Made by a program: the position numbers and the translations under genes. DNA of 64,000 nt, from contig NZ_JABAFO010000004.1 in the NCBI RefSeq assembly GCF_012843675.1, positions 62,001 through 126,000 of the forward strand. Reading direction: 5' to 3'. Shown in pieces: positions 1 to 64,000 of the stretch. The notes under the pieces were generated by a model. It did no database searches. It was given only the letters and a program-made list of their open reading frames with translations, and was not told the DNA's origin. Every line of letters starts with the position of its first letter. Positions within the stretch are counted from its first letter, which is position 1. The stretch comes from Lactobacillus sp. MRS-253-APC-2B (GTDB taxonomy: Bacteria; Bacillota; Bacilli; Lactobacillales; Lactobacillaceae).

Positions 1-1209
1 GCCAACCGCAGTGTGCGGATCAATCAGATAGCCGCTGGTTTCATAGACATATTTGATTTCGCCCGCAACCTGAGTCTGCGTTGCAAAACCAGCTGCAAAC
101 GCTTGATCCAGCTTTTCTTTAGCAGAAGAAGCGACCTGGTAAAAGCCATCGTTTTGCAGTTGTTCCATCAAATTCTTAACGGCTGGCGCATCTTCATCAT
201 AAACATCAAACAAGAGTCGTTCCAGGTTGCTAGAAACCAGAATGTCCATGGCTGGTGCAGAGGTCAGGTGGAACTCCCGGCGCCGGTCGTATTTACCAGT
301 TGTGAAGAAATCCGTCAAGACTTTGTTTTCATTTGAAGCACAGATCAGCTTATTGACAGGTAAGCCAAGCTTTTTAGCATACCAGCCGGCTAGAATATCA
401 CCGAAGTTCCCAGTTGGCACGGTGAAGTTGATTGCATCACCAAGTTTAATCTGGCCTTGTTCAACTAGCTGACCATAAGCGGCAAAGTAGTAGACAATCT
501 GTGGGATCAGCCGGCCAATGTTCATTGAGTTGGCGGAAGAAAACTGGTAGCCATTGTCAATCAAGCGCTGGTTAAAGGCATGGTCGTTAAAGATATGCTT
601 AACCTCAGTTTGGGCATCGTCAAAATTACCTTTAACGGCAACAGCAGTCAGATTTTGACCTGGTTGGCTGAGCATCTGCTTAAGCTGAACGGGGCTGACA
701 CCACCATCAGGATAAAAAACAATGACCTGGGTGCCATCAACATTGGAAAAGCCGCGCATTGAAGCCGTTCCAGTGTCACCAGACGTTGCAGTTAGGATTA
801 CGATATCACGATTAACCCCATTGAGCTTAACGGCCTTAGTCATTAATTGGGGCAGCATCTGCAGGGCAATATCCTTGAAGGCCAGGGTTGGACCATGATA
901 AAGCTCCAGATAGTTAAAGCCGGCTTTTTCACGACTCAATGGCGCGATTGAATCGTCATCCCATTGACTGGCATAGGCCTTGGTTGTACCATCAGCCAGC
1001 TGGTCTTCAGGATAGTCATCAAAAAACCATTGCAGGATCGTCTTTGCCAGTTGCTGATAGGGCAGCTGGATTAATTTCTCCAAATCGTACGCTGGTTTGG
1101 GAAAGTCAACCGGAACGTACAATCCGCCATCTGGGGCCAGTCCTTGAACAACGGCGTCACTTGATTTTAATGCATCTTTAACATTACCACGCGTACTGCG
1201 ATAGTTCAT
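1..1209 (-). CDS. thrC: Threonine synthase, C-terminus cut by window edge
   Basis: Threonine synthase converts O-phosphohomoserine to threonine with PLP, the last step of the pathway whose two preceding enzymes are encoded divergently next door. The visible 403 codons start MNYRSTRGNVKDAL, with the PLP-lysine region FKDIALQ, the ATSGDTG phosphate-binding motif, the SANSMNIGRL segment and, at the cut edge, IDPHTAVG, all typical of the long bacterial enzyme. The start codon at 1207-1209 has a GGAGG box 7 bases upstream. The family is usually close to 490 residues, so roughly the last fifth lies outside the window. It is read from the shared promoter region at 1261-1291. Confidence 0.95.
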   Translation of the reverse strand, partial: MNYRSTRGNVKDALKSSDAVVQGLAPDGGLYVPVDFPKPAYDLEKLIQLPYQQLAKTILQWFFDDYPEDQLADGTTKAYASQWDDDSIAPLSREKAGFNYLELYHGPTLAFKDIALQMLPQLMTKAVKLNGVNRDIVILTATSGDTGTASMRGFSNVDGTQVIVFYPDGGVSPVQLKQMLSQPGQNLTAVAVKGNFDDAQTEVKHIFNDHAFNQRLIDNGYQFSSANSMNIGRLIPQIVYYFAAYGQLVEQGQIKLGDAINFTVPTGNFGDILAGWYAKKLGLPVNKLICASNENKVLTDFFTTGKYDRRREFHLTSAPAMDILVSSNLERLLFDVYDEDAPAVKNLMEQLQNDGFYQVASSAKEKLDQAFAAGFATQTQVAGEIKYVYETSGYLIDPHTAVG

Positions 1210-1260
1210 TGTGATCCTCCATTCTTAATACGGTAGTGGTTTGGTAGAATTCTTTTAAAT

Positions 1261-1291
1261 ATTGTAGCCTATGGATAGTCCATGTTACAAT
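1261..1291. promoter_or_regulatory. Symmetric overlapping divergent promoters of thrC and hom
   Basis: A 31-bp dyad carries ATTGTA at 1261-1266 and TACAAT at 1286-1291. On the plus strand TTGTAG (1262-1267) and TACAAT (1286-1291) form a -35/-10 pair with 18-bp spacing for hom. On the minus strand the same blocks read TTGTAA and TACAAT with the same spacing for thrC. So the -10 of each promoter is the -35 of the other. The centre holds a second inverted repeat, ATGGA-tag-TCCAT (1271-1283), a plausible operator. Promoter assignment is by eye; the symmetry is directly visible. Confidence 0.6.
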
Positions 1292-1339
1292 CATAAATAT
1301 GAAGATTTAATTAAAAACTACAGAGAATGGAGTAGCGCT

Positions 1340-2623
1340 ATGGAAACTGTCAAACTGGGAATACTGGGGCTGGGTACGGTCGGCTCTGGTGTTTTAGAAA
1401 TGATTGAAAACAACGAGAGTAAGATTCGCAATATTATTGGTCGTGAACTATCAGTTAAAACAGTTGTGGTTCGTCATCCAGAAAAGCACCAAAATGCAGC
1501 TGCTGACATCAAACTAACAACTGAATTTGAAGAAGTGCTTAATGATAATGAGATTCAAATCGTCGTTGAGCTGATTGGGGGAATTCATCCTGCCAAAGAA
1601 TATATCGAGCGTCTGTTAAAGGCACATAAAAGCGTTGTAACTGCAAACAAAGACTTGATTGCTTCATACGGTCCGGAACTAGCCGCTCTAGCTTACGAGA
1701 ATCACTGTGACTTGATGTATGAAGCCAGTGTAGCTGGGGGGATTCCAATCCTGCGTACGATCGTCAACAGCTTTGCAGCCGACAACATTCTAGAGGTTAA
1801 AGGGATCGTTAATGGTACGACCAACTATATTTTGACCCAGATGAACCAAAAGCACTGGACATATGATGAGGCACTAAAGAAGGCGCAAGAGCTTGGTTTT
1901 GCTGAAGCAGATCCGACCAATGACGTCACTGGTAAAGACGCGGCCTACAAGATGATCATCTTGAGCTACTTTGCTTTTGGGACGCAGCTTAAGATTGATG
2001 ACTTTAAGACTGAAGGAATCGACACTTTAAATGCTTTTGATGTCAGTCAAGCTGAATCGCTCGGCTATGTTATCAAGCTGGTCGGTTCAGCCAAGGTTAT
2101 CAATGGTGGTGTTTTTGTTGATGTTGCGCCAACCTTGGTGCCGGAAGATCATCCATTGGCAACGATCAACAATGAGTTCAATGCCGTTATGGTTACCGGT
2201 AAGGCCGTTGGGGACACGCTGTTTTATGGGCCAGGTGCTGGTGGACTGCCAACTGCCAACAGTGTTTTGAGTGATATTACTTCAGAAGTCAAGAATCTGA
2301 TCATGGGCACCAGCGGTCATGCGTTCAATACTTATCAAAATGAGTATGTACCGGCAGATCCGGACGATGTTTCCTACCCATACTATCTTTCGCTCACGAT
2401 GCCGGATGTTTCTGGTCAGATGCTTAAATTTACTAAGATCATGGCGGATGTTAAAGCCAGCTTCAGTCAGATCGTACAGTCGCCAATCAAAGATGAAGGG
2501 ATTGCTCATGTTGCCGTCATTACGCATGAGCTGTCGCAAAGTCAATTGACTGAGCTTAAACATCAGCTGCATAATGCCGACTCGATTAAGCTGAATGCGG
2601 CTTACAAGGTTTTGGAAAACTAG
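1340..2623 (+). CDS. hom: Homoserine dehydrogenase
   Basis: Reduces aspartate semialdehyde to homoserine using NAD(P)H, the branch point to threonine and methionine. The 427-residue protein opens with the Rossmann motif GLGTVGSG at residues 10-17, has the catalytic-domain segments VTANKDL, EASVAGGIPI and GIVNGTTNYI, and ends in an ACT-like domain (about residues 350-427) of the sort used for threonine feedback. An in-frame ATG exists at 1271, but it lies upstream of the predicted -10 and has no ribosome site. The ATG at 1340 has GGAG at 1329-1332. The stop codon overlaps the ribosome site of thrB, so the two are probably translationally coupled. Confidence 0.95.
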   Translation: METVKLGILGLGTVGSGVLEMIENNESKIRNIIGRELSVKTVVVRHPEKHQNAAADIKLTTEFEEVLNDNEIQIVVELIGGIHPAKEYIERLLKAHKSVVTANKDLIASYGPELAALAYENHCDLMYEASVAGGIPILRTIVNSFAADNILEVKGIVNGTTNYILTQMNQKHWTYDEALKKAQELGFAEADPTNDVTGKDAAYKMIILSYFAFGTQLKIDDFKTEGIDTLNAFDVSQAESLGYVIKLVGSAKVINGGVFVDVAPTLVPEDHPLATINNEFNAVMVTGKAVGDTLFYGPGAGGLPTANSVLSDITSEVKNLIMGTSGHAFNTYQNEYVPADPDDVSYPYYLSLTMPDVSGQMLKFTKIMADVKASFSQIVQSPIKDEGIAHVAVITHELSQSQLTELKHQLHNADSIKLNAAYKVLEN

Positions 2624-2634
2624 GGGGAATGATT

Positions 2635-3498
2635 ATGCAGATTAAAGTGCCAGCTTCCAGTGCCAATCTGGGTCCAGGATTTGATTCAATCGGCATGGCA
2701 GTGTCACTTTATTTAACGCTGGATGTGTTGGAACCAAGCGATAAGTGGGTGATTGATCATGATTTTAAAGATCTGCCGCATGATGAATCCAATATGATCA
2801 TTGATACTGCCTTAAAAATCAAACCGGATCTGACACCGCATCACTTGAAAATGCAGTCGGCAATTCCAGTTGCTCATGGTTTGGGCAGCAGTTCCAGTGC
2901 TATCGTAGCCGGAATTGAATTAGCCAATACGCTTGGTCAGCTGCAAATGAGTAATGATGAAAAAGTAGCAATTGCCTGTGAGATTGAAGGGCATCCAGAT
3001 AACGTAGCACCAGCAATTTTGGGGGGATTGGTGATTGGTACCAATGTCAATGGCCATTTTGACGCCATTAAAGCGCCATTACTGCCTTACGCGCTGGCAG
3101 TCTACATTCCTTCGTATAATCTAAAAACCGCCGATGCTCGAGCCGTACTGCCAGACAGCATGACGCTCAAACAGGCAACGCATGGCAGCGCGATTGCTAA
3201 CGTCTTGGTAGCCGGACTGTTTGCCAATCGCTATGATCTGGTTGGTGAATTGATGGAGGCCGACGAGTTTCATGAGCAGCCGCGCGCCAAACTGGTACCG
3301 GAGCTAGCCAAGATTCGCGAAATTGGACACGAAGCTGGGGCGCTGGCAACCTATTTAAGCGGTGCTGGACCAACTGTTATGACGATTATTGACAAACAAG
3401 GAATTCCACGATTTAAGCAGCTGCTCTTACAGGCAGGCCTTAGTGATCCATTATTGGAAATCGAACCTGATACGGAAGGTGTTCAGGTAATTGATTAG
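2635..3498 (+). CDS. thrB: Homoserine kinase
   Basis: Phosphorylates homoserine to O-phosphohomoserine, the substrate of the divergently encoded threonine synthase. This is a GHMP-family kinase of 287 residues with the N-terminal PASSANLGPGFDS motif, the ATP-binding loop GLGSSSSA at about residues 82-89 and the C-terminal LSGAGPTV motif. Of two close ATGs (2629 and 2635) I choose 2635, because the G-rich ribosome site at 2623-2627 is only 1 base from the first and 7 from the second. It follows hom after an 11-base gap with no terminator, so it is the second gene of a hom-thrB operon. Confidence 0.93.
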   Translation: MQIKVPASSANLGPGFDSIGMAVSLYLTLDVLEPSDKWVIDHDFKDLPHDESNMIIDTALKIKPDLTPHHLKMQSAIPVAHGLGSSSSAIVAGIELANTLGQLQMSNDEKVAIACEIEGHPDNVAPAILGGLVIGTNVNGHFDAIKAPLLPYALAVYIPSYNLKTADARAVLPDSMTLKQATHGSAIANVLVAGLFANRYDLVGELMEADEFHEQPRAKLVPELAKIREIGHEAGALATYLSGAGPTVMTIIDKQGIPRFKQLLLQAGLSDPLLEIEPDTEGVQVID

Positions 3499-3588
3499 TT
3501 AAAAATGAGAATTGAACTATCATTTTTTGTGCAAAAAAGCTAAAACATCAGGGGATTAAAAATAATTAATCTTTTTTATAATTAAAGG

Positions 3589-3617
3589 TTGACGAGATAA
3601 GATTAGAGTGTTTTAAT
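3589..3617 (+). promoter_or_regulatory. Promoter of the aromatic operon leader
   Basis: TTGACG (3589-3594) and TTTAAT (3612-3617) are separated by exactly 17 bases, a good SigA-type promoter. Transcription would start near 3624, about 27 bases before the leader peptide start, giving a leader of some 330 bases before the transporter gene. Confidence 0.65.
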
Positions 3618-3650
3618 GTTAGCAACCAATTATTGAAAGGGGAAGCAATT

Positions 3651-3716
3651 ATGGAACTTCAATGCCAAAATCGACAAGCGTTTTATTTCGACTTTGCTTA
3701 TTATGCTTTCGTTTAG
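3651..3716 (+). CDS. Putative Phe/Tyr-rich leader peptide
   Basis: A 21-codon reading frame with ATG at 3651 and TAG at 3714-3716, preceded by a strong ribosome site (AAAGGGGA, 3636-3643) at 7-base spacing. Its last 12 residues read AFYFDFAYYAFV: four Phe and three Tyr. It sits just after a promoter and just before competing RNA stems and an intrinsic terminator, upstream of genes for chorismate, tyrosine and shikimate metabolism. The first stem begins at the last base of the stop codon. This is the layout of a ribosome-mediated attenuator. The peptide is an inference from sequence only; no homologue was searched. Confidence 0.65.
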   Translation: MELQCQNRQAFYFDFAYYAFV

Positions 3717-3892
3717 CGTTCGTGCTGCTCAAGCACGAACGCAAGACGTTCAGCGCTTGAGCAGAGTCGCATTTTGGCGCGTCTTTGCCGGGCATCTCTA
3801 AATCCAGCAAAGACGAAGTTCACTTCTTCTTTAAATAACCAACCTTAAGTACATCCCTTCATAAAAGTATTGTGCAGAAGGTCAGCTGGATT
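3716..3892 (+). promoter_or_regulatory. Competing RNA stems of the aromatic operon attenuator
   Basis: Several mutually exclusive pairings are visible. Stem A: 3716-3726 with 3732-3742 (11 bp, loop gctca). Stem B: CTGCTCAAGC (3725-3734) with GCTTGAGCAG (3755-3764), a perfect 10-bp pairing that disrupts stem A. Stem C: CGTCTTTGC (3780-3788) with GCAAAGACG (3807-3815). The near copy GCAAGACG (3741-3748) can also take the C 5' arm. Stem D: AATCCAGC (3801-3808) with GCTGGATT (3885-3892), which overlaps both stem C and the 5' arm of the terminator and so could act as antiterminator. No T-box consensus is present. The pairings are seen; the switching order is inferred. Confidence 0.6.
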
Positions 3893-3928
3893 GATGAGGC
3901 AGGCGTCTCGAAACTGGCTGACTTTTTT
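3880..3928 (+). terminator. Leader terminator ahead of the aromatic operon
   Basis: GGTCAGCTGG (3880-3889) pairs with CTGGCTGACT (3914-3923), 10 bp with three G-U pairs, followed by a run of T to 3928. It lies between the leader peptide and the first structural gene, 12 bases before that gene's ribosome site, so it can only be a conditional terminator for the operon. Confidence 0.75.
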
Positions 3929-3953
3929 AATACCTAACTAAGGGGGATTACTT

Positions 3954-5147
3954 ATGGACATTGCAAAAAATCAAGTCGATACAGTGGCTAAACAACGACT
4001 TTCCGTTAGCCTATACCTTAACTACCTGATTCATGGAATGGGGATGATCATTTTAGCCCAAAACATGAATAGCTTAGGAGCTGCTTGGCATCAGCCAATT
4101 AAAATCGTTTCCTTCGTAATTTCAGGAATCGGCATTGGACGCTTGATCTCATACTTGATAACTGGGTTTCTGTCGGATAAGATCAGTCGTAAGTTTTTCG
4201 TTGAGGTAGGGATGTTTTGTTACGCGGCGTTTGCCCTTGGCATGCCGCTTACCAAAAACATTGGTCTGGCTTACGCCTTTGCGATTCTGGCAGGGGTTGC
4301 CAATTCATCATTGGATGCCGGTACTTACACGACTTTCGTGGAAATGAACGGCGGCAACGGAGCCTACACGATTTTAATCAAGGCCTTCGTTTCCGTTGGT
4401 GAATTCATCTTGCCAATTCTGGTTACGATTCTGGCTAATCAAGGAATGTGGTTTGGCTGGAGTTTCATGGTGATGGTTGTTATGTTGGCAATCAACTTCT
4501 GCTTGATTCTGCCACTCAAGTTCCCAGCCGCTAATCAGGCCAGTGGTGACGCCGTTAATGAGCAGGACCCAGAAATCAAAGGGGTCGCTAAAAAAGTCAT
4601 GACCGGCGCGTTGGTTGTCTACGGCTACTCATCGATGGCTTTGATGATCTGGTTTACGCAGTGGATCACGATGTTTGCGCAACAAACGCTGCACATGTCA
4701 AATGGTGCTGCTCACTTCTTACTTTCACTATACAGTATCGGTTCAATTACCGGCGTCTTGGTGCTGTTTGCCTTACTGGGACACAATGTCAAGGAATCGC
4801 ATCTGCTATTGGTCGTTAATATGATTGCCTTGGTATCATTGCTGGTGATCATGCAAAGCGAACAGTCGCTTTTGATGCAGATTGCTTCATTTACTTTTGG
4901 ACTTAGCGCCGCTAGCGGGATTATGCAGACTGGCCTGACGATTTTTATGAAACTTTACCCAACCCACCGTGGTATGATTACCGGTGTCTTCTACTTCTTT
5001 GGCAGCATTGCTTCATTCACGGTGCCAATTATTACTGGGATGCTTTCCGATATTAACATGGCAGCTGTTATGGCTGGGGATCTGGTAATGGCTGGAATTG
5101 GAATTTTAGTTGCTGCAATTGTGATGGCTGCTGAAAAGAAAGGATAA
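3954..5147 (+). CDS. MFS transporter, first gene of the aromatic operon
   Basis: A 397-residue membrane protein with about 12 hydrophobic segments and the loop motif GFLSDKISRK after the second, typical of the major facilitator superfamily. The ATG at 3954 follows AGGGGG at 3941-3946. It is the first structural gene behind the Phe/Tyr leader and is 3 bases from the chorismate mutase gene, so it is probably co-regulated. Transport of an aromatic amino acid or a shikimate-pathway intermediate is the natural inference. The substrate cannot be read from sequence, and efflux or uptake are both possible. Confidence 0.85.
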   Translation: MDIAKNQVDTVAKQRLSVSLYLNYLIHGMGMIILAQNMNSLGAAWHQPIKIVSFVISGIGIGRLISYLITGFLSDKISRKFFVEVGMFCYAAFALGMPLTKNIGLAYAFAILAGVANSSLDAGTYTTFVEMNGGNGAYTILIKAFVSVGEFILPILVTILANQGMWFGWSFMVMVVMLAINFCLILPLKFPAANQASGDAVNEQDPEIKGVAKKVMTGALVVYGYSSMALMIWFTQWITMFAQQTLHMSNGAAHFLLSLYSIGSITGVLVLFALLGHNVKESHLLLVVNMIALVSLLVIMQSEQSLLMQIASFTFGLSAASGIMQTGLTIFMKLYPTHRGMITGVFYFFGSIASFTVPIITGMLSDINMAAVMAGDLVMAGIGILVAAIVMAAEKKG

Positions 5148-5150
5148 CCA

Positions 5151-5411
5151 ATGGAAAATCCACAATTAAACGCACTGCGCGATCAGATCAATGCCGTTGA
5201 CGAAAAGCTGGTGCAATTGCTTGAGCAGCGTTTCGCCATTGTTAAAGAAGTCGGGGTAGTCAAGCAGGCTGCCAAGCTGCCAATAAGAGACGAGAAACGA
5301 GAACAGGCGGTTTTGGACTGGCTAAAAGCAAAAGTCGATGATGAAGCGTTGCAGCCGGCAATACAAGCCATTTTCCAAACGATTATGGACGAAGCTAAAA
5401 AGCTGGAGTAA
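5151..5411 (+). CDS. Chorismate mutase, AroQ class
   Basis: An 86-residue all-helical protein that should convert chorismate to prephenate, the common precursor of Phe and Tyr. The pattern LRDQINAVDEKLVQLLEQRF near the N-terminus, with the active-site Arg in the first helix and the Lys/Arg residues of VKQAAKLPIRDEKRE, fits the minimal monofunctional AroQ fold, and the length is normal. It follows the MFS gene after 3 bases and precedes aroC by 44 bases. Prephenate is used by TyrA two genes further on. No prephenate dehydratase (pheA) lies in the window. Confidence 0.9.
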   Translation: MENPQLNALRDQINAVDEKLVQLLEQRFAIVKEVGVVKQAAKLPIRDEKREQAVLDWLKAKVDDEALQPAIQAIFQTIMDEAKKLE

Positions 5412-5455
5412 TGATGCTGAATACGGAACGGGAAAATTAGAAAAGAGGAACATTT

Positions 5456-6622
5456 ATGAACTACTTGACTGCCGGTGAATCGCATGGACCACAGCTGACC
5501 GGAATCTTAGAAGGTATCCCAGCAGGCCTGCACTTGGATGTGGAGCAAATCAACCAGGCGCTGGCTGCTCGCCAGGGAGGCTATGGACGCGGCAACCGCC
5601 AAAAAATTGAACATGATACGGTTGAAATTGTTGGTGGCGTCCGTCATGGCGTAACATTGGGCTCACCAATTGCATTGACAGTCAAAAACCGCGATCATGC
5701 ACATTGGTCGGAAATCATGAATCCAACATCACCAGCTACGCCAGAAAATACCGTACGCAAGGTGAACCATCCACGACCTGGGCACGCGGATCTGGTTGGC
5801 GGCATGAAGTACCGGCATCGTGACCTGCGCAACGTCCTAGAACGTTCATCAGCTCGGGAGACGGCGATGCGCGTGGCCGTTGGTAACATCTGTGAACAGT
5901 TGCTGGCCGCATTGGATATTTCGATTATTGGCTATGTACAGCAGGTTGGCTTTATCGATGCTCGCGGCAAACAACCTGATAACGTCAAGGCAATTGAAAT
6001 GCTGATTGCCCAAAATGACTTAAGAATCATTGACAACACCAAAGTTGAGGCGATTCATCAATTGATTGACCAAACCAAGCGCAATGGCGACACGTTAGGC
6101 GGGATTATCCGCGTGGTTGCGGAAAACGTACCTGCTGGCTTAGGCAGTCACGTCAGTTGGGACACCAAATTAGATGGCAAGCTGGCAGCTGCAGTAATGG
6201 GAGTCAATGCCATGAAGGGAGTCTCGATTGGTGACGGATTTGAAAATGCAGTCCGGCTGGGCAGTCAGGTAATGGATGAAATCAGTTGGAATCAAGAAAC
6301 CGGCTACTCACGTTTGAGTAATCACTTGGGCGGTTTTGAAGGCGGGATGACCAATGGCATGCCAATTATCATCAACGCGGCCATGAAGCCAATTCCAACT
6401 TTATACAAACCACTGCAGACAGTTGACGTAACCAATCATGAACCAGTTAAGGCCAATGTTGAGCGTTCTGATACGACCGCGATCGTGCCGGCATCTTTGG
6501 TCGTTGAAAATGTCGTTGCCATCGAGCTGGCCAAGGCAATTGCGGATGCGTTTGAAGCTTCCAGCCTGGAACGTCTGCAGGCTGAAGTGGCCGCTTGGCG
6601 TCAGGAAATGCGCGAATACTAA
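5456..6622 (+). CDS. aroC: Chorismate synthase
   Basis: Makes chorismate from EPSP with reduced FMN, the last step of the shikimate pathway. The 388-residue sequence has the family signatures ESHGPQLTGILEGIPAGL at the N-terminus, GRGNRQKIEHD in the flavin/substrate region and RHRDLRNVLERSSARETAMR near residue 120-140. The ribosome site AAGAGG lies at the expected spacing before ATG 5456. It is the third gene of the attenuator-controlled operon and is 13 bases from aroA, with the ribosome site of aroA directly after its stop codon. Confidence 0.97.
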   Translation: MNYLTAGESHGPQLTGILEGIPAGLHLDVEQINQALAARQGGYGRGNRQKIEHDTVEIVGGVRHGVTLGSPIALTVKNRDHAHWSEIMNPTSPATPENTVRKVNHPRPGHADLVGGMKYRHRDLRNVLERSSARETAMRVAVGNICEQLLAALDISIIGYVQQVGFIDARGKQPDNVKAIEMLIAQNDLRIIDNTKVEAIHQLIDQTKRNGDTLGGIIRVVAENVPAGLGSHVSWDTKLDGKLAAAVMGVNAMKGVSIGDGFENAVRLGSQVMDEISWNQETGYSRLSNHLGGFEGGMTNGMPIIINAAMKPIPTLYKPLQTVDVTNHEPVKANVERSDTTAIVPASLVVENVVAIELAKAIADAFEASSLERLQAEVAAWRQEMREY

Positions 6623-6635
6623 AGGAGGAAACGTC

Positions 6636-7937
6636 ATGAAAGAACTTGCCACGGCCCCACACGGGCTTCATGGATCATTGACGGTACCTGGCGATAAAAG
6701 TATTTCACATCGCGCGGTCATGCTGGGAGCAATCAGTAAGGGAGAAACGGTAATTCATCATTTTTTGGATGGCGATGATTGTCTGTCGACTTTAAAGGCT
6801 TTTAATGATATGGGCGTTAAAAGCGAACGTGATGGGGGGACCGTTGTTATTCACGGCAATGGAATCGATGCACTAAACAAGCCGGCACAGCCTCTGGATA
6901 TGGGGAATTCTGGCACGACTACGCGCTTGTTGATGGGGATTTTAGCAGGCCGTGACTTTGAGACGCGACTTTTTGGAGATGCCTCATTGCAAAAACGCCC
7001 GATGAAACGGGTCAGTGAGCCATTAAGCCATTTTGGGGCCCAGGTTGAGCTAACGGACAACGGGACGCTGCCGGCAGTGATTTATGGTCAAAAGCTGCAT
7101 GGTACCGACTGCCAAATGCAAGTGGCCAGCGCGCAGGTCAAAAGCGCATTGATTTTTGCCGCATTACAGGCCGATACGCCATCAACGATTATTGAAAAAC
7201 TGCCAACCAGAAATCATACCGAAATCATGCTACGGCAATTTGGCGCCGAAATTGAAACGGAAGCTGATCAAAAAACGATTCATGTTATGCCACAGCCGGA
7301 GTTGACAGGGCAAACGGTCGAGGTGCCAGGTGACGTTTCTTCGGCTGCCTTTTTCTTGACAGCCGGGGCAATCGTTCCTGATTCAAAGATTAAGTTGGAA
7401 CGGGTGAATCTAAATCCAACTCGAACTGGAATTATCGATGTGTTGCAGAAAATGGGCGCTGACCTACAGATCGAAGCACTACCAACTAAGGGCGAGCCAT
7501 TGGGCAATATTACGATTGCCACAAGTCAGCTTAAGCCGATTCAAATCGAGGCTGAAGATATTCCGGCAGTGATCGATGAATTGCCGCTAGTCGCGCTGTT
7601 GGCTGCTTGTGCTGATGGAACCAGTTCGATTCGTGGAGCTGAAGAGCTGCGGGTAAAAGAAACGGATCGAATTCAAACCGTAGTTGCTGAGCTGCGTAAA
7701 TTAGGCGTTCAAGTTGAAGAGCTCGCAGACGGTATGATCATTGAGGGAAGAAATGAATGGGCAATTAACAACGATCAGCTTGATAGCTATGGTGATCATC
7801 GCATTGGTATGATGGACGCGATTGCGGCATTAAAGGCTCCCCAACCGCTGCGGCTCGCGCATGCGGATGCGGTCAGTGTTTCATACCCTAAGTTTTTCCA
7901 AGATCTGCAAAAGCTTTTAGGAGGCGGTCTGGCATGA
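6636..7937 (+). CDS. aroA: 3-phosphoshikimate 1-carboxyvinyltransferase (EPSP synthase)
   Basis: Transfers the enolpyruvyl group of PEP to shikimate-3-phosphate. The 433-residue protein has the two inverted-fold domains and the motifs PGDKSISHRAVMLG (near residue 17), GNSGTTTRLL, LFGDASLQKRPM and the C-terminal YGDHRIGMM. An in-frame frame extends back into aroC, but the ATG at 6636 with a perfect AAAGGAGG (6621-6628) is clearly the start. Its TGA overlaps the ATG of tyrA (ATGA), which implies translational coupling. Confidence 0.97.
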   Translation: MKELATAPHGLHGSLTVPGDKSISHRAVMLGAISKGETVIHHFLDGDDCLSTLKAFNDMGVKSERDGGTVVIHGNGIDALNKPAQPLDMGNSGTTTRLLMGILAGRDFETRLFGDASLQKRPMKRVSEPLSHFGAQVELTDNGTLPAVIYGQKLHGTDCQMQVASAQVKSALIFAALQADTPSTIIEKLPTRNHTEIMLRQFGAEIETEADQKTIHVMPQPELTGQTVEVPGDVSSAAFFLTAGAIVPDSKIKLERVNLNPTRTGIIDVLQKMGADLQIEALPTKGEPLGNITIATSQLKPIQIEAEDIPAVIDELPLVALLAACADGTSSIRGAEELRVKETDRIQTVVAELRKLGVQVEELADGMIIEGRNEWAINNDQLDSYGDHRIGMMDAIAALKAPQPLRLAHADAVSVSYPKFFQDLQKLLGGGLA

Positions 7938-8782
7938 CGACGGTGTTTGTCAAAGGATTGGGTTTAATCGGCAGCACGCTGATTCGGGCAATTCGCCAAA
8001 AACATCCTCAATATCGTATCGTGGGCAGCGATATCTCCACGGCAACGCTGGATTTTGCCATTGAGCAGGGATTGATTGATGATGCGGGGACCAATCTATA
8101 CCAAGCTGATCAGGCTGATTTTATTATTCTTGCCGGGCCCGTATCGGCAATTGTCAAAGACCTGCATGACTTAGCGCAATTGGAACTAAAGCCGGGAGTG
8201 ATCATTACCGATGTCGGCAGTACCAAGCAGACAATTATTGATGCTGCTCAGCCGCTGATTGAGCGTGGTGATGTCTTTATCGGGGGGCATCCAATGGCTG
8301 GATCGCATGAATCAGGCATTCAAGCTGGGCGAATCGATCTTTTCAAAGACGCTTACTACTTTTTGATTCCAACCAGCGGCTCAAGAGGAATTGCCGAACT
8401 CAAAGATCTTTTAAGCGGGCTGAACGTCAATTGGTACTTGATTCATGCGCGTCAGCACGATAAAATCGTTGCCCAACTCAGTCATGTTCCACACGTGATT
8501 GCGACAGCTTTGGTTGCCCAATCGGCAGCCACTTTTAAAGATCATCCTGAACTTTTGACTTTGGCCGCGGGTGGATTTAAGTCAACGACCAGAATTGCCA
8601 AATCGGATCCGACAATGTGGAGCGCGATCATGCACAACAACCGCGAGCTGATCGTTCATCAGCTTGACGAATGCCTAAATGAACTGCAGTTACTACGCCA
8701 GGCAATTGCTGACGATGACCAAGAAAAGCTCTTTGCCATCTTTTCAAAAGCCAAGGCCGATCGTGAACGAATCGATCATTAG
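7934..8782 (+). CDS. tyrA: Prephenate dehydrogenase
   Basis: Oxidatively decarboxylates prephenate to 4-hydroxyphenylpyruvate, the committed step to tyrosine. The 282-residue protein opens with the NAD-binding motif GLGLIGS at residues 8-14 and carries the substrate motif GGHPMAGSHESG and the helical dimer domain. It ends after the catalytic core and lacks the extra C-terminal ACT domain found in the longer Bacillus-type enzymes, so direct tyrosine feedback through that domain is not expected. The start overlaps the aroA stop by 4 bases. Confidence 0.95.
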   Translation: MTTVFVKGLGLIGSTLIRAIRQKHPQYRIVGSDISTATLDFAIEQGLIDDAGTNLYQADQADFIILAGPVSAIVKDLHDLAQLELKPGVIITDVGSTKQTIIDAAQPLIERGDVFIGGHPMAGSHESGIQAGRIDLFKDAYYFLIPTSGSRGIAELKDLLSGLNVNWYLIHARQHDKIVAQLSHVPHVIATALVAQSAATFKDHPELLTLAAGGFKSTTRIAKSDPTMWSAIMHNNRELIVHQLDECLNELQLLRQAIADDDQEKLFAIFSKAKADRERIDH

Positions 8783-8793
8783 GAGGAAGCAAG

Positions 8794-9312
8794 ATGGAAC
8801 TGATTTTGATAGGATTTATGGGGAGTGGCAAAACTACGGTCAGTCGAATGCTGGGCAAGATGTTGAATGCTCCCGTTACTGATTTGGATGATGAAATCGT
8901 TCGTCGTACTGGTATGACGATTCCTGATATTTTTGCCCAAAATGGCGAGGAATACTTTCGTCAATTAGAACATGATACACTAGCTGACATTATCAAATCT
9001 GATCAGGGCATTTTGGCAACTGGCGGCGGCACGCCAATGCGTCCTGACAATCTGACCATACTTAAAGACACGTCGACGCCGGTAGTGCTTTTGAAGGCTA
9101 GCGCGACTGAAACGCTGCGACGGATTGGCGGTGACAGTGGCCGGCCATTGGCTAAGTCTTTAGACGAAAAAGGGATTGCCAATCTGCAAGCCCAGCGTCA
9201 GGTTAATTACGACGCCTGTGCCGATTTGACAATCAAAACGGATGGGTTGAGTCCAGCGGCGATTGCTGAAGAGATTGTTAGTTTTTTGAACTTGCCGATA
9301 TCAGCAAACTAA
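8794..9312 (+). CDS. aroK: Shikimate kinase
   Basis: Phosphorylates shikimate at the 3-OH, feeding AroA. At 172 residues it has normal length, with Walker A GFMGSGKTT at residues 7-15, the shikimate-binding DLDDEI segment and GGGTPM. It is the last gene of the operon, 11 bases after tyrA, and is followed by a strong intrinsic terminator. DAHP synthase and the aroB, aroD and aroE genes are not in this window, so the operon covers only the late shikimate steps and the tyrosine branch. Confidence 0.96.
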   Translation: MELILIGFMGSGKTTVSRMLGKMLNAPVTDLDDEIVRRTGMTIPDIFAQNGEEYFRQLEHDTLADIIKSDQGILATGGGTPMRPDNLTILKDTSTPVVLLKASATETLRRIGGDSGRPLAKSLDEKGIANLQAQRQVNYDACADLTIKTDGLSPAAIAEEIVSFLNLPISAN

Positions 9313-9337
9313 GTCAGCACGTCAAAGTTGTTTTGTG

Positions 9338-9375
9338 AAAACTCCTTGCTTCAAGAATGGAGCGAGGAGTTTTAA
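9338..9375 (+). terminator. Terminator of the aromatic operon
   Basis: AAAACTCCTTGCT (9338-9350) pairs with AGCGAGGAGTTTT (9361-9373), 13 bp with one G-U pair and a 10-base loop, placed 25 bases after the aroK stop. Confidence 0.85.
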
Positions 9376-9394
9376 CATTTTTGCGAACGTCTGT

Positions 9395-9423
9395 TTGACA
9401 AAAATGTTTGGATGCGTTAAGAT
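9395..9423 (+). promoter_or_regulatory. Promoter of the putative structured RNA
   Basis: TTGACA (9395-9400) and TAAGAT (9418-9423) with 17-base spacing, directly after the aroK terminator and with no reading frame between it and the next terminator. Confidence 0.5.
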
Positions 9424-9504
9424 ACTGTTTGAAGCTTTGGTGAATTCTCTTGATGCCGCAAAATGCTAAAAGCATCGGCAGATAATTCTTGAATTTACAA
9501 ATTT

Positions 9505-9574
9505 GCGGAGTGCCGGTCTAAACGCTGTTATTGGCAATGCTCCCAGCAGTGAGGTTCGATTCCTCACCTCCGCG
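9505..9574 (+). ncRNA. tRNA-like element lacking an anticodon arm
   Basis: The 3' half is a textbook T arm: TGAGG-TTCGATT-CCTCA (9550-9566). It is followed by an acceptor strand CCTCCGC that pairs with GCGGAG at 9505-9510 (6 of 7 pairs) and a discriminator G, with no CCA encoded. A short stem TGCC/GGCA (9511-9514 with 9533-9536) stands where the D arm would be. No 5-bp anticodon stem can be drawn and the length is about 70 bases, so it is not a normal decoding tRNA. It may be a decayed tRNA or a tRNA mimic. Confidence 0.4.
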
Positions 9575-9626
9575 ATTGCCAAGCTCAATTGTTTGGCAGG
9601 GGCAAGCTAGCCCTCAGTGGTTAAGG

Positions 9627-9655
9627 AATCTCATGTCAGCAGGCATGGGATTTTT
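9627..9655 (+). terminator. Terminator after the tRNA-like RNA
   Basis: AATCTCATG (9627-9635) pairs with CATGGGATT (9644-9652) with one G-U pair, followed by TTT. Confidence 0.7.
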
Positions 9656-9739
9656 AAAACCAGCTTCAATAAACCGCTTACAAAGGCTTGCTAAAGTGAT
9701 ATCCTTTAGTTGACCTAATTCAGAGGGGGGATCTAACTT

Positions 9740-10198
9740 ATGAAGAAAAAAGACATCCGTAAACGACTGGAAGCTCGTTTTGAAGAATTGAAGGACGACT
9801 CCTATGACTCTTACCAGGCAATGCATAAATTAACCAATGACCTGGGCGAGAAAATCGGTCAAGACAACCTTGATTTCTTTGCCCGTCATGTCAAGGGCGG
9901 TCTGACTAAAAAGAAGATGACGAATCTGATTTATGCTGCCGCGCACCAAAAGTCATTGGAAGAAGCCGTTAAATTAGATCCGGCTGCCAAGCTAGCCTAT
10001 CGCATCATCAAATTGCGCCAAGCTAAGGGATGGACCCGCGAAACTTTAAGTCATGCAGCCGGTGTCCCATTGGCTGAACTTAATGCTTTGGAAGATGCCA
10101 AGGCTGAAACCGTCAGCTTGGTTGATCTGCAAAAGCTTAGCAATACACTGGGTGGTAAGATCAAGCTGTCGTTTAAGCCTAAGCCAGAAAAAGAATAG
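9740..10198 (+). CDS. Helix-turn-helix (XRE-like) protein
   Basis: A 152-residue protein with a charged, helical N-terminal half (about residues 1-80) and a C-terminal Cro/C1-type helix-turn-helix at about residues 90-140: KLRQAKGWTRETLSHAAGVPLAELNALEDA followed by SLVDLQKLSNTLGGKIKLSF. The strong ribosome site GAGGGGGG sits at 9722-9729. Antitoxin-like regulators have this C-terminal layout, but no toxin gene is adjacent and the N-terminal domain is not one I recognise. It probably acts as a DNA-binding regulator. It is monocistronic, between two terminators. Confidence 0.8.
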   Translation: MKKKDIRKRLEARFEELKDDSYDSYQAMHKLTNDLGEKIGQDNLDFFARHVKGGLTKKKMTNLIYAAAHQKSLEEAVKLDPAAKLAYRIIKLRQAKGWTRETLSHAAGVPLAELNALEDAKAETVSLVDLQKLSNTLGGKIKLSFKPKPEKE

Positions 10199-10214
10199 CT
10201 TAACTGAGCAAAAT

Positions 10215-10252
10215 AAAAAAAGAGATCAATTATTTCGTTGATCTCTTTTTTT
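10215..10252. terminator. Bidirectional terminator
   Basis: A 15-base arm ending GAGATCAA (10215-10229) pairs with TTGATCTC and following T run (10238-10252). It serves the HTH gene on the plus strand and the MFS gene on the minus strand. Confidence 0.85.
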
Positions 10253-10294
10253 ATAGTCAGTTGAAAATCATGCAGTCTTATCAATGCTTACAAT

Positions 10295-11611
10295 TTAATC
10301 AGTAGTTGTAGATTCGGTCATTTCTTCATCAATCAACGACCCTGGTTTGAGTACGAAGGCGTAGACTAATAATGAAATAAATACCGCGCCGGATACATAC
10401 CAGAAGAAAGCAGATTCGAGGTGAATGGAACGAAGCCATAAAGCAATATAGTTAACGGTACCACCAAACAGGGCGACGGTAAGTCCATAAGGCATGCCCA
10501 CGCCCAATGCCCGAATCTCAGATGGGAAAAGCTCAGCCTTGACAATGGCGTTGATCGATGTATAACCAGAAACAATGACGATCCCAATAATCATCAATAA
10601 TAGTGCTTCCCAAGCAGTTGACGCGCCAGCCAGCAGCGTAAATAGTGGAACCGTGCACAGCGTACCGCCAATCCCAAAGAAAATCAGTAATGGCTTGCGG
10701 CCAATCCGATCTGACAGGTGACCAAATAAAGGCTGCAGTATAACCATGACCAGCAATGCCAAGAAGTTGATCATAGCCGCTGTTTTTTTGGAAAGGCCGG
10801 TCGTGTTGATCATAAACTGTTGCAGATAGGTCGTGTAGGTATAGAAACTGATCGTGCCACCAAGCGTCATCCCGACGACCGTCAGCACTTGTTTTGGATA
10901 GTGAGCTAAGAGTCGCAGCGTGCCAGCTTGACGATTGTTACGGTTGCTGTTCTTAAACTGATCGGATTCTTCCATTGAAAGCCGCAGCCATAATACAACC
11001 ATGGCACCAGCCGCGCCAATGGCAAATGGAATTCGCCAGCCAAACGCGTACAGCTGTTGGCTAGTATAGACAGCTTGCAGAACAATCTGTACGAGCAATG
11101 CGCTCAATTGACCACCAATCAGCGTGACGTATTGAAAAGATGAGTAAAAGCCGCGCCGATTCGGGGATGCCATTTCTGACATATAGGTTGCCGAAGTGCC
11201 ATACTCGCCGCCAAGCGACAGACCTTGGATCAGACGGGTGGCAATCAAAATAATCGGCGACCAGATGCCAATCTGTGCGTAGGTTGGTACCAAAGCGATA
11301 ATCAATGAACCCGCTGCCATGATCGAAACGGAAAGTGTCAATGCAGCTCGACGTCCCCTGCGATCTGCAAAACGGCCCATCACGAATGATCCTAGCGGCC
11401 GCATGAAAAAGCCAATTGCAAAAACACCAGCAGTTGCCAAAAGTTCCGCTGTTTGGTTATTGGCTGGGAAAAAGGCCCCTGAGAAATAAATGGCGAACGA
11501 GGCATAGACATACCAGTCAAACCATTCAATCATATTGCCCAAAGATCCTTTTAAAATGTTGCTGGCAATCTGGCGTTCACTGCGTTGCTCCGTTGGAATA
11601 GTTGCTTGCAT
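10295..11611 (-). CDS. MFS metabolite:H+ symporter (MHS/ShiA-ProP type)
   Basis: A 438-residue, 12-helix transporter with the metabolite:proton symporter hallmarks: GNMIEWFDWYVYASFAIYFS in the first helix, GRFADRRGRRAAL between helices 2 and 3, LIQGLSLGGEYGTSATYMSEM, and GHLSDRIGRKP in the second half. Homologues move small organic acids, shikimate, citrate, proline or betaine; the substrate cannot be assigned here. The ATG at 11611 is preferred over an upstream in-frame ATG at 11653 because GAGG lies 8 bases before it and homologues begin close to this point. It is transcribed alone. Confidence 0.85.
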   Translation of the reverse strand: MQATIPTEQRSERQIASNILKGSLGNMIEWFDWYVYASFAIYFSGAFFPANNQTAELLATAGVFAIGFFMRPLGSFVMGRFADRRGRRAALTLSVSIMAAGSLIIALVPTYAQIGIWSPIILIATRLIQGLSLGGEYGTSATYMSEMASPNRRGFYSSFQYVTLIGGQLSALLVQIVLQAVYTSQQLYAFGWRIPFAIGAAGAMVVLWLRLSMEESDQFKNSNRNNRQAGTLRLLAHYPKQVLTVVGMTLGGTISFYTYTTYLQQFMINTTGLSKKTAAMINFLALLVMVILQPLFGHLSDRIGRKPLLIFFGIGGTLCTVPLFTLLAGASTAWEALLLMIIGIVIVSGYTSINAIVKAELFPSEIRALGVGMPYGLTVALFGGTVNYIALWLRSIHLESAFFWYVSGAVFISLLVYAFVLKPGSLIDEEMTESTTTD

Positions 11612-11814
11612 ATAAATTACCTCGCTTTCAAATTGATTTTTAAGATTGGGCATAGCTTAACGCATTAAAAAGCATAAGTTAATAGTCTTAAACCAATAAC
11701 AATGATAATTAAGCATTTAGCGAACCAGAATGATCAATTGCTCGTAATGGCAACGCTTGCAGCTGATGATTTTGAAGTAGTAGAATTTAAGAATTTTGAG
11801 TACCTGCAAAGAAT

Positions 11815-11857
11815 AAAACGTCTTGACCAAGCCAGGCAGCCTAGTCAAGACGTTTTT
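11815..11857 (-). terminator. Terminator of the ArsC-like gene
   Basis: AAAACGTCTTGAC (11815-11827) and GTCAAGACGTTTT (11844-11856) form a 13-bp perfect stem. On the minus strand it follows the ArsC-like stop codon by about 25 bases. Confidence 0.8.
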
Positions 11858-11881
11858 GGAAATTGATTATAAGTTAAGGCA

Positions 11882-12298
11882 TTATGGATAGCTAACACCT
11901 TGCTTAATCTTATCTTTGAGCATCAAAATATTTTTTTCAATTTGGTTGATGACTTTGATAAACTCTTCATCGGCTTGGCCAGTTGGATCGTTTAGTCCCC
12001 AATCGACCCGCCATTTAGCCGGCAAATAGGGACATTTTACACCACAACCCATGGTAACGATACCGTCAACCGTTGGCAGTGCGTCAAGCGTCTTGTTATA
12101 TTGTCTTGATGCTTCCATATCAATGCCATAGATTTTTTTCATCAAGCGGATGGCATCTGGATTGATTTGATCTTTAATCTGTGTACCTGCCGAATAACTT
12201 TCAAAAATATCCCCGGCAAGTTTTTTTCCTAGCGCCTCGGCAATCTGACTGCGACAAGCATTATGCGTGCAAATAAACGCGATTTTAGGTTTAGTCAA
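11882..12298 (-). CDS. Thioredoxin-type arsenate reductase / low-molecular-weight phosphatase family
   Basis: A 138-residue protein of the LMW tyrosine phosphatase fold. The CX5R P-loop is C10-THNAC-R16, the general acid lies in NDPTG (D104), and two further cysteines occur as MGCGVKCP (C85 and C89), positions matching the relay cysteines (82 and 89) of Staphylococcus ArsC. Arsenate reduction with thioredoxin recycling is therefore the best call. No arsR, arsB or acr3 gene is adjacent, so the physiological role is less certain than the family. It is transcribed away from the Ca2+ ATPase. Confidence 0.85.
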   Translation of the reverse strand: MTKPKIAFICTHNACRSQIAEALGKKLAGDIFESYSAGTQIKDQINPDAIRLMKKIYGIDMEASRQYNKTLDALPTVDGIVTMGCGVKCPYLPAKWRVDWGLNDPTGQADEEFIKVINQIEKNILMLKDKIKQGVSYP

Positions 12299-12495
12299 TG
12301 GAACATCCTCATTTTCGTTTTTGTTTAATTTTAATAAGGTGCTTCGTTTTTGACAACCAGCTGTGAGATTTTTGGAATATTTCGCTATGCTTTTTTGCTA
12401 AATCTACCAATGTAACCCCTACCATATTAATTCGGTAAATGTTATGCTTGTGTTGTAAAAAGGAAGTATCAAATACAGAGAGGGGTTTAACGTCT

Positions 12496-15141
12496 ATGAA
12501 AGACCAATTTTATCGTCAAACCACCTTGCAGGTTTTGGAACGACTTAAGGCAACGCCACAAGGGCTGCTGACAACTGAGGCCATGGAGCGGCTGCAGAAA
12601 AATGGTCCCAATGAATTGCCGCAAGGAAAAAAGGTTACGCTTTGGCAAAGAATCATCGCTCAGTTTAAAGATCTGATGATTTTGATTTTAATTGTTGCGG
12701 CAATTGTCGCAGCTTTTGCTGGTGAACTTTCGGATACGATTATTATTTTGCTAGTTGTGGTTTTAAATGCTGCATTTGGAGTCTTTCAGGAAACTAAGGC
12801 CGAGAATGCCATTGATGCGCTGCAAAAAATGAGCACACCAACCACTCGCGTCAGACGAGATGGCCAGATTGCCCAGCTTTCCAGCAAGGAGCTGGTCGTT
12901 GGCGACGTGATTCTTTTGGAAGCCGGTGACATTATTCCCGCTGACGTTCGCTTCTTAAAGACGCAAAACGTCAAAGTCGAAGAAGCAGCGCTGACTGGTG
13001 AATCAGTTGCCGTAACCAAAGATGAGGCGGTAATTGATGCTGAATCGGCTGCTCTAGGGGATCAGCATAACATGGGCTTTATGAATACCAGTATGACGGC
13101 GGGCACAGCCGAGGCAGTCGTAGTTGCTACTGGTAAGGATACCGAAGTTGGCAAGATCGCCCAGATGCTGAACAGTGCCGAACAGACTGTAACGCCATTG
13201 CAGCGCAACATTACCCATCTCAGCAAAATTCTTAGTGTGCTGGTTTTGGCAATCGCCGTCATTATTTTCGCGCTGGGAATGCTGACTAAGCGCGAGTCGC
13301 CGCTGGATATGCTGCTGACCGCCATCTCACTGGCCGTTGCAGCAATTCCGGAAGGGCTGCCAGCCATCGTTACCATTACGCTGGCTTTAGGGACCCAAGC
13401 GATGGCTAAACGGCACGCGCTGATTCGTAAGCTGCAGGCCGTTGAAACGCTGGGAGCTACTGAAATCATTGCTTCCGATAAAACTGGAACCCTGACCAAA
13501 AATCAGATGACGATCGAACAGCTGATGCTGAACGGTCAAGTTACGGCTGCACCTGATTTTAAAGTTGACGCTGACTCGCCGTTGACCAAGGCAATGATTC
13601 TGGCTAATGATGCTGAGCGGGGCAGTCAAAAAGAATTATTGGGCGATCCGACCGAAACGGCGCTGTGGCAATTTTATATCGATAAAGGGCTTGATATCGA
13701 TGAGTTTAGGCAGCGCTATCCACGCCTTAATTCATGGCCATTCGATTCGGAACGTAAATTGATGTCAGTAGCCGTTAATGATAAGCAGCCGACGCTCTAC
13801 CTAAAAGGGGCGGTCGATGAACTGCTGACACGGGCAAATCGCATTTTGGATGGCGAACAGGTGCGAGAACTGACCAATGACGATCGTGAACGCATTCTTA
13901 AAACCAATCACCATTTAGCTAAGCAGGCATTGCGGGTGCTTGGCTATGCATACCGGCCACTGACTGAAAAAGAATGTCAAAGTACTGATCCGGCGTTGGT
14001 TGAACAATCACTGATCTTTATTGGGCTGTCAGGGATGATTGATCCACCGCGTCCTGAAGTCAAGGCTGCCATTCAAGAGGCTAAGGAAGCTGGAATTCGG
14101 CCATTAATGATTACTGGTGATCATAAGACAACGGCACGGGCAATTGCTGAACGTCTGGGAATCATTGAGCCTGGTGATGAAACCGGTGCGATTACTGGTC
14201 AGGAACTTAACGCGCTCAGTGATCAGGAATTAAAGGATCAGGTAGCACAGTACTCGGTTTATGCACGAGTTGCGCCTGAGCATAAGGTTCGGATTGTCAA
14301 AGCTTGGCAGTCGCATGACAAGGTCGTTGCCATGACTGGTGATGGCGTGAATGACGCCCCGGCTCTAAAGACTGCTGATATCGGCGTTGGTATGGGAATT
14401 ACCGGGACCGAGGTTTCTAAAAACGCGGCTGACGTCGTATTAGCTGATGATAATTTTGCTACGATCATTGCCGCGGTCAAGGAAGGGCGCAAAGTCTTTG
14501 CCAATATTCAAAAAGCGATCCAGTATCTGCTTTCAGCCAACCTTGGCGAAGTCTTGACGCTTTTAATCATGACGATCATGAACTGGTCAATTCTGGCACC
14601 GGTGCAAATTTTATGGATCAATCTGGTAACTGATACATTCCCTGCTATTGCGTTAGGGGTTGAACCTGCTGAAGGCGATGTTATGAAACATCAGCCGCGG
14701 GGCAATCAAGGCAGCTTCTTGGCTCATGGCGTCGGCTTTAATATTATCTACCAAGGAATCTTGGAAGGGTTGCTGACACTGGGCGTTTATGCATTAGGCA
14801 TTTTATACCCAGTTCATCAAGGAGCCGCGCTGATTCATGCCGATGCACTGACGATGGCATACATTACCTTAGGATTGATTCAGTTGCTGCACGCCTGCAA
14901 CTGTAAGTCGTTGCAAGGAACGATCTTTAAGACGGGGGAATTTAAGAATCGCTACTTTAACTGGGCAATCCTAAGTTCAACGCTGCTTTTAGCCGGCACG
15001 ATTTTCATTCCAACTTTAAATCCGATTTTCCATACCACGGAATTAGATCTTGCTCAATGGGGTATCGTAATTGGAGCTGGCCTTTTGATGGTTTTGATTG
15101 TTGAAATCGTTAAGGCAATTCAGCGTCATCAAAAAAATTAA
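12496..15141 (+). CDS. P-type Ca2+-transporting ATPase (P2A)
   Basis: An 881-residue cation pump, expected to export Ca2+ (possibly Mn2+) from the cytoplasm. In order: the N-terminal cation-ATPase domain, TM helices 1-2, the actuator loop with LTGES, the PEGLP motif in TM4 that marks the P2A class, the phosphorylation site [13 protein letters not shown] (D328), KGAVDELL in the nucleotide domain, [12 protein letters not shown] at the hinge, and a C-terminal six-helix domain. An earlier in-frame ATG (12439) exists. The ATG at 12496 behind GAGAGGGG fits the family N-terminus better. A terminator follows directly. Confidence 0.93.
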
Positions 15142-15147
15142 ACGTAA

Positions 15148-15189
15148 AAAAGTCTCAAGCTCTGATTAAATTCAGAACTTGAGGCTTTT
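15148..15189. terminator. Bidirectional terminator
   Basis: AAAAGTCTCAAG (15148-15159) pairs with CTTGAGGCTTTT (15178-15189), with an inner TCTGA/TCAGA stem. It lies between the convergent ATPase and glycosyltransferase genes. Confidence 0.8.
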
Positions 15190-15208
15190 ATTGGTTTGTC
15201 AGTCGTTT

Positions 15209-16450
15209 TTAACGATCAACGTGCTGCCATTTAGCTGTTTTATCTTCATTGTTGACAATGCGCTTCATGTTAAATAAGCAGCGCATCAGCGAGATCCAGT
15301 CAACGATATTGATCACGTATAGAATCAGGTAGGCTAGTGGCGCGACCATCATCAGTCGGATCCGTTCCCAGAATTTAAGCTCTTCTGGTATGAATGTTGC
15401 CATTGCAAAGAGATAGTAGAGGCCCAAAATCGCGAAGATCGTTGAGAAATCGGCAAAGTGATGAATAATACCGATAATCCAAAGCAGCAGCAGTGGTTCA
15501 ATCAGCATTAAGAATTCTTCAAAGAAAACTTTTGGCAGTTTCCAAAAGGCGAGTGAGAAAGTGTACTTGGCATCACGATTAAAAATTACGCGACGATGCT
15601 TGAACAAAGCCTTAAAACGACCTTGTTTCCATCGGTAGCGCTGTTTAAGCAGCTGAGAAAAGCGGCTGACTGGCGGCGTATAGGCGATAACGTCATCGGC
15701 ATAGCCAAATTGCCGATTGCTGTTGCCAAAATGAGCGATCATCTTCATCGTAAAATCGATGTCTTCAGTGATCGAATCAGTGTCATAGCCACCGACTTCC
15801 AGCATGGCTGACTTGCGAAAAGTTGAGCCAACACCGCCAATGATATACTCGATTCCCAAAAGCTCCTCAGATCCCTTTAGCCGATAACCAAGCAGGTATT
15901 CGACTTTTTGGACGTATTCCAATAGATTATGGGGATGCGTAATACGAACGTTCGCACTGGCTCCCAATAGTCTGGGATCATCAAAACGCAGGGCCATGTT
16001 TGTCAGCGCGGTTGGTGTTAAATATGAGTCGGCATCAAGTACCATGATCAGATCACCAGTCGCAAATTTTTTTAAGGCATGATTGATTGCAACCGACTTG
16101 CCTTGATTATGTTGATGGATGACACGCAGCTGAGGATGCTGTCTGGCTAATCGATCCAAAATCATCCCTGTCTTATCACTGGAGCCATCATCAACCGCGA
16201 TCACCTCAAAATTAGGGTAAGTCTGCTTTAAGACAGACTCAACGCCCCGACGAATAAACTTTTCTTCGTTAAACGCGGGAATTATCACAGAGAAACGGTG
16301 ATCAGCTGGCTTTTGGCTGATCTGCTGTCGATCAAGGCTGTTGATCTGATGCAGATTTGATACAATCAAGCCAATTAAGATGCGGCCGACTGCCAAAATA
16401 CTGAGCGCAAATATCGTAATGGCAATGATCAATGCCGGGCTGAATTTCAT
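15209..16450 (-). CDS. GT2 glycosyltransferase, poly-beta-1,6-GlcNAc synthase-like (PgaC/IcaA type)
   Basis: A 413-residue processive family-2 glycosyltransferase. One N-terminal membrane segment (residues 5-30) precedes the GT-A domain, with DDGSSD (87-92), DAD (139-141), TED (228-230) and the processivity motif QRYRW (270-274). Three or more C-terminal membrane helices would form the export channel. This order matches PgaC/IcaA, which makes poly-N-acetylglucosamine, but related enzymes make other beta-glycans. No deacetylase (PgaB/IcaB) or IcaC-like gene is nearby. It is the second gene behind the LPQTG miniprotein, 22 bases apart, with its own AAAAAAGGAGG site. Confidence 0.85.
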   Translation of the reverse strand: MKFSPALIIAITIFALSILAVGRILIGLIVSNLHQINSLDRQQISQKPADHRFSVIIPAFNEEKFIRRGVESVLKQTYPNFEVIAVDDGSSDKTGMILDRLARQHPQLRVIHQHNQGKSVAINHALKKFATGDLIMVLDADSYLTPTALTNMALRFDDPRLLGASANVRITHPHNLLEYVQKVEYLLGYRLKGSEELLGIEYIIGGVGSTFRKSAMLEVGGYDTDSITEDIDFTMKMIAHFGNSNRQFGYADDVIAYTPPVSRFSQLLKQRYRWKQGRFKALFKHRRVIFNRDAKYTFSLAFWKLPKVFFEEFLMLIEPLLLLWIIGIIHHFADFSTIFAILGLYYLFAMATFIPEELKFWERIRLMMVAPLAYLILYVINIVDWISLMRCLFNMKRIVNNEDKTAKWQHVDR

Positions 16451-16472
16451 GATGATCCTCCTTTTTTAAAGA

Positions 16473-16637
16473 TTAAGAGGATCGCTTCTTGATCTCAACC
16501 ACAATCAGCGTTATGGCCAGGATCGTCATCAAAATACCAATGGCAGCGGCAAAAATCGTGCTCACGGTATTACCTGTCTGTGGTAAAACGGCGGCTAATG
16601 GAGTAGCCATCAAACCTTTAGATAAGTTAGAGTACAT
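16473..16637 (-). CDS. 54-residue LPQTG miniprotein
   Basis: A short reading frame with ATG at 16635-16637, a strong AAGGAGG site and TAA at 16473-16475. The product is MYSNLSKGLMATPLAAV, then LPQTG at residues 18-22, then NTVSTIFAAAIGILMTILAITLIVV as membrane helix and EIKKRSS as positive tail. It is a complete sortase sorting signal with almost no ectodomain and no export signal peptide. Tight coupling to a PNAG-type synthase suggests it serves that enzyme (an IcaD/PgaD-like accessory role, or a sortase-linked anchor point for the polymer). Function is inference; the frame, ribosome site and motif are seen. Confidence 0.75.
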   Translation of the reverse strand: MYSNLSKGLMATPLAAVLPQTGNTVSTIFAAAIGILMTILAITLIVVEIKKRSS

Positions 16638-16678
16638 AGATTAAACCTCCTTGTCATTGCTGTTTCGACTATGACTAA

Positions 16679-16713
16679 AGTATAGCGAGAATGTTTGAAC
16701 TATTTTTGAACTA
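16679..16713 (-). promoter_or_regulatory. Promoter with direct-repeat operator for the LPQTG-glycosyltransferase operon
   Basis: Reading on the minus strand, a -10 TATACT (16684 to 16679) has no good -35. Instead two direct repeats, TAGTTCAAA, lie at 16713-16705 and 16702-16694, one helical turn (11 bp) apart and reaching the -35 position. This is the arrangement used by OmpR/PhoB-family response regulators. No two-component system lies in the window. Confidence 0.5.
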
Positions 16714-16966
16714 AAACTTAAATATGTCTTAATAGTGATCTAAATCACATTATGGATTAAAAAATTAAATTGACAAATTCGGCATTTATTGGAAACTACT
16801 GATTGATATTTGTTGAATAAAGATGTCTTTGCACAAGCGAGCGCTTTTACGATATTTCATAGATAAACTTAAAAAAACGTATAGATTAGTATACAGAATA
16901 AATATTTTAACTTCGCAGTCCTTAGCATTATACTAAAAGTAAGTAAGATGAAAGGGGCTGACTATT
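16714..16966. other. AT-rich divergent intergenic region
   Basis: No reading frame is supported. It is AT-rich and contains a -10 TATACT (16929-16934) with a weak -35 TTAACT (16907-16912) that probably serves the flavodoxin gene. Confidence 0.4.
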
Positions 16967-17452
16967 TTGAGCAAAAGTATCGTATTTTATTTTTCGGCTA
17001 CCAATACAACCAAGCAGCGCGCGGAAAAAGTTGCACAAAAGCTTGGGGCGGATTTATTTGAGATTCACGCTGCAAAGCCATATTCAGTAGCCGATCTGGA
17101 CTGGCATGATCCCCAATCACGCACGTCAATTGAACAGCATCAGCATGCCAGCCGTGTTGCGATTAAAGATGACCTGCCTGACATTAGCAGTTATGATACG
17201 GTCTTGATTGGCTTTCCAATCTGGTGGGGGATTCCACCGCGTCTGATTGCCGACCTGATTGATCATCTACCGCTTGATGGCAAGCAACTGGCTGGTTTCG
17301 CAACTTCCGGCAGTTCTGGTTTTGATCGCGCGCAAAGCTATCTGGAACGAACCGTTAAGGAAAATAATGCTGCCGTTCAAGTTTTGCCAGGAGCCGTTTT
17401 AAACAATGACGCGCAGATGGATGCCTGGTTAAAGCAGCTTAATCTCAATTGA
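16967..17452 (+). CDS. Flavodoxin family protein
   Basis: A 161-residue flavodoxin-fold protein. The FMN phosphate loop is FSATNTTKQRAEK near residue 10, the isoalloxazine-flanking segment is IGFPIWWGIPPR, and FATSGSSGF forms the next loop. The start is TTG at 16967 (SKSIVFYF) behind AAAGGGG at 16951-16957. Proteins of this type in lactobacilli are NAD(P)H-dependent or electron-carrier flavodoxins, and the redox partner is not evident. It stands next to an RclA-like flavoprotein but has its own terminator, so joint regulation is not shown. Confidence 0.88.
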   Translation: MSKSIVFYFSATNTTKQRAEKVAQKLGADLFEIHAAKPYSVADLDWHDPQSRTSIEQHQHASRVAIKDDLPDISSYDTVLIGFPIWWGIPPRLIADLIDHLPLDGKQLAGFATSGSSGFDRAQSYLERTVKENNAAVQVLPGAVLNNDAQMDAWLKQLNLN

Positions 17453-17468
17453 TTGGTTCTCTTAAAAT

Positions 17469-17515
17469 GGTGCTGAGCCACTCTTTAATAAGAGTCTGGT
17501 CCGGCATCTTTTTTT
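17469..17515 (+). terminator. Terminator of the flavodoxin gene
   Basis: An imperfect stem around CTCTT/AAGAG (17481-17485 with 17490-17494), extended through GCCA/TGGT and TGC/GCA, ends in seven T. Confidence 0.6.
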
Positions 17516-17536
17516 GGTCATTTTTGAGCAGATTGA

Positions 17537-17565
17537 TTGCTTTTTGATATTCACTTATTTATAGT
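17537..17565 (+). promoter_or_regulatory. Promoter of the RclA-like gene
   Basis: TTGCTT (17537-17542) and TATAGT (17560-17565) with 17-base spacing, about 47 bases before the start codon. Confidence 0.5.
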
Positions 17566-17611
17566 AAGCAGAAACATCAATTATTTTGAATTGGCGAAAG
17601 GATGATCGACA

Positions 17612-18955
17612 ATGGAAAAATTTAAAAACGTGGTAATTGGCTTTGGCAAGGCTGGTAAGACGCTGGCTAAGTTCTTGGCGCAGCATGATGAAGAAGTGCT
17701 GCTGATTGAGCGCTCGAATCAGATGTATGGTGGGACCTGCATCAACGTTGGCTGCTTGCCGTCTAAAAATATGATTATCAATGGCCAGCGTCATCTTGAG
17801 TTTGCTGACGCGGTTGCCAAACGAGGAACGATGACCAAGCAGCTGCGGAACAAAAACTATCACATGGTTGCGGATGAGCCGTTGGCAACGGTATGGAATG
17901 GCCAGGCCAGTTTTGTCGGCAACCATGAGCTAAAAGTCGCCATGGCTGATGGTACTACGCGACAAGTTGCTGCCGAGCGCGTCTTTGTCAATACTGGTGC
18001 CACGCCGGTCTGGCCAAAAGTTCCGGGACTGATTCCCAGCGAGCGCATCGTCAGTTCTAAAGAAGCCATGGAACTTGCCAAAAAGCCGGCACGCTTGGCA
18101 ATTATTGGCGGTGGCTATATTGGTCTGGAATTTGCCGAAATGTTTAATTCATATGGCAGCGAGGTAACTATTCTTGATCATCATGCTCAGCTTTTGGGTC
18201 GCGAAGATGCAGATGTCGCGGCAGAGGTAACGAACGACCTTGCCAATCTCGGCATCAAGATTGAGCTGAATGCTGAGTTAACCAGCGCGACAGATAACAG
18301 GCAGCAGGTCTTATTAACCTATCAACAAGCTGGCCAAAAACGGCAGGCCGAGTTTGATGCCGTGCTAGTAGCTGCTGGGCGACGTCCTAACATCGATGGA
18401 CTGGGACTAGAAAATACCGACATTGCTCTGACCAAGCGCGATGCCATTCAAGTTGATGAGCGGCTTCGGACTACGGTACCCAACGTCTGGGCTTTAGGTG
18501 ACGTCAATGGTGGGCCAATGTTTACTTATATTTCGCTTGACGATTTCCGGATTGTTAAAGACCAGCTGTTTGGTGAAGGTAAGCGAACGACTGCCGATCG
18601 TAACGTCGTGCCGACCGCATCGTTTTTGACGCCGCCATTGGCAAACGTAGGGATCAACGAGCGACAGGCTCAAGCTGCCGGTAAGGACTATCTGGTCTTC
18701 AAACTGCCGGTCAAGGCCATCCCTAAGGCGCGCGTGTTAGAGGACCAGCGGGGAATCTACAAGGCAATCGTTGAGCGCGACACGCATCGGATTCTGGGCG
18801 CGACGCTTTATGCTGCTGAATCCCATGAAACGATCAATCTGATTGCGCTAGCGATGAAGGCGGGGCTACCATATGAAACGTTGCGCGACATGATCTTTAC
18901 GCATCCTACCATGTCTGAGGCGCTGAACGATCTTTTCAAGGCTCCAGTAAAATAA
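17612..18955 (+). CDS. rclA: RclA-like pyridine nucleotide-disulfide oxidoreductase
   Basis: A 447-residue class I flavoprotein disulfide reductase. The N-terminus VVIGFGKAGKTLA (FAD-binding) followed by MYGGTCINVGCLPSK with redox cysteines C43 and C48 closely matches E. coli RclA (IGFGKAGKTLA, MYGGTCINIGC). The NAD(P)H motif IIGGGYIGLEFAEMF lies near residue 155, GDVNGGPMFTY is the second FAD motif, and HPTMSEALND is the dimer-interface end. RclA relatives reduce hypothiocyanous acid or Cu(II) and protect against hypohalous acids. The role here is inferred from family. No rclR-type regulator is adjacent. Confidence 0.82.
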   Translation: MEKFKNVVIGFGKAGKTLAKFLAQHDEEVLLIERSNQMYGGTCINVGCLPSKNMIINGQRHLEFADAVAKRGTMTKQLRNKNYHMVADEPLATVWNGQASFVGNHELKVAMADGTTRQVAAERVFVNTGATPVWPKVPGLIPSERIVSSKEAMELAKKPARLAIIGGGYIGLEFAEMFNSYGSEVTILDHHAQLLGREDADVAAEVTNDLANLGIKIELNAELTSATDNRQQVLLTYQQAGQKRQAEFDAVLVAAGRRPNIDGLGLENTDIALTKRDAIQVDERLRTTVPNVWALGDVNGGPMFTYISLDDFRIVKDQLFGEGKRTTADRNVVPTASFLTPPLANVGINERQAQAAGKDYLVFKLPVKAIPKARVLEDQRGIYKAIVERDTHRILGATLYAAESHETINLIALAMKAGLPYETLRDMIFTHPTMSEALNDLFKAPVK

Positions 18956-19000
18956 GCAGGATAATTTTTTGACGATCAGCCCGCGCAAATGGCCGAACTT

Positions 19001-19009
19001 TGCTACAAT
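19001..19009 (+). promoter_or_regulatory. Extended -10 of the cupin gene
   Basis: TGCTACAAT (TG-N-TACAAT) lies 26 bases before the chosen cupin start, with no clear -35. Confidence 0.45.
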
Positions 19010-19034
19010 AAAAGAAAAAAGCGAGGTTGATGTC

Positions 19035-19541
19035 ATGCCGACTAAAGACGAATATATTGAAAAGCTCAACCTGACGCCACATCCAGAAGGTGGTTGGTAT
19101 CGTCAAGTTTATCATAGTGCCAAGACGCGTTATGATGAAACATCCCTGGCCAGCCGTTACGAGTACACTTCAATCTATTTTATTCTGGACGGGGGCTCGC
19201 CATCGCATCTGCACCGGCTGCTTCATGATGAATTATGGTATTTCCATGATGGCTCATCAATTGTCGTTCACTGCTTTTATCCAGATGGCACTTATGAAAC
19301 CGTACGCCTAGGCCGCGATATTGAACACGGCGAACAGCTGCAGTTTCGGGTACCAGCGGGAACGATTTTTGGTTCTGAGGTCTTGGACGATTCGTCGTTT
19401 GGGCTGGTCAGTTGTGCCGTAGCACCGGGCTTTGACTATCACGACTTTGAATTGTTTACTCAAGACCAGCTGTTGGCTAAGTATCCGAAGCAAGCTGAGG
19501 TAATCAAACGGGTGGCGTACCAAAAACTACCAACTGAATAG
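19035..19541 (+). CDS. Cupin domain protein (DUF985 family)
   Basis: A 168-residue protein with the DUF985 cupin pattern: LNLTPHPEGGWYRQVYHS at the N-terminus, TSIYFILDGGSPSHLHRLLHDELWYFHDGS in the first cupin motif, VPAGTIFGSEV, and FGLVSCAVAPGFDYHDFEL near the C-terminus. The conserved His/Glu residues of the barrel are present. Biochemical function of the family is not well defined (sugar epimerase-like fold), so none is assigned. The ATG at 19035 has GAGG at 19023-19026; an earlier in-frame ATG lies upstream of the extended -10. Confidence 0.85.
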   Translation: MPTKDEYIEKLNLTPHPEGGWYRQVYHSAKTRYDETSLASRYEYTSIYFILDGGSPSHLHRLLHDELWYFHDGSSIVVHCFYPDGTYETVRLGRDIEHGEQLQFRVPAGTIFGSEVLDDSSFGLVSCAVAPGFDYHDFELFTQDQLLAKYPKQAEVIKRVAYQKLPTE

Positions 19542-19542
19542 T

Positions 19543-19586
19543 ACCAAACAGCGCCGTAGCAAGTTTGCTGCGGCACTATTTGGTTT
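19543..19586 (+). terminator. Hairpin after the cupin gene
   Basis: CCAAA pairs with TTTGG, with an inner GCCG/CGGC and AGCAA/TTGCT stem, but only a short T run follows, so termination may be weak. Confidence 0.45.
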
Positions 19587-19640
19587 CGAGGCCAGCCACT
19601 GACAACTGGAATCTTATGAAAAAGCACTATAATTAGATTA

Positions 19641-19680
19641 AAAACACTCAGCAGTTTTTGGACTGACTGAGTGTTTTTTT
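19641..19680. terminator. Bidirectional terminator
   Basis: AAAACACTCAG (19641-19651) pairs with CTGAGTGTTTT (19667-19677), followed by more T. It is convergent between the cupin and SDR genes. Confidence 0.85.
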
Positions 19681-19750
19681 ATATATCGAATAGGTTGGTG
19701 CTGTTTGCAGCATGCGCGCAGTAAAACGATTGGAAAAATCAAGCTGTCAA

Positions 19751-20611
19751 TCAGCGTTGGTAGTTTTGCTGCAAGAACTGATCCATCGGCATGGGCTCAT
19801 GACCAGTGATGTGTTGGAAATCATCAGTGACGGCATTCATCAACCCCATTGCAGCAGCATGATACATTGATGCCAGTTCATCACCATCGCCTTCAGCACG
19901 ATAGATGTCGGCAAACTTCTGCAAAGAGACTGGGGCATAGCCAATCTCCTGGCTCGTCGCCTCTGTCATGATGCGACTGAGTTCAACCATATTATAATTC
20001 TGCTTTTGCGTCAGCAGATAGACTTGCCGGTGATCACGCAGATAAGGCTTGAAGGCGATATTGGCAATTGCTTCGGCACTGTCATTGCGAGTGATAAAAC
20101 TCATGGCTTGATCGCCTACTGGATAGATTATGTTTTTCCGTTCGATTAATTCTGGCAAGTAGGGTACCAGTGGATCGGCATATAATGAGTTTTTGACGAC
20201 CGCGTAGTTCAGTTTGGTCCCAGCGAGCCGAGCGGGCAGGTAGGCATAATATCCCGCCATCTGGAAAGGATTATTGGGCTGGTCGGCAATGAAACTGACA
20301 TCAACCAGATTTTTAACGCCCGCCTTCTGCATTGCTTTTAGCGCGTTTTCAAATTCCAGCACGCGGTTGGCAACGTCATAGGTGATGCTTGGAATATAGA
20401 TCAAGACGTCGGTATCGGCAAATGCTTTGGTCATTGAATCAACATCATAGTAATCGCTTTTTACGACTTCATAGCCTTGATCCAAAAAGTTCTGGGCCTT
20501 GCTAGGCGTATGGACAGCCAGGCGAATCTCCCTAACGTCAACTAAACGACTCATTTGTTCAACTACTTTGCGGCCTAGATGTCCAGTAGCTCCGGTAATG
20601 GTATATTTCAT
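19751..20611 (-). CDS. NAD(P)-binding SDR, NmrA/QorB-like
   Basis: A 286-residue atypical short-chain dehydrogenase. GATGHLG at residues 7-13 is the nucleotide-binding loop, and VRLA-type and DVLIYIPSITYD segments follow the NmrA/quinone oxidoreductase-2 pattern. There is no classical YxxxK catalytic pair in the usual place, as in NmrA-like redox sensors and QorB quinone reductases. Its ATG overlaps the stop of the Rrf2 regulator gene by 4 bases, so the two are translationally coupled. In this common pairing the regulator senses stress and the SDR handles the electrophile or quinone; that is inference here. Confidence 0.82.
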   Translation of the reverse strand: MKYTITGATGHLGRKVVEQMSRLVDVREIRLAVHTPSKAQNFLDQGYEVVKSDYYDVDSMTKAFADTDVLIYIPSITYDVANRVLEFENALKAMQKAGVKNLVDVSFIADQPNNPFQMAGYYAYLPARLAGTKLNYAVVKNSLYADPLVPYLPELIERKNIIYPVGDQAMSFITRNDSAEAIANIAFKPYLRDHRQVYLLTQKQNYNMVELSRIMTEATSQEIGYAPVSLQKFADIYRAEGDGDELASMYHAAAMGLMNAVTDDFQHITGHEPMPMDQFLQQNYQR

Positions 20612-21051
20612 GATTGATCTTCCTTTTCTGCTTGTTTAACCAAAATCGTATCAATAACGTCTTGAAGCGTAACCTGCTGCAGCTTAGCTTTGGCGGCTGT
20701 TTCGGCATGACGATAATAATCTTCTAGTGTTGGTTGAATATTGCCGCCTACGATACATTGTGGATTGGTATTGTGATCAATGGTAAAAAGCGGCGTTTCT
20801 CCCTCGGTTGCTAGGTAGACATCCAAAAGCGTGATTTTTTTAGGGTCCACCAGCAGCTCGGGGTCGGGGGTGCCATGCTGAGTTTTGATGAGTCCAGCTT
20901 CCTTAAGGGATGCCATTAAACGGCGAACGACCACCGGCGAAGTTTCCAGCGAACTGGCGATATTAGTACTGGAAAGCTTGATTTTTCCTTGATAGATGCA
21001 GATAAAAGCCAAGATATGAATGCTGTCACTGAATCGAGTGGAAACCTTCAA
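20608..21051 (-). CDS. Rrf2 family transcriptional regulator
   Basis: A 147-residue winged-helix regulator. I place the start at TTG 21051, because the family N-terminus (KVSTRFSDSIHILAF) begins there and GGGAG lies 8 bases upstream. The open frame extends further, and an ATG at 21084 has no ribosome site. The helix-turn-helix covers STNIASSLETSPVVVRRLMASLKEAG. Only two cysteines are present (C18 and the one in NPQCIVGG), fewer than the three-cysteine set of IscR, so an Fe-S cluster of that type is unlikely. It is the first gene of a two-gene operon with the SDR. Confidence 0.85.
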   Translation of the reverse strand: MKVSTRFSDSIHILAFICIYQGKIKLSSTNIASSLETSPVVVRRLMASLKEAGLIKTQHGTPDPELLVDPKKITLLDVYLATEGETPLFTIDHNTNPQCIVGGNIQPTLEDYYRHAETAAKAKLQQVTLQDVIDTILVKQAEKEDQS

Positions 21052-21071
21052 ATAATCATCTCCCGTTGTAA

Positions 21072-21095
21072 CTATATTAGTCATATCTAATATAG
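21072..21095 (-). promoter_or_regulatory. Probable autoregulatory operator of the Rrf2 operon
   Basis: CTATATTAG (21072-21080) and CTAATATAG (21087-21095) form a perfect 9-bp inverted repeat with a 6-bp spacer. On the minus strand a promoter, TTGCTT-17-TATATT, places its -10 inside the upstream half-site, so binding here would block transcription. Confidence 0.65.
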
Positions 21096-21177
21096 CTGAT
21101 TCAACTTGAGAAAGCAATAAAAATAAGCAGTGCGTTCCGAATTGTGCCCACAAATAACTTAGATTAGAACTTATTGA

Positions 21178-21206
21178 TTTACAAAGCTTCCAAGATCGAG
21201 TAGAAT
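21178..21206 (+). promoter_or_regulatory. Promoter of the ABC transporter operon
   Basis: TTTACA (21178-21183) and TAGAAT (21201-21206) with 17-base spacing. Confidence 0.6.
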
Positions 21207-21253
21207 GCAAAAAGAAACTTTAATGGTTACATCAAATGAAGATGGTGATTAGA

Positions 21254-22186
21254 TTGATTAAATACGAAGCGATCGGCATGCAATACGGCCAAGATGTTAT
21301 CTTGAAAAACATTAACTTAACGATCAACGATGGTGAGCTGTTCGTCTTAGTTGGTCCTAGCGGCAGCGGCAAAACCACGCTGCTTAGAATGATCAACCGG
21401 CTGACAGCGCCGACTACTGGCAATGTCTATTTGAATGAAAAACGCGTCAAAGACTATGACTTGCGCGAGCTGCGTCTGCATATGGGGTACGTATTACAGA
21501 GCAGCAGTCTGTTTCCTAATCTAACGGTTGGCGAAAACATTGCCATTCAGCTTGAGCAGCAGGGCGTCAATAAAAAAGATCGGCGCAAACGTTCGATGGA
21601 GCTGCTTGATCAAGTTGGCCTACCAGCTAGTGATTTTATCGATCGGCATCCCGATGAGCTTTCGGGTGGTCAGCAGCAGCGCGTAGCCATCGCCCGCTCA
21701 ATGGCCACGCAGCCCCAGCTTATCTTAATGGATGAATCGTTCAGCGCGCTTGATCCGGTTTTACGTACTCAACAGCAAGATTTGTTGTTAAAGCTGCATC
21801 GTCAGTCAAAGACAACTGTTGTTTTTGTTACCCATGACATGCAAGAGGCACTGCGGTTGGGCGATCGGATTGCCGTGATCAATGATGGTCAACTGCAGCA
21901 GGTTGGCACGCCAAATGAGATTTTGGAACGGCCAGCCAATCGGTTTGTCGGTACCTTTTTTGCAACGGCGCGGCCAAGATTGGGCACCATGACCGCGCTC
22001 TTATCGTCCAAACTAGTGCAAAAAACACCAGCTGCTGATCAATCTGCCGTCGTCACTACGGTAGCTGAACTGGCAAGTCTTACGCCTGACACGGCTGGCT
22101 GGCTTTGCTTTCAATACCAGGGGCAGGGTTTTAGAATTCAGACAACTGATCTGCTGCATTATTTAGGGCAAAGAGAGGATCGATAA
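21254..22186 (+). CDS. Quaternary amine / osmoprotectant ABC transporter, ATP-binding subunit
   Basis: The ATPase of an OpuC/OpuB-type importer for betaine, choline or carnitine. It shows Walker A GPSGSGKTT, signature LSGGQQQRVAIARSM, Walker B LILMDESFSAL and switch VTHDMQEA. At about 310 residues it lacks the complete CBS-domain pair of the longest OpuCA proteins. I prefer the TTG start at 21254 (IKYEAIGMQYG, matching family N-termini); ATG codons at 21236 and 21242 have no clear ribosome site but remain possible. It lies 1 base from the permease gene, divergent from the Rrf2 operon. Confidence 0.88.
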   Translation: MIKYEAIGMQYGQDVILKNINLTINDGELFVLVGPSGSGKTTLLRMINRLTAPTTGNVYLNEKRVKDYDLRELRLHMGYVLQSSSLFPNLTVGENIAIQLEQQGVNKKDRRKRSMELLDQVGLPASDFIDRHPDELSGGQQQRVAIARSMATQPQLILMDESFSALDPVLRTQQQDLLLKLHRQSKTTVVFVTHDMQEALRLGDRIAVINDGQLQQVGTPNEILERPANRFVGTFFATARPRLGTMTALLSSKLVQKTPAADQSAVVTTVAELASLTPDTAGWLCFQYQGQGFRIQTTDLLHYLGQREDR

Positions 22187-22187
22187 G

Positions 22188-23723
22188 ATGACTGAATTGC
22201 TTAATACGATCGCAACGCAAAAAAGTCAGATTGAGCAGGCACTGTGGGAACATCTTTCGTTATCGTTTTGGGCGCTGGTGATTGCCATGCTGATTGCGAT
22301 TCCATTGGCAGTGTTGCTGAAAAACAGTCGACATGCCGGCGAGATTGTTTTGCAGCTGGCCGGAGTGATGCAGACGATTCCTAGTTTGGCACTATTGGGA
22401 CTGTTGATTCCGCTAGTTGGGATCGGCAGCGTGCCAGCTTTGATTGCCCTGGTCGTTTACGGCATTATGCCGATCTATCAAAATACCTATTCTGGCCTGC
22501 GCAGCGTTGACCCAAATCTCGAAGAAGCCGCGACGGCATTTGGCCTTTCGCGCTGGAAAAAGCTGACGCGACTTGAATTGCCCATGGCGCTGCCCGTGAT
22601 CTTATCCGGAATTCGCATCTCCTTAGTCATGATTATCGGGACGGCAACCCTCGCCGCTTTAATTGGTGCCGGTGGGCTAGGGACCTACATTATGCTGGGA
22701 ATCAATCAAAACAACAACGCCTACCTGATTATTGGAGCAGGGCTTTCGGCAATGTTGGCGCTTTTGATGTCGGCACTGCTAAAATATGTCGGTGCTTCCC
22801 AAAAACATCTCAAGCAGGGAATCATCGTGGCCGTGCTTGCTTTGGTTGGGTTTGGCGGTTGGCGAGCCTGGAGCAGCACTCAAAGCGAATCAGAGCCAAT
22901 CGTGATTGCCGGTAAACTAGGGAGCGAACCTAATATTTTAATCCACATGTACAAAGATCTGATTGTAAATGACGATCCGCATGCCAAGGTCGAGTTAAAG
23001 GCTAACTTTGGCGGTACCAGCTTTTTATTCCGTGCGCTGCGCAATGATCAGATCGATATCTATCCTGAGTTTACCGGAACCGTTTTACAGTCGCTGGTTC
23101 ATGACCAACGAGCGACGCCACGTGATCCGGTTAAGACATACCAACGGGCGCGACGTCTGTTGAAGCAGGAATACAACCTGACGTATCTGAAGCCGATGAA
23201 GTATCAAAATGGCTACGACCTGGCTGTCAGCGCTGATTTTGCCAAGGAACATCAGCTTACCAAGCTCAGCGATTTGACTAAAATCAACGATCAGATCACA
23301 GCCGGCTTTGATCCAGACTTTGCCAATCAAAAAGACGGCTATCTAGGTCTAAAAACGGCGTATAACCTAGACTTCAAACAGGTAAAGACGATGGAGCCCG
23401 CGCTGCGTTACCAGGCAATTGCTGCTGGTCGTGTCAATCTGGTCGATGGCTATACGACAGATCCGCAAGTGCGACAGTATCATCTCAAGGTGCTTAAAGA
23501 TGATCAGCATTTCTTCCCACCTTATCAAGGAGCACCTTTGATGAAGGCCTCGTTTGCCAAAAAGCATCCCCAGGTCGTTAAAAGTCTGAACAAGTTGGCT
23601 GGCAAGATCAGCGAAAAAGACATGCAGGAAATGAACTATCAAGTAACGGTTCAGCATCGAAAAGCCAGTCAGGTTGCTCATGAATATCTAGTCAAGCATC
23701 ATTTAATTAAAGGCAACAACTAA
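22188..23723 (+). CDS. Fused permease and substrate-binding protein of quaternary amine ABC transporter
   Basis: A 511-residue fusion. Residues 1 to about 225 form the membrane permease, with the EAA loop GLRSVDPNLEEAATAFGLSRW. After a last membrane helix (about 212-230) comes an OpuAC-type binding domain, from VIAGKLGSEPNILIHMYKDL to the C-terminus, displayed outside the cell. The fused layout is known for glycine betaine/carnitine/choline importers in Firmicutes and explains why only two genes are needed. Hyperosmotic control is likely from family knowledge but no element was identified. The exact substrate is not decidable without the aromatic-cage residues being modelled. Confidence 0.9.
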   Translation: MTELLNTIATQKSQIEQALWEHLSLSFWALVIAMLIAIPLAVLLKNSRHAGEIVLQLAGVMQTIPSLALLGLLIPLVGIGSVPALIALVVYGIMPIYQNTYSGLRSVDPNLEEAATAFGLSRWKKLTRLELPMALPVILSGIRISLVMIIGTATLAALIGAGGLGTYIMLGINQNNNAYLIIGAGLSAMLALLMSALLKYVGASQKHLKQGIIVAVLALVGFGGWRAWSSTQSESEPIVIAGKLGSEPNILIHMYKDLIVNDDPHAKVELKANFGGTSFLFRALRNDQIDIYPEFTGTVLQSLVHDQRATPRDPVKTYQRARRLLKQEYNLTYLKPMKYQNGYDLAVSADFAKEHQLTKLSDLTKINDQITAGFDPDFANQKDGYLGLKTAYNLDFKQVKTMEPALRYQAIAAGRVNLVDGYTTDPQVRQYHLKVLKDDQHFFPPYQGAPLMKASFAKKHPQVVKSLNKLAGKISEKDMQEMNYQVTVQHRKASQVAHEYLVKHHLIKGNN

Positions 23724-23739
23724 ATCTTATCGTTACCCA

Positions 23740-23780
23740 GGATCTCCAAAAGCCAACCTGCAGCTCGCGGAGATCTTTTT
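23740..23780 (+). terminator. Terminator of the ABC transporter operon
   Basis: GATCTCC (23741-23747) pairs with GGAGATC (23769-23775), followed by five T. Confidence 0.7.
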
Positions 23781-23806
23781 AGTTGCTTAAAATTACTGCT
23801 AGTTAA

Positions 23807-23849
23807 GATATTTTATTTTGTTATGTGATATTTTATTTTGTTATATAAT
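23807..23849 (+). promoter_or_regulatory. Tandem 20-bp repeat and promoter of the giant adhesin gene
   Basis: An 18-base sequence (GATATTTTATTTTGTTAT) occurs twice, at 23807-23824 and 23827-23844, with a 20-bp period. The second copy runs into a consensus -10, TATAAT (23844-23849). The repeat may be a regulator site or a slippage-prone element near the promoter. Confidence 0.5.
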
Positions 23850-23862
23850 GAACGCAAAGTAA

Positions 23863-23951
23863 GTGGAATTGAAAGCGTTTTTGTTTATTTGGAGCTTGTA
23901 CTCATTGATTTAGCAATGTTTTTGAAGTGTTATTGATCAACTCAATTCCAC
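23863..23951 (+). promoter_or_regulatory. Long-range stem in the 5' leader of the giant adhesin mRNA
   Basis: GTGGAATTGA (23863-23872) is perfectly complementary to TCAATTCCAC (23942-23951). The transcript from the upstream -10 would start just before this pair, so its 5' end would be closed in a stem of about 90 bases, ending 28 bases before the ribosome site. Confidence 0.5.
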
Positions 23952-23990
23952 CTAGCTTAACCATTTAGAAGATATATTGGGGTGATTCGG

Positions 23991-26900
23991 ATGGTATCAA
24001 AAAACAACGTTCAAGAACGACAAAGAAAAGACAGCGACCAAAAGCCGCACTACGCAATTAAAAAACTAACGATTGGCGTTGTTTCGGTATTGGTCGGCAC
24101 GACTTTTGCTGCTTATAACAGTCAGGTCAGCGCGGATACGACCGCCAGCCCGGCCAACTTAACCGCGCAGACGAATGATGTCACGCCGACCGGCAACTCG
24201 CTAACCGCGGGAACCGCCACGGCTGGTGATGATAATGCAAGCGCTGCAGCTAGTCCCGCTAGTCAATCAACCGCGACTGCTTCAAATAGCAGTGGGGCAT
24301 CAGCTGGTGAAAGTCAATCCGGTACACCAACGTCTCAGACAACCAGTAGCACAACACCGGTAAGCACCGTTCCAACGGCGGATTCAGCTGCCAGTGGTAA
24401 CACCACGACGGAAAGCGCGGTGAGCCGCCAACTGACGATTTCGGTTTCTTATGAAGGAGCAGCTAATAATCCGCTACAAGAAACGCGCCAACTGACTTTT
24501 AATGGCATCCAGCACCAGACAATCAACGATGGTACCACAACGACTACTTATACATGGCAGCAGAACCATGCCAGCATCCAAACCACGACACCAGTAGTTG
24601 AAGGATATGTAGCTGATGCATCAGCCGTGGATCAAGAAGTCAGTTTGGATGAGCAGGGAAATCTGGTCGTTGAGGTTAATGGCCAGAAGCATCTTTTGTC
24701 TGCTTTGAATCCAAGTTTTAACACCGATGTCAAATATCAAAAGGTTGGCAAGGTAATTCCAGTTGCTGAAGATGGTACGGTGATCCAAACCGATGCCAAT
24801 GGTGCCTATGTCGACTCGCAAGCTTATCAAAATGACGCAGCGGACGCGACCAAAGTAACCTATACCGTGCCCACGATTGCTGGTTATATAACGATGCAAG
24901 CCAGCGATGAAGGTATCCATACGCCAAACAGCGCGACTGATGACACTAAGATTTATTACGTGCCATTAAAATCGACTAAAACCGTTACCAGAACGATTAC
25001 ATATTCCGGCGCGGGGACGCATACCCCAGCTAATGCTACATATTCAATCGTCTTTACGCAGACCAACGCGCGTGACGAGCAAACTGGCGGCCTGACCAGA
25101 ACCTGGGATAAGGAGCGTGATTCGTGGCCGAGCGTAATCGTGCCAGCAATTGACGGCTATACGCCAAACGTCACGGAAATTGCGGCTGACGACAATGTCA
25201 CTTATCAGACTGCTGATCAAAATATCAGTGTTATCTATTCACCGAATCAGCAAAACGGCCAAGTTGATTTTATTGATTGCGATGATCAAAATCAGACCAT
25301 CAAAACAGTCGCTATCAGCGGTGTTTCTGAAGGACAGATTGATTTTACGACGGCCGCGACCGCGCTGAGCGATTTAGAACAGGCGGGGTACGCGCTGGCT
25401 ACGATCAATGACTGGGTTGATGCCGATGGAACCTTTAAGACAGCTGAATTTGATACGGATGACAATACTACTCAAACCTTCAAAGTTTACCTGGTTCATC
25501 AGCAGGCGACCACGACGACTGACAAAACGATTACCCGGAAGATCACGTATACCGGTGCTAAAGACAATCCGGAATCAGTTTCCCAAACGGCCGTCTTTAC
25601 AGAGACAATTGTTAAGGATCTGCAAAACGGCAAAACGCTGCAAGACACCTGGAAACTGAAGAACAATGGGTTTACCGCGGTTGATACACCGACAATAAAG
25701 GGCTACACGCCAAATCTCAAAACCGTCGCCGCTGAAGATGACAGCAGTATTTCGCATACCGATAGTGACCAGACAATTGAAGTGGTCTATACGCCAGACG
25801 ATCAAAAAGCCACGGTCGCGTTTTACGTTGACCAGCAAAATGTCTACTCCTTGCCACTGCTAGGCAAGACTGATCAAAAAATTGATCTGACCGCGGCACA
25901 GACGATGCTGAATAATTTTGAACAAGCCGGCTATACAGTCTTGGATGGTGACCTCAACGCGGACTATACATATGATGATGAAGACGATCAAGATCAAACG
26001 ATTACGGTTAAGCTGCAGCAGCCAACTACTTCTAAGACCGTTCATTTGACGGTTAACTATAGCGGCGCGGGGGATGCTACCCCAGCAGCTGCTGAACGTG
26101 ATGTCGTCTTTATTGGCACGATCAGCTATGACCCAGCAACCAGTACGACCAAAACTGACTGGGTCCCGCAGACGACTGATGCAGCGGTAATTGCCACGCC
26201 GGTCGTTGATGGCTTGATTGCCAGCCAAGCTCAGATAACTGCTTCACCTGATCATGAAAATCAGACGGCAACCGTTAGCTATGCCAAGATCGGCGTCCTG
26301 CAAGCCGTTGACGAAGCTGGCAACGTATTAGCAACGATAAATTATCAAAACGATCCCAATGATGCCACTAAGGTCGGACAAACTGCTTTGCCGGCAGTCA
26401 GCGGCTACGTGCCAAAAGATGGGCAGCAGTTTATTACGCCGACTGATGCCATCCGTGATATCCAGGTCGTTTACCTGCCAATCAAGGCCCAGTTTACCCA
26501 AACCATTACTTTTACCGGGGCGGGTGCAAAGACGCCGACACCTCAAACCCAAACGATTGCATTAACCGACAGCCAAACCAGCGGCACGTTTACTTTTGTG
26601 GTTCCTAAACTGGCCGGCTACGACGTTCAGATTACCGGCGCCACTCAAACCGTGGATCAAAGCAATAATATCCTCGTTACCGGGGCAACGGTAGCTGCTG
26701 ATAGTTCTAATCCAGCGTCGATTACCGTTACCTACACGCCTCGGCAGCAAACAGGCGAAGTCTTGTTTGTCGATGACACTGATCAGGGAAAGCAGTTAGT
26801 CAAGGCTGAATTGACTGGCATTACCGATCAGTCAATCGATTTTAGCCAAGCCGCCGACCAACTGGCAGCCTATCTGAAAGCTGGCTATGCCTTGGCTGCG

Positions 26901-29900
26901 ACTGGCAATGACTGTCTGGATGAAAACGGCAGCTTCAAAGCGGCAGTATATGGTGAAAACAATAATTTCACCGTGCATTTGATTCATCAAACAGCGGTGA
27001 TCAATTCGGCTGCTGACGCGCAAAAGCTGGTCTTGCCAAGCGGAGTCAGCTTAAGTGCTGCGGATCAGCAGGCACTGTTAAGCGAAAACAGCTATCTGGA
27101 TACCACTACCGCCAGCCGCGTCGTTAAATATGCTTTTAGCAGCAATGATGCAACGAGCCAAGTGCCAACCGCGACCGACCAAACGCAAACCGTAACGTTT
27201 AACCGGACCAACAGCTATACGGTGGATCTGGCAACGGGAGCGGTAACTAAAAACAATGGTGATTGGCAGATTGCTGCCACGCCAGCCAGTGATGGCAGCG
27301 CGCGGTTGGATGCGATCACGCCATTAACGTTTGCCGGCTGGTATCTGGCAATCAGTGCCGTCACTGACTCGCTTGATGCCGCGGCGACGGCTGATGACAT
27401 CTTAAAAGCCCACGCGGTTAAGCCTGGGCAGACGCAGACCCTAACTCTGACCTATCAGAAACTGGCCGCAGCCACCATTTCAATTTTGGATGAAGGCATC
27501 AATTCTGGTCAGTCTGACAAGGCAAGCCTGCTAAACACCTATACTGTCAAAGGACAGCAGGGAGCAGATATTGACTGTGATCAGGTTACGGAAATCGTCA
27601 GCGTCACGACCAAGGATCCCGATGGCAAGGAAAATACCGTGACTGCCGAATCCGCCGCAAACGCCAACGCGCAGCTGAATGCCTATCTAAAGGCTGGCTA
27701 TCAGCTGGATCAGTCACTGGCTGCCATTCAAGATGATAATGGCACTACCACCTATACGTTTAAGAATGGGGCGGTGGTCACCGAAAAAGACGGGGTCTAC
27801 TCGTTTGCCAATCAATATGACGCTGATGACGCGACCGTCCAAAATTATCAAGTCTACTTAGTTCACGGCACGACGACCGCCACTAAAAACAAGACAATTA
27901 CACGGACAATCTACCTGCATAACGTGGATCAGACCACTACGAAAACGGTGCAGAGCTGTGCCTTAACGGAGACGATCATAACCGACAACGTAACTGGCGA
28001 TACCGTCAGCGACACCTGGAATAGCGGCGCCTGGGAAGCATTTGAGATTCCAGCTGTTGACGGCTATGTTGCCAGTGAAAACGATCTTGCACAAACCTCT
28101 GTCTATAACACGACCTCTGATCAGGTTGTCAACGTAATCTACGTGCCAAATTCAGCAACGGCAACCATTAAGATTATTGATGACGATGCCGGCAATGCTG
28201 AATTAAACGAATATCAGGTGTCGGGGACAACGGCTGGGCAGGTCAACTTTAACCAGGCGATCACGCAGCTGAAAAAATACTTAACCGGCAACTATACCTT
28301 CAATACGGCCAATAAGAACAACTCTGCCAAGTTTACGATTGCCTATCGCAATGGCAAGTTAGACAGTCTGTCGGCGGCTGATATTTATGGTGCGACTGCC
28401 CAGGAATATGAGATTCATCTGCAGCATCAGAAGTCAATCAGCAAAGAATATGCCGACATGACGCGGACTATTAATCTGGAACTGCCAAGCGGAACCAAGA
28501 TCGTGACTCAAACAGTACAAATCTCGCGAGCAGCCACGACTGATCTGGTAACGGGCAGCCGAAGCTATGGTGATTGGACAATCACGGCAGCCTGGCCGGA
28601 GTACGCCGTTCCTGCTGTACCTGGCTATCAAGCAAGCCGGGACGTAATCGTCAGCGAGACGGTAACCAATACCACTCCTGATAAGAGCATTAACGTAGTC
28701 TACACGCCAATCGTGCAGCATGCTAACATCACGATTATTGACGATACGCAAAATACAACGCTGGCCCAAGCTGACCTGACGGGGACGTATGGTCAAGCAG
28801 TTGATTTTGACAAGCCAGCAATCTCATTGGACAATGTCAGCCCGAATGGTAAGCTGCAAGAGTTTATCAAAAACGGCTATGTTTTGGCCAGTCAAGACAA
28901 TGTTGCCAGCGATAATCAGCATTTTGCCACGACAGTCTATGGCTTAGAACCGTTAAGTATTACCGTTCATTTAAAAGAGGGCACGCAGGCAACTGAAGAA
29001 ACTAAAAAGCTGACGCGGACCATTAACTATATTGTGAATGGCAACGTGTTTAAGACCGTTTCGCAGTCAGCAGTTTTAATGCGGACCAAAACCGTTAATC
29101 TGGTCACTGGCGCCACGACTTATAGCAAGTGGACGACTGGTCAGTGGGATAAGGCTGTTTCGCCCACCCATGAAACGGATCCAACACACATCCCAGATGG
29201 CTACTATCCTGATAAAGAAATTGTTTCCGAACAAACTGTTTTGCACGCGACAGGAAATCAGATCGTTTTGGTATACTACAGCCGGCCAAGCGACTATCGC
29301 AGCGCGATGATCAACATTATCGATGAAGAAGATGATGGCAAAGTTACGCTTTGGACTCAGGAAACGGCTGGGAAAACCGGTGATCCAGTTGATTTTACGT
29401 CTGCTAATGCGGCCTTATCTGACTATCTAAACCAGGGCTTTGTGGCCGATTCAAATCGTTCGCTTGAACACCAGGCAGTCAATGATGATTTAAAGACGTT
29501 TGCGCAGCGAACCTTTGCCAATGACAGTACTCAAAACGTCTTTACGGTTTATTTAAAACATGGCACCCAAAATCTAGGGGATGAAAAGCGCGAAGTAACG
29601 CGAACGATCAACTATGTCTTTCCTGATGGCACGACGCGTACCTATGTCCAGGCCGTTGATTTCAAGCGGACGGTTACTGAAGATTTGGTTGATGAGCGAA
29701 ACATTTATGGCGACTGGACTTTTGATAGCGCTCAGACGACACTGAGTACCACGGCCAACGGAAAGACGACTGACAGTAAGCTAAGCAACGTTAACCAAGT
29801 AGCTGCTTTTGGCAAGCTCGATACCGCACAGGTGGCAAAAGATGCCAAGCAAGACATCACTGGTTACGTGCCAAGTCAAGCAGTCGTTGATGAGCTGACC

Positions 29901-32900
29901 GGGATTACGGAACAGACTGCCAGTCAGGTTGTTAATATAACGTTTAGTCCGAAAGTCGAATCAGCAGTGATCGGGATGATTGATACGACGGTTGCTGCTG
30001 ATCCTAAGACCGGCACGAATGATTTTGACTTTCAATCGATTTATACCAACACGGCGAGCGGTTATTTTGGCAAGTCGATTAATGTCGACCTGGTCAACCA
30101 GTACTTAAATCAATTCCTCAATCAAAATGGCTATCGCCTAGGGGTGGATACGCAGACCGGCACTGCCAAGCTCATCAATGACACTACGACTGACAACGCG
30201 GATCGCAGTCAAACTGAAACCCTGACCTATACTTATACTGCCGGCAACACCACGGCTGGTCAGATTACGGAAACGATCACGACTGAACCTGCGACCGTTG
30301 ACAATGACGGCAATACCATAACCGTTAAGCACTATCATTTCGTCATGGACAGCGCAGCGTCTGATGTCACGGCAACAACGACCACGACGGCAGCTGGAAA
30401 TTCCAGCACTGTCTACCAGCTTGATGTCAAACCTTTTCTTGATTCCATGCAGACATTGGTAGTTCCAATGCTGCACTATCGGACAACCGCTAATTACTCA
30501 ACCAGCAATCCACCCGCCGGAACGTATAAAGATGTGGTTCGAACGATTATCTATCATTTGCCAGATGGCACGACGGAAACGAAAACCCAGATTGTGCGCT
30601 TTACGCGTTCCATCACGACGGATCATGTAACAGGGATGCAGACCGCCAGCAGCTGGTCAACCGGTAATGCCAACTATGCCTGGATTGAAACTCAGTTGCC
30701 TGATAAAACCACGACGCAGAGCGAGGTTACACGCAGCTCGATTTGGAGCAGTCAATCGACCCCAATCGTCAAAGGCTATACGCCAACGACGCCAACGCAA
30801 AAAGTAGTAGCTGTTACTGCCGCTACCCCTGATTCAGTGATTGAAATCAGCTATCAGGCCGACAAGCAGGCAGCCACGATTCAGATTATTGATTCTACTA
30901 CCGGTGATGTTTTGAGCAATTACAACGTTCATGGCGTTACTAATGAAGCAATCAATTTTTATGATGCCAATGCTCAGTTGAATTACTATCTGACCCATGG
31001 CTATCTGTTGGCCAACGATACTGCTGATCATCACAATAACGATGTTCAGATAAGCGATGGTCAAACCAGTTTCAAAGCGGTCAATTATGATAATGAAGAT
31101 GCTCAGGATCAAGCGTTCAAGGTTTACCTGATTCATGATGAAGCCAAAACAGACCAGGCAGTTGATCCCAACCTAACCTCAATTACAGACACCAGCGGCA
31201 AGCAGATTGATTACGTTGATAACGTGAAGAGCAATCCGAAAGTTACCAATCCGGCCAGCTACGTCCAGACGGTTACTTCGAAACGCACTGCCAAATTCGT
31301 CTTTGACGGCGACTCGACAACCAAGCCAAACATCAGCGACTGCGTTCAGACGGTTACCTGGACGCGAACGGTTAGCTATACCATCGACCTGGTAACGGGG
31401 AAAGAAACGCCGACTTATGGAGAATGGAAGTTTGTTGCCAGCACTCCAAGTGGCAAGCAGGTTCGGACAGCGGTTAATGGCGGCCAAGCTGAAACAACTG
31501 CTACGATGGTCACCGCTGATGAGCAAGAAGCCGGCTATGTTGCGGCCGTCAGTGGTAGTTTCGCGGGTTGGTATCAAGTCAACTCTGATTCGGCAACTGG
31601 CAAACAAACCCTCCCGGCATTAGCTAACGGGCAAGGATTGAATCAAACGGTCATTTTAGAATACAAAGAATACGCCAAGGCCAGGATTCAAATTATCGAT
31701 GCCAACCCAACGGAAAATCAAGGCACGCTTTATGATGAAACAAAAGCTGATGGGCAATACAAGCAGGGGACATCGATTGACTTTGCAAAGGCCAACTCCA
31801 CACTGGCTGAACTGCTTAGTCACGGTTATGTCTTTGATCATGCCAGCACGAATGGCAACGGGACAGCAGTTGGCACCGCTGATGGTTTTGCAGCTGATAC
31901 CTATGACGCCAAAGACAATGAGGATCAGAATTTTATCATCTATCTGCGGCATGATACGGCCCAGACATCAACACAGCTGACGAACGATTCGCGCTTAACG
32001 GCCGCATCTGGGCGTACGGCTTATTTGGATAGCGCATTGAAAAACACTACGCTGACCAACGTCAACAGCTATCAAGAAAGCGCCACGTCAACCAGAACCG
32101 TAACTTTTGCGTTCACTAGCAATACCGCCTTGCCGTCAGCAATCGCCAAAGTAAACGGCCAAAAGGTGACGCAGGTCGTGACCTATACGCGCCCAATCAG
32201 TTATAAGATTGATCTGGTTACAGGAACCGCGACTCGTGATTATCAAACCTGGCAAATAGATCCAAAAGTCATGGGAACCACCAGCCAAGGGACGACGACC
32301 ACGATTGACCAGAATGGCCAGACGACTTTAAGCGCGGCCACTAACTTTAATGACGATATTTTCCCAACGGTTAGTGGTCAGATTGACGGCTGGTATCTGG
32401 CCAGCGGGGATGCCAGCGCGGCTCAGGCTCCATCGCCACGGACTGATCAAGCTGGGGCAAATGTCGCTTCTTCAATCACGTTGACTTTTAAAAAGCTGCA
32501 GAATGCCTACATCAAGATCGTGGATGAAGATGCCAATAACATTTTGCTTTATGATGAAGAAAATACCAAAGATGCCAATGCGGCTAACGTGGCTCAAAAG
32601 CAAGACACGGCAATCGACTTCAAGACCGCGCAAGACAAGCTGAATGATCTCTTAAAGAGCGGCTACGTTGTCGATACGGAGAAGACATCAGCGCTGACTG
32701 GAAGCACGTTCACGGCCACGAACTTTGATAGTGACGATACCGGAGACCAAATGATCACGGTCTACCTTAAACATGGGACAGCGATAATTGGCGTTAATAC
32801 CGATACCAAGACCAGTCAAGCAACCATTGGCGAAAAAATTAATCCTGATTCTGACAATACGGTTGTCTGGCCAGATGCCGTTAGCTATGAAAATTTGACG

Positions 32901-35900
32901 CGCCAGGCCACCCAGACTATCGAATATCTGTATCAAGGCGGCGGCCAAGCACATGAAAGCAATGTGCAGACGGCGGTGTTGACGCGAACGGTAACAATTG
33001 ACAAGGTCACGGGCAAGGTTATTAAGTACTCGAACTTTACCACTCATAAATTTGCTGACGTTATCTCGCCAACCATTGATTATTACAGTTATGTGAACTT
33101 TAAGGATAGGGTCGTGGCCGGTCAGACTGCCTCAGCAACGTTTGATGAAAAAGGTAATGAGACCGATAGTAACTTGGATGTTACATATCAAGTCAAATAC
33201 AAAACAAACGGTACTTGGAAAAAGATTAATGAGCCGGTTTATGATCAAGATGGTCAAGTTAGCTACCGGACGGATGCAACTGGGACCAGTTATCTTACCG
33301 AAGATGATGATGCCAGCACCGTAACGGCTACGGTACCAACCTACCAAGGCTATACCGCGGTGTTTGAAACCAATCAGGACAGTAAGACCGATCAGACGCT
33401 AATCCCCAACAAGCAAACCAGCATTCAGAATCAGGTTATCAAACTACAAAATGATCGAGCCGGTCAAGATTCGACGGTTACCTACACGCCGGATCGACAG
33501 CTGATCGTCTACCAAATCTATGACCAGACGTTGGGTAAAAATATTTCTGTAGCTAAGGAAGATCAACTGAATAACGATGCAACGACTGGGCGTTTGGCCG
33601 TGGGAGTCAGTGACGCCAGTGCAGCATCTCAAACAACAGCTGATAAATACCAAGCTTTAAAGGATGACTTGGTTAAACGTGGCTACAAGCTGGTTCCCGC
33701 TGATTCCTTGCCAGCCTTCTTTGATCATGACGATGATAATAATCAAACCGTGACAATTAAGGTTGTTCATGACTACGCGGAGTTTAAGGATGCGCAAACC
33801 GCGCTAAATGCAGAAAATAACGGAACAGTTACTGATACAGATAATCAGCAGGCCGTTTACTTGTGGAAAAATAGCGACTATAGCAAGCGAAGTTATACTG
33901 ACACCACCACGGCTACGCGAACGATCAATTTTGAGTTTAAGGGTAATGCCCAAAGCAAGCCTCAGGTAGGTGAGGTTGATCAGACTGTGACCTACACGCG
34001 GCCAATTGTTTACACGATCGACTTGGTGGACGGTACCATAACGCGCGACCACGCAGCATGGAAATTTGCCAGTGCCAAAACTGGACCAACGAAAATAACC
34101 ATGGACAGCGATGGCAAGATCACGACTGAAGGTGCCAACGATAACCTGGGAAACGCAACAATGCCAGCAGTAACTGGTAGTTTTGCCGGCTGGTACCTAA
34201 GTTCGACATTGAACGCTGACGATGCCTTCTTGCAGCCGGACACGTCAAAGGAAGGTCAAGCTGCCAACCAGTCAACAACCGTAATGCTAACGTATCTGCA
34301 TTATCAGAAAGCAACGATTCAAATCATTGATGATGATCAAAACGATAAGCAGACTTTGGTCAATGGTTATCTGACGACTGGTGATGGCAATCTTTACATG
34401 CAGGTTGATCTGGAAGGGCAGCAAGGTGCTGAGATTGACTTTACTGCTGCCAATGCATTGCTTGAAAAATTGCTGGAGGCAGGATATCAATATGAAGCTG
34501 GCATGGATAAATTTGCTCAAGCCAATTTTGACAACGATGACACTGTTGATCAGAACTTTGTCGTTAAGCTGATTCACGAAAGCATTACGCTTGATGGTAA
34601 GAATCAGGATCAACTGCCAACAGTCGGTAATGAGATGTCTCCGGGCTCGCCTTCTCAGGCAACCTGGCCAAAAGACGTCAGCTCCAGTAATCTAACCCGC
34701 CAAGCCGTGCGCAGTATCATCTATCAATATGCCGATGGATCCAGTGCCGATAACGAACAGGTTAAAGACGTTCATAATCAAGCCGTATTAACGCGGACGG
34801 TAACCATCGATAAAGTTACTGGAAAAGTGTTAAAAACTGGCGAATTCAGTACGCATGTTTTTGAAGACAAGCAGAATCCGGTGATTGCCGGTTATCACAC
34901 TAAAAAACCAAGTACTGCGGGCTTTACTGCCAAAGCAGAAAATAATCTGAAAAATGAAACTACGGTTTACTACTATGCAAATGGCAAATATCTTGATCAA
35001 AGAAATGGTCAGCAGACGGCCTATACAACTGGTAAAGATAACGCGGCTATATCCGGAACAATTTCAGTTGATCCGGGATACACGGCTCATATTGAACAAA
35101 AGCAGGGAACGATTGATGTACCAAATAGCGGTACGGAGCTGATTACCTACACGTTTACTCCAGATGATCCGGCAACTGATACCACGGTTACCTATACCGC
35201 CAATCCACAAACCGCGATTGTACAGATCATTGACGATGACGTGGATCCGAAGACACCATTATGGACTTCAGCACCGGATGATCTAAATGGTTATACTGAT
35301 ATGCTAATTAACTTTAGCAGCAGTCAAAAACAGTTAGACTACTACCTGAGTCATGGCTACCAGCTTGCCGCTAATGGCAATGACGACCTTAATGACAAGC
35401 GATTTAAGTCTGCCGTCTATGACAATGTCGATGATATTGAGCAAACATTTGTTGCACATCTGGTTCATGGCAAACGAACCTTTAACTTTGGTGATTCACA
35501 GCCAACCGGTAAGATGTATTCTGATGAAAAGAGTCCAGTTTGGCCAACAATGACTTTGAGTGAAGATGCTACTCAAACCATTAAATACGCCGGCGCAGGA
35601 ACTGATACGCCGGGCAATAAGACGCAGACCGCCAAAGATGCCTTTACGCGGACCGCTACGGTTGATTTGGTTACTGGTAAAGTTGAATATTCTGCCTTTA
35701 GCGGTAACAATGTGAAGTTTAATCCCGAAACCACTGATGTCTTGCCTGGTTACCACGTTGCCGAAAACGCTAAGACAGTTGATGGATTAACGGCAACGGC
35801 TGAAAAGCCAAATCGTGATACCACCGTAACCTATCTGCCAAATGGATCATTGCGGTTCACGGATCAAAGCCAGACGCTGAGTTCCGCGCAGCTGCAAAGC

Positions 35901-38900
35901 ATTCAGTACACTACTGATGCCAAGGACCCAAGCAGAGTTACGGTAACGATTCCGCTTTATTCAGGCTACACGGCCAAAATTGGCGATCAAATTATCACGA
36001 GCACTAACAATCAGCGGGAAATGACCGCGACAACCGGTGCCGGCTCTGATATGGAAGTTGTCTACACGGCTGATGCTCAAAAAGCTCAAGTACAGATCTT
36101 TGACGATGACGTGGACTCGAAGACACCATTATGGACTTCGGCATCGGATGATCTAAATGGTTATACTGATGCGCTAATTGACTTTAGCAGCAGTCAAAAA
36201 CAGTTAGACTACTATCTGAGTCATGGCTACCAGCTTGCCGCTAATGGCAATAACGACCTTGATGGCAAGCGATTTAAGACTGCTTATTATGACAATGTCG
36301 ATGATGCTGAGCAAACATTTGTCGCACATCTGGTTCATGGCAAACGAACCTTTAACTTTGGTGATTCACAGCCAACCGGTAAGATGTATTCTGATGAAAA
36401 GAGTCCAGTTTGGCCAACAATGACTTTGAGTGAAGATGCTACTCAGACCGTTAAATATACCGGGGCAGGAAATGATACGCCGGGTAATAAGACGCAGACC
36501 GCCAAAGATGCCTTTATGCGGACCGCCACGGTGGATTTGGTTACTGGTAAAGTTGAATATTCTGCCTTTAGCGGTAACAATGTGACGTTTAATCCCGAAA
36601 CCACTGATGCCGTACCTGGTTACCACGTTGCTGAAAGTAATAAGACAGCTGGTGGTTTTATGGCAACGGCTGAAAAGCCAAATCGTGATACCACCGTAAC
36701 CTATCTGCCAAATGGATCATTGCGGTTCACGGATCAAAGTCAGACGCTGAGTTCCGCGCAGCTGCAAAGCATTCAGTACACTACTGATGCCAACGACCCA
36801 AGCAGAGTTACGGTAACGATTCCGCTTTATTCAGGCTACACGGCCAAAATTGGCGATCAAATCATCACAAGCACCAACAATCAGCGGGAAATGACCGCAA
36901 CAACCGGTGCCGGCTCTGATATGGAAGTTGTCTACACGGCTGATGCTCAAAAGGCACAAGTGCAGATCTTCGACGATGACGCTAAAGATTCCGCATTACC
37001 GATTTGGCAAACCGAGCTGTCAGGCACGACTGCTGGAAACATTGAATTTGTTGCTGGCAATGATCAGCTAAAATACTACCTGAGTCATGGCTACCAACTT
37101 GCCGCTAATGGCAATGACGACCTTGATGGTACGCAATTTAAGACTGCTTATTATGACAATGTTGATGATGTTGAGCAAACGTTTGTCGTTCATCTCGCTC
37201 ACCGCTTGGAGACGGTTGGCGTAACCGACTCATACCAAGCTGGTCAAAAGATCTATGCTGACACGGACGTTACTTGGCCAGCATTAACGTTAACCAAAAA
37301 TGCCAGCCAGACGATTCATTACCAGGGAATCGATGGGCAAAATCCTGCTGACCATGTTGATCAAGCAGCTGCTGTCTTTAAGCGGACGGCGACGATTGAT
37401 TTAGCAACTGGTACGGTAGTGTCATATTCCGAATTCACTGGTCAGAAAATCTTTGAAAAGGACGTTTTGACTCCGGCTATGCCTGGTTATCATGTTGCCG
37501 AAAATGATCGGCTGGCTGGTGGGTTAACGGCCAATCCCAATGATCCAAACCCTGAGATGACGGTAACCTATCTGCCAAATGGGTCATTGCGGTTCACGGA
37601 TCAAAGTCAGACGTTGAGTTCCGCGCAGCTGCAAAGCATTCAGTACACTACTGATGCCAACGACCCAAGCAGAGTTACGGTAACGATTCCGCTTTATTCA
37701 GGCTATACGGCCAAAATTGGCGATCAAATTATCACGAGTGCTAACAATCAGCGGGAAATGACCGCGACAACCGGTGCCGGCTCTGATATGGAAGTTGTCT
37801 ACACGGCTGATGCTCAAAAGGCACAAGTGCAGATCTTCGACGATGATGCTAAGGATTCCGCATTACCGATTTGGCAAACCGAGCTGTCAGGCACGACTGC
37901 TGGAAACATTGAATTTGTTGCTGGCAATGATCAGCTAAAATACTACCTGAGTCATGGCTACCAGCTTGCCGCTAATGGCAATGACGACCTTAATGACAAG
38001 CGATTTAAGTCTGCCGTCTATGACAATGTCGATGATGTTGAGCAAACATTTGTTGCGCATCTGGTTCATGGCAAACGAACCTTTAACTTTGGTGATTCAC
38101 AGCCAACCGGTAAGATGTATTCCGATGAAAAGAGTCCAGTTTGGCCAACAATGACTTTGAGTGAAGATGCTGCTCAAACCATTAAATACGCCGGCGCAGG
38201 AACTGATACGCCGGGCAATAAGATGCAGACCGCCAAAGATGCCTTTACGCGGACCGCTACGGTTGATTTGGTTACTGGTAAAGTTGAATATTCTGCCTTT
38301 AGCGGTAACAATGTGAAGTTTAATCCCGAAACCACTGATGTCTTGCCTGGTTACCACGTTGCCGAAAACGCTAAGACAGTTGATGGATTAACGGCAACGG
38401 CTGAAAAGCCAAATCGTGATACCACCGTAACCTATCTACCAAATGGATCATTACGGTTTACGGATCAAAGCCAGACGCTGAGTTCCGCACAGCTGCAAAG
38501 CATTCAGTACACTACTGATGCCAACGACCCAAGCGGAGTTACGGTAACGATTCCGCTTTATTCAGGCTACACAGCTAAAATTGACGATCAAATCATCACG
38601 AGCGCCAATAATAAACGGGAAATGACCGCAGCTACCGGTGCCGGCTCTGATATGGAAGTTGTCTACACGGCTGATGCTCAAAAAGCACAAGTGCAGATCT
38701 TCGACGATGATGCTAAGGATTCCGCATTACCGATTTGGCAAACTGAGCTGTCAGGCACAACTGCTGGAAAGATTGAATTTACTGCTGGCAATGATCAGCT
38801 AAAATACTACCTGAATCATGGCTACCAGCTTGCCGCTAATGGCAATGACGACCTTAATGACAAGCGATTTAAGTCTGCCGTCTATGACAATGTCGATGGT

Positions 38901-41900
38901 GTTGAGCAAACGTTTGTCGTTCATCTGATTCATGGCAAACGAACCTTTAACTTTGGTGATTCACAGCCAACCGGTAAGATGTATTCCGACGTTGAAAACA
39001 GTCCAGTTTGGCCAACAATGACTTTGAGTGAAGATGCTACTCAAACCATTAAATACGCCGGCGCAGGAACTGATACGCCGGGCAATAAGACGCAGACCGC
39101 CAAAGATGCCTTTACACGGACCGCTACGGTTGATTTGGTTACTGGTAAAGTTGAATATTCTGCCTTTAGCGGTAACAATGTGACGTTCAATCCCGAAACC
39201 ACTGATGCCATACCTGGTTACCACGTTGCTGAAAGTAATAAGACAGCTGGTGGTTTTATGGCAACGGCTGAAAAGCCAAATCGTGATACCACCGTAACCT
39301 ATCTGCCAAATGGTTCATTGCGGTTCACGGATCAAAGCCAGACGCTGAGTTCCGCACAGCTGCAAAGTATTCAGTACACTACTGATGCCAACGACCCAAG
39401 CAGAGTTACGGTAACAATTCCGCTTTATTCAGGCTATACGGCCAAAATTGGCGATCAAATTATCACGAGCGCTAACAATCAACTGGAAATGACCGCAACA
39501 ACCGGTGCCGGCTCTAATATGGAAGTTGTCTACACGGCTGATGCTCAAGAGGCGCAAATACAGATTTTCGATGATGACGCTAAGGATTCCGCATTACCAA
39601 TTTGGCAAACTGAGCTGTCAGGCACGACTGCTGGAAAGATTGAATTTACTGCTGGCAATAATCAGCTAAAATACTACCTGAATCATGGCTACCAGCTTGC
39701 CGCCAATGGCAATGACGACCTTGATGACACGCGATTTAAGACTGCTTATTATGACAATGTCGATGATGTTGACCAAACGTTTGTCGTTCATCTGGTTCAT
39801 GGCAAACGAACCTTTAACTTTGGTGATTCACAGCCAACCGGTAAGATATATTCCGACGTTGAAAACAGTCCAGTTTGGCCAACAATGACTTTGAGTGAAG
39901 ATGCTACTCAAACCATTAAATACGCCGGCGCAGGAACTGATACGCCGGGCAATAAGACGCAGACCGCCAAAGATGCCTTTACGCGGACCGCTACGGTTGA
40001 TTTGGTTACTGGTAAAGTTGAATATTCTGCCTTTAGCGGTAACAATGTGACGTTCAATCCCGAAACCACTGATGCCGTGCCTGGTTATCACGTTGCCGAA
40101 AACGCTAAGACAGTTGATGGATTAACGGCAACAGCTGAAAAGCCAAATCGTGATACCACAGTAACCTATCTACCAAATGGGTCATTGCGGTTCACGGATC
40201 AAAGCCAGACGCTGAGTTCCGCACAGCTGCAAAGTATTCAGTACACTACTGATGCCAAGGACCCAAGCAGAGTTACGGTAACGATTCCGCTTTATTCAGG
40301 CTATACGGCCAAAATTGGCGATCAAATTATCACGAGCACTAACAATCAGCGGGAAATGACCGCGACAACCGGTGCCGGCTCTGATATGGAAGTTGTCTAC
40401 ACGGCTGATGCTCAAAAGGCTCAAGTACAGATCTTTGACGATGACGTGGACTCGAAGACACCATTATGGACTTCGGCATCGGATGATCTAAATGGTTATA
40501 CTGATGCGCTAATTGACTTTAGCAGCAGTCAAAAACAGTTAGACTACTACCTAAATCATGGTTATCAGCTTGCCGCTAATGGCAATGACGACCTTGATGG
40601 TACGCAGTTTAAGACTGCTTATTATGACAATGTTGATGATGTTGAGCAAACGTTTGTCGTTCATCTGGTTCACCGTTTAAAGACGGTTGGCGTAACCGAC
40701 TCATACCAAGCCGGTCAAAAGATCTATGCTGATACGGACATTACCTGGCCAGAATTAACGTTAACCAAAAATGCCAGCCAGACGATTCATTACCAGGGAA
40801 TCAATGGGCAAAATCCCGCTGACCATGTTGATCAAGTGGCTGACGTCTTTACGCGAACGGCAACGCTTGATCTGGTAACCGGCACAGTAACTTCATATTC
40901 TGAATTTACCGGCCAGCAAACCTTTGAAAAGAACGTTGCGACCCCGGTTGTACCTGGCTATCACGTTGATGAAAAGGATCAGTTGGCTGGTGGGTTAACG
41001 GCTACCCCTGATGATCCAACCCCTGAGACCACAGTAACCTATCTACCAAACGGCTTTTTGAAGGCTTTGGATGCCTCGGGTCAGGCAATGAAGGGCTTTG
41101 TTCCAGTTCAATACACGACTGATCAGACTAATCCAAGCCAGGTCACAGTCATCATTCCAACTTTTGCTGGCTATACGGCCACAATTAATGGAGCTGCCGT
41201 TGATCAAGGAATCCAGTATCAGATTGTTAATGCTGATCGGGATACGGAAGTCGTTTATACTGCCAATCCACAAAAGCTGACGGTGGAATTTATCGATCAG
41301 ACTGATCATCGCGATCTCGCTAAGGTTGACCTGACCGGTAAAACAGAGCAGGCCGTTGACTTTAGCGAAGCAGCGAAGAAACTGTCGGCTTATTTGACTA
41401 AGTATGTACTTAGCGACAATAATCCAGGTCTTGACCAAGGAAAGTTTAAAGCTGTCGCCTATGATGCGATTGATACCCAAGATCAGATTATCAAAGTCTA
41501 TCTTGAGCATGGTCATGAGCAAGTCAACGAAACCAAATACATTTCCGAAAATATCACCTATGTCTACCAAAATGCCGATCAGCAAATTACTTTTGGTAAC
41601 GATAAACAAACTGAACAGGCAGTTAGAACCGGTATTCGTGATTTAGTAACCGATCAGATCGTCTGGTCAGACAAGATTGAACCAATCATCTTTAATTCGG
41701 TTGATTCGCCATTGCTTATCGGCTATCAAGCTCAGATCAAGCAGGTGCCAGTTACTAATGTTACGGTTACCAACGATAATTGGGCCGCCGACTTGGACCA
41801 AAATATCAAGGTGGTTTACGAACCAATCGCGCAGACGGCCATTGTCTCGTTTGTCGATCAGGATGACTTAAAGCAGACTTTCCCAACCATTACGATTAAC

Positions 41901-44900
41901 GGATTGTCTGATCAGCTAATTGATTTCAAAGCTGTCCAGGCACAGTTGCAAAACTATTTGACAGCTGGTTACGTCTTGGCTTCTGATACAGATTTAGCTG
42001 ACGCGAAATTTGATCGGACTGATGATCCTCAATTCTTTACGATCTATTTAAAGCATGGTCAACAGCCTGATCAGCGGACCAAGCAGGTTACTGAAACGAT
42101 CAAGTATGTTTATGCCGACCAGACTCAAGCCGCCTTACCAGTTGTCGAAACGATCACGGCAACCCAGTCTGGCATTAAGGATCTGGTTACTCAGCAGACT
42201 GACTGGAACGGTAAAATCACGTTCTCGGCTGATTTTACCGCGGTAACCTCACCACTAATCGAAGGCTACACACCAGATCAGGCCGTCATTGAACCGAGTC
42301 ATCCCGACGATCCTGATTGGAATCAGCTGGATATCATTAAAATCGTAACCTATGCTGCTGACCCGCAGAAATTGACCTTTACTATATTTGATCGGACGGC
42401 CAATACAAACCTGTCCATGCCAAATGACCTGCTGACCTCAATTGGCATCAGTGATCACGTTTTGGCAACCGGAACCAGTGATGCCAAACTTGATCAGGCA
42501 GCCGTGGCTCGCTATCAGCAACTGATCAAGACCGTGACTGAATATTTCGCGGCACAAGCATACGGTGACGTTCAGTCTGAGCAACTGCCCGCGATGTTTG
42601 ATCATGATGACATGACTGATCAGAACGTGGTCATTTCTTTGGCCCACGAAACAGGAACGGTCAGTCACATGGTTGATCAACAAAAACCAACTGACGATCA
42701 AGGCCATCAGCTGCCAGACTCGCTTGATCCGCTTCTCTACAAGGAAGAAAGCTTCTGGGACTACCCGACGTCAACGCGAAAGATCAGCTACAATTTCCAA
42801 ACCAACGATGCCACTAACGTACCCCAAGTACAGCAGGCGGTCCAAACCGTTACGTACCGGCGAACCGTCAGCTACACAGTTGATCTGGTTACTGGCCAGC
42901 TTGTCGGCGAGCCAATCTATGGTGAGCCAGCCTACTATGCCAGCTCAACGACCGCGGTTTTTGCCAAGCAGGATTATGATTCAGATGCGGTTCAGACCAG
43001 CGGCGCCAATGACTCGCTTGGCACCAACCAAATTCCTGGCGTTACGGGTGAATTTAACGGTTGGTATGAAGAACTCGCTGATAATAACGGTACTGAAACG
43101 GTCCTCTTTGACGGCAGTCGCTGGTATGTGGAAGTCGCTGGTCAAAAACAGTTCGTGCCAGCTAACCAGCTCGGCAAGATCGTCTTTAAGCGTTATCAAA
43201 AAGCGCGGACCGAAATCATTGATGATGATGATAATGGCAAGCAGCTTTTTATCGAAGACTTGATCGGCAAACAGCAGGCAGCGGTTGATTTTCAAACGGC
43301 CGCGGCTAAGCTGGATGAGCTGCTTAGTGATGGCTATCAGCTTGCCAACCAAGCAGCTGCAGCGCCAGTTTCATCAAAACTGTTGCAGCGCTTTGGATTG
43401 ATGCTTTTTGCCAGTTTGCGGGTTAAGACGTCCAGCATGGGACAAAAAGCATTTGGCAGTGCCGCGTATGACACGGATGATACCAACGTTCAAGTATTTA
43501 CGGTGCATGTCACGCATCAAAAAGAAACTCGGCAGGAAGCAAAGACGATTACCAGAACCATCAATTACCATCAGCCAGACGGGACCGTGATCACGGTTAC
43601 TCAACCGGCAACGATTACGCGCACCGTTTTGTTTGACAAGGTAACCAAACAAGCCACGCCAACTACGGCTTGGACCATGACTGCACATGCGGAGCAGGCA
43701 ACGCCAAAAATTAACGGTTATACGCCGGATAAGACTAAAGTAGACGTTGCATCGGTTGATGGCACCTCGCAAAATTCCAGTGTCGATGTGGTTTACTACC
43801 GCGACAAGCAAAAGGCGATCATTGATTTTGTTGATGATGATCGTGGACAAACATTATCAACTGTAACCGTGGATGGCAAACTGAATGATTCGATTGACTT
43901 CAGCCTGGCCAACCAAGCCCTCGAAAGCTATCGCAACCACGGCTATCAATTGGCTTTCAGCGGTAATGATGACTTAAATGACGCTCAGACGGTCTTTAAA
44001 GCTGCTAAGTATCATGCAGTAAATGGGGTTCAAAACTATGTCGTTCACCTAACGCATGTTTGGCAAGATGCTACGGAAGACAAAACCATCATTCGTACAA
44101 TCAACTACCATCTGCCTGACGGTACCTTGAAGACGATTACCCAACCAGCCACAATCAACCGTTCTGTAAAGATCGACAAAGCGGTTGGTACCAAAATTTG
44201 CGGAAAGTGGTCACAAGCTTCTTGGCCAGCGATTGAAGTGCCTAGTCTAGCCGGATATTCACCGAGTCAAGCCGCAATTGTTGCTGAAACGGTTGATGGG
44301 GCGACTGCTGATAAGACTGTGGATGTCTTCTACCAAGGCCATGAACAGGCTGCCAGCGTACGGATTATTGATCTGACGACTGGCAAGCCGTTAACTGAAG
44401 AAAAGCTGCATGGCTTATCCGGTGAACCGCTTGATTTTGCCAAGATTAACGCTGAATTAACTGCTTATCTGAGCGCCGGCTATACTTTAGCGTCAAATAA
44501 TCAAGCTATTGACGATCTCGCGATGAAATCAGCTGATTTTGACAGCGATGATCAATCAGACCAAGTATTTGTCGTTTATTTGACGCATCGAATCAATGAA
44601 GTGCCAGAAACTCAAACCGTTACACGCGTTATTAAATATCGTCAGCCAGATGGGAGCGTTAAGACGGTTCAAGAAACCCAGCTCAGCAAGCGGCTCTTAC
44701 GGATTGACGCGGTAACTGGGCAGAAAGTTGCAAGCGGCGACTGGACCCCAATCAGTTGGCCTGAGATTGTGCCGCCGATTTTTAAGGGCTACACAGCCAC
44801 GGTCAGCCAGAATATCCCGCAAAATGACGGTACGGTGCTGGTTGAGGTTAGTTATCAAGCAGAACTAAATGATGATCATAACCATGAACAAGATGATCAC

Positions 44901-45191
44901 AATCAGGATGCTGATAAACACGACAGTCAAACCATTCACCAGCTTGATCAGTCTGACTCGCACTCTGTTGATTCGGCAGCAGTCAGTCCAAGTATCCCAC
45001 GCACGGATAAACCGGCTGGGATGGCAAACAAGCCAACTGGTAAGCAAACAGACCACTCAAACAACCAGCGCCTGGTGCAAACAGGTAATCAAGGTACTGG
45101 CAAACAAACCGTCTTAGGGGGCCTGCTGCTTGGCTTGGCAGGGATGTTGAGCGGCTTAGGACTTAAAAGAAAGAAACGAGGGGATAAATAA
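23991..45191 (+). CDS. Giant Mub-like mucin-binding surface protein, about 7,066 residues
   Basis: One uninterrupted frame of 21.2 kb. ATG 23991 follows GGGGTG (a GTG at 23982 is also open). Residues 1-48 are a YSIRK-type signal peptide (YAIKKLTIGVVSVLVG) ending VSA. Residues 49-145 are Ser/Thr/Ala-rich, a likely glycosylated spacer. The rest is about 26 repeats, each a MucBP_2-like part (pattern IQIIDDD...IDF...YLxxGY...DDxDQxFxVYLxH) followed by a Muc_B2-like part (TRTI-Y ... TRTxTxDLVTG ... GYxP ... VxYxP). Residues about 3741-5761 are seven near-identical units. A His/Asp-rich spacer precedes the end, which is LVQTG, a hydrophobic segment and KRKKRGDK. It is expected to be sortase-anchored and mucus-adhesive. 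L. reuteri Mub is less than half as long. Variant repeats and an insertion near 43348-43470 are noted in the findings. Confidence 0.92.
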   Translation: MVSKNNVQERQRKDSDQKPHYAIKKLTIGVVSVLVGTTFAAYNSQVSADTTASPANLTAQTNDVTPTGNSLTAGTATAGDDNASAAASPASQSTATASNSSGASAGESQSGTPTSQTTSSTTPVSTVPTADSAASGNTTTESAVSRQLTISVSYEGAANNPLQETRQLTFNGIQHQTINDGTTTTTYTWQQNHASIQTTTPVVEGYVADASAVDQEVSLDEQGNLVVEVNGQKHLLSALNPSFNTDVKYQKVGKVIPVAEDGTVIQTDANGAYVDSQAYQNDAADATKVTYTVPTIAGYITMQASDEGIHTPNSATDDTKIYYVPLKSTKTVTRTITYSGAGTHTPANATYSIVFTQTNARDEQTGGLTRTWDKERDSWPSVIVPAIDGYTPNVTEIAADDNVTYQTADQNISVIYSPNQQNGQVDFIDCDDQNQTIKTVAISGVSEGQIDFTTAATALSDLEQAGYALATINDWVDADGTFKTAEFDTDDNTTQTFKVYLVHQQATTTTDKTITRKITYTGAKDNPESVSQTAVFTETIVKDLQNGKTLQDTWKLKNNGFTAVDTPTIKGYTPNLKTVAAEDDSSISHTDSDQTIEVVYTPDDQKATVAFYVDQQNVYSLPLLGKTDQKIDLTAAQTMLNNFEQAGYTVLDGDLNADYTYDDEDDQDQTITVKLQQPTTSKTVHLTVNYSGAGDATPAAAERDVVFIGTISYDPATSTTKTDWVPQTTDAAVIATPVVDGLIASQAQITASPDHENQTATVSYAKIGVLQAVDEAGNVLATINYQNDPNDATKVGQTALPAVSGYVPKDGQQFITPTDAIRDIQVVYLPIKAQFTQTITFTGAGAKTPTPQTQTIALTDSQTSGTFTFVVPKLAGYDVQITGATQTVDQSNNILVTGATVAADSSNPASITVTYTPRQQTGEVLFVDDTDQGKQLVKAELTGITDQSIDFSQAADQLAAYLKAGYALAATGNDCLDENGSFKAAVYGENNNFTVHLIHQTAVINSAADAQKLVLPSGVSLSAADQQALLSENSYLDTTTASRVVKYAFSSNDATSQVPTATDQTQTVTFNRTNSYTVDLATGAVTKNNGDWQIAATPASDGSARLDAITPLTFAGWYLAISAVTDSLDAAATADDILKAHAVKPGQTQTLTLTYQKLAAATISILDEGINSGQSDKASLLNTYTVKGQQGADIDCDQVTEIVSVTTKDPDGKENTVTAESAANANAQLNAYLKAGYQLDQSLAAIQDDNGTTTYTFKNGAVVTEKDGVYSFANQYDADDATVQNYQVYLVHGTTTATKNKTITRTIYLHNVDQTTTKTVQSCALTETIITDNVTGDTVSDTWNSGAWEAFEIPAVDGYVASENDLAQTSVYNTTSDQVVNVIYVPNSATATIKIIDDDAGNAELNEYQVSGTTAGQVNFNQAITQLKKYLTGNYTFNTANKNNSAKFTIAYRNGKLDSLSAADIYGATAQEYEIHLQHQKSISKEYADMTRTINLELPSGTKIVTQTVQISRAATTDLVTGSRSYGDWTITAAWPEYAVPAVPGYQASRDVIVSETVTNTTPDKSINVVYTPIVQHANITIIDDTQNTTLAQADLTGTYGQAVDFDKPAISLDNVSPNGKLQEFIKNGYVLASQDNVASDNQHFATTVYGLEPLSITVHLKEGTQATEETKKLTRTINYIVNGNVFKTVSQSAVLMRTKTVNLVTGATTYSKWTTGQWDKAVSPTHETDPTHIPDGYYPDKEIVSEQTVLHATGNQIVLVYYSRPSDYRSAMINIIDEEDDGKVTLWTQETAGKTGDPVDFTSANAALSDYLNQGFVADSNRSLEHQAVNDDLKTFAQRTFANDSTQNVFTVYLKHGTQNLGDEKREVTRTINYVFPDGTTRTYVQAVDFKRTVTEDLVDERNIYGDWTFDSAQTTLSTTANGKTTDSKLSNVNQVAAFGKLDTAQVAKDAKQDITGYVPSQAVVDELTGITEQTASQVVNITFSPKVESAVIGMIDTTVAADPKTGTNDFDFQSIYTNTASGYFGKSINVDLVNQYLNQFLNQNGYRLGVDTQTGTAKLINDTTTDNADRSQTETLTYTYTAGNTTAGQITETITTEPATVDNDGNTITVKHYHFVMDSAASDVTATTTTTAAGNSSTVYQLDVKPFLDSMQTLVVPMLHYRTTANYSTSNPPAGTYKDVVRTIIYHLPDGTTETKTQIVRFTRSITTDHVTGMQTASSWSTGNANYAWIETQLPDKTTTQSEVTRSSIWSSQSTPIVKGYTPTTPTQKVVAVTAATPDSVIEISYQADKQAATIQIIDSTTGDVLSNYNVHGVTNEAINFYDANAQLNYYLTHGYLLANDTADHHNNDVQISDGQTSFKAVNYDNEDAQDQAFKVYLIHDEAKTDQAVDPNLTSITDTSGKQIDYVDNVKSNPKVTNPASYVQTVTSKRTAKFVFDGDSTTKPNISDCVQTVTWTRTVSYTIDLVTGKETPTYGEWKFVASTPSGKQVRTAVNGGQAETTATMVTADEQEAGYVAAVSGSFAGWYQVNSDSATGKQTLPALANGQGLNQTVILEYKEYAKARIQIIDANPTENQGTLYDETKADGQYKQGTSIDFAKANSTLAELLSHGYVFDHASTNGNGTAVGTADGFAADTYDAKDNEDQNFIIYLRHDTAQTSTQLTNDSRLTAASGRTAYLDSALKNTTLTNVNSYQESATSTRTVTFAFTSNTALPSAIAKVNGQKVTQVVTYTRPISYKIDLVTGTATRDYQTWQIDPKVMGTTSQGTTTTIDQNGQTTLSAATNFNDDIFPTVSGQIDGWYLASGDASAAQAPSPRTDQAGANVASSITLTFKKLQNAYIKIVDEDANNILLYDEENTKDANAANVAQKQDTAIDFKTAQDKLNDLLKSGYVVDTEKTSALTGSTFTATNFDSDDTGDQMITVYLKHGTAIIGVNTDTKTSQATIGEKINPDSDNTVVWPDAVSYENLTRQATQTIEYLYQGGGQAHESNVQTAVLTRTVTIDKVTGKVIKYSNFTTHKFADVISPTIDYYSYVNFKDRVVAGQTASATFDEKGNETDSNLDVTYQVKYKTNGTWKKINEPVYDQDGQVSYRTDATGTSYLTEDDDASTVTATVPTYQGYTAVFETNQDSKTDQTLIPNKQTSIQNQVIKLQNDRAGQDSTVTYTPDRQLIVYQIYDQTLGKNISVAKEDQLNNDATTGRLAVGVSDASAASQTTADKYQALKDDLVKRGYKLVPADSLPAFFDHDDDNNQTVTIKVVHDYAEFKDAQTALNAENNGTVTDTDNQQAVYLWKNSDYSKRSYTDTTTATRTINFEFKGNAQSKPQVGEVDQTVTYTRPIVYTIDLVDGTITRDHAAWKFASAKTGPTKITMDSDGKITTEGANDNLGNATMPAVTGSFAGWYLSSTLNADDAFLQPDTSKEGQAANQSTTVMLTYLHYQKATIQIIDDDQNDKQTLVNGYLTTGDGNLYMQVDLEGQQGAEIDFTAANALLEKLLEAGYQYEAGMDKFAQANFDNDDTVDQNFVVKLIHESITLDGKNQDQLPTVGNEMSPGSPSQATWPKDVSSSNLTRQAVRSIIYQYADGSSADNEQVKDVHNQAVLTRTVTIDKVTGKVLKTGEFSTHVFEDKQNPVIAGYHTKKPSTAGFTAKAENNLKNETTVYYYANGKYLDQRNGQQTAYTTGKDNAAISGTISVDPGYTAHIEQKQGTIDVPNSGTELITYTFTPDDPATDTTVTYTANPQTAIVQIIDDDVDPKTPLWTSAPDDLNGYTDMLINFSSSQKQLDYYLSHGYQLAANGNDDLNDKRFKSAVYDNVDDIEQTFVAHLVHGKRTFNFGDSQPTGKMYSDEKSPVWPTMTLSEDATQTIKYAGAGTDTPGNKTQTAKDAFTRTATVDLVTGKVEYSAFSGNNVKFNPETTDVLPGYHVAENAKTVDGLTATAEKPNRDTTVTYLPNGSLRFTDQSQTLSSAQLQSIQYTTDAKDPSRVTVTIPLYSGYTAKIGDQIITSTNNQREMTATTGAGSDMEVVYTADAQKAQVQIFDDDVDSKTPLWTSASDDLNGYTDALIDFSSSQKQLDYYLSHGYQLAANGNNDLDGKRFKTAYYDNVDDAEQTFVAHLVHGKRTFNFGDSQPTGKMYSDEKSPVWPTMTLSEDATQTVKYTGAGNDTPGNKTQTAKDAFMRTATVDLVTGKVEYSAFSGNNVTFNPETTDAVPGYHVAESNKTAGGFMATAEKPNRDTTVTYLPNGSLRFTDQSQTLSSAQLQSIQYTTDANDPSRVTVTIPLYSGYTAKIGDQIITSTNNQREMTATTGAGSDMEVVYTADAQKAQVQIFDDDAKDSALPIWQTELSGTTAGNIEFVAGNDQLKYYLSHGYQLAANGNDDLDGTQFKTAYYDNVDDVEQTFVVHLAHRLETVGVTDSYQAGQKIYADTDVTWPALTLTKNASQTIHYQGIDGQNPADHVDQAAAVFKRTATIDLATGTVVSYSEFTGQKIFEKDVLTPAMPGYHVAENDRLAGGLTANPNDPNPEMTVTYLPNGSLRFTDQSQTLSSAQLQSIQYTTDANDPSRVTVTIPLYSGYTAKIGDQIITSANNQREMTATTGAGSDMEVVYTADAQKAQVQIFDDDAKDSALPIWQTELSGTTAGNIEFVAGNDQLKYYLSHGYQLAANGNDDLNDKRFKSAVYDNVDDVEQTFVAHLVHGKRTFNFGDSQPTGKMYSDEKSPVWPTMTLSEDAAQTIKYAGAGTDTPGNKMQTAKDAFTRTATVDLVTGKVEYSAFSGNNVKFNPETTDVLPGYHVAENAKTVDGLTATAEKPNRDTTVTYLPNGSLRFTDQSQTLSSAQLQSIQYTTDANDPSGVTVTIPLYSGYTAKIDDQIITSANNKREMTAATGAGSDMEVVYTADAQKAQVQIFDDDAKDSALPIWQTELSGTTAGKIEFTAGNDQLKYYLNHGYQLAANGNDDLNDKRFKSAVYDNVDGVEQTFVVHLIHGKRTFNFGDSQPTGKMYSDVENSPVWPTMTLSEDATQTIKYAGAGTDTPGNKTQTAKDAFTRTATVDLVTGKVEYSAFSGNNVTFNPETTDAIPGYHVAESNKTAGGFMATAEKPNRDTTVTYLPNGSLRFTDQSQTLSSAQLQSIQYTTDANDPSRVTVTIPLYSGYTAKIGDQIITSANNQLEMTATTGAGSNMEVVYTADAQEAQIQIFDDDAKDSALPIWQTELSGTTAGKIEFTAGNNQLKYYLNHGYQLAANGNDDLDDTRFKTAYYDNVDDVDQTFVVHLVHGKRTFNFGDSQPTGKIYSDVENSPVWPTMTLSEDATQTIKYAGAGTDTPGNKTQTAKDAFTRTATVDLVTGKVEYSAFSGNNVTFNPETTDAVPGYHVAENAKTVDGLTATAEKPNRDTTVTYLPNGSLRFTDQSQTLSSAQLQSIQYTTDAKDPSRVTVTIPLYSGYTAKIGDQIITSTNNQREMTATTGAGSDMEVVYTADAQKAQVQIFDDDVDSKTPLWTSASDDLNGYTDALIDFSSSQKQLDYYLNHGYQLAANGNDDLDGTQFKTAYYDNVDDVEQTFVVHLVHRLKTVGVTDSYQAGQKIYADTDITWPELTLTKNASQTIHYQGINGQNPADHVDQVADVFTRTATLDLVTGTVTSYSEFTGQQTFEKNVATPVVPGYHVDEKDQLAGGLTATPDDPTPETTVTYLPNGFLKALDASGQAMKGFVPVQYTTDQTNPSQVTVIIPTFAGYTATINGAAVDQGIQYQIVNADRDTEVVYTANPQKLTVEFIDQTDHRDLAKVDLTGKTEQAVDFSEAAKKLSAYLTKYVLSDNNPGLDQGKFKAVAYDAIDTQDQIIKVYLEHGHEQVNETKYISENITYVYQNADQQITFGNDKQTEQAVRTGIRDLVTDQIVWSDKIEPIIFNSVDSPLLIGYQAQIKQVPVTNVTVTNDNWAADLDQNIKVVYEPIAQTAIVSFVDQDDLKQTFPTITINGLSDQLIDFKAVQAQLQNYLTAGYVLASDTDLADAKFDRTDDPQFFTIYLKHGQQPDQRTKQVTETIKYVYADQTQAALPVVETITATQSGIKDLVTQQTDWNGKITFSADFTAVTSPLIEGYTPDQAVIEPSHPDDPDWNQLDIIKIVTYAADPQKLTFTIFDRTANTNLSMPNDLLTSIGISDHVLATGTSDAKLDQAAVARYQQLIKTVTEYFAAQAYGDVQSEQLPAMFDHDDMTDQNVVISLAHETGTVSHMVDQQKPTDDQGHQLPDSLDPLLYKEESFWDYPTSTRKISYNFQTNDATNVPQVQQAVQTVTYRRTVSYTVDLVTGQLVGEPIYGEPAYYASSTTAVFAKQDYDSDAVQTSGANDSLGTNQIPGVTGEFNGWYEELADNNGTETVLFDGSRWYVEVAGQKQFVPANQLGKIVFKRYQKARTEIIDDDDNGKQLFIEDLIGKQQAAVDFQTAAAKLDELLSDGYQLANQAAAAPVSSKLLQRFGLMLFASLRVKTSSMGQKAFGSAAYDTDDTNVQVFTVHVTHQKETRQEAKTITRTINYHQPDGTVITVTQPATITRTVLFDKVTKQATPTTAWTMTAHAEQATPKINGYTPDKTKVDVASVDGTSQNSSVDVVYYRDKQKAIIDFVDDDRGQTLSTVTVDGKLNDSIDFSLANQALESYRNHGYQLAFSGNDDLNDAQTVFKAAKYHAVNGVQNYVVHLTHVWQDATEDKTIIRTINYHLPDGTLKTITQPATINRSVKIDKAVGTKICGKWSQASWPAIEVPSLAGYSPSQAAIVAETVDGATADKTVDVFYQGHEQAASVRIIDLTTGKPLTEEKLHGLSGEPLDFAKINAELTAYLSAGYTLASNNQAIDDLAMKSADFDSDDQSDQVFVVYLTHRINEVPETQTVTRVIKYRQPDGSVKTVQETQLSKRLLRIDAVTGQKVASGDWTPISWPEIVPPIFKGYTATVSQNIPQNDGTVLVEVSYQAELNDDHNHEQDDHNQDADKHDSQTIHQLDQSDSHSVDSAAVSPSIPRTDKPAGMANKPTGKQTDHSNNQRLVQTGNQGTGKQTVLGGLLLGLAGMLSGLGLKRKKRGDK
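35211..41273 (+). repeat. Seven tandem 864-870 bp repeats inside the adhesin gene
   Basis: Units begin at 35211, 36081, 36951, 37818, 38682, 39549 and 40416 (successive steps 870, 870, 867, 864, 867 and 867 bp); the last unit diverges in its second half. All are in frame (about 290 residues). The shared part YLPNGSLRFTDQSQTLSS to the next unit is almost invariant. Two other segments come in alternative versions: DVDSKTPLWTS versus DAKDSALPIWQT, and GKRTFNFGDSQPTGK versus RLETVGVTDSYQAGQ. The versions are combined differently from unit to unit. Confidence 0.95.
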
Positions 45192-45205
45192 ATAATTTCA
45201 CTATC

Positions 45206-45246
45206 AAAAGCGACCATTCTCCATCCAAGGAAATGGTCGCTTTTTT
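45206..45246 (+). terminator. Terminator of the giant adhesin gene
   Basis: AAAAGCGACCATT (45206-45218) pairs with AATGGTCGCTTTT (45232-45244), 13 bp, followed by T. Confidence 0.9.
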
Positions 45247-45257
45247 GTTTTGAAATA

Positions 45258-45285
45258 ACTTTACATAATATAGATAAGGTAATGT
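45258..45285 (+). repeat. dif-like site 1
   Basis: Left arm ACTTTACATAAT, centre ATAGAT, right arm AAGGTAATGT. The left arm resembles the XerD half of the Firmicutes dif site (B. subtilis dif read on its other strand begins AGTTTACATAA). Three more copies lie at 49239, 50384 and 50917 near xerS. Confidence 0.55.
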
Positions 45286-45603
45286 TTTATGACGAAGAAC
45301 TGGCTGATATCATCAAGAGCATAATTGATCGCAAATGATTGTCTTAACTAGATTAGATTTCATGCCAACGAAAAGCCTTCTTGCAGCAGGTTGCCTTGAT
45401 TAAGAATTTCAATCTTGTGATTACTGAAAAATAAGAAATAGAGCGGTAAAGCTATCCATTTAGAACTCTAAGGCCACGAATTGCCAATAAGAAACTTTGA
45501 AAGATATATCTTAAATCAGACCAATTCCCATATATCAAGCGAGAAAATCGACCTTAGTGAAGCAGATTTGATGATTAAAGGTTTGGTTGAAAACGCTTGA
45601 ATG
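45283..45603 (+). pseudogene. Decayed reading frame, origin unknown
   Basis: The 425 bases between site 1 and the ligase promoter hold no intact gene. From ATG 45283 (overlapping the dif-like site) one frame reads MFYDEELADIIKSIIDRK, stop, then after further stops FLQQVALIKNFNLVITEK. In another frame, 45480-45600 reads ELPIRNFERYILNQ and then EKIDLSEADLMIKGLVENA before a stop. These stretches look protein-like and frame-shifted relative to each other, which suggests a degraded gene. I do not recognise the family and chance remains possible. Confidence 0.35.
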
Positions 45604-45645
45604 ATACATTAATGTTAAAATAATTAAAGAAAACCGTTACGTAGT

Positions 45646-45673
45646 TTGAAAAAGATGAAATTTTAGTTATAAT
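45646..45673 (+). promoter_or_regulatory. Promoter of the glutamate-cysteine ligase gene
   Basis: TTGAAA (45646-45651) and a consensus TATAAT (45668-45673), spacing 16. It is intact although the gene it serves is interrupted. Confidence 0.65.
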
Positions 45674-45711
45674 AAACCAAATTTATTTAATCGACGCTGG
45701 GAGGCGAGTTA

Positions 45712-47085
45712 ATGTTTAGCAAAATTGGACAGATTATATTTGACAATGAGGCCGTTTTAGAGGCATCCGACTTTAAAATGGGTTTGGAAATCGAAATGCA
45801 GCGCGTCGATGAGACTGGCCATCTAAGTTAGGAACCATATCCGGACACGATTGGCGATGAAAAGGTCAACCCTTGGATTACCAATGATTTTTTGGAGACC
45901 ATGTCAGAGATCGTAACGCCTGCTACTGATAACGCTACTGATGCCATTCATTATCTATACAGCATCAATACCGTCTTACGGACCGCGCTGTCACCGGGAG
46001 AATTGCTCTGGCCATTATCGATGCCACCGATTCTGCCTAAGGATCGTTCCAAGATTCAAATCGCGCACGCTGGTCCCAAAAAAGAGGCCTACTTTAAAGA
46101 ATGGCTTAAGCACCATAGCATTTCAGAAGGGGCTCCATCGGGCGCGCATATCAACATGAGTATTAATAATGATCTGGTCGAGTTAGTTTATAAGCAGCTG
46201 CCGCAACGTTTTGAAAACAAAGTGGCCGCGCAAAACTATCTTTATCAGATTATCGTCCAGGGTTTCATGCGCTATCGTTGGTTTTTGACCTATTTGTTTG
46301 GCGCCAGCCCGATTGCTGAAGCCAATTTTTTCGAAAATGGTGAACAGCCGCTGAAACGACCAGTTCGCAGTATTCGCCAGAGTCAAAAATATGGTTTTGA
46401 AAACAAGTTTCCCGGTGACTACTCTTCAGTTCAAAACTATGCCAAAAAAGTTATGGATGCCGTTAAAAGCGGCAAACTGCAGTCATCGGCCGAGTTTCAT
46501 GGTCAGGTTCGTTTTAAAGGTGACAATGACCTGAACAAAATGGTTAAAGAGGGCGTCAACTACATTGAACTGCGCATGCTCGATCTGGATCCGACCAGTT
46601 CTGTTGGTATTCGTACCGGGACGCTACGCTTTATTCGGCTGTTGGCAGGCTACTTTATCATGAGCCCTTCGCTAAAAGAGAGTGAGGCGGGGCGGGTGAT
46701 TGCCAGAGCCGATGAGATGAACGAGCATGTTGCTTTGGAAAGTCCCACTTCGCAATGTGAATACGCGCCAACTGCTAAAGCCTTTATTCGTCATCTGCAG
46801 CTGTTTGTCAACCAGATTCAAGCAGGTCCTGAATATCAAGAAATTTTGGATGATCTGGAATATCGGATCAACCATCCTGAAACCACGCCAAGCGGTCAAT
46901 TAGTTGAAAAGATTAAAAATGATTCATTGGTTGACTACGCACTGCATCAGGCCCGCAAATACCAAGATGGCGCCATTCAAGCCCTGCGTCCATTCCGCGG
47001 CTTTGAGGAAAACAATGGCAACATCAGTGCTGATGAGCTAGCCAAGGAACTCTTTGAAGGAACTTGGCGTCTAAATAAGTCATAA
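45712..47085 (+). pseudogene. gshA: Glutamate-cysteine ligase, interrupted by one in-frame stop
   Basis: Read from ATG 45712 (site GGGAGGCG) the frame gives 457 residues of a gamma-glutamylcysteine synthetase, the first step of glutathione synthesis: MGLEIEMQRVDETGHLS, then TAG at 45829-45831 (codon 40), then EPYPDTIGDEKVNPWITNDFLETMSEIVTPA. Everything else is open to 47085, with conserved GAHINMSIN, FGASPIAEANF and NYIELRMLDLDP segments. One C-to-T change of a CAG codon would explain it. Without readthrough, only a product from an internal start (for example TTG 45892) lacking the N-terminal active-site strands could form. Promoter, ribosome site and terminator are intact, so loss is recent, or it is a sequencing error or suppressed stop. 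Confidence 0.85.
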
Positions 47086-47096
47086 ATAAAGATAAA

Positions 47097-47137
47097 GGCG
47101 GTTTGGAAATCATGTGATCTTCAAACCGACTTTTTTT
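47097..47137 (+). terminator. Terminator after the ligase gene
   Basis: CGGTTTG (47099-47105) pairs with CAAACCG (47122-47128), followed by a run of seven T. Confidence 0.75.
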
Positions 47138-47309
47138 ATATCTTTTTAAATTGTTGTTCATTGAATCCAGTCACTGCGCATGGTTGAAAAACAGGATAAA
47201 TCGTCAATAAGCGTTCGATCAAGACTGAACTTGAGTGGTAAAAAATTAATCAGGAAGTCAGCAAGCCATGCTAAAATAAAGCGCGAAGAAACGGATTAGG
47301 AGGGATGAG

Positions 47310-47642
47310 ATGACCCCAATTGAGCAACAAGTATGGGACGCGTTAACCGCTGTAATTGACCCTGAGCTTAGCGTCAGCATCGTTGACCTTGGCTTGATAT
47401 ATGAAGTTGAGGTTGATGACCAAGGCTGCTGCAGTATCAAGATGAGTTTAACGACACCTGGCTGTCCCTTAAGCAGTTTTTTACAAAATGACATCGAAAG
47501 GGCCGCTAAAAAAGTGCCAGCCATTCGTGATGCTCGCGTTCAGCTGGTCTGGTATCCAGTCTGGAGCATTGCCAGAATGTCATCGAAAGCACGCCGTCAG
47601 TTAGGGATTGGAGGAAGCCTGCATGACCAGCAAAACCGTTGA
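47310..47642 (+). CDS. Metal-sulfur cluster assembly factor (DUF59/MIP18, SufT-like)
   Basis: A 110-residue DUF59 protein with the family motif VIDPELSVSIVDLGLIYEVEV and MSLTTPGCPLSSFLQNDIERA, whose Cys is the conserved one. Such proteins assist Fe-S cluster maturation. The ATG at 47310 follows AGGAGGGATGAG. An extended -10 (TGCTAAAAT, near 47270) is the likely promoter. Its 3' end overlaps the start of the DUF1858 gene, which in turn overlaps the DUF438 gene, so the three form a tightly coupled operon that points to Fe-S or diatomic-gas chemistry. Confidence 0.88.
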   Translation: MTPIEQQVWDALTAVIDPELSVSIVDLGLIYEVEVDDQGCCSIKMSLTTPGCPLSSFLQNDIERAAKKVPAIRDARVQLVWYPVWSIARMSSKARRQLGIGGSLHDQQNR

Positions 47643-47859
47643 TTTTAGCCAGCCAGTATATGATCTTGCCCAACAGGATCCTGATTTTGTCGCTATTATG
47701 GTCGAAGCCGGCTTTGATAAAATCAAAATTCCAGGGATGCTTGACACTGTTGGCCGTTTCGTCAATATCAATCGGGGCTGTCTAGCGATGAATATTGATA
47801 AGCACCTTGTAATCGACACTTTTAAACGACATGGGTATGAGGTGATTAACCATGACTGA
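47623..47859 (+). CDS. DUF1858 domain protein
   Basis: A 78-residue protein, VDFSQPVYDLAQQDPDFVAIMVEAGFDKIKIPGMLDTVGRFVNINRGCLAMNID in outline. This matches the DUF1858/ScdA-N type domain that accompanies hemerythrin-like proteins (ScdA/RIC) in Fe-S repair after NO or oxidative damage; the conserved Cys lies in NRGCLAMN. The start is ATG 47623 behind GGAGG at 47610-47614, 20 bases before the end of the DUF59 gene. Its own end overlaps the DUF438 start by 8 bases. A domain often fused to a partner is here a separate gene. Confidence 0.82.
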   Translation: MTSKTVDFSQPVYDLAQQDPDFVAIMVEAGFDKIKIPGMLDTVGRFVNINRGCLAMNIDKHLVIDTFKRHGYEVINHD

Positions 47860-49186
47860 ACAGCATAATCTCCATCAGCGTCAGCAGCAGCTGGTTAAGA
47901 TTCTGACTTTTTTAAGCAATGGTGGCGACTTTAAGCAGGCCCAACAATTGTTTGATCAAGAATTTGCCAACGTTGACGTAGCTGAGATTACGGCAGCTGA
48001 AAGACAGCTGATCGCCAATGGTTTGGATCCGCGTGAGATTCAAAAATTATGCAACGTACATGTGGCACTGTTTAAGGATGCCATCACGCCAGGCAAACCG
48101 AATGCTGCTTTTGAAACTCCTGGGCATCCTGTCTACACGCTGAAACTGGAAAACAAGATTATTGAGTCCTTGATCAACGACGAGTTGCTGCCTTGTCTTA
48201 AAAAGTGGCAGCAAGACGGCAGTGACAATGATTATCTCCAACGAATGCGGCATGCTCTAAAAGATCTGCTGACCATCGACCGGCATTATGCCAGAAAAGA
48301 AAATACCTTGTTTCCATTAATGGATAAATATGGCATTACGGCACCGCCTAAGGTTATGTGGGGCGTTGATGACGGCATTCGCGGATATATTAAAAAGGCC
48401 AACCAGCTGGTCAATCAGCAGCCACTGCCTGATAAATACGCCATTGAGGCCGCCGTAGAACAAGCCGCTCAGGAAGTATTGGCCATGATCGTTAAAGAAG
48501 AAGACATCATGCTGCCCATGTTGGCTGAGGTTGCCACACCTGCTGACTGGGCCCGTGTCAGAGAAGATGAGGACGCAATCGGCTATACGCTGATCTCAAC
48601 GCCAATCAATTGGCAGCCGACCAAGCAGGAACTTGCTGACGCGGCAAACAAGCCCACCGACTCCACACTGGGTCAGCAGTTTAATGAAATCGCCAAACAA
48701 CTGGCTACCACTGACGCGCAAGTCAATCGAACCACTCAGCCAAGTGAGCAGGGGACTTCAACAATGACGCTGCCCGTTGATCCGCAAGCCAGAATTGACC
48801 TGGCAACTGGGCAGCTGAGTCCAGAAGAATTGATCGCGATCTTTAAACTGCTCCCGGTTGATCTGACCTTTGTCGACGCGGCTGATCAAGTACGCTGGTA
48901 TTCAGATATTCCCGATCGCATCTTTCCCCGCGCTAAAAGCGTAATCGGACGGTCCGTCTATAATTGTCATCCTCCTAAGGCACAGCCTAAGGTAAAAAAG
49001 ATTTTAACCAGTTTTCATGCAGGAATCAGTGATCGAGAAGAATTCTGGTTCAACCTGCATGGCGAGCGTTTCATTCATCTGCAATACATTGCCGTTCGCC
49101 GTGAAGATGGCACCTATTTGGGATGTCTAGAGATTGGCCAGGATGCCACCTACCTGCGCAGCCTCAAAGATGAAAAACGCCGCTAG
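47852..49186 (+). CDS. DUF438 protein with hemerythrin-like and PAS domains
   Basis: A 444-residue soluble protein in three parts. DUF438 covers about residues 10-85 (QLIANGLDPREIQKLCNVHVALF). A hemerythrin-like helical domain covers about 90-240, with candidate iron ligands in GHPVYTLKLEN, IDRHYARKENTLFPLM and VKEEDIMLPML. A linker and a C-terminal PAS domain follow (about 315-444, ELIAIFKLLPVDLTFVDAADQVRWYSD to GCLEIGQDAT). The hemerythrin centre would bind a di-iron or O2/NO-type ligand, and the PAS part may bind haem or flavin. With DUF59 and DUF1858 upstream, a role in sensing or repairing nitrosative or oxidative damage to Fe-S proteins is inferred. Confidence 0.85.
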   Translation: MTEQHNLHQRQQQLVKILTFLSNGGDFKQAQQLFDQEFANVDVAEITAAERQLIANGLDPREIQKLCNVHVALFKDAITPGKPNAAFETPGHPVYTLKLENKIIESLINDELLPCLKKWQQDGSDNDYLQRMRHALKDLLTIDRHYARKENTLFPLMDKYGITAPPKVMWGVDDGIRGYIKKANQLVNQQPLPDKYAIEAAVEQAAQEVLAMIVKEEDIMLPMLAEVATPADWARVREDEDAIGYTLISTPINWQPTKQELADAANKPTDSTLGQQFNEIAKQLATTDAQVNRTTQPSEQGTSTMTLPVDPQARIDLATGQLSPEELIAIFKLLPVDLTFVDAADQVRWYSDIPDRIFPRAKSVIGRSVYNCHPPKAQPKVKKILTSFHAGISDREEFWFNLHGERFIHLQYIAVRREDGTYLGCLEIGQDATYLRSLKDEKRR

Positions 49187-49238
49187 GATCTAGTCGACAG
49201 CTAAGCCAGAAAACACAGCTATAGAATATCTTTTAAAT

Positions 49239-49266
49239 ATTTTACATAATATATAAAAGGTAAAAA
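49239..49266 (+). repeat. dif-like site 2
   Basis: Left arm ATTTTACATAAT, centre ATATAA, right arm AAGGTAAAAA. Same orientation as site 1; it lies just after the DUF438 gene and touches the terminator shared with the asparaginase gene. Confidence 0.5.
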
Positions 49267-49267
49267 T

Positions 49268-49331
49268 AAAAGCGAATCCTGCTCACAATCCCATTATTTT
49301 ACGGGCATTGAGATTAGGGTTCGCTTTTTTT
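49268..49331. terminator. Bidirectional terminator
   Basis: AAAAGCGAATCCT (49268-49280) pairs with AGGGTTCGCTTTT (49316-49328) with one G-U pair, followed by T. It is convergent between DUF438 and asparaginase. Confidence 0.75.
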
Positions 49332-50313
49332 AGTACTTAGAAAAGGCTTGCCGAATCTTGGCGATATCTTTAGTCTGGGTCAGACAAAGCATCAGCAGAA
49401 TTCTGGCTTTATAAGAGGTGAGGGTGTTGACCCCAATGAAGTGATCGTTCGGGTCAAAAATCGGTTCGTCAAAAACGATTGAATTTGATACCCGTGAGCT
49501 GCGCACGACGACCACGCCCTGTTCAGCCAACGCGTCCAGTTTCTGGCGCCAGGCTTGAGAATAGTTGCCGCTCCCGGTTCCAATTACTACCAATCCATCG
49601 CAGTCTTGTCCCAGTCGTTCTAAAATCTCAGCCGGGGCCCCAGCGTAATAGACTGCCACGCCAACCTTAGGTAATGCTGAATATTCAAGCTGCGAAAACT
49701 TGGAGTGAATCGTGTGTTTTGATACCGGCCGACTGGTAATAAAGACCTCGGCGTCACGCATGTATCCCAACGCGGCATGATCGTTCAGACTGCTGAAGGC
49801 ATCGATTTTATAGTTGTTGATCTTGGCAATATCGCGCGCCGAGTAGATCGTACTGGAAAACAGGCAGACCACGCCGCAGTCATAGGTCTGATCATCTGCT
49901 GCCAGCGCAACGGCTTGGTAGATGTTGAAAGGACCATCAGCACTGGTAGCAGTTGCCGGCCGCATTGCTCCCGTCAAAACGACTGGCTTGGCAGTATTGA
50001 CCGTTAAGTTTAGAAAATAGGCGGTTTCTTCAATCGTATCGGTACCGTGTGTAACCACGATGCCATCTACATCATCACGAGCGGCCTGCTGATTGATGGC
50101 CTCACGCAACTGCAGCCATTTTTGCTCGTTCATTTCATTGGAATCAACGCTCATTAAAGAAATCATTTCAATGTTGGCCAATTTTCTCAGTTGGGGCACG
50201 CTCTTTAAGATATCAGCCACCGCTACCGTTCCTGCCCGATATTCAGTAGTCCGGCCAGCTTCACCACTGCCGGCAATCGTACCACCAGTTGCAATAATCA
50301 TGATATTCTTCAA
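49330..50313 (-). CDS. L-asparaginase
   Basis: Hydrolyses asparagine to aspartate and ammonia. The 327-residue protein has both active-site signatures, ATGGTIAG (residues 8-15, nucleophile Thr12) and VVTHGTDTIEET (from residue 86, second Thr at 91), plus TGAMRPATATSADGP. No signal peptide is present, so it should be cytoplasmic. The product aspartate can feed the aspartate ammonia-lyase encoded 4.4 kb further on. The gene is flanked by dif-like sites 2 and 3 in direct orientation, so its presence may vary between strains. Confidence 0.93.
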   Translation of the reverse strand: MKNIMIIATGGTIAGSGEAGRTTEYRAGTVAVADILKSVPQLRKLANIEMISLMSVDSNEMNEQKWLQLREAINQQAARDDVDGIVVTHGTDTIEETAYFLNLTVNTAKPVVLTGAMRPATATSADGPFNIYQAVALAADDQTYDCGVVCLFSSTIYSARDIAKINNYKIDAFSSLNDHAALGYMRDAEVFITSRPVSKHTIHSKFSQLEYSALPKVGVAVYYAGAPAEILERLGQDCDGLVVIGTGSGNYSQAWRQKLDALAEQGVVVVRSSRVSNSIVFDEPIFDPNDHFIGVNTLTSYKARILLMLCLTQTKDIAKIRQAFSKY

Positions 50314-50383
50314 AATCTCACATCCTTGAATTGATTGATGGTTTTAATGATACAAGAAAGGCGTGAAAATTAAAAGTCTTTAA

Positions 50384-50411
50384 TTTTTACATAATATTAT
50401 AGACGTTAATT
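50384..50411 (+). repeat. dif-like site 3
   Basis: Left arm TTTTTACATAAT, centre ATTATA, right arm GACGTTAATT. Same orientation as sites 1 and 2, in the upstream region of the asparaginase gene. It is the least well conserved copy in the right arm. Confidence 0.45.
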
Positions 50412-50916
50412 ATTTTGCATTAACCAGCTGTAACTCCTTAAATCTGCCTGATGAACAGCTAAAAATCAACAAGCCGATTTTTCAAAATAATCATATAACA
50501 GTCTTACGTGTTTTTCTGTCAATCAAAAACCTTGATTTAACGGCATTTATGGCGGTTTTGTGTAAGATTCTTTTATCAAAAGTGTCTTACAATTATCGTT
50601 TTAACACTAAAAATCAGCCCAAAACAGGGTAAATGCAGAATTCGGCTCTCAGACGCACTGAAATTAATCTGCGTGGGTAGTTGGTCATTTGAATGCGGCT
50701 GAGTGGCGATTATCGGATGAGCGTTTCGCGAGTCCTTTGGCTAACTGTCTTAAACGCGTCCAAGCAAGAATAAGTTGCAAATTTGTAATTTTGGGAGACC
50801 AACTTTAATTGCTAACAGATGGCTACAATCCGACTGCAGGATTTTAAGGAATGGTGAGGTAGCCATCTTCACGTCTAAATTATGTACCTGCTGAATAAAA
50901 TAGGTATCTCGGCGAA
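50412..50916. other. Noncoding region between dif-like sites 3 and 4
   Basis: About 500 bases without a supported reading frame. Visible structures are the inverted repeat TGTAAGA (50561-50567)/TCTTACA (50585-50591) and a nested hairpin of AGATGGCTAC (50817-50826) with GTAGCCATCT (50859-50868), enclosing AATCC/GGATT. No T run follows the second hairpin. It could hold a small RNA or protein-binding sites near the terminus; I cannot tell which. Confidence 0.4.
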
Positions 50917-50944
50917 ATATTACGTTCTATATATTATGTAAAGT
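50917..50944 (-). repeat. dif-like site 4, candidate chromosome dif
   Basis: On the minus strand: left arm ACTTTACATAAT, centre ATATAG, right arm AACGTAATAT. On the plus strand the half TATATTATGTAAAGT matches the XerD half of B. subtilis dif (TATATTATGTAAACT) at all but one position. It is 51 bases from the xerS stop codon, and XerS genes of streptococci and lactococci are known to sit beside their dif site. Its orientation is opposite to sites 1-3. Confidence 0.6.
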
Positions 50945-50954
50945 TACTAATAAT

Positions 50955-50988
50955 AAAAATTCTGCCTAGCCATGGCCAGACAGAAGCT
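50955..50988 (-). terminator. Terminator of xerS
   Basis: On the minus strand TTCTGTCTGGC, a short loop and GGCTAGGCAGAA form a stem followed by TTTTTATT. Confidence 0.6.
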
Positions 50989-50995
50989 TACTTAA

Positions 50996-52075
50996 TTAAC
51001 TTTGTGGAGCTTGGTTTGCCTGCTCGCTGATTTCCCTTAGCGCTGCTTTTTGTTCTTTCTGATCAACGTGCGTATAGAGGTCGGTAGCTGAGGTGCCTTT
51101 TTGTCCTAATTGCTGAGAGACCAAAACCTGATCCTTGGTTACGTCATACAGCTCTGAAGCCAAAGTGTGGCGCAGTTTATGCGGGGTCAAGGGATGGCCG
51201 AATGCGGTTGAATATTTTTTAACCATTCGTTCAATGGCATTGGCCGTGATTCGCCGCGTTTTTCCTTGGTAAACCGTCAAAAAGAAGGCTTGATCCTTTT
51301 TGGTGGCCCCATAGCGCTGAGCTCGCAGATCACGGTAATCTTGAACATATTTGACTGCCCATGGAGCAATCGGCACACTGTCTTTTTGACCACCTTTGCG
51401 CGTGACATCAAGCATCTGCTGTTGCCAGTTGATATCATTGACATTGACGTTGGCCGTTTCTGAAACGCGGATTCCGGTTCCCAAAATCAAGGCTACGATG
51501 GCGATATCGCGTTCCTTGTTACGTCGATAGGCCGGCAGCGAACGCTTGTCACAAATCTGTGGGTAGCGGTTTTCGATAAAATCAATGAAGTCAAACTTCA
51601 TCTGACCACGATACATATGCGCGGCCAAAGCGTGAGCACGATAGTTCAAGGTTTTGGTATCATTGAGTGAACTGATTTTTAACATTACGTTGCGCTCAAA
51701 GTAAGGCTCCCCATCATTGTTATCAGCCGTCACCGTCAAAAACTTAAACAGACTGCGTAAGGCATTGATGGAGCGGTTGATCGAAGTAGGGGAGTTGACA
51801 CGTCCTTGCGCATTGGTGGTGTGACGTAGATGATCAATGTAGAGCATGATATCATCACGACGCAAGTGTTCCAAAACCGTGGTGGGAATTTCTTGGTTAG
51901 ACTTGGCGTCAACCAGGCCGCTGGCACGCAGCCAGTCCATGAATCGGCGAATCTCAGTCAGATACTGATAAGTCGTCGTAATGGCATGATTGGTTCCAAG
52001 GCGGTATTCATTAACGTAATCTGGGAGCCGCGACAGTTCCTCATCGATCAGTTTCAAATACTTATCGGCTTCCAT
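50996..52075 (-). CDS. xerS: Tyrosine recombinase XerS
   Basis: A 359-residue tyrosine recombinase that resolves chromosome dimers at dif. It resembles the single-component XerS of streptococci and lactococci in length and sequence (GEPYFERNVM, RRNKERDIAIVALILGTGIRVSE, VTRKGGQKDSV, TPHKLRHTLASELYD). Catalytic residues are visible: Arg in GIRVSE, Lys in RKGGQ, HKLRH, His/Gln in LGQKGTS and Tyr in DLYTHV. The usual LGH before the Tyr reads LGQ here, so the second active-site His is replaced by Gln. The start ATG 52075 has AGAGGAAA. Core chromosomal role is expected, rather than a phage integrase, as no phage genes are near. Confidence 0.88.
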   Translation of the reverse strand: MEADKYLKLIDEELSRLPDYVNEYRLGTNHAITTTYQYLTEIRRFMDWLRASGLVDAKSNQEIPTTVLEHLRRDDIMLYIDHLRHTTNAQGRVNSPTSINRSINALRSLFKFLTVTADNNDGEPYFERNVMLKISSLNDTKTLNYRAHALAAHMYRGQMKFDFIDFIENRYPQICDKRSLPAYRRNKERDIAIVALILGTGIRVSETANVNVNDINWQQQMLDVTRKGGQKDSVPIAPWAVKYVQDYRDLRAQRYGATKKDQAFFLTVYQGKTRRITANAIERMVKKYSTAFGHPLTPHKLRHTLASELYDVTKDQVLVSQQLGQKGTSATDLYTHVDQKEQKAALREISEQANQAPQS

Positions 52076-52100
52076 TTGTTTCCTCTTTTCTATTTGTTTC

Positions 52101-52114
52101 TACTATATATAGTA
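52101..52114. promoter_or_regulatory. Palindrome upstream of xerS
   Basis: TACTATATATAGTA is a perfect 14-bp palindrome 26 bases before the xerS start codon. It may be the -10 region or an operator. Confidence 0.4.
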
Positions 52115-52156
52115 TCAGATTTGCCAGAAAGATTCTTGCTAACTTTTGAGCATGGT

Positions 52157-52185
52157 TTGACATAAAATACGGAAATCGGTAAAGT
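52157..52185 (+). promoter_or_regulatory. Promoter of the SEC10/PgrA-like gene
   Basis: Consensus TTGACA (52157-52162) and TAAAGT (52180-52185) with 17-base spacing. Confidence 0.7.
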
Positions 52186-52238
52186 AAATATTGAGATTGG
52201 TTTGACCACCAACTTGTTTGATAAGGGAGTAATCTAAG

Positions 52239-53834
52239 ATGGAGAATAAACATTTAAAACAATCAGTCTTAACGGCAGGGGTGATCGCTGGCGCGGCTGT
52301 TTTTGGCGGTGGCTGGCAGGAGGCTCATGCCGACACCGTCAACAATTCAACTGCGCAAATTATGACGGCTAATCCGAATACTACGGTTTCAACCACCGAT
52401 GCGCAATGTGCCGTTGCCAGCGCGCAGGCCGCCGTTTCTCAAGCTCAGCAAAGAGTCAATTCAGCTTCTGCCGCCGTGGTCTCGGCTTCAGCAGCTGTTA
52501 ATTCGGCTTCAGCAGTTCAAAACAGCGCGGCCAGTGCAGCTAATGCCGCGCAGAGCAATTATGCTATTGCCAGTGCGGCAGCTCAATCACAAATGCCGTC
52601 CAGTGCTGAACAGGCAGCCACTTTAAACGGCAGTACGATTGACATCAAAAATGCCAATTTAAGCATGTTTGACAATTCATCATCTGATGCGTCAGCCAAT
52701 GTTAAGAATCAGATTGGCGAGGACAACGTTACCGAAAACTGGCATTTCAATCAAGCAACGCAGAAATACGAAATGGATCCTAGTCTCAAGGATGCCTTAA
52801 CCGTTGTACCAACACTGGATGATGAAAGCATGACGCTTGATCCAACCAAACTTACGCTGGCTCAGCAAAGCGAGATCAACAATTATGTGGCCGCTTTGAT
52901 CAATCAGATTCGGGCTAAATTTGGGCTGACTGCTTGGATTTACAACGATATGACGCTGGCCCAGGCATTAGCGATCGTTAATTACGCCTATAATGATCCA
53001 AAATGGAATACCAATATAACTCGTGATCATAATCGTGAAATGGTATTTAACACCGTCAATTATGAATACGGTGAGGGAATTGACTCCGTAAAGGCTGATT
53101 GGGAAAATATTGGTCTGATGAGTGCTAATGAAAAACAACCTGATGTTATCAGCCGAATCGTTAAGACCATGGGCGATTTAAAGCGGGCTACCACGGTCTC
53201 AATTTGGGACATGCTGTTTAACGATGCCCATTCGCAAAACAGTCATGCCAGAATGCTGCTGAGCTCCAACACTGAATACGTTGGCGTCGCAATGGACAAC
53301 TATGGAGTCTTACATATCTACGGACTGATTCCATCGGCACTGCAAAAGGTCAATGAAACACAGACGGCTTTAGCCAATGCCAATAAAGACGTTGAAACGC
53401 AAAAAGGAAACCTGAGCAATGCGGAGAAAGAATTAAACGATGCCGTCGATGGCTTGAACAAAGCACAAGATGCCTTAGAGAAAGCCAATCTGCTGATGGC
53501 GATTGAAGCCGTTGCCAAGGATACGACCCAGACATCATCTTCGCAAGACGCCAATTCCAGCACCAAGACGTCAACCAGCAAGTCACAAAAGCAGAACAGC
53601 CTTAAAGACGTTACGGTCAAGGCAACCAGTGAGCCAACAAAGGTCAGTCAGGCTAAGCACGGCAACAGCCAGCTTTTAAGCACCTCTAACGCCATTACGA
53701 CTGCTGAGCCATCGATTCTGGAACGGCTCCTGCCACAGACCGGCAATCGCAATGGTTTTGGCCTGACGATTCTGGGAATGCTGATGGGGATGCTGAGTTT
53801 TGGTTTCTTAGGTCTGCGCAAGCGCCGCTACTAA
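52239..53834 (+). CDS. LPQTG-anchored SEC10/PgrA-type surface protein
   Basis: A 531-residue wall protein. The signal peptide ends AHAD (about residue 31). Residues 50-125 are an Ala/Ser/Gln-rich coiled coil. A CAP/SCP-like domain of the SEC10/PgrA type follows (about 200-370: EINNYVAALINQIRAKFGL, DAHSQNSHARMLLS, EYVGVAMDNYGVLHIY). A second coiled coil covers about 370-430, then a Ser/Thr/Lys-rich spacer and LPQTGNRNG, a membrane helix and LRKRRY. Homologues were first linked to surface exclusion in conjugation and also to aggregation or adhesion. No conjugation genes are present here, so adhesion or wall function is more likely. Confidence 0.85.
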   Translation: MENKHLKQSVLTAGVIAGAAVFGGGWQEAHADTVNNSTAQIMTANPNTTVSTTDAQCAVASAQAAVSQAQQRVNSASAAVVSASAAVNSASAVQNSAASAANAAQSNYAIASAAAQSQMPSSAEQAATLNGSTIDIKNANLSMFDNSSSDASANVKNQIGEDNVTENWHFNQATQKYEMDPSLKDALTVVPTLDDESMTLDPTKLTLAQQSEINNYVAALINQIRAKFGLTAWIYNDMTLAQALAIVNYAYNDPKWNTNITRDHNREMVFNTVNYEYGEGIDSVKADWENIGLMSANEKQPDVISRIVKTMGDLKRATTVSIWDMLFNDAHSQNSHARMLLSSNTEYVGVAMDNYGVLHIYGLIPSALQKVNETQTALANANKDVETQKGNLSNAEKELNDAVDGLNKAQDALEKANLLMAIEAVAKDTTQTSSSQDANSSTKTSTSKSQKQNSLKDVTVKATSEPTKVSQAKHGNSQLLSTSNAITTAEPSILERLLPQTGNRNGFGLTILGMLMGMLSFGFLGLRKRRY

Positions 53835-53880
53835 TCGGGATATTAAACTATTCTCAACCAAATTGGAAAAGGAGATCGTC

Positions 53881-54684
53881 ATGTATCGCTATATCGCAAC
53901 TGATGTCGATGGTACCATGCTTGACAATCAGCATCAGCTAAATTCCGTCGCTTTGAATATGGCGTTAAGTAAGCTGCAGCAGCAGAACGTTTCTTGGATC
54001 GTGGCTAGTGGTGACAGCTATCGATTTTTAAAGAAGTGTTTTGCGCCTTGTCCATTGATTGACACGTTTATCTCAATCAATGGCGCACTGATCGTTAAAC
54101 AGGGGAAGGTTGTTTTTGAAAAAACGCACTCCAAGTCGCAGGTCAATGAGCTGATCAAGGCTGTCAACGCATTGCCAGTCGCGCCAGATGTGATCCTGCT
54201 GACGGGTTGGAACCATACCTGGGGCACTAGAATCTCTGATCTGAACGCCTGGCCATTTGGCATCAATATCGATTTCATTGATGATCTGACTCAGGTTGAC
54301 GATAAGATCTATAATGTTAATCCAATCTGGCTGAACGATCAAGTCACGCCAGACCAGATCCGCGGTTTTGCGCAAGACATGATCAGCCGCTACCCAGTTT
54401 ATGCGACCTATAGCGGTTTTGGCTGTATGGATGTCTTACCATTAGGCGTTAATAAAGCTGCTGGATTAAAAGAGCTGATTATCAATGACGATCATGATCA
54501 GCTAAAGAGTGTCGTAGCCTTTGGCGATTCATCAAACGACCGTCAAATGCTGCAAGAAGCCGGTCTGGGCGTAGCCATGAAAAATGCCAGCCCTGATATT
54601 TTAAAGCTTGCCAACCGCGTCACCAGTTATGATAACGATCATGACGGCGTATTACGCGAAGTTCAGTCCATCTTCAATCTATAG
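53881..54684 (+). CDS. HAD superfamily phosphatase, Cof type
   Basis: A 267-residue Cof-type (IIB) haloacid dehalogenase hydrolase, normally a sugar- or nucleotide-phosphate phosphatase. Motif I is DVDGTML (nucleophile Asp near residue 8), motif II lies in IVASGDSY, motif III is the Lys in GVNKAAGL, and motif IV is FGDSSNDRQML. The ATG at 53881 follows AAAGGAGA; an earlier in-frame ATG at 53863 lacks such a site. The substrate is not predictable. It has its own terminator. Confidence 0.9.
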   Translation: MYRYIATDVDGTMLDNQHQLNSVALNMALSKLQQQNVSWIVASGDSYRFLKKCFAPCPLIDTFISINGALIVKQGKVVFEKTHSKSQVNELIKAVNALPVAPDVILLTGWNHTWGTRISDLNAWPFGINIDFIDDLTQVDDKIYNVNPIWLNDQVTPDQIRGFAQDMISRYPVYATYSGFGCMDVLPLGVNKAAGLKELIINDDHDQLKSVVAFGDSSNDRQMLQEAGLGVAMKNASPDILKLANRVTSYDNDHDGVLREVQSIFNL

Positions 54685-54697
54685 TGATCACTAAATC

Positions 54698-54732
54698 AAA
54701 CAGGCCCAGCGTTGCTGCTGAGCCTGTTTTTC
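54698..54732. terminator. Bidirectional terminator
   Basis: AAACAGGC-CAGC (54698-54710) pairs with GCTG-GCCTGTTT (54717-54729) with one mismatch, then T. It is convergent between the HAD and aspartate ammonia-lyase genes. Confidence 0.8.
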
Positions 54733-54741
54733 ATTAAGACG

Positions 54742-56121
54742 TTATTTAACAAAGAACGCGGTTGGCGCCAAGGCTTGATCCAATTCAGCCGTTGTTAGAC
54801 GATCACCAACCAGTTCACGAACCGGACGTTGTTCTTTTAAGGCTTTTTTAACCAAATGACTGACAGTTTCATAGCCTAAAAGCGGGGAAAGGGCAGTTGC
54901 GGCTTCCGCGGAAGATTCAACCATCTGCCGACAATGATCCACGTTTACGGTAATTCCCATTAAGCAGTTCTCGTTAAGCGTTTGCAAGGCACCATTTAAC
55001 AAGCGGGCATCAGCAAACAAGTCAAAGAACATCACCGGTTCAAAGGCGTTGAGTTCCAATTGTCCGGCTTCGGCAGCCATAGTGATAGTCGCGTCATGAC
55101 CGATCACCTGGTAGGCAGTCTGGGTTACGAATTCAGGGATGACAGGATTGACCTTACCCGGCATAATTGAAGAACCGGCTTGACGCTGTGGTAGATTTAG
55201 TTCACCAAGACCGTTTTGTGGACCCGATCCCAGCAGACGCAGATCATTGCACATTTTAGAAAGATCAACGGCCAATGACTTGTAGGCACTTGAAAGCTGA
55301 ACGTATTCATCAGTGTTCTGCACGCCATCAATCAAATCTTCACAGCCTTTTACCGGCAACAGCGTAGCATTCTGCAGCTCCGCGATTACGTTTTCGAGAT
55401 ACTCATGCGTGGCAGTCAAACTGGTCCCAATTGCCGTTCCGCCCAATGGCACTGTCAACAGCTGATCACGGGCAGCTTTAAGGCGTTTGAGGTCACGTTC
55501 CAACAGTGAGGCATAGGCATGAAACGAACGGCCAAACGTAGTTGGAATTGCATCTTCTAATTGAGTACGCCCCATTTTAAGCGTGGTTTGGTATTTTTGG
55601 GCCAGTTGTTTGAGCGTCGCAATTACTTTTTTCAGCGTTAGCGACAGACGATCCGTGAGCTGAATCATCGTTAGGTGGCCCGCGGTTGGGTAGGTGTCGT
55701 TGGTTGATTGTGACTTGTTGACGTCATCGTTGGGGTTGACCAGTTGGTAGTCGCCTTTTTGTCCATCCAGCATCTCAATCGCCCGGTTGGCAACGACTTC
55801 GTTAACGTTCATGTTGGTACTCGTGCCAGCACCGCCTTGAATCGCGGGGATGGCGAATTCATCTTCATACTCCTCAAAGTGTGCCAACAGATCCTGGCAG
55901 GCTTTGACAATTGCCAGTGGAACACGCTCATCATCCCAGCGGCCTGCTTTTTGATTAGCTCGTGCACAGGCCAGCTTAACGCGCAGAAAGTTCTTGATCA
56001 GTTCCCGATCATTGATGCTGCTGACGGCTGGAAAGTTGCCGCGAGCTCGGACGGTATGAATGCCATAATAGGCAGTTTGAGGGACGCTTTGAATGCCAAG
56101 TGAATCGTGCTCTTTTCTCAT
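54742..56121 (-). CDS. aspA: Aspartate ammonia-lyase
   Basis: Deaminates aspartate to fumarate and ammonia. The 459-residue protein of the fumarase/aspartase superfamily has TSTNMNVNEVVANRA, the substrate motif NKSQSTNDTYPTA, GRTQLEDAIPTTFG and the signature GSSIMPGKVNPVIPE. The Q-E-D pattern in GRTQLEDA favours aspartase over fumarase (which has GRTHLQDA). The start ATG 56121 follows AAAGGTG; a TTG further upstream is less likely. With the nearby asparaginase it could convert asparagine to fumarate, giving ammonia and an electron acceptor precursor. Confidence 0.9.
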   Translation of the reverse strand: MRKEHDSLGIQSVPQTAYYGIHTVRARGNFPAVSSINDRELIKNFLRVKLACARANQKAGRWDDERVPLAIVKACQDLLAHFEEYEDEFAIPAIQGGAGTSTNMNVNEVVANRAIEMLDGQKGDYQLVNPNDDVNKSQSTNDTYPTAGHLTMIQLTDRLSLTLKKVIATLKQLAQKYQTTLKMGRTQLEDAIPTTFGRSFHAYASLLERDLKRLKAARDQLLTVPLGGTAIGTSLTATHEYLENVIAELQNATLLPVKGCEDLIDGVQNTDEYVQLSSAYKSLAVDLSKMCNDLRLLGSGPQNGLGELNLPQRQAGSSIMPGKVNPVIPEFVTQTAYQVIGHDATITMAAEAGQLELNAFEPVMFFDLFADARLLNGALQTLNENCLMGITVNVDHCRQMVESSAEAATALSPLLGYETVSHLVKKALKEQRPVRELVGDRLTTAELDQALAPTAFFVK

Positions 56122-56344
56122 TATTAACACACCTTTCAAAAATCAATCTGCTTTCTCTTTATGGTTTAAGACTTTATCACCAGCCATCTGACATGTAAAC
56201 CAATTTAGGAAACAAACGAATAATTGCAAGTTTTATTCGATTTTAGTTGTTAAAAAAAGAAAAATCAGCTTATTTTTATGATTATTTTAATTATTCTTTG
56301 AATTCTATACTTGATTTATCGACTTGAATTAAACTAGACCAATT

Positions 56345-56384
56345 AAAAACAGCACCGTCTTAAAGCCCAGACGATGCTGTTTTG
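56345..56384. terminator. Terminator of the DUF915 hydrolase gene
   Basis: AAACAGCA-CGTCT pairs with AGACG-TGCTGTTT (56347-56383, one mismatch). It lies just after the minus-strand hydrolase stop codon. Confidence 0.75.
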
Positions 56385-56391
56385 ATCTGCA

Positions 56392-57243
56392 TTATTTTCC
56401 CCATAAGAAATTGATCAGCAGAGAATCAACCTGTGAGTTGCTGTGTAATTTGCTGTGCTGAGCCCGAGAACCTTTAATTTCATGCTCGGTATACGATTGG
56501 GCAACTGGCGACACCAGGTAGCGCAGCGATTTAGATGAGTTGTTTGGTACCGTACCATCAGAATTCGAGCCATCCTGCAGATTACCATAGATATTTAAGA
56601 TATTGACGCCAGTTGGATACGTCGTTCGCAGCTTGGTCAGCTCACGATAGAAACGATTGGTCACGGTCGGCTTGCCATCCGCAGTCAGTTTTGACGATGC
56701 CTCGTCCTCGCCATTCAAGCCATTGAAGTGTCCGGCAATGTCAACCTGTTTTTGCAGTTTAGGCAGCTGTTTGCTGTGGGGATGATCCAAGAGGCAGTAC
56801 ATAATGTCCATATTGCCCATTGAATGACCAACCAGATTCATCTTTTTAAAACCCCATTTTTGCTTGGCCGCGCTCAAAACATTGAAGGCCCACTGACCGT
56901 CAGTATGATAGTTGGTTTCCCGCGAGTTTTCATAGTTGACCTCAATAATCGGATTGATGGCGTTGGCCTTGATCTGACCATGAAAAGTAACCTTGCCAGA
57001 CCGATCGACATTCGCCCAGATAATCGTATTGGTCGCTCCAACTCGTTTTGCCGCGTTAGCCATATGTTCTTCAGCATGGCGGCTGCTGCCATAACCATGA
57101 AAAAAGAAGGTTGGCGTCTTGGATTGAATAAACTGCTGAGCTGCCTGGGCTCGCTGCCACCAGCAAATTCCACTGCCAATTATCGCCAATCCTAAAATCG
57201 CCAGCAGCAGCCACCGCCACTTTTTAAAAAGAAATCCGTGCAT
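56392..57243 (-). CDS. Alpha/beta hydrolase, DUF915 family, active-site intact
   Basis: A 283-residue exported or membrane-tethered hydrolase. An N-terminal hydrophobic helix (about residues 10-28) is followed by the fold. The oxyanion motif is FFHGYGSS, the nucleophile elbow VGHSMGN carries the Ser, SDGTVPNNSS is the probable acid region, and the His lies in GSRAQHSKLH. DUF915 proteins are putative esterases or lipases with cell-surface roles in lactobacilli. The ATG at 57243 follows GGGAG. A paralogue 2.8 kb away (59205-59999) has lost these catalytic features. Confidence 0.85.
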   Translation of the reverse strand: MHGFLFKKWRWLLLAILGLAIIGSGICWWQRAQAAQQFIQSKTPTFFFHGYGSSRHAEEHMANAAKRVGATNTIIWANVDRSGKVTFHGQIKANAINPIIEVNYENSRETNYHTDGQWAFNVLSAAKQKWGFKKMNLVGHSMGNMDIMYCLLDHPHSKQLPKLQKQVDIAGHFNGLNGEDEASSKLTADGKPTVTNRFYRELTKLRTTYPTGVNILNIYGNLQDGSNSDGTVPNNSSKSLRYLVSPVAQSYTEHEIKGSRAQHSKLHSNSQVDSLLINFLWGK

Positions 57244-57347
57244 TTTTAAGTCTCCCAATTTGAATTTCTTCTAGCATAGTGGTTTTTAGACACTAAGTAA
57301 AATATCTTTTACTGTTGATAGGATACAGATTTAAGCAAAAAAGATGA

Positions 57348-58193
57348 TCATTGCTGTTTATGACCCTTGACAAAACCAATCATCAGACCGCCTTGCTCGG
57401 CATAAAAAGTGCACAGTCCACGGCATTTGCTAATTACTACGCTAGCGTTGGGATACTCAGCCAACAGCAGCTGTCGGAACCGTTCGGCAGCCTCTTGATT
57501 TTGTACGTGATCGATTCTAACCGCGCCACCTTGATAGCCTTTTTGTTCCATCTGAGTGATCAAAGCCTGAAAGCATTTCTTTGGGCCACGTGCCTTGGTC
57601 AGCATTTTGAAGCTACCCTGATCAGCCGTACCGATCACGCGCAGATTCATCAAGTGCGCGACCTTAGCCAAGACGGGGCTGATTCGACCGTTTGCCGCCA
57701 GATTATCCAGTGAGCCCAGCGCAAAGATCAACTCAACTTGCGATCTAAATTCATTTAAGGACATCACGACCCGCTCAAATGACTGACCACTATTGATCAG
57801 CTCGGCCAGTTTTTCGGCCATCAAATGCATTGCCGGTCCAGCCGAAAGCGAGTCAAAAACATGAACCCTAGCACTAGGATGAGCTTCAAGATAAATTGCC
57901 GCGGCCTGCTGAGCGGTGTTATAGCTGCCCGACATTTTGCCAGTAATCGTCAAGACGTAGATTTCATCAGCATCTCCATAGGCGGCCAGCCACTGAGCCA
58001 GATTGGGACATGAAGAGGTGGATGGCTGACTCGTTTGCTGCAGAGCCGCCGTAAAAGCAGGCAGGTCAAGGGCTTCATCATCAGACCAGACTTGACCTTC
58101 AATTGTCAGGGTAAGCGGAACATTAACGCATTCAACGTTTTTGATTGATTTTTCCAGCAGATTGGCGCCGGAGTCAACTACGATCTTTTTCAT
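57348..58193 (-). CDS. DegV family fatty acid-binding protein
   Basis: A 281-residue DegV protein: KIVVDSGANL at the N-terminus, the TSCPN strand replacing the usual TSQPS around residue 58 (within QPSTSSCPNLAQW), VLTITGKMSGSYNTAQQA, VFDSLSAGPAMHLMA and a C-terminal KCRGLCTFYAEQGGLMIGF. DegV (FakB) proteins bind fatty acids for phosphorylation by FakA, which is not in the window. Several paralogues are usual in lactobacilli. It is divergent from the DUF1836 gene. Confidence 0.88.
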   Translation of the reverse strand: MKKIVVDSGANLLEKSIKNVECVNVPLTLTIEGQVWSDDEALDLPAFTAALQQTSQPSTSSCPNLAQWLAAYGDADEIYVLTITGKMSGSYNTAQQAAAIYLEAHPSARVHVFDSLSAGPAMHLMAEKLAELINSGQSFERVVMSLNEFRSQVELIFALGSLDNLAANGRISPVLAKVAHLMNLRVIGTADQGSFKMLTKARGPKKCFQALITQMEQKGYQGGAVRIDHVQNQEAAERFRQLLLAEYPNASVVISKCRGLCTFYAEQGGLMIGFVKGHKQQ

Positions 58194-58372
58194 TGATAGT
58201 TACCTCGATTACATTACCGGTTTTTCAAAAACTCTTTACTTGAAGTTTAGTTGATCCGATTTCCAACGTCAAGTTTTTTAAAAACCGCAAAGAGAATTTA
58301 AGATACTATTAGTTTAATTATCAAAATTTTAAGCTATAATATTTTTTGACTGAATTATGAAAGGAAAACACA

Positions 58373-58927
58373 ATGACTCGGAGAGAACAAAAAATGGCCC
58401 AAGAGCTAAACAATTTTAGCCTGCCACGCTACCAAGAACTACCAGATGTTGGCCTTTATCTGGAGCAGACGACTAATTACCTGAATCAGTGTCTTTGTCC
58501 ATTAGGCGATGTTAAGCTGACCAGCTCCATGATCAGCAACTATGTCAAGCATGGTTTGATCTCACGGCCGCAAAAGAAGCTTTATCAAACAGAGCAGCTG
58601 GCTGAGCTGATGTTTATCGCTGTGGCTAAAAACGTCCTGCAACTGGACAATCTAAAACTTGCCATTCAGATTCAGCGACAAAGCTACGATACGCAGACGG
58701 CCTATGACTATTTCTGTGAAGAGCTGGAAAACGTCTTAAGATACGTATTCGGGTTGCAGGATGAGCTGGCAGTAGTGGGCCATGATGATACCGAACAAAA
58801 ACACATGCTGCGCAATCTGATTATGACGGTCAGCCACAAGGTTTATCTCGACAAGTATTTTGAAACCTTGTCTGACAGCGAATCAACGCTCCGAGTGCCA
58901 AAACAGCCACATCAATCACGACCATGA
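58373..58927 (+). CDS. DUF1836 domain protein, probable regulator
   Basis: A 184-residue DUF1836 protein: LPRYQELPDVGLYLEQTTNYLNQCL, then LTSSMISNYVKHGLISRPQKKLYQTEQLAELMFIAVAKNVLQL. This is a MerR-like helix-turn-helix arrangement at about residues 45-90. The family is thought to bind DNA; no regulon is known to me. Start ATG 58373 follows AAAGGAAAA, and a -10 TATAAT lies near 58335. Its divergent orientation to degV makes that gene a possible target, which is inference. No terminator was identified directly after it. Confidence 0.8.
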   Translation: MTRREQKMAQELNNFSLPRYQELPDVGLYLEQTTNYLNQCLCPLGDVKLTSSMISNYVKHGLISRPQKKLYQTEQLAELMFIAVAKNVLQLDNLKLAIQIQRQSYDTQTAYDYFCEELENVLRYVFGLQDELAVVGHDDTEQKHMLRNLIMTVSHKVYLDKYFETLSDSESTLRVPKQPHQSRP

Positions 58928-59158
58928 CAATGAAAGAAGCGTTCGGTCAGCAATCATAACATTTAAAACTTTCTCAAGCAGGACTATCATGCAAAAACTC
59001 CTGCATAAAAATATAACAAAAAGCAATACCTAGTTAACGAGCTGGCAATCAAGAAGCAGCCAGCTAGACGTGCCAATCAGCAGTTCAGGCAATCGTCAAG
59101 AAATCACAAATGCTGGATCGGGTCCAGTTTGGATGATCAAACCCAGCCGTTATCATTA

Positions 59159-59203
59159 AAAAAGCGCTGAATCGTCCTTGAGAGGAGTGATTCAGCGCTT
59201 TGA
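59159..59203. terminator. Bidirectional terminator
   Basis: AAAGCGCTGAATC (59161-59173) pairs with GATTCAGCGCTTT (59189-59201), 13 bp perfect. Confidence 0.85.
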
Positions 59204-59204
59204 T

Positions 59205-59999
59205 CTATTTCCATAAAAAACTGATTACCGCGTTCTGTACTTGAGGGTTGTGCATCAGCTGATCATGATCAGTGCGCGTACCCTTGACTTCCTGTTCTTG
59301 ATAACTCTTGGCTCGCGGCGTTACCAAATATCTTAGCGCGCGCGATGAATTGTTGGCAACGGTTCCATCCGAATGATTACTTTGGTTACCGTAAATATTT
59401 AAGACGGCGCTTGACTTGGGATAGGTCTTTTTTAAGCCAAGCAGCTCTTGATAAAGCATGTTCATGTGGTAGGGGCGGCCGTTTTTCATCAGCTTTGAAT
59501 CGGCGTTTGGCTGAATATGAGTACCATTAAAAGGGCCAGCGACTGCAACCTGTTTGGCAAGGCTTGGCAGCTGACCAGTATCAGCATATTTTGTCAGACA
59601 GTTTAACAGGCCCATATTACCAGTACCGATTCCCACCAGGTTCATGGTCTTAAAATGCCACTTAGCCCGTGCTTGTTTAATAACTTGATATGACCATTGT
59701 GCCGTTTTGGAATAGCTGCCTTCATGCTTGACAAACTCGACTTCGATTACGGGTGCCGCTTCTTTTGTCAATTGTCCGCTTAGCTTAACTCTTCCTTGAG
59801 CACTGACCTTGGCATGCAAAATGCTTAGCTTCACTCCATCTTTTTGCGCGGCTATAATCAATGGTGCCTCGTCACGCTGACTACCGGTTCGATCATGAAA
59901 GATAAACGTTGCTGAAGTCGAGGCCGCACGTGCTTGAATCGTCAGCATCAACATTCCCAATATGATTCCTAATAACAGACGCCATTTCTTTTTCTGCAT
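59205..59999 (-). CDS. DUF915 hydrolase paralogue lacking the catalytic serine
   Basis: A 264-residue secreted protein (signal peptide ending ARAAS, about residue 26) clearly paralogous to the protein at 56392-57243 along its whole length, including FKTMNLVG, VLNIYGN, SDGTV-NNSS, RYLVTPRAKSYQE and the C-terminal SFLWK. The nucleophile elbow VGHSMGN is VGIGTGN here, so Ser is Gly, and the oxyanion segment FFHGYGSS is IFHDRTGS. The acid and His regions remain. It is therefore probably a pseudoenzyme, perhaps a binding protein or partner of its paralogue. Start ATG 59999 follows GGGAGG. Confidence 0.8.
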   Translation of the reverse strand: MQKKKWRLLLGIILGMLMLTIQARAASTSATFIFHDRTGSQRDEAPLIIAAQKDGVKLSILHAKVSAQGRVKLSGQLTKEAAPVIEVEFVKHEGSYSKTAQWSYQVIKQARAKWHFKTMNLVGIGTGNMGLLNCLTKYADTGQLPSLAKQVAVAGPFNGTHIQPNADSKLMKNGRPYHMNMLYQELLGLKKTYPKSSAVLNIYGNQSNHSDGTVANNSSRALRYLVTPRAKSYQEQEVKGTRTDHDQLMHNPQVQNAVISFLWK

Positions 60000-60155
60000 C
60001 CCATTGCCTCCCAATTTGATTGCTTTCTATTATAGCGTTAAACAGCGTAATTTGACTAATCAGCGTGTTTGCGCCTAGAATTTAGTTATTTAAGCGGCTG
60101 CCTAACGAGAGAAGCAGAATTGATCGAGCATGAATTAAGAAAGGCGGGTGATGCA

Positions 60156-61034
60156 ATGCTCAAGCAGGCATCAACAAATAAAGTAAGGCTGTTGGATCTG
60201 CTGATGATCACGATCGGATGTGGTATTTATGCACTGGGATTCGTTAAGATCAACATTGCTAATCGATTAGCGGAAGGCGGAGTTACTGGGATTTCTTTGA
60301 TCATCTACCATCTCTTTCACGTTGATCCATCTATTTCGACGCTTTGCATCAACATTCCGCTGATTATCATCGGCTATCGGCTGTTGGGACGGCGCGCTTT
60401 GATCTATACCGTCTATGGCACGATTTGGTTATCAGTGTGGATCTGGATTTGGCAGCGCGTCCCATTCACCCTGGATATTCAGCATGATCTGTTTATTTCT
60501 GGGGTCTTGGCAGGTCTGATCGGCGGCTTTGGCTCAGGGATCGTCTACCGTTTTGATGGTACGACGGGTGGATCGGATGTCGTCGCGCGGATGTTTGAAA
60601 GGCATCGCGGCGTTCCCATGGGTCGTTCGCTTTTTGTCTGCGACGCGATCGTTTTAACGGCCTCGCTTTCCTATATTGATATCCGGAAAATGATGTACAC
60701 GCTTTTAGCATCCTATGTCTTTTCCAAGGTGGTCAATTTTACGCAGGCCGGCTCTTATCCAGCACAAGGTTTCATCATCATCTCGACCCAAACTGAGGAA
60801 ATCAGCAATCAGATCATGTGGCAATTGGAGCGGGGCGTGACGCTGCTGAAAAGCGAAGGTGCCTATTCTCATCAGCCAGGCCAAGCCCTCTATTGCGTAG
60901 TAGCCTCTGAAGAAGTTGTCACCTTAAAACGCCTGATTAATGATATCGATCCGCATGCCTTTATTACCACGTTTGACATTGCCAGCGTGGAAGGCGAGGG
61001 ATTTACCTATGATCTGCCCAACCAGCCGCATTAA
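60156..61034 (+). CDS. YitT family membrane protein
   Basis: A 292-residue protein with about five to six membrane helices (residues 10-190, including GFVKINIANRLAEGGVTGISLI and GGFGSGIVYRFDGTTGGSDVVARMF) and a cytosolic C-terminal DUF2179 domain (about 215-285: GFIIISTQTEEISNQIMWQLERGVTLL, HAFITTFDIASVEGEGF). The family is widespread in Firmicutes with no agreed transport function. ATG 60156 follows AAAGGCGGG; the frame is open further upstream but without a suitable site. Confidence 0.88.
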   Translation: MLKQASTNKVRLLDLLMITIGCGIYALGFVKINIANRLAEGGVTGISLIIYHLFHVDPSISTLCINIPLIIIGYRLLGRRALIYTVYGTIWLSVWIWIWQRVPFTLDIQHDLFISGVLAGLIGGFGSGIVYRFDGTTGGSDVVARMFERHRGVPMGRSLFVCDAIVLTASLSYIDIRKMMYTLLASYVFSKVVNFTQAGSYPAQGFIIISTQTEEISNQIMWQLERGVTLLKSEGAYSHQPGQALYCVVASEEVVTLKRLINDIDPHAFITTFDIASVEGEGFTYDLPNQPH

Positions 61035-61040
61035 CCATAT

Positions 61041-61077
61041 TCTCCTAGAACTGGCGCGAGTTTTAGGAGATTTTTTT
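61041..61077 (+). terminator. Terminator of the YitT gene
   Basis: TCTCCTAGAAC (61041-61051) pairs with GTTTTAGGAGA (61060-61070) with one G-U pair, then seven T. Confidence 0.85.
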
Positions 61078-61124
61078 GTTTTGGTTTATACTGATCATAT
61101 CAACAATAAAGAAGGCGTTAAATT

Positions 61125-62078
61125 ATGCAGACGATTAAAATTGGCGCAACAAATTGGGAAGTCTCAAACGTTGCCTTAGGGATCATGCGGATGGGAACAC
61201 TGCCCGTTGCTGATGCTGTTAAGACGCTTCAGGCCGCACATGAAGCCGGCATCAACTTTATCGATTCAGCTGACATCTATGGTCGTGATCCCAAGCTTGG
61301 CCGCGGCTCATCCGAAATTCATTTTGGCCAGGCACTCAAGCAAAGCGGACTGCGACGGGGTGATTTCTACATTCAATCCAAGGCTGGGCTGTTTGCTGAT
61401 GAAACGGGCCGCATTACGCGCTATGACTCTTCTAAAAAGCATCTGCTGACTGCCATAGATGGCATCTTAGCGCGGATGGGCATTGACTATCTGGACTCGT
61501 TCTTGATTCATCGGCCTGATCCATTGATGGAACCTGAAGAAGTAGCCGCGGCTTTTGATGAGCTGCAAAAAGCCGGCAAAGTAAGGCACTTTGGCGTTTC
61601 CAACTTCAACCCGCAACAGATTGAATTGCTGCAGCATGCCTGCTCACAGCGGCTGTTGGTTGACCAGCTACAGTTTTCGATCATGCACACAGGGATGATT
61701 GATTTTGGCCTGCATACCAATATGACTGATCAAGCCTCGCTCAATCATGATGGGGGACTGTTGGAATACGCGCGGCGCAAGCAAATGACGATTCAAACCT
61801 GGTCGCCGTTTCAATATGGTACATTTGCGGGAACCTTTATCGACAATGAGGAGTTCCATGAATTAAATGTGGTGTTAAAGCGTCTGGCCGATAAGTATCA
61901 TGTTTCTAAAAATGCGATCGCGGTTGCTTGGATTCTCAAACATCCCGCAAAAATGCAAGTGCTTTTGGGGACGATGAATCCGCAGCATATTATTGATAGT
62001 GTTCAAGGCAGCGAGATAACCTTGACCAACCAGGAATGGTACGATATCTATCTGGCAGCTGGCAACTCACTACCATAA
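61125..62078 (+). CDS. Aldo/keto reductase
   Basis: A 317-residue NADPH-dependent reductase of the AKR superfamily with the tetrad visible: Asp and Tyr in FIDSADIYGRD, Lys in IQSKAG and His in LIHRPDP. LGVSN-type substrate loop reads FGVSNFNPQQ, and the C-terminal cofactor segment is AWILKHPAKMQVLLGTMNPQHI. It resembles the YdhF-type oxidoreductases. The physiological carbonyl substrate is unknown. It stands alone after a terminator and is 12 bases from the GTPase gene, so those two may be co-transcribed. Confidence 0.9.
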   Translation: MQTIKIGATNWEVSNVALGIMRMGTLPVADAVKTLQAAHEAGINFIDSADIYGRDPKLGRGSSEIHFGQALKQSGLRRGDFYIQSKAGLFADETGRITRYDSSKKHLLTAIDGILARMGIDYLDSFLIHRPDPLMEPEEVAAAFDELQKAGKVRHFGVSNFNPQQIELLQHACSQRLLVDQLQFSIMHTGMIDFGLHTNMTDQASLNHDGGLLEYARRKQMTIQTWSPFQYGTFAGTFIDNEEFHELNVVLKRLADKYHVSKNAIAVAWILKHPAKMQVLLGTMNPQHIIDSVQGSEITLTNQEWYDIYLAAGNSLP

Positions 62079-62090
62079 AGGAGGATTGAA

Positions 62091-64000
62091 TTGAGCAAAC
62101 AGATTACGATTGGTATGATCGCGCATGTTGATGCCGGTAAAACAACGCTGTCTGAGGCCCTGCTTTATCAGACGGGAATCATTCGCCGTATGGGACGTGT
62201 TGACAATGGGGATGCATTCCTGGATTCCGATCAGCTTGAAAAAAAGCGTGGCATTACGATTTTTTCCCACCAGGCCAAGCTTGAGTATGACGACCTGTCC
62301 ATCACGCTGCTGGATACCCCTGGCCACGTTGATTTTGCTGCGCAGACTGAACAGGCGCTACGGGTTTTGGACTATGCGATTTTGGTGATTTCGGCAACCG
62401 ATGGCGTTGAAGGCTATACCAGAACGCTTTGGCAGCTGTTGGCTGAAAACCGCGTGCCAACTTTTATCTTTGTCAATAAAATGGATGCTGATACGGCTGA
62501 TGGTAAGAAGATCCTCAGTCAGCTGCAGACCGAGCTTGCGTCAGGCTGTTTTGCGCTGACGGACTTTAATGGTGAGCTTAAATTATTTGACCATGAAGAA
62601 CTGGCCATGCAAGATGACGATGCACTGTTAGAATACCTGGATCAAGGTCAGCTTTCAGATGAGCGTATTCGGCAGATGATTCAGCAACGGCAGCTTTTTC
62701 CCTGCTGTTTTGGCTCAGCATTAAAGCTGCAAGGGATTAATGCCTTGCTGGCTTCACTTACCCAGTGGACGCAGCCTCGTGAATTTCCCAGCGAGTTTGC
62801 GGCCCGTGTGTTTAAGATCTCGCATGATGAACGAGGCGAGCGCTTAACCTGGGTGCGGGTACTGGGCGGCAGTCTCAAGGCAAAGACCGCTATTTTACCG
62901 GATCAAAAGGCCAATCAGCTGCGTGTATACAACGGCAGTAAGTTTACCATCGTCAATCAGGTCTCAGCAGGCGCTGTCTGTGCCATTGCCGGGCCGATGA
63001 CAACCTATCCAGGACAAGGGCTAGGGAACCTTAAAGACGATACGCAGACACTCATGCAGCCCGTTTTGAGTTATGCGGTTGATCCGAAAGAAAATGACGT
63101 TCATCAATGCTTAAAGGCCATGCAGACGCTGGCTGATGAGGATCCGCTGCTGCATGTGGTTTGGGATGAACAGCTGCAGGAGATTCGCGTTCAGATCATG
63201 GGAACCGTGCAGCTAGAAATTTTGCAGCAGCTGCTCTTAGAACGATTTGGCATGGATGTTGACTTCATTAAAGGCGGTATTTTGTATCGTGAGACCATAA
63301 CCGCGCCAATTGAGGGAGTCGGTCACTTTGAGCCATTGCGGCACTATGCTGAAGCGCATCTCTTATTAGAGCCGGCCAAGCGGGGAACCGGGATCCGCTA
63401 TACCAGTCAATGCAGTGTCGATGTGCTGAATAAAAATTGGCAGCATCAGATCATTACCAGTCTGGAGCAGACCAGTCCCAAGGGCGTTTTGATTGGCGCC
63501 CCGCTGACCGATGTCAAGGTAACGCTGGTTGGTGGCCGCGCGCACGTCAAACATACTGAGGGTGGGGACTTCCGTCAAGCTGCCAGTCGCGCGCTACGGC
63601 AAGGATTGATGACTTTAAAAGCCCAGCATCAATGTCAGCTTTTGGAGCCGTGGTATCGTTTCCAGCTGATGGTCCCAAGTACGCAGGTTGGTCGTGCGCT
63701 TAACGACTTGCAGCGCATGCATAGCGAGGTTGACCCGCTTGATGATCAGACGACTGACAGCGTTTTACTGACTGGTCTGGCGCCAGTTGCCCAAATGAGC
63801 GACTATGCCACGGTGCTGCGCGGTTATACGCATGGACAAGGACAGCTGGAGTGCCTGCCGGCTGGCTATCGACCATGTCATAATGCTGACGAGATCATTC
63901 AGCAGGCGGACTATCTGCCGACTGCCGATCTGGCCAATACGCCGGATTCGGTTTTCTGCGCGCATGGTGCCGGCTACCCGGTCAAATGGGATCAGGTCCC
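62091..64000 (+). CDS. EF-G-like GTPase of the TetM/TetO ribosomal protection family, 3' end beyond window
   Basis: A translation GTPase with TTG start at 62091 behind AAAGGAGG (62077-62084). G1 is IAHVDAGKTT (from residue 9), G3 DTPGH, G4 NKMD, followed by domain II and an EF-G-like C-terminal half. About 636 codons are visible and the frame is still open, so it is near full length for the family. Its sequence is only distantly like TetM itself (for example DSDQLEKKRGITIFSHQAK versus the TetM effector region), and it sits among housekeeping genes. It is probably an intrinsic chromosomal homologue. Tetracycline resistance cannot be claimed from sequence. Confidence 0.85.
   Translation, partial: MSKQITIGMIAHVDAGKTTLSEALLYQTGIIRRMGRVDNGDAFLDSDQLEKKRGITIFSHQAKLEYDDLSITLLDTPGHVDFAAQTEQALRVLDYAILVISATDGVEGYTRTLWQLLAENRVPTFIFVNKMDADTADGKKILSQLQTELASGCFALTDFNGELKLFDHEELAMQDDDALLEYLDQGQLSDERIRQMIQQRQLFPCCFGSALKLQGINALLASLTQWTQPREFPSEFAARVFKISHDERGERLTWVRVLGGSLKAKTAILPDQKANQLRVYNGSKFTIVNQVSAGAVCAIAGPMTTYPGQGLGNLKDDTQTLMQPVLSYAVDPKENDVHQCLKAMQTLADEDPLLHVVWDEQLQEIRVQIMGTVQLEILQQLLLERFGMDVDFIKGGILYRETITAPIEGVGHFEPLRHYAEAHLLLEPAKRGTGIRYTSQCSVDVLNKNWQHQIITSLEQTSPKGVLIGAPLTDVKVTLVGGRAHVKHTEGGDFRQAASRALRQGLMTLKAQHQCQLLEPWYRFQLMVPSTQVGRALNDLQRMHSEVDPLDDQTTDSVLLTGLAPVAQMSDYATVLRGYTHGQGQLECLPAGYRPCHNADEIIQQADYLPTADLANTPDSVFCAHGAGYPVKWDQV

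Follow-up and report, generated by a model that had tools for sequence, protein, structure and literature searches.

A leader found widely in Lactobacillaceae probably attenuates transcription in response to tyrosine and phenylalanine

The leader ahead of an aromatic amino acid operon in the window, i.e. the whole stretch of 64,000 nucleotides that was analyzed, is probably a ribosome-mediated transcription attenuator, which would sense charged tRNA-Tyr and tRNA-Phe via a short leader peptide. The leader device is widespread in Lactobacillaceae; it would act like a trp/his-type attenuator, and no catalogued leader family matched it in the search of Rfam. A preliminary description of this DNA had proposed a Phe/Tyr leader peptide and ribosome-mediated attenuation of an aromatic operon. 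This proposal is well supported at the sequence level by conservation, covariation and the matching of leader codons to genes, and the evidence for it is strong. The promoter, ribosome site, 21-codon frame, stems A to D and terminator listed in that description all lie at the coordinates it gave, and most of these elements recur in relatives. Helix E and the Z helices, which are described herein, are present in the window and were absent from the preliminary description.

The leader stretch is flanked by genes matching homoserine dehydrogenase and GHMP kinase, and by the aromatic operon. The elements at the start of the leader and the genes of the operon are as follows.

3589..3617, + strand: sigma-70-type promoter (TTGACG at 3589-3594, spacer of 17 nt, TTTAAT at 3612-3617; match 11/12)
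3636..3642, + strand: leader ribosome site AAAGGGG, read from the sequence
3651..3716, + strand: leader peptide frame MELQCQNRQAFYFDFAYYAFV, 21 codons, with a TAG stop that adjoins stem A; also found in relatives
3954..5147, + strand: MFS transporter, the first gene (Pfam MFS_1, E 6.4e-26)
5151..5411, + strand: chorismate mutase (Pfam CM_2; NCBIfam CM_mono_grmpos above its cut-off)
5456..6622, + strand: chorismate synthase (Pfam)
6633..7937, + strand: EPSP synthase (Pfam)
7934..8782, + strand: prephenate dehydrogenase (Pfam PDH_N, PDH_C)
8794..9312, + strand: shikimate kinase (Pfam SKI)

A promoter match of at least 10/12 was found in 127 of 132 distinct relatives and in 5 of 131 when the same scan was placed 150 nt further upstream as a control, with TTTAAT having been admitted as a -10 box only after the window had been inspected. 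Matches of at least 4/6 to AGGAGG were found at the ribosome site of 124/128 distinct leaders, a comparison made with no control. The consensus promoter and terminator scan of the window listed neither the leader promoter nor its terminator. We take the promoter to have been missed because the scan demands that the second base of the -10 box be A. Likewise, we take the terminator to have been missed because its stem is broken by internal loops. A terminator hairpin of -10 kcal/mol or lower is present in 131 of the 132 distinct relatives. In folding, the 313-nt leader lies 6.6 SD below its dinucleotide shuffles, and none of 100 shuffles was as stable. This indicates that the leader fold is more than chance.

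The last 12 residues of the leader peptide in the window hold 4 Phe and 3 Tyr. A leader frame is present in all 132 distinct leader regions, the frames having been sought near the motif. Over 128 distinct leaders the aromatic fraction is 0.298 in the leader frame versus 0.060 and 0.095 in the other frames and 0.142 in base-shuffled sequence, a difference that is partly due to ascertainment. The stop codon abuts stem A in the window, so that a terminating ribosome would be positioned over the first stem. This placement of stop and stem is conserved: in 102 of the 132 distinct leader regions, its distance from the model start is 33 nt. Among 85 distinct leaders from genera besides Limosilactobacillus, 59 have AGN as their final codon (AGG 23, AGA 23, AGT 10, AGC 3) and one has CGN, and the penultimate codon is TTT in 74 of the 85. 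The AGN codon looks like a nucleotide-level constraint just 5' of stem A. Upstream of the leader C-terminus, the aromatic residues are kept while the codons change.

The attenuator RNA is made of seven segments, which would pair in a chain as 1:2 (stem A), 2:3 (stem B), 3:4 (helix E), 4:5 (stem C), 5:6 (antiterminator D) and 6:7 (terminator). The leader codons provide further arms. The pairing regions in the window are as follows.

3664..3671, + strand: 5' arm of Z1, in the leader codons; pairs with 3771-3778 (inverted repeat I9)
3771..3778, + strand: 3' arm of Z1 (inverted repeat I9); covariation in relatives
3689..3698, + strand: 5' arm of Z2, in the leader codons; pairs with 3760-3769 and would shut the switch arm if the leader is untranslated (predicted fold and covariation)
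3716..3742, + strand: stem A, segments 1:2; 3716-3726 with 3732-3742 (inverted repeat I1)
3725..3764, + strand: stem B, segments 2:3; 3725-3734 with 3755-3764, inner stem 3737-3741 with 3747-3751 (inverted repeat I5)
3755..3793, + strand: helix E, segments 3:4; 3755-3759 and 3761-3766 with 3783-3793, A3760 bulged; would open stem C
3780..3815, + strand: stem C, segments 4:5; 3780-3791 with 3804-3815 (inverted repeat I3); would close the 5' arm of the antiterminator
3801..3892, + strand: antiterminator D, segments 5:6; 3801-3808 with 3885-3892 (inverted repeat I10)
3878..3928, + strand: intrinsic terminator and U run, segments 6:7; arms are inverted repeat I12, hairpin -20.2 kcal/mol

In helix E, the 3' arm of B (3755-3766), which serves as the switch arm, is paired with the 5' arm of C. 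During a shortage of Tyr or Phe, the ribosome would stall where it meets the earliest aromatic codons, near Y12 and F13. The stalled ribosome would cover the leader arm of Z2 and leave segment 1 free, and stem A could form. With A formed, segment 3 would be free, and helix E would form and open stem C. The open C would let D form ahead of the synthesis of the 3' arm of the terminator, and the operon would be read. With enough Tyr and Phe, the ribosome would reach the stop codon and cover segment 1, and B, C and the terminator would form. With no ribosome on the leader, its codons would pair with segment 3 through Z1 and Z2, giving C and the terminator; the device would be off by default. We infer that the frame is translated, that ribosomes stall in it, and that read-through responds to Phe and Tyr.

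An alignment across the genus had been proposed as a check in the preliminary description. In such an alignment the aromatic-rich short frame is kept, and compensatory changes are present in stems A, B and C, and in E and Z as well. The alignment used (A5, plain MAFFT) covers 44 of 47 genus places with 43 distinct leaders; it omits L045, a duplicate of L044, as well as L078 and L079, which were the weakest two. In stem A, 89.1% of cells are paired and 5 pairs are changed on both sides; in helix E, the values are 93.2% and 4. Taken together, A and E give 91.3% and 9 pairs, which was reached by 0 of 500 shuffles. Stem B gives 85.4% and 7 pairs (1/500 shuffles), stem C 87.2% and 8 pairs, and Z2 with C 87.7% and 13 pairs (0/500). 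Z1 gives 85.6% and 7 pairs (4/500), with columns defined from L022 and a register that differs in the window. Helices that were slid as a control for A+E, B, Z2+C and Z1 paired in at most 53.2% of cells.

The arms were also compared with arms swapped between leaders. In other genera, the cognate E arms gave -15.7 versus -12.2 kcal/mol for swapped ones, and in 67 of 73 leaders they were stronger than the median of the swapped ones. The cognate B arms gave -15.2 versus -11.9 kcal/mol and beat the median in 66 of the 73. The 73 leaders are the distinct ones of 85 rows, after 8 genus rows of 93 had been set aside. For the D arms, the cognate value was -18.36 versus -14.37 kcal/mol (n = 58, i.e. 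58 of 59 loci; L078, which is without a hairpin, was left out).

The distribution of the leader was determined by several searches. A DNA search of 56 genomes matched 12. Nine of these besides the window's own carry the same leader ahead of an orthologous MFS transporter, and in one (G029) the leader lies ahead of an NhaC-type transporter. By eye, no leader was seen upstream of the transporter in G048, a genome of another family, or at L018, a 32-nt DNA match. A covariance model (R1) was built with a core from 11 sequences and with stems Z2, A and C, without B and E. At E <=0.1 it matched 39 of 50 genus genomes, including 35 of the 41 of good quality, and gave no match in 11 of the 50 (6 of the 41). 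At E <=0.01 it matched 16 of 395 genomes of the order. A second model (R2), built from 59 matches, matched 162 of 396 Lactobacillaceae genomes in 25 of 40 genera, and, within the class, 9 of 398 genomes, among them that of the window, from 4 of 146 genera. Stricter filters apply in the searches covering more than 40 genomes, and both models include TATTAT columns, which biases the matches towards such leaders. The window's genome has one copy of the leader device.

R2 also matched 27 of 28 named loci around relatives of the MFS transporter, the sole one without a match being that of Ligilactobacillus equi. Within Limosilactobacillus, the 27 include mucosae, rudii, kribbianus, frumenti, caviae, caccae and alvi; the other genera among them include Secundilactobacillus, Paucilactobacillus, Lacticaseibacillus, Apilactobacillus, Holzapfeliella and Fructobacillus. 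Among the matches listed, by a search that may omit records lying very close to the window, Limosilactobacillus mucosae DSM 13345 is the nearest with a name. Its first protein is 89% identical, in support of the earlier guess that the DNA is from Limosilactobacillus. Altogether, 152 loci (59 + 93) were examined in detail. From the family search, 50 further loci were picked among the matches listed to span genera. When leaders of identical sequence from the leader start to just beyond the motif were collapsed, 132 distinct leader regions remained. Many of these are closely related, and the counts are not counts of independent events.

Over the 132 loci, the next gene encodes an MFS transporter in 65, an NhaC-type transporter in 30, shikimate dehydrogenase in 13, chorismate mutase in 7, a TrpX-like ABC binding protein in 5, a PDT-like protein in 4, an APC permease in 2, another ABC protein in 2, and shikimate kinase, EPSP synthase and an aminotransferase in one each, with one locus without class, where a POT-family gene is found further on; the classes were assigned by tblastn against one reference each, with Pfam and NCBIfam used to check these references. 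Those loci that belong to the order's other families precede TrpX-like genes (six before collapsing), shikimate dehydrogenase (two) and other ABC genes (two), with weak model scores. The TrpX-like ABC binding proteins there are preceded by leaders such as MSQNCQLKIAKHSYYYSYFR (L093, L095, L097-L100, of another family of the order), and the substrate of these transporters may include Tyr. At L165, a weak model match, a short leader MNSYYWLSYFSKRP precedes a POT-family transporter gene, a gene class unique among the loci.

The leader codons match the putative product or substrate of the regulated genes, the substrates of the transporters being predicted ones. The Phe share of Phe plus Tyr in the last ten codons is 4% for the NhaC type (28 leaders), 30% for shikimate dehydrogenase (13), 38% for MFS (63), 43% for chorismate mutase (7), 80% for APC (2) and 93% for PDT-like genes (4). 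By a rank test uncorrected for relatedness, NhaC differs from MFS at p = 5e-13 and PDT-like from MFS at p = 8e-4. Codon contrasts are also seen within one cell, in seven genomes with two or three leaders. Where an aromatic codon differs by a single change, an aromatic residue is kept in 11541 of 13227 comparisons, which are non-independent, versus about 22% of the possible changes in Phe and Tyr codons that would keep one.

Codon 15 of the window's leader is also part of arm Z2. Of 31 NhaC leaders, 23 have Tyr at this codon and none has Phe, and the Z2 pair at this place is broken in 25 of the 31, including 22 of the 23 Tyr ones. In MFS leaders it is Phe in 9 of 12, and the Z2 pair is kept in all 12. 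Codon identity seems to outweigh RNA pairing at codon 15, judged from these leaders, and most NhaC leaders may inherit the change from one event. The position is window 3694/3764, where Z2 of most NhaC leaders has an A-G mismatch at a Tyr codon replacing Phe.

The most Phe-rich leaders precede a protein of about 176 aa that starts with MxIHTLGPxxTDSYAAA and is nearly without database match.

L145:1225-1752, L149:533-1060, L160:1233-1754, L077:1729-2259: PDT-like protein of about 176 aa

Pfam PDT was found at E 0.057 for one of two of these proteins tested, and nothing was found in PDB by sequence or profile. The protein may be a prephenate dehydratase of short and divergent form, or may have another identity. 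At one PDT-like locus, the next frame resembles prephenate dehydrogenase by eye.

The order of pairing was predicted by masked equilibrium folding, with an assumed transcript start, an assumed ribosome footprint of -14 to +15 around the P site, and pseudoknot-free structures. For the window RNA up to the terminator loop, the fold with no ribosome gave Z2 0.97, A 1.00, C 0.90 and D 0. With Tyr12 in the A site, the values were A 1.00, B 0.00, E 0.92 and D 0.85. With the ribosome at the stop codon, they were A 0.00, B 0.80, C 0.90 and D 0.00. Phe13 in the A site gave E 0.48 and D 0.45, Phe11 and Asp14 gave D 0.08 each, and Phe15, Tyr17, Tyr18 and Phe20 gave D 0. The Tyr12, Phe13 and stop results were repeated with a second masking method. 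D thus differs by stall codon, which indicates that the seven aromatic codons are unequal. The predicted control codons are Y12 and F13, with F11 added by the looser contact measure only; this measure adds Phe11 and Asp14 as stalls that give D.

The same folding was applied to 44 genus leaders, comparing the stall (41 at Tyr, 3 at Phe) with the stop codon. At the stall, A was up in 29 and down in 0, B down in 29 and up in 8, E up in 25 and down in 2, C down in 26 and up in 2, and D up in 28 and down in 1. Over 131 distinct leaders, with the RNA ending before the 3' arm of the terminator, D at the stall was up in 50, down in 3 and little changed in 78.

In the window at the Tyr12 stall, the complete terminator gave 0.93 for RNA ends at 3926 or 3928; it gave 0.02 solely for the RNA end at 3932, through pairing between the U run and the 5' end, and we regard this loss as an artefact. 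The stall removed the complete terminator in 3 of 151 leaders (L039, L119 and L150, the window's leader not being one of them). Because the complete terminator is favored at equilibrium, the switch must depend on folding during transcription, and D would have to act as a kinetic block in its last step. The equilibrium folding supports the pairing order up to the terminator, and not that last step. D, once formed, would hold off the more stable terminator for long enough.

It was considered whether the leader senses general translation or starvation rather than Phe and Tyr. Stalls at the first codons E2-Q4 of the window also give D (0.43-0.19), as such a sensor would allow. This alternative is nevertheless unlikely, since the identity of the codons tracks the gene that comes next, even between leaders of a single genome in the seven genomes with two or three of them.

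A reversed switch built from the same parts was proposed in the preliminary description, in which stalling shifts A to B and the duplicated arms GCAAGACG and GCAAAGACG free D. Both arms are present in the window, stems A and B do overlap, and B is still high at the stall in 24 of the 44 genus leaders. The masked folding of the window gave the opposite order, A at the Tyr12 stall and B at the stop codon, and over the 44 leaders A never decreased at the stall. B, once formed, would close segment 3 and let C form. The arm exchange, 3741-3748 with 3780-3788, pairs in 54.4% of cells versus 44.3-72.3% for slid positions, the highest value being at +2. The GCAAGACG/GCAAAGACG pairing is not conserved in relatives and was rejected. 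We consider the shift from A to B quite improbable.

Judged equally improbable is an arrest peptide of the TnaC/SpeFL type, in which the nascent peptide would sense free Tyr or Phe and the ribosome would be arrested at the stop codon, with the terminator state as the outcome. A Phe-Arg-stop ending is indeed frequent among the leaders of other genera, and masked folding with the ribosome kept at the stop codon yields the off state. However, the last codon, AGN in most of these leaders, encodes Arg in some and Ser in others, as if it were fixed as nucleotides, and the aromatic codons follow the downstream gene.

In TRAP-regulated leaders, about 11 GAG/UAG triplets are found with spacers of 2-3 nt. 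A TRAP-like, protein-dependent attenuation with an incidental short frame would suit the terminator and competing stems as well. The window has five such triplets in 3618-3932, with a longest spaced run of 2 versus about 11, and conservation extends to the frame, to its codons and to the spacing of stop and stem. TRAP regulation was rejected on the triplet run, and we hold a TRAP-like switch to be very unlikely.

A T-box riboswitch or another RNA binding tRNA directly is hardly credible here, even with 29 T-box matches at E <=0.001 in the genome, one of which, just under the cut-off, precedes a gene with a phenylalanyl-tRNA synthetase core domain: no match to T-box (RF00230) or any other of the 4227 families of Rfam 15 reached its gathering threshold in the window, and within 3580-3960 just four matches came up at E values as high as 10, all to miRNA, snoRNA and lncRNA families. 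Eight of the 29 matches are over the family cut-off, and the earlier remark that Firmicutes usually rely on T-boxes fits this genome. A T-box match on the minus strand (G000:C34:60597-60809) lies about 1.2 kb before the start of the window, with 83.1 bits and a family cut-off of 93. The Rfam enteric amino-acid leader families gave no match to the leader up to E 10 in 3580-3960.

Beyond the window, we lean towards a wider picture. One seven-segment attenuator RNA, off unless its leader is translated and the ribosome stalled, would be common to Lactobacillaceae and probably to some other families of the order. Its specificity would have been re-tuned by exchange of Phe and Tyr codons while it was put to use ahead of shikimate genes, of prephenate-dehydratase-like genes and of NhaC-type, APC-type and ABC transporters, in the place held by T-boxes elsewhere in Firmicutes. 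A group thought to depend on T-boxes would thereby gain a large family of leader-peptide attenuators that is apparently undescribed. Since the codons track the next gene, they would hint at substrates of poorly annotated transporters, Tyr for the NhaC type and Phe for the APC type (two leaders only for APC), and the leaders would point to a barely recognizable protein of the Phe branch. The family would also be a natural experiment on how attenuators change their amino-acid specificity.

The enteric trp, his, pheA and pheST leaders are amino-acid leader-peptide attenuators, and the his attenuator is a chain of alternating segments. The Lactobacillaceae device resembles them in its short frame rich in the regulated amino acid, its alternative stems, its intrinsic terminator and its biosynthetic operon, and it shares the alternating chain with his. 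It differs in its seven segments, in matching no Rfam family and in its Lactobacillaceae host. In addition, codons of its leader provide a pairing partner for the switch arm, by which an untranslated leader should close the device, and one RNA serves differing kinds of genes with retuned codons.

Leader-peptide attenuation where T-boxes are common has precedents in Firmicutes. The available parts of the reports describe His leader peptides before hisS* and hisZ in bacilli, called a noticeable finding for Firmicutes (PMC2965389), His attenuators before his operons in some Firmicutes, with T-boxes for His in Lactobacillales (PMC9413887), and a Leu leader before ilv-leu of Staphylococcus aureus (PMC5794164). 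These concern other amino acids and lineages, and no aromatic device is described in those parts. In open-access titles and abstract beginnings, no description of Tyr/Phe leader-peptide attenuation in Lactobacillales was found, and a report may exist. For Trp, another report (PMC9382623) places a T-box ahead of trpX in S. suis, with no hit in S. pyogenes. A parallel in target is the Tyr T-box before NhaC-family transporters (PMC2494555), with the same kind of gene and the same amino acid. The T-box binds tRNA directly, whereas the NhaC-type genes of Limosilactobacillus carry a Tyr-rich leader frame.
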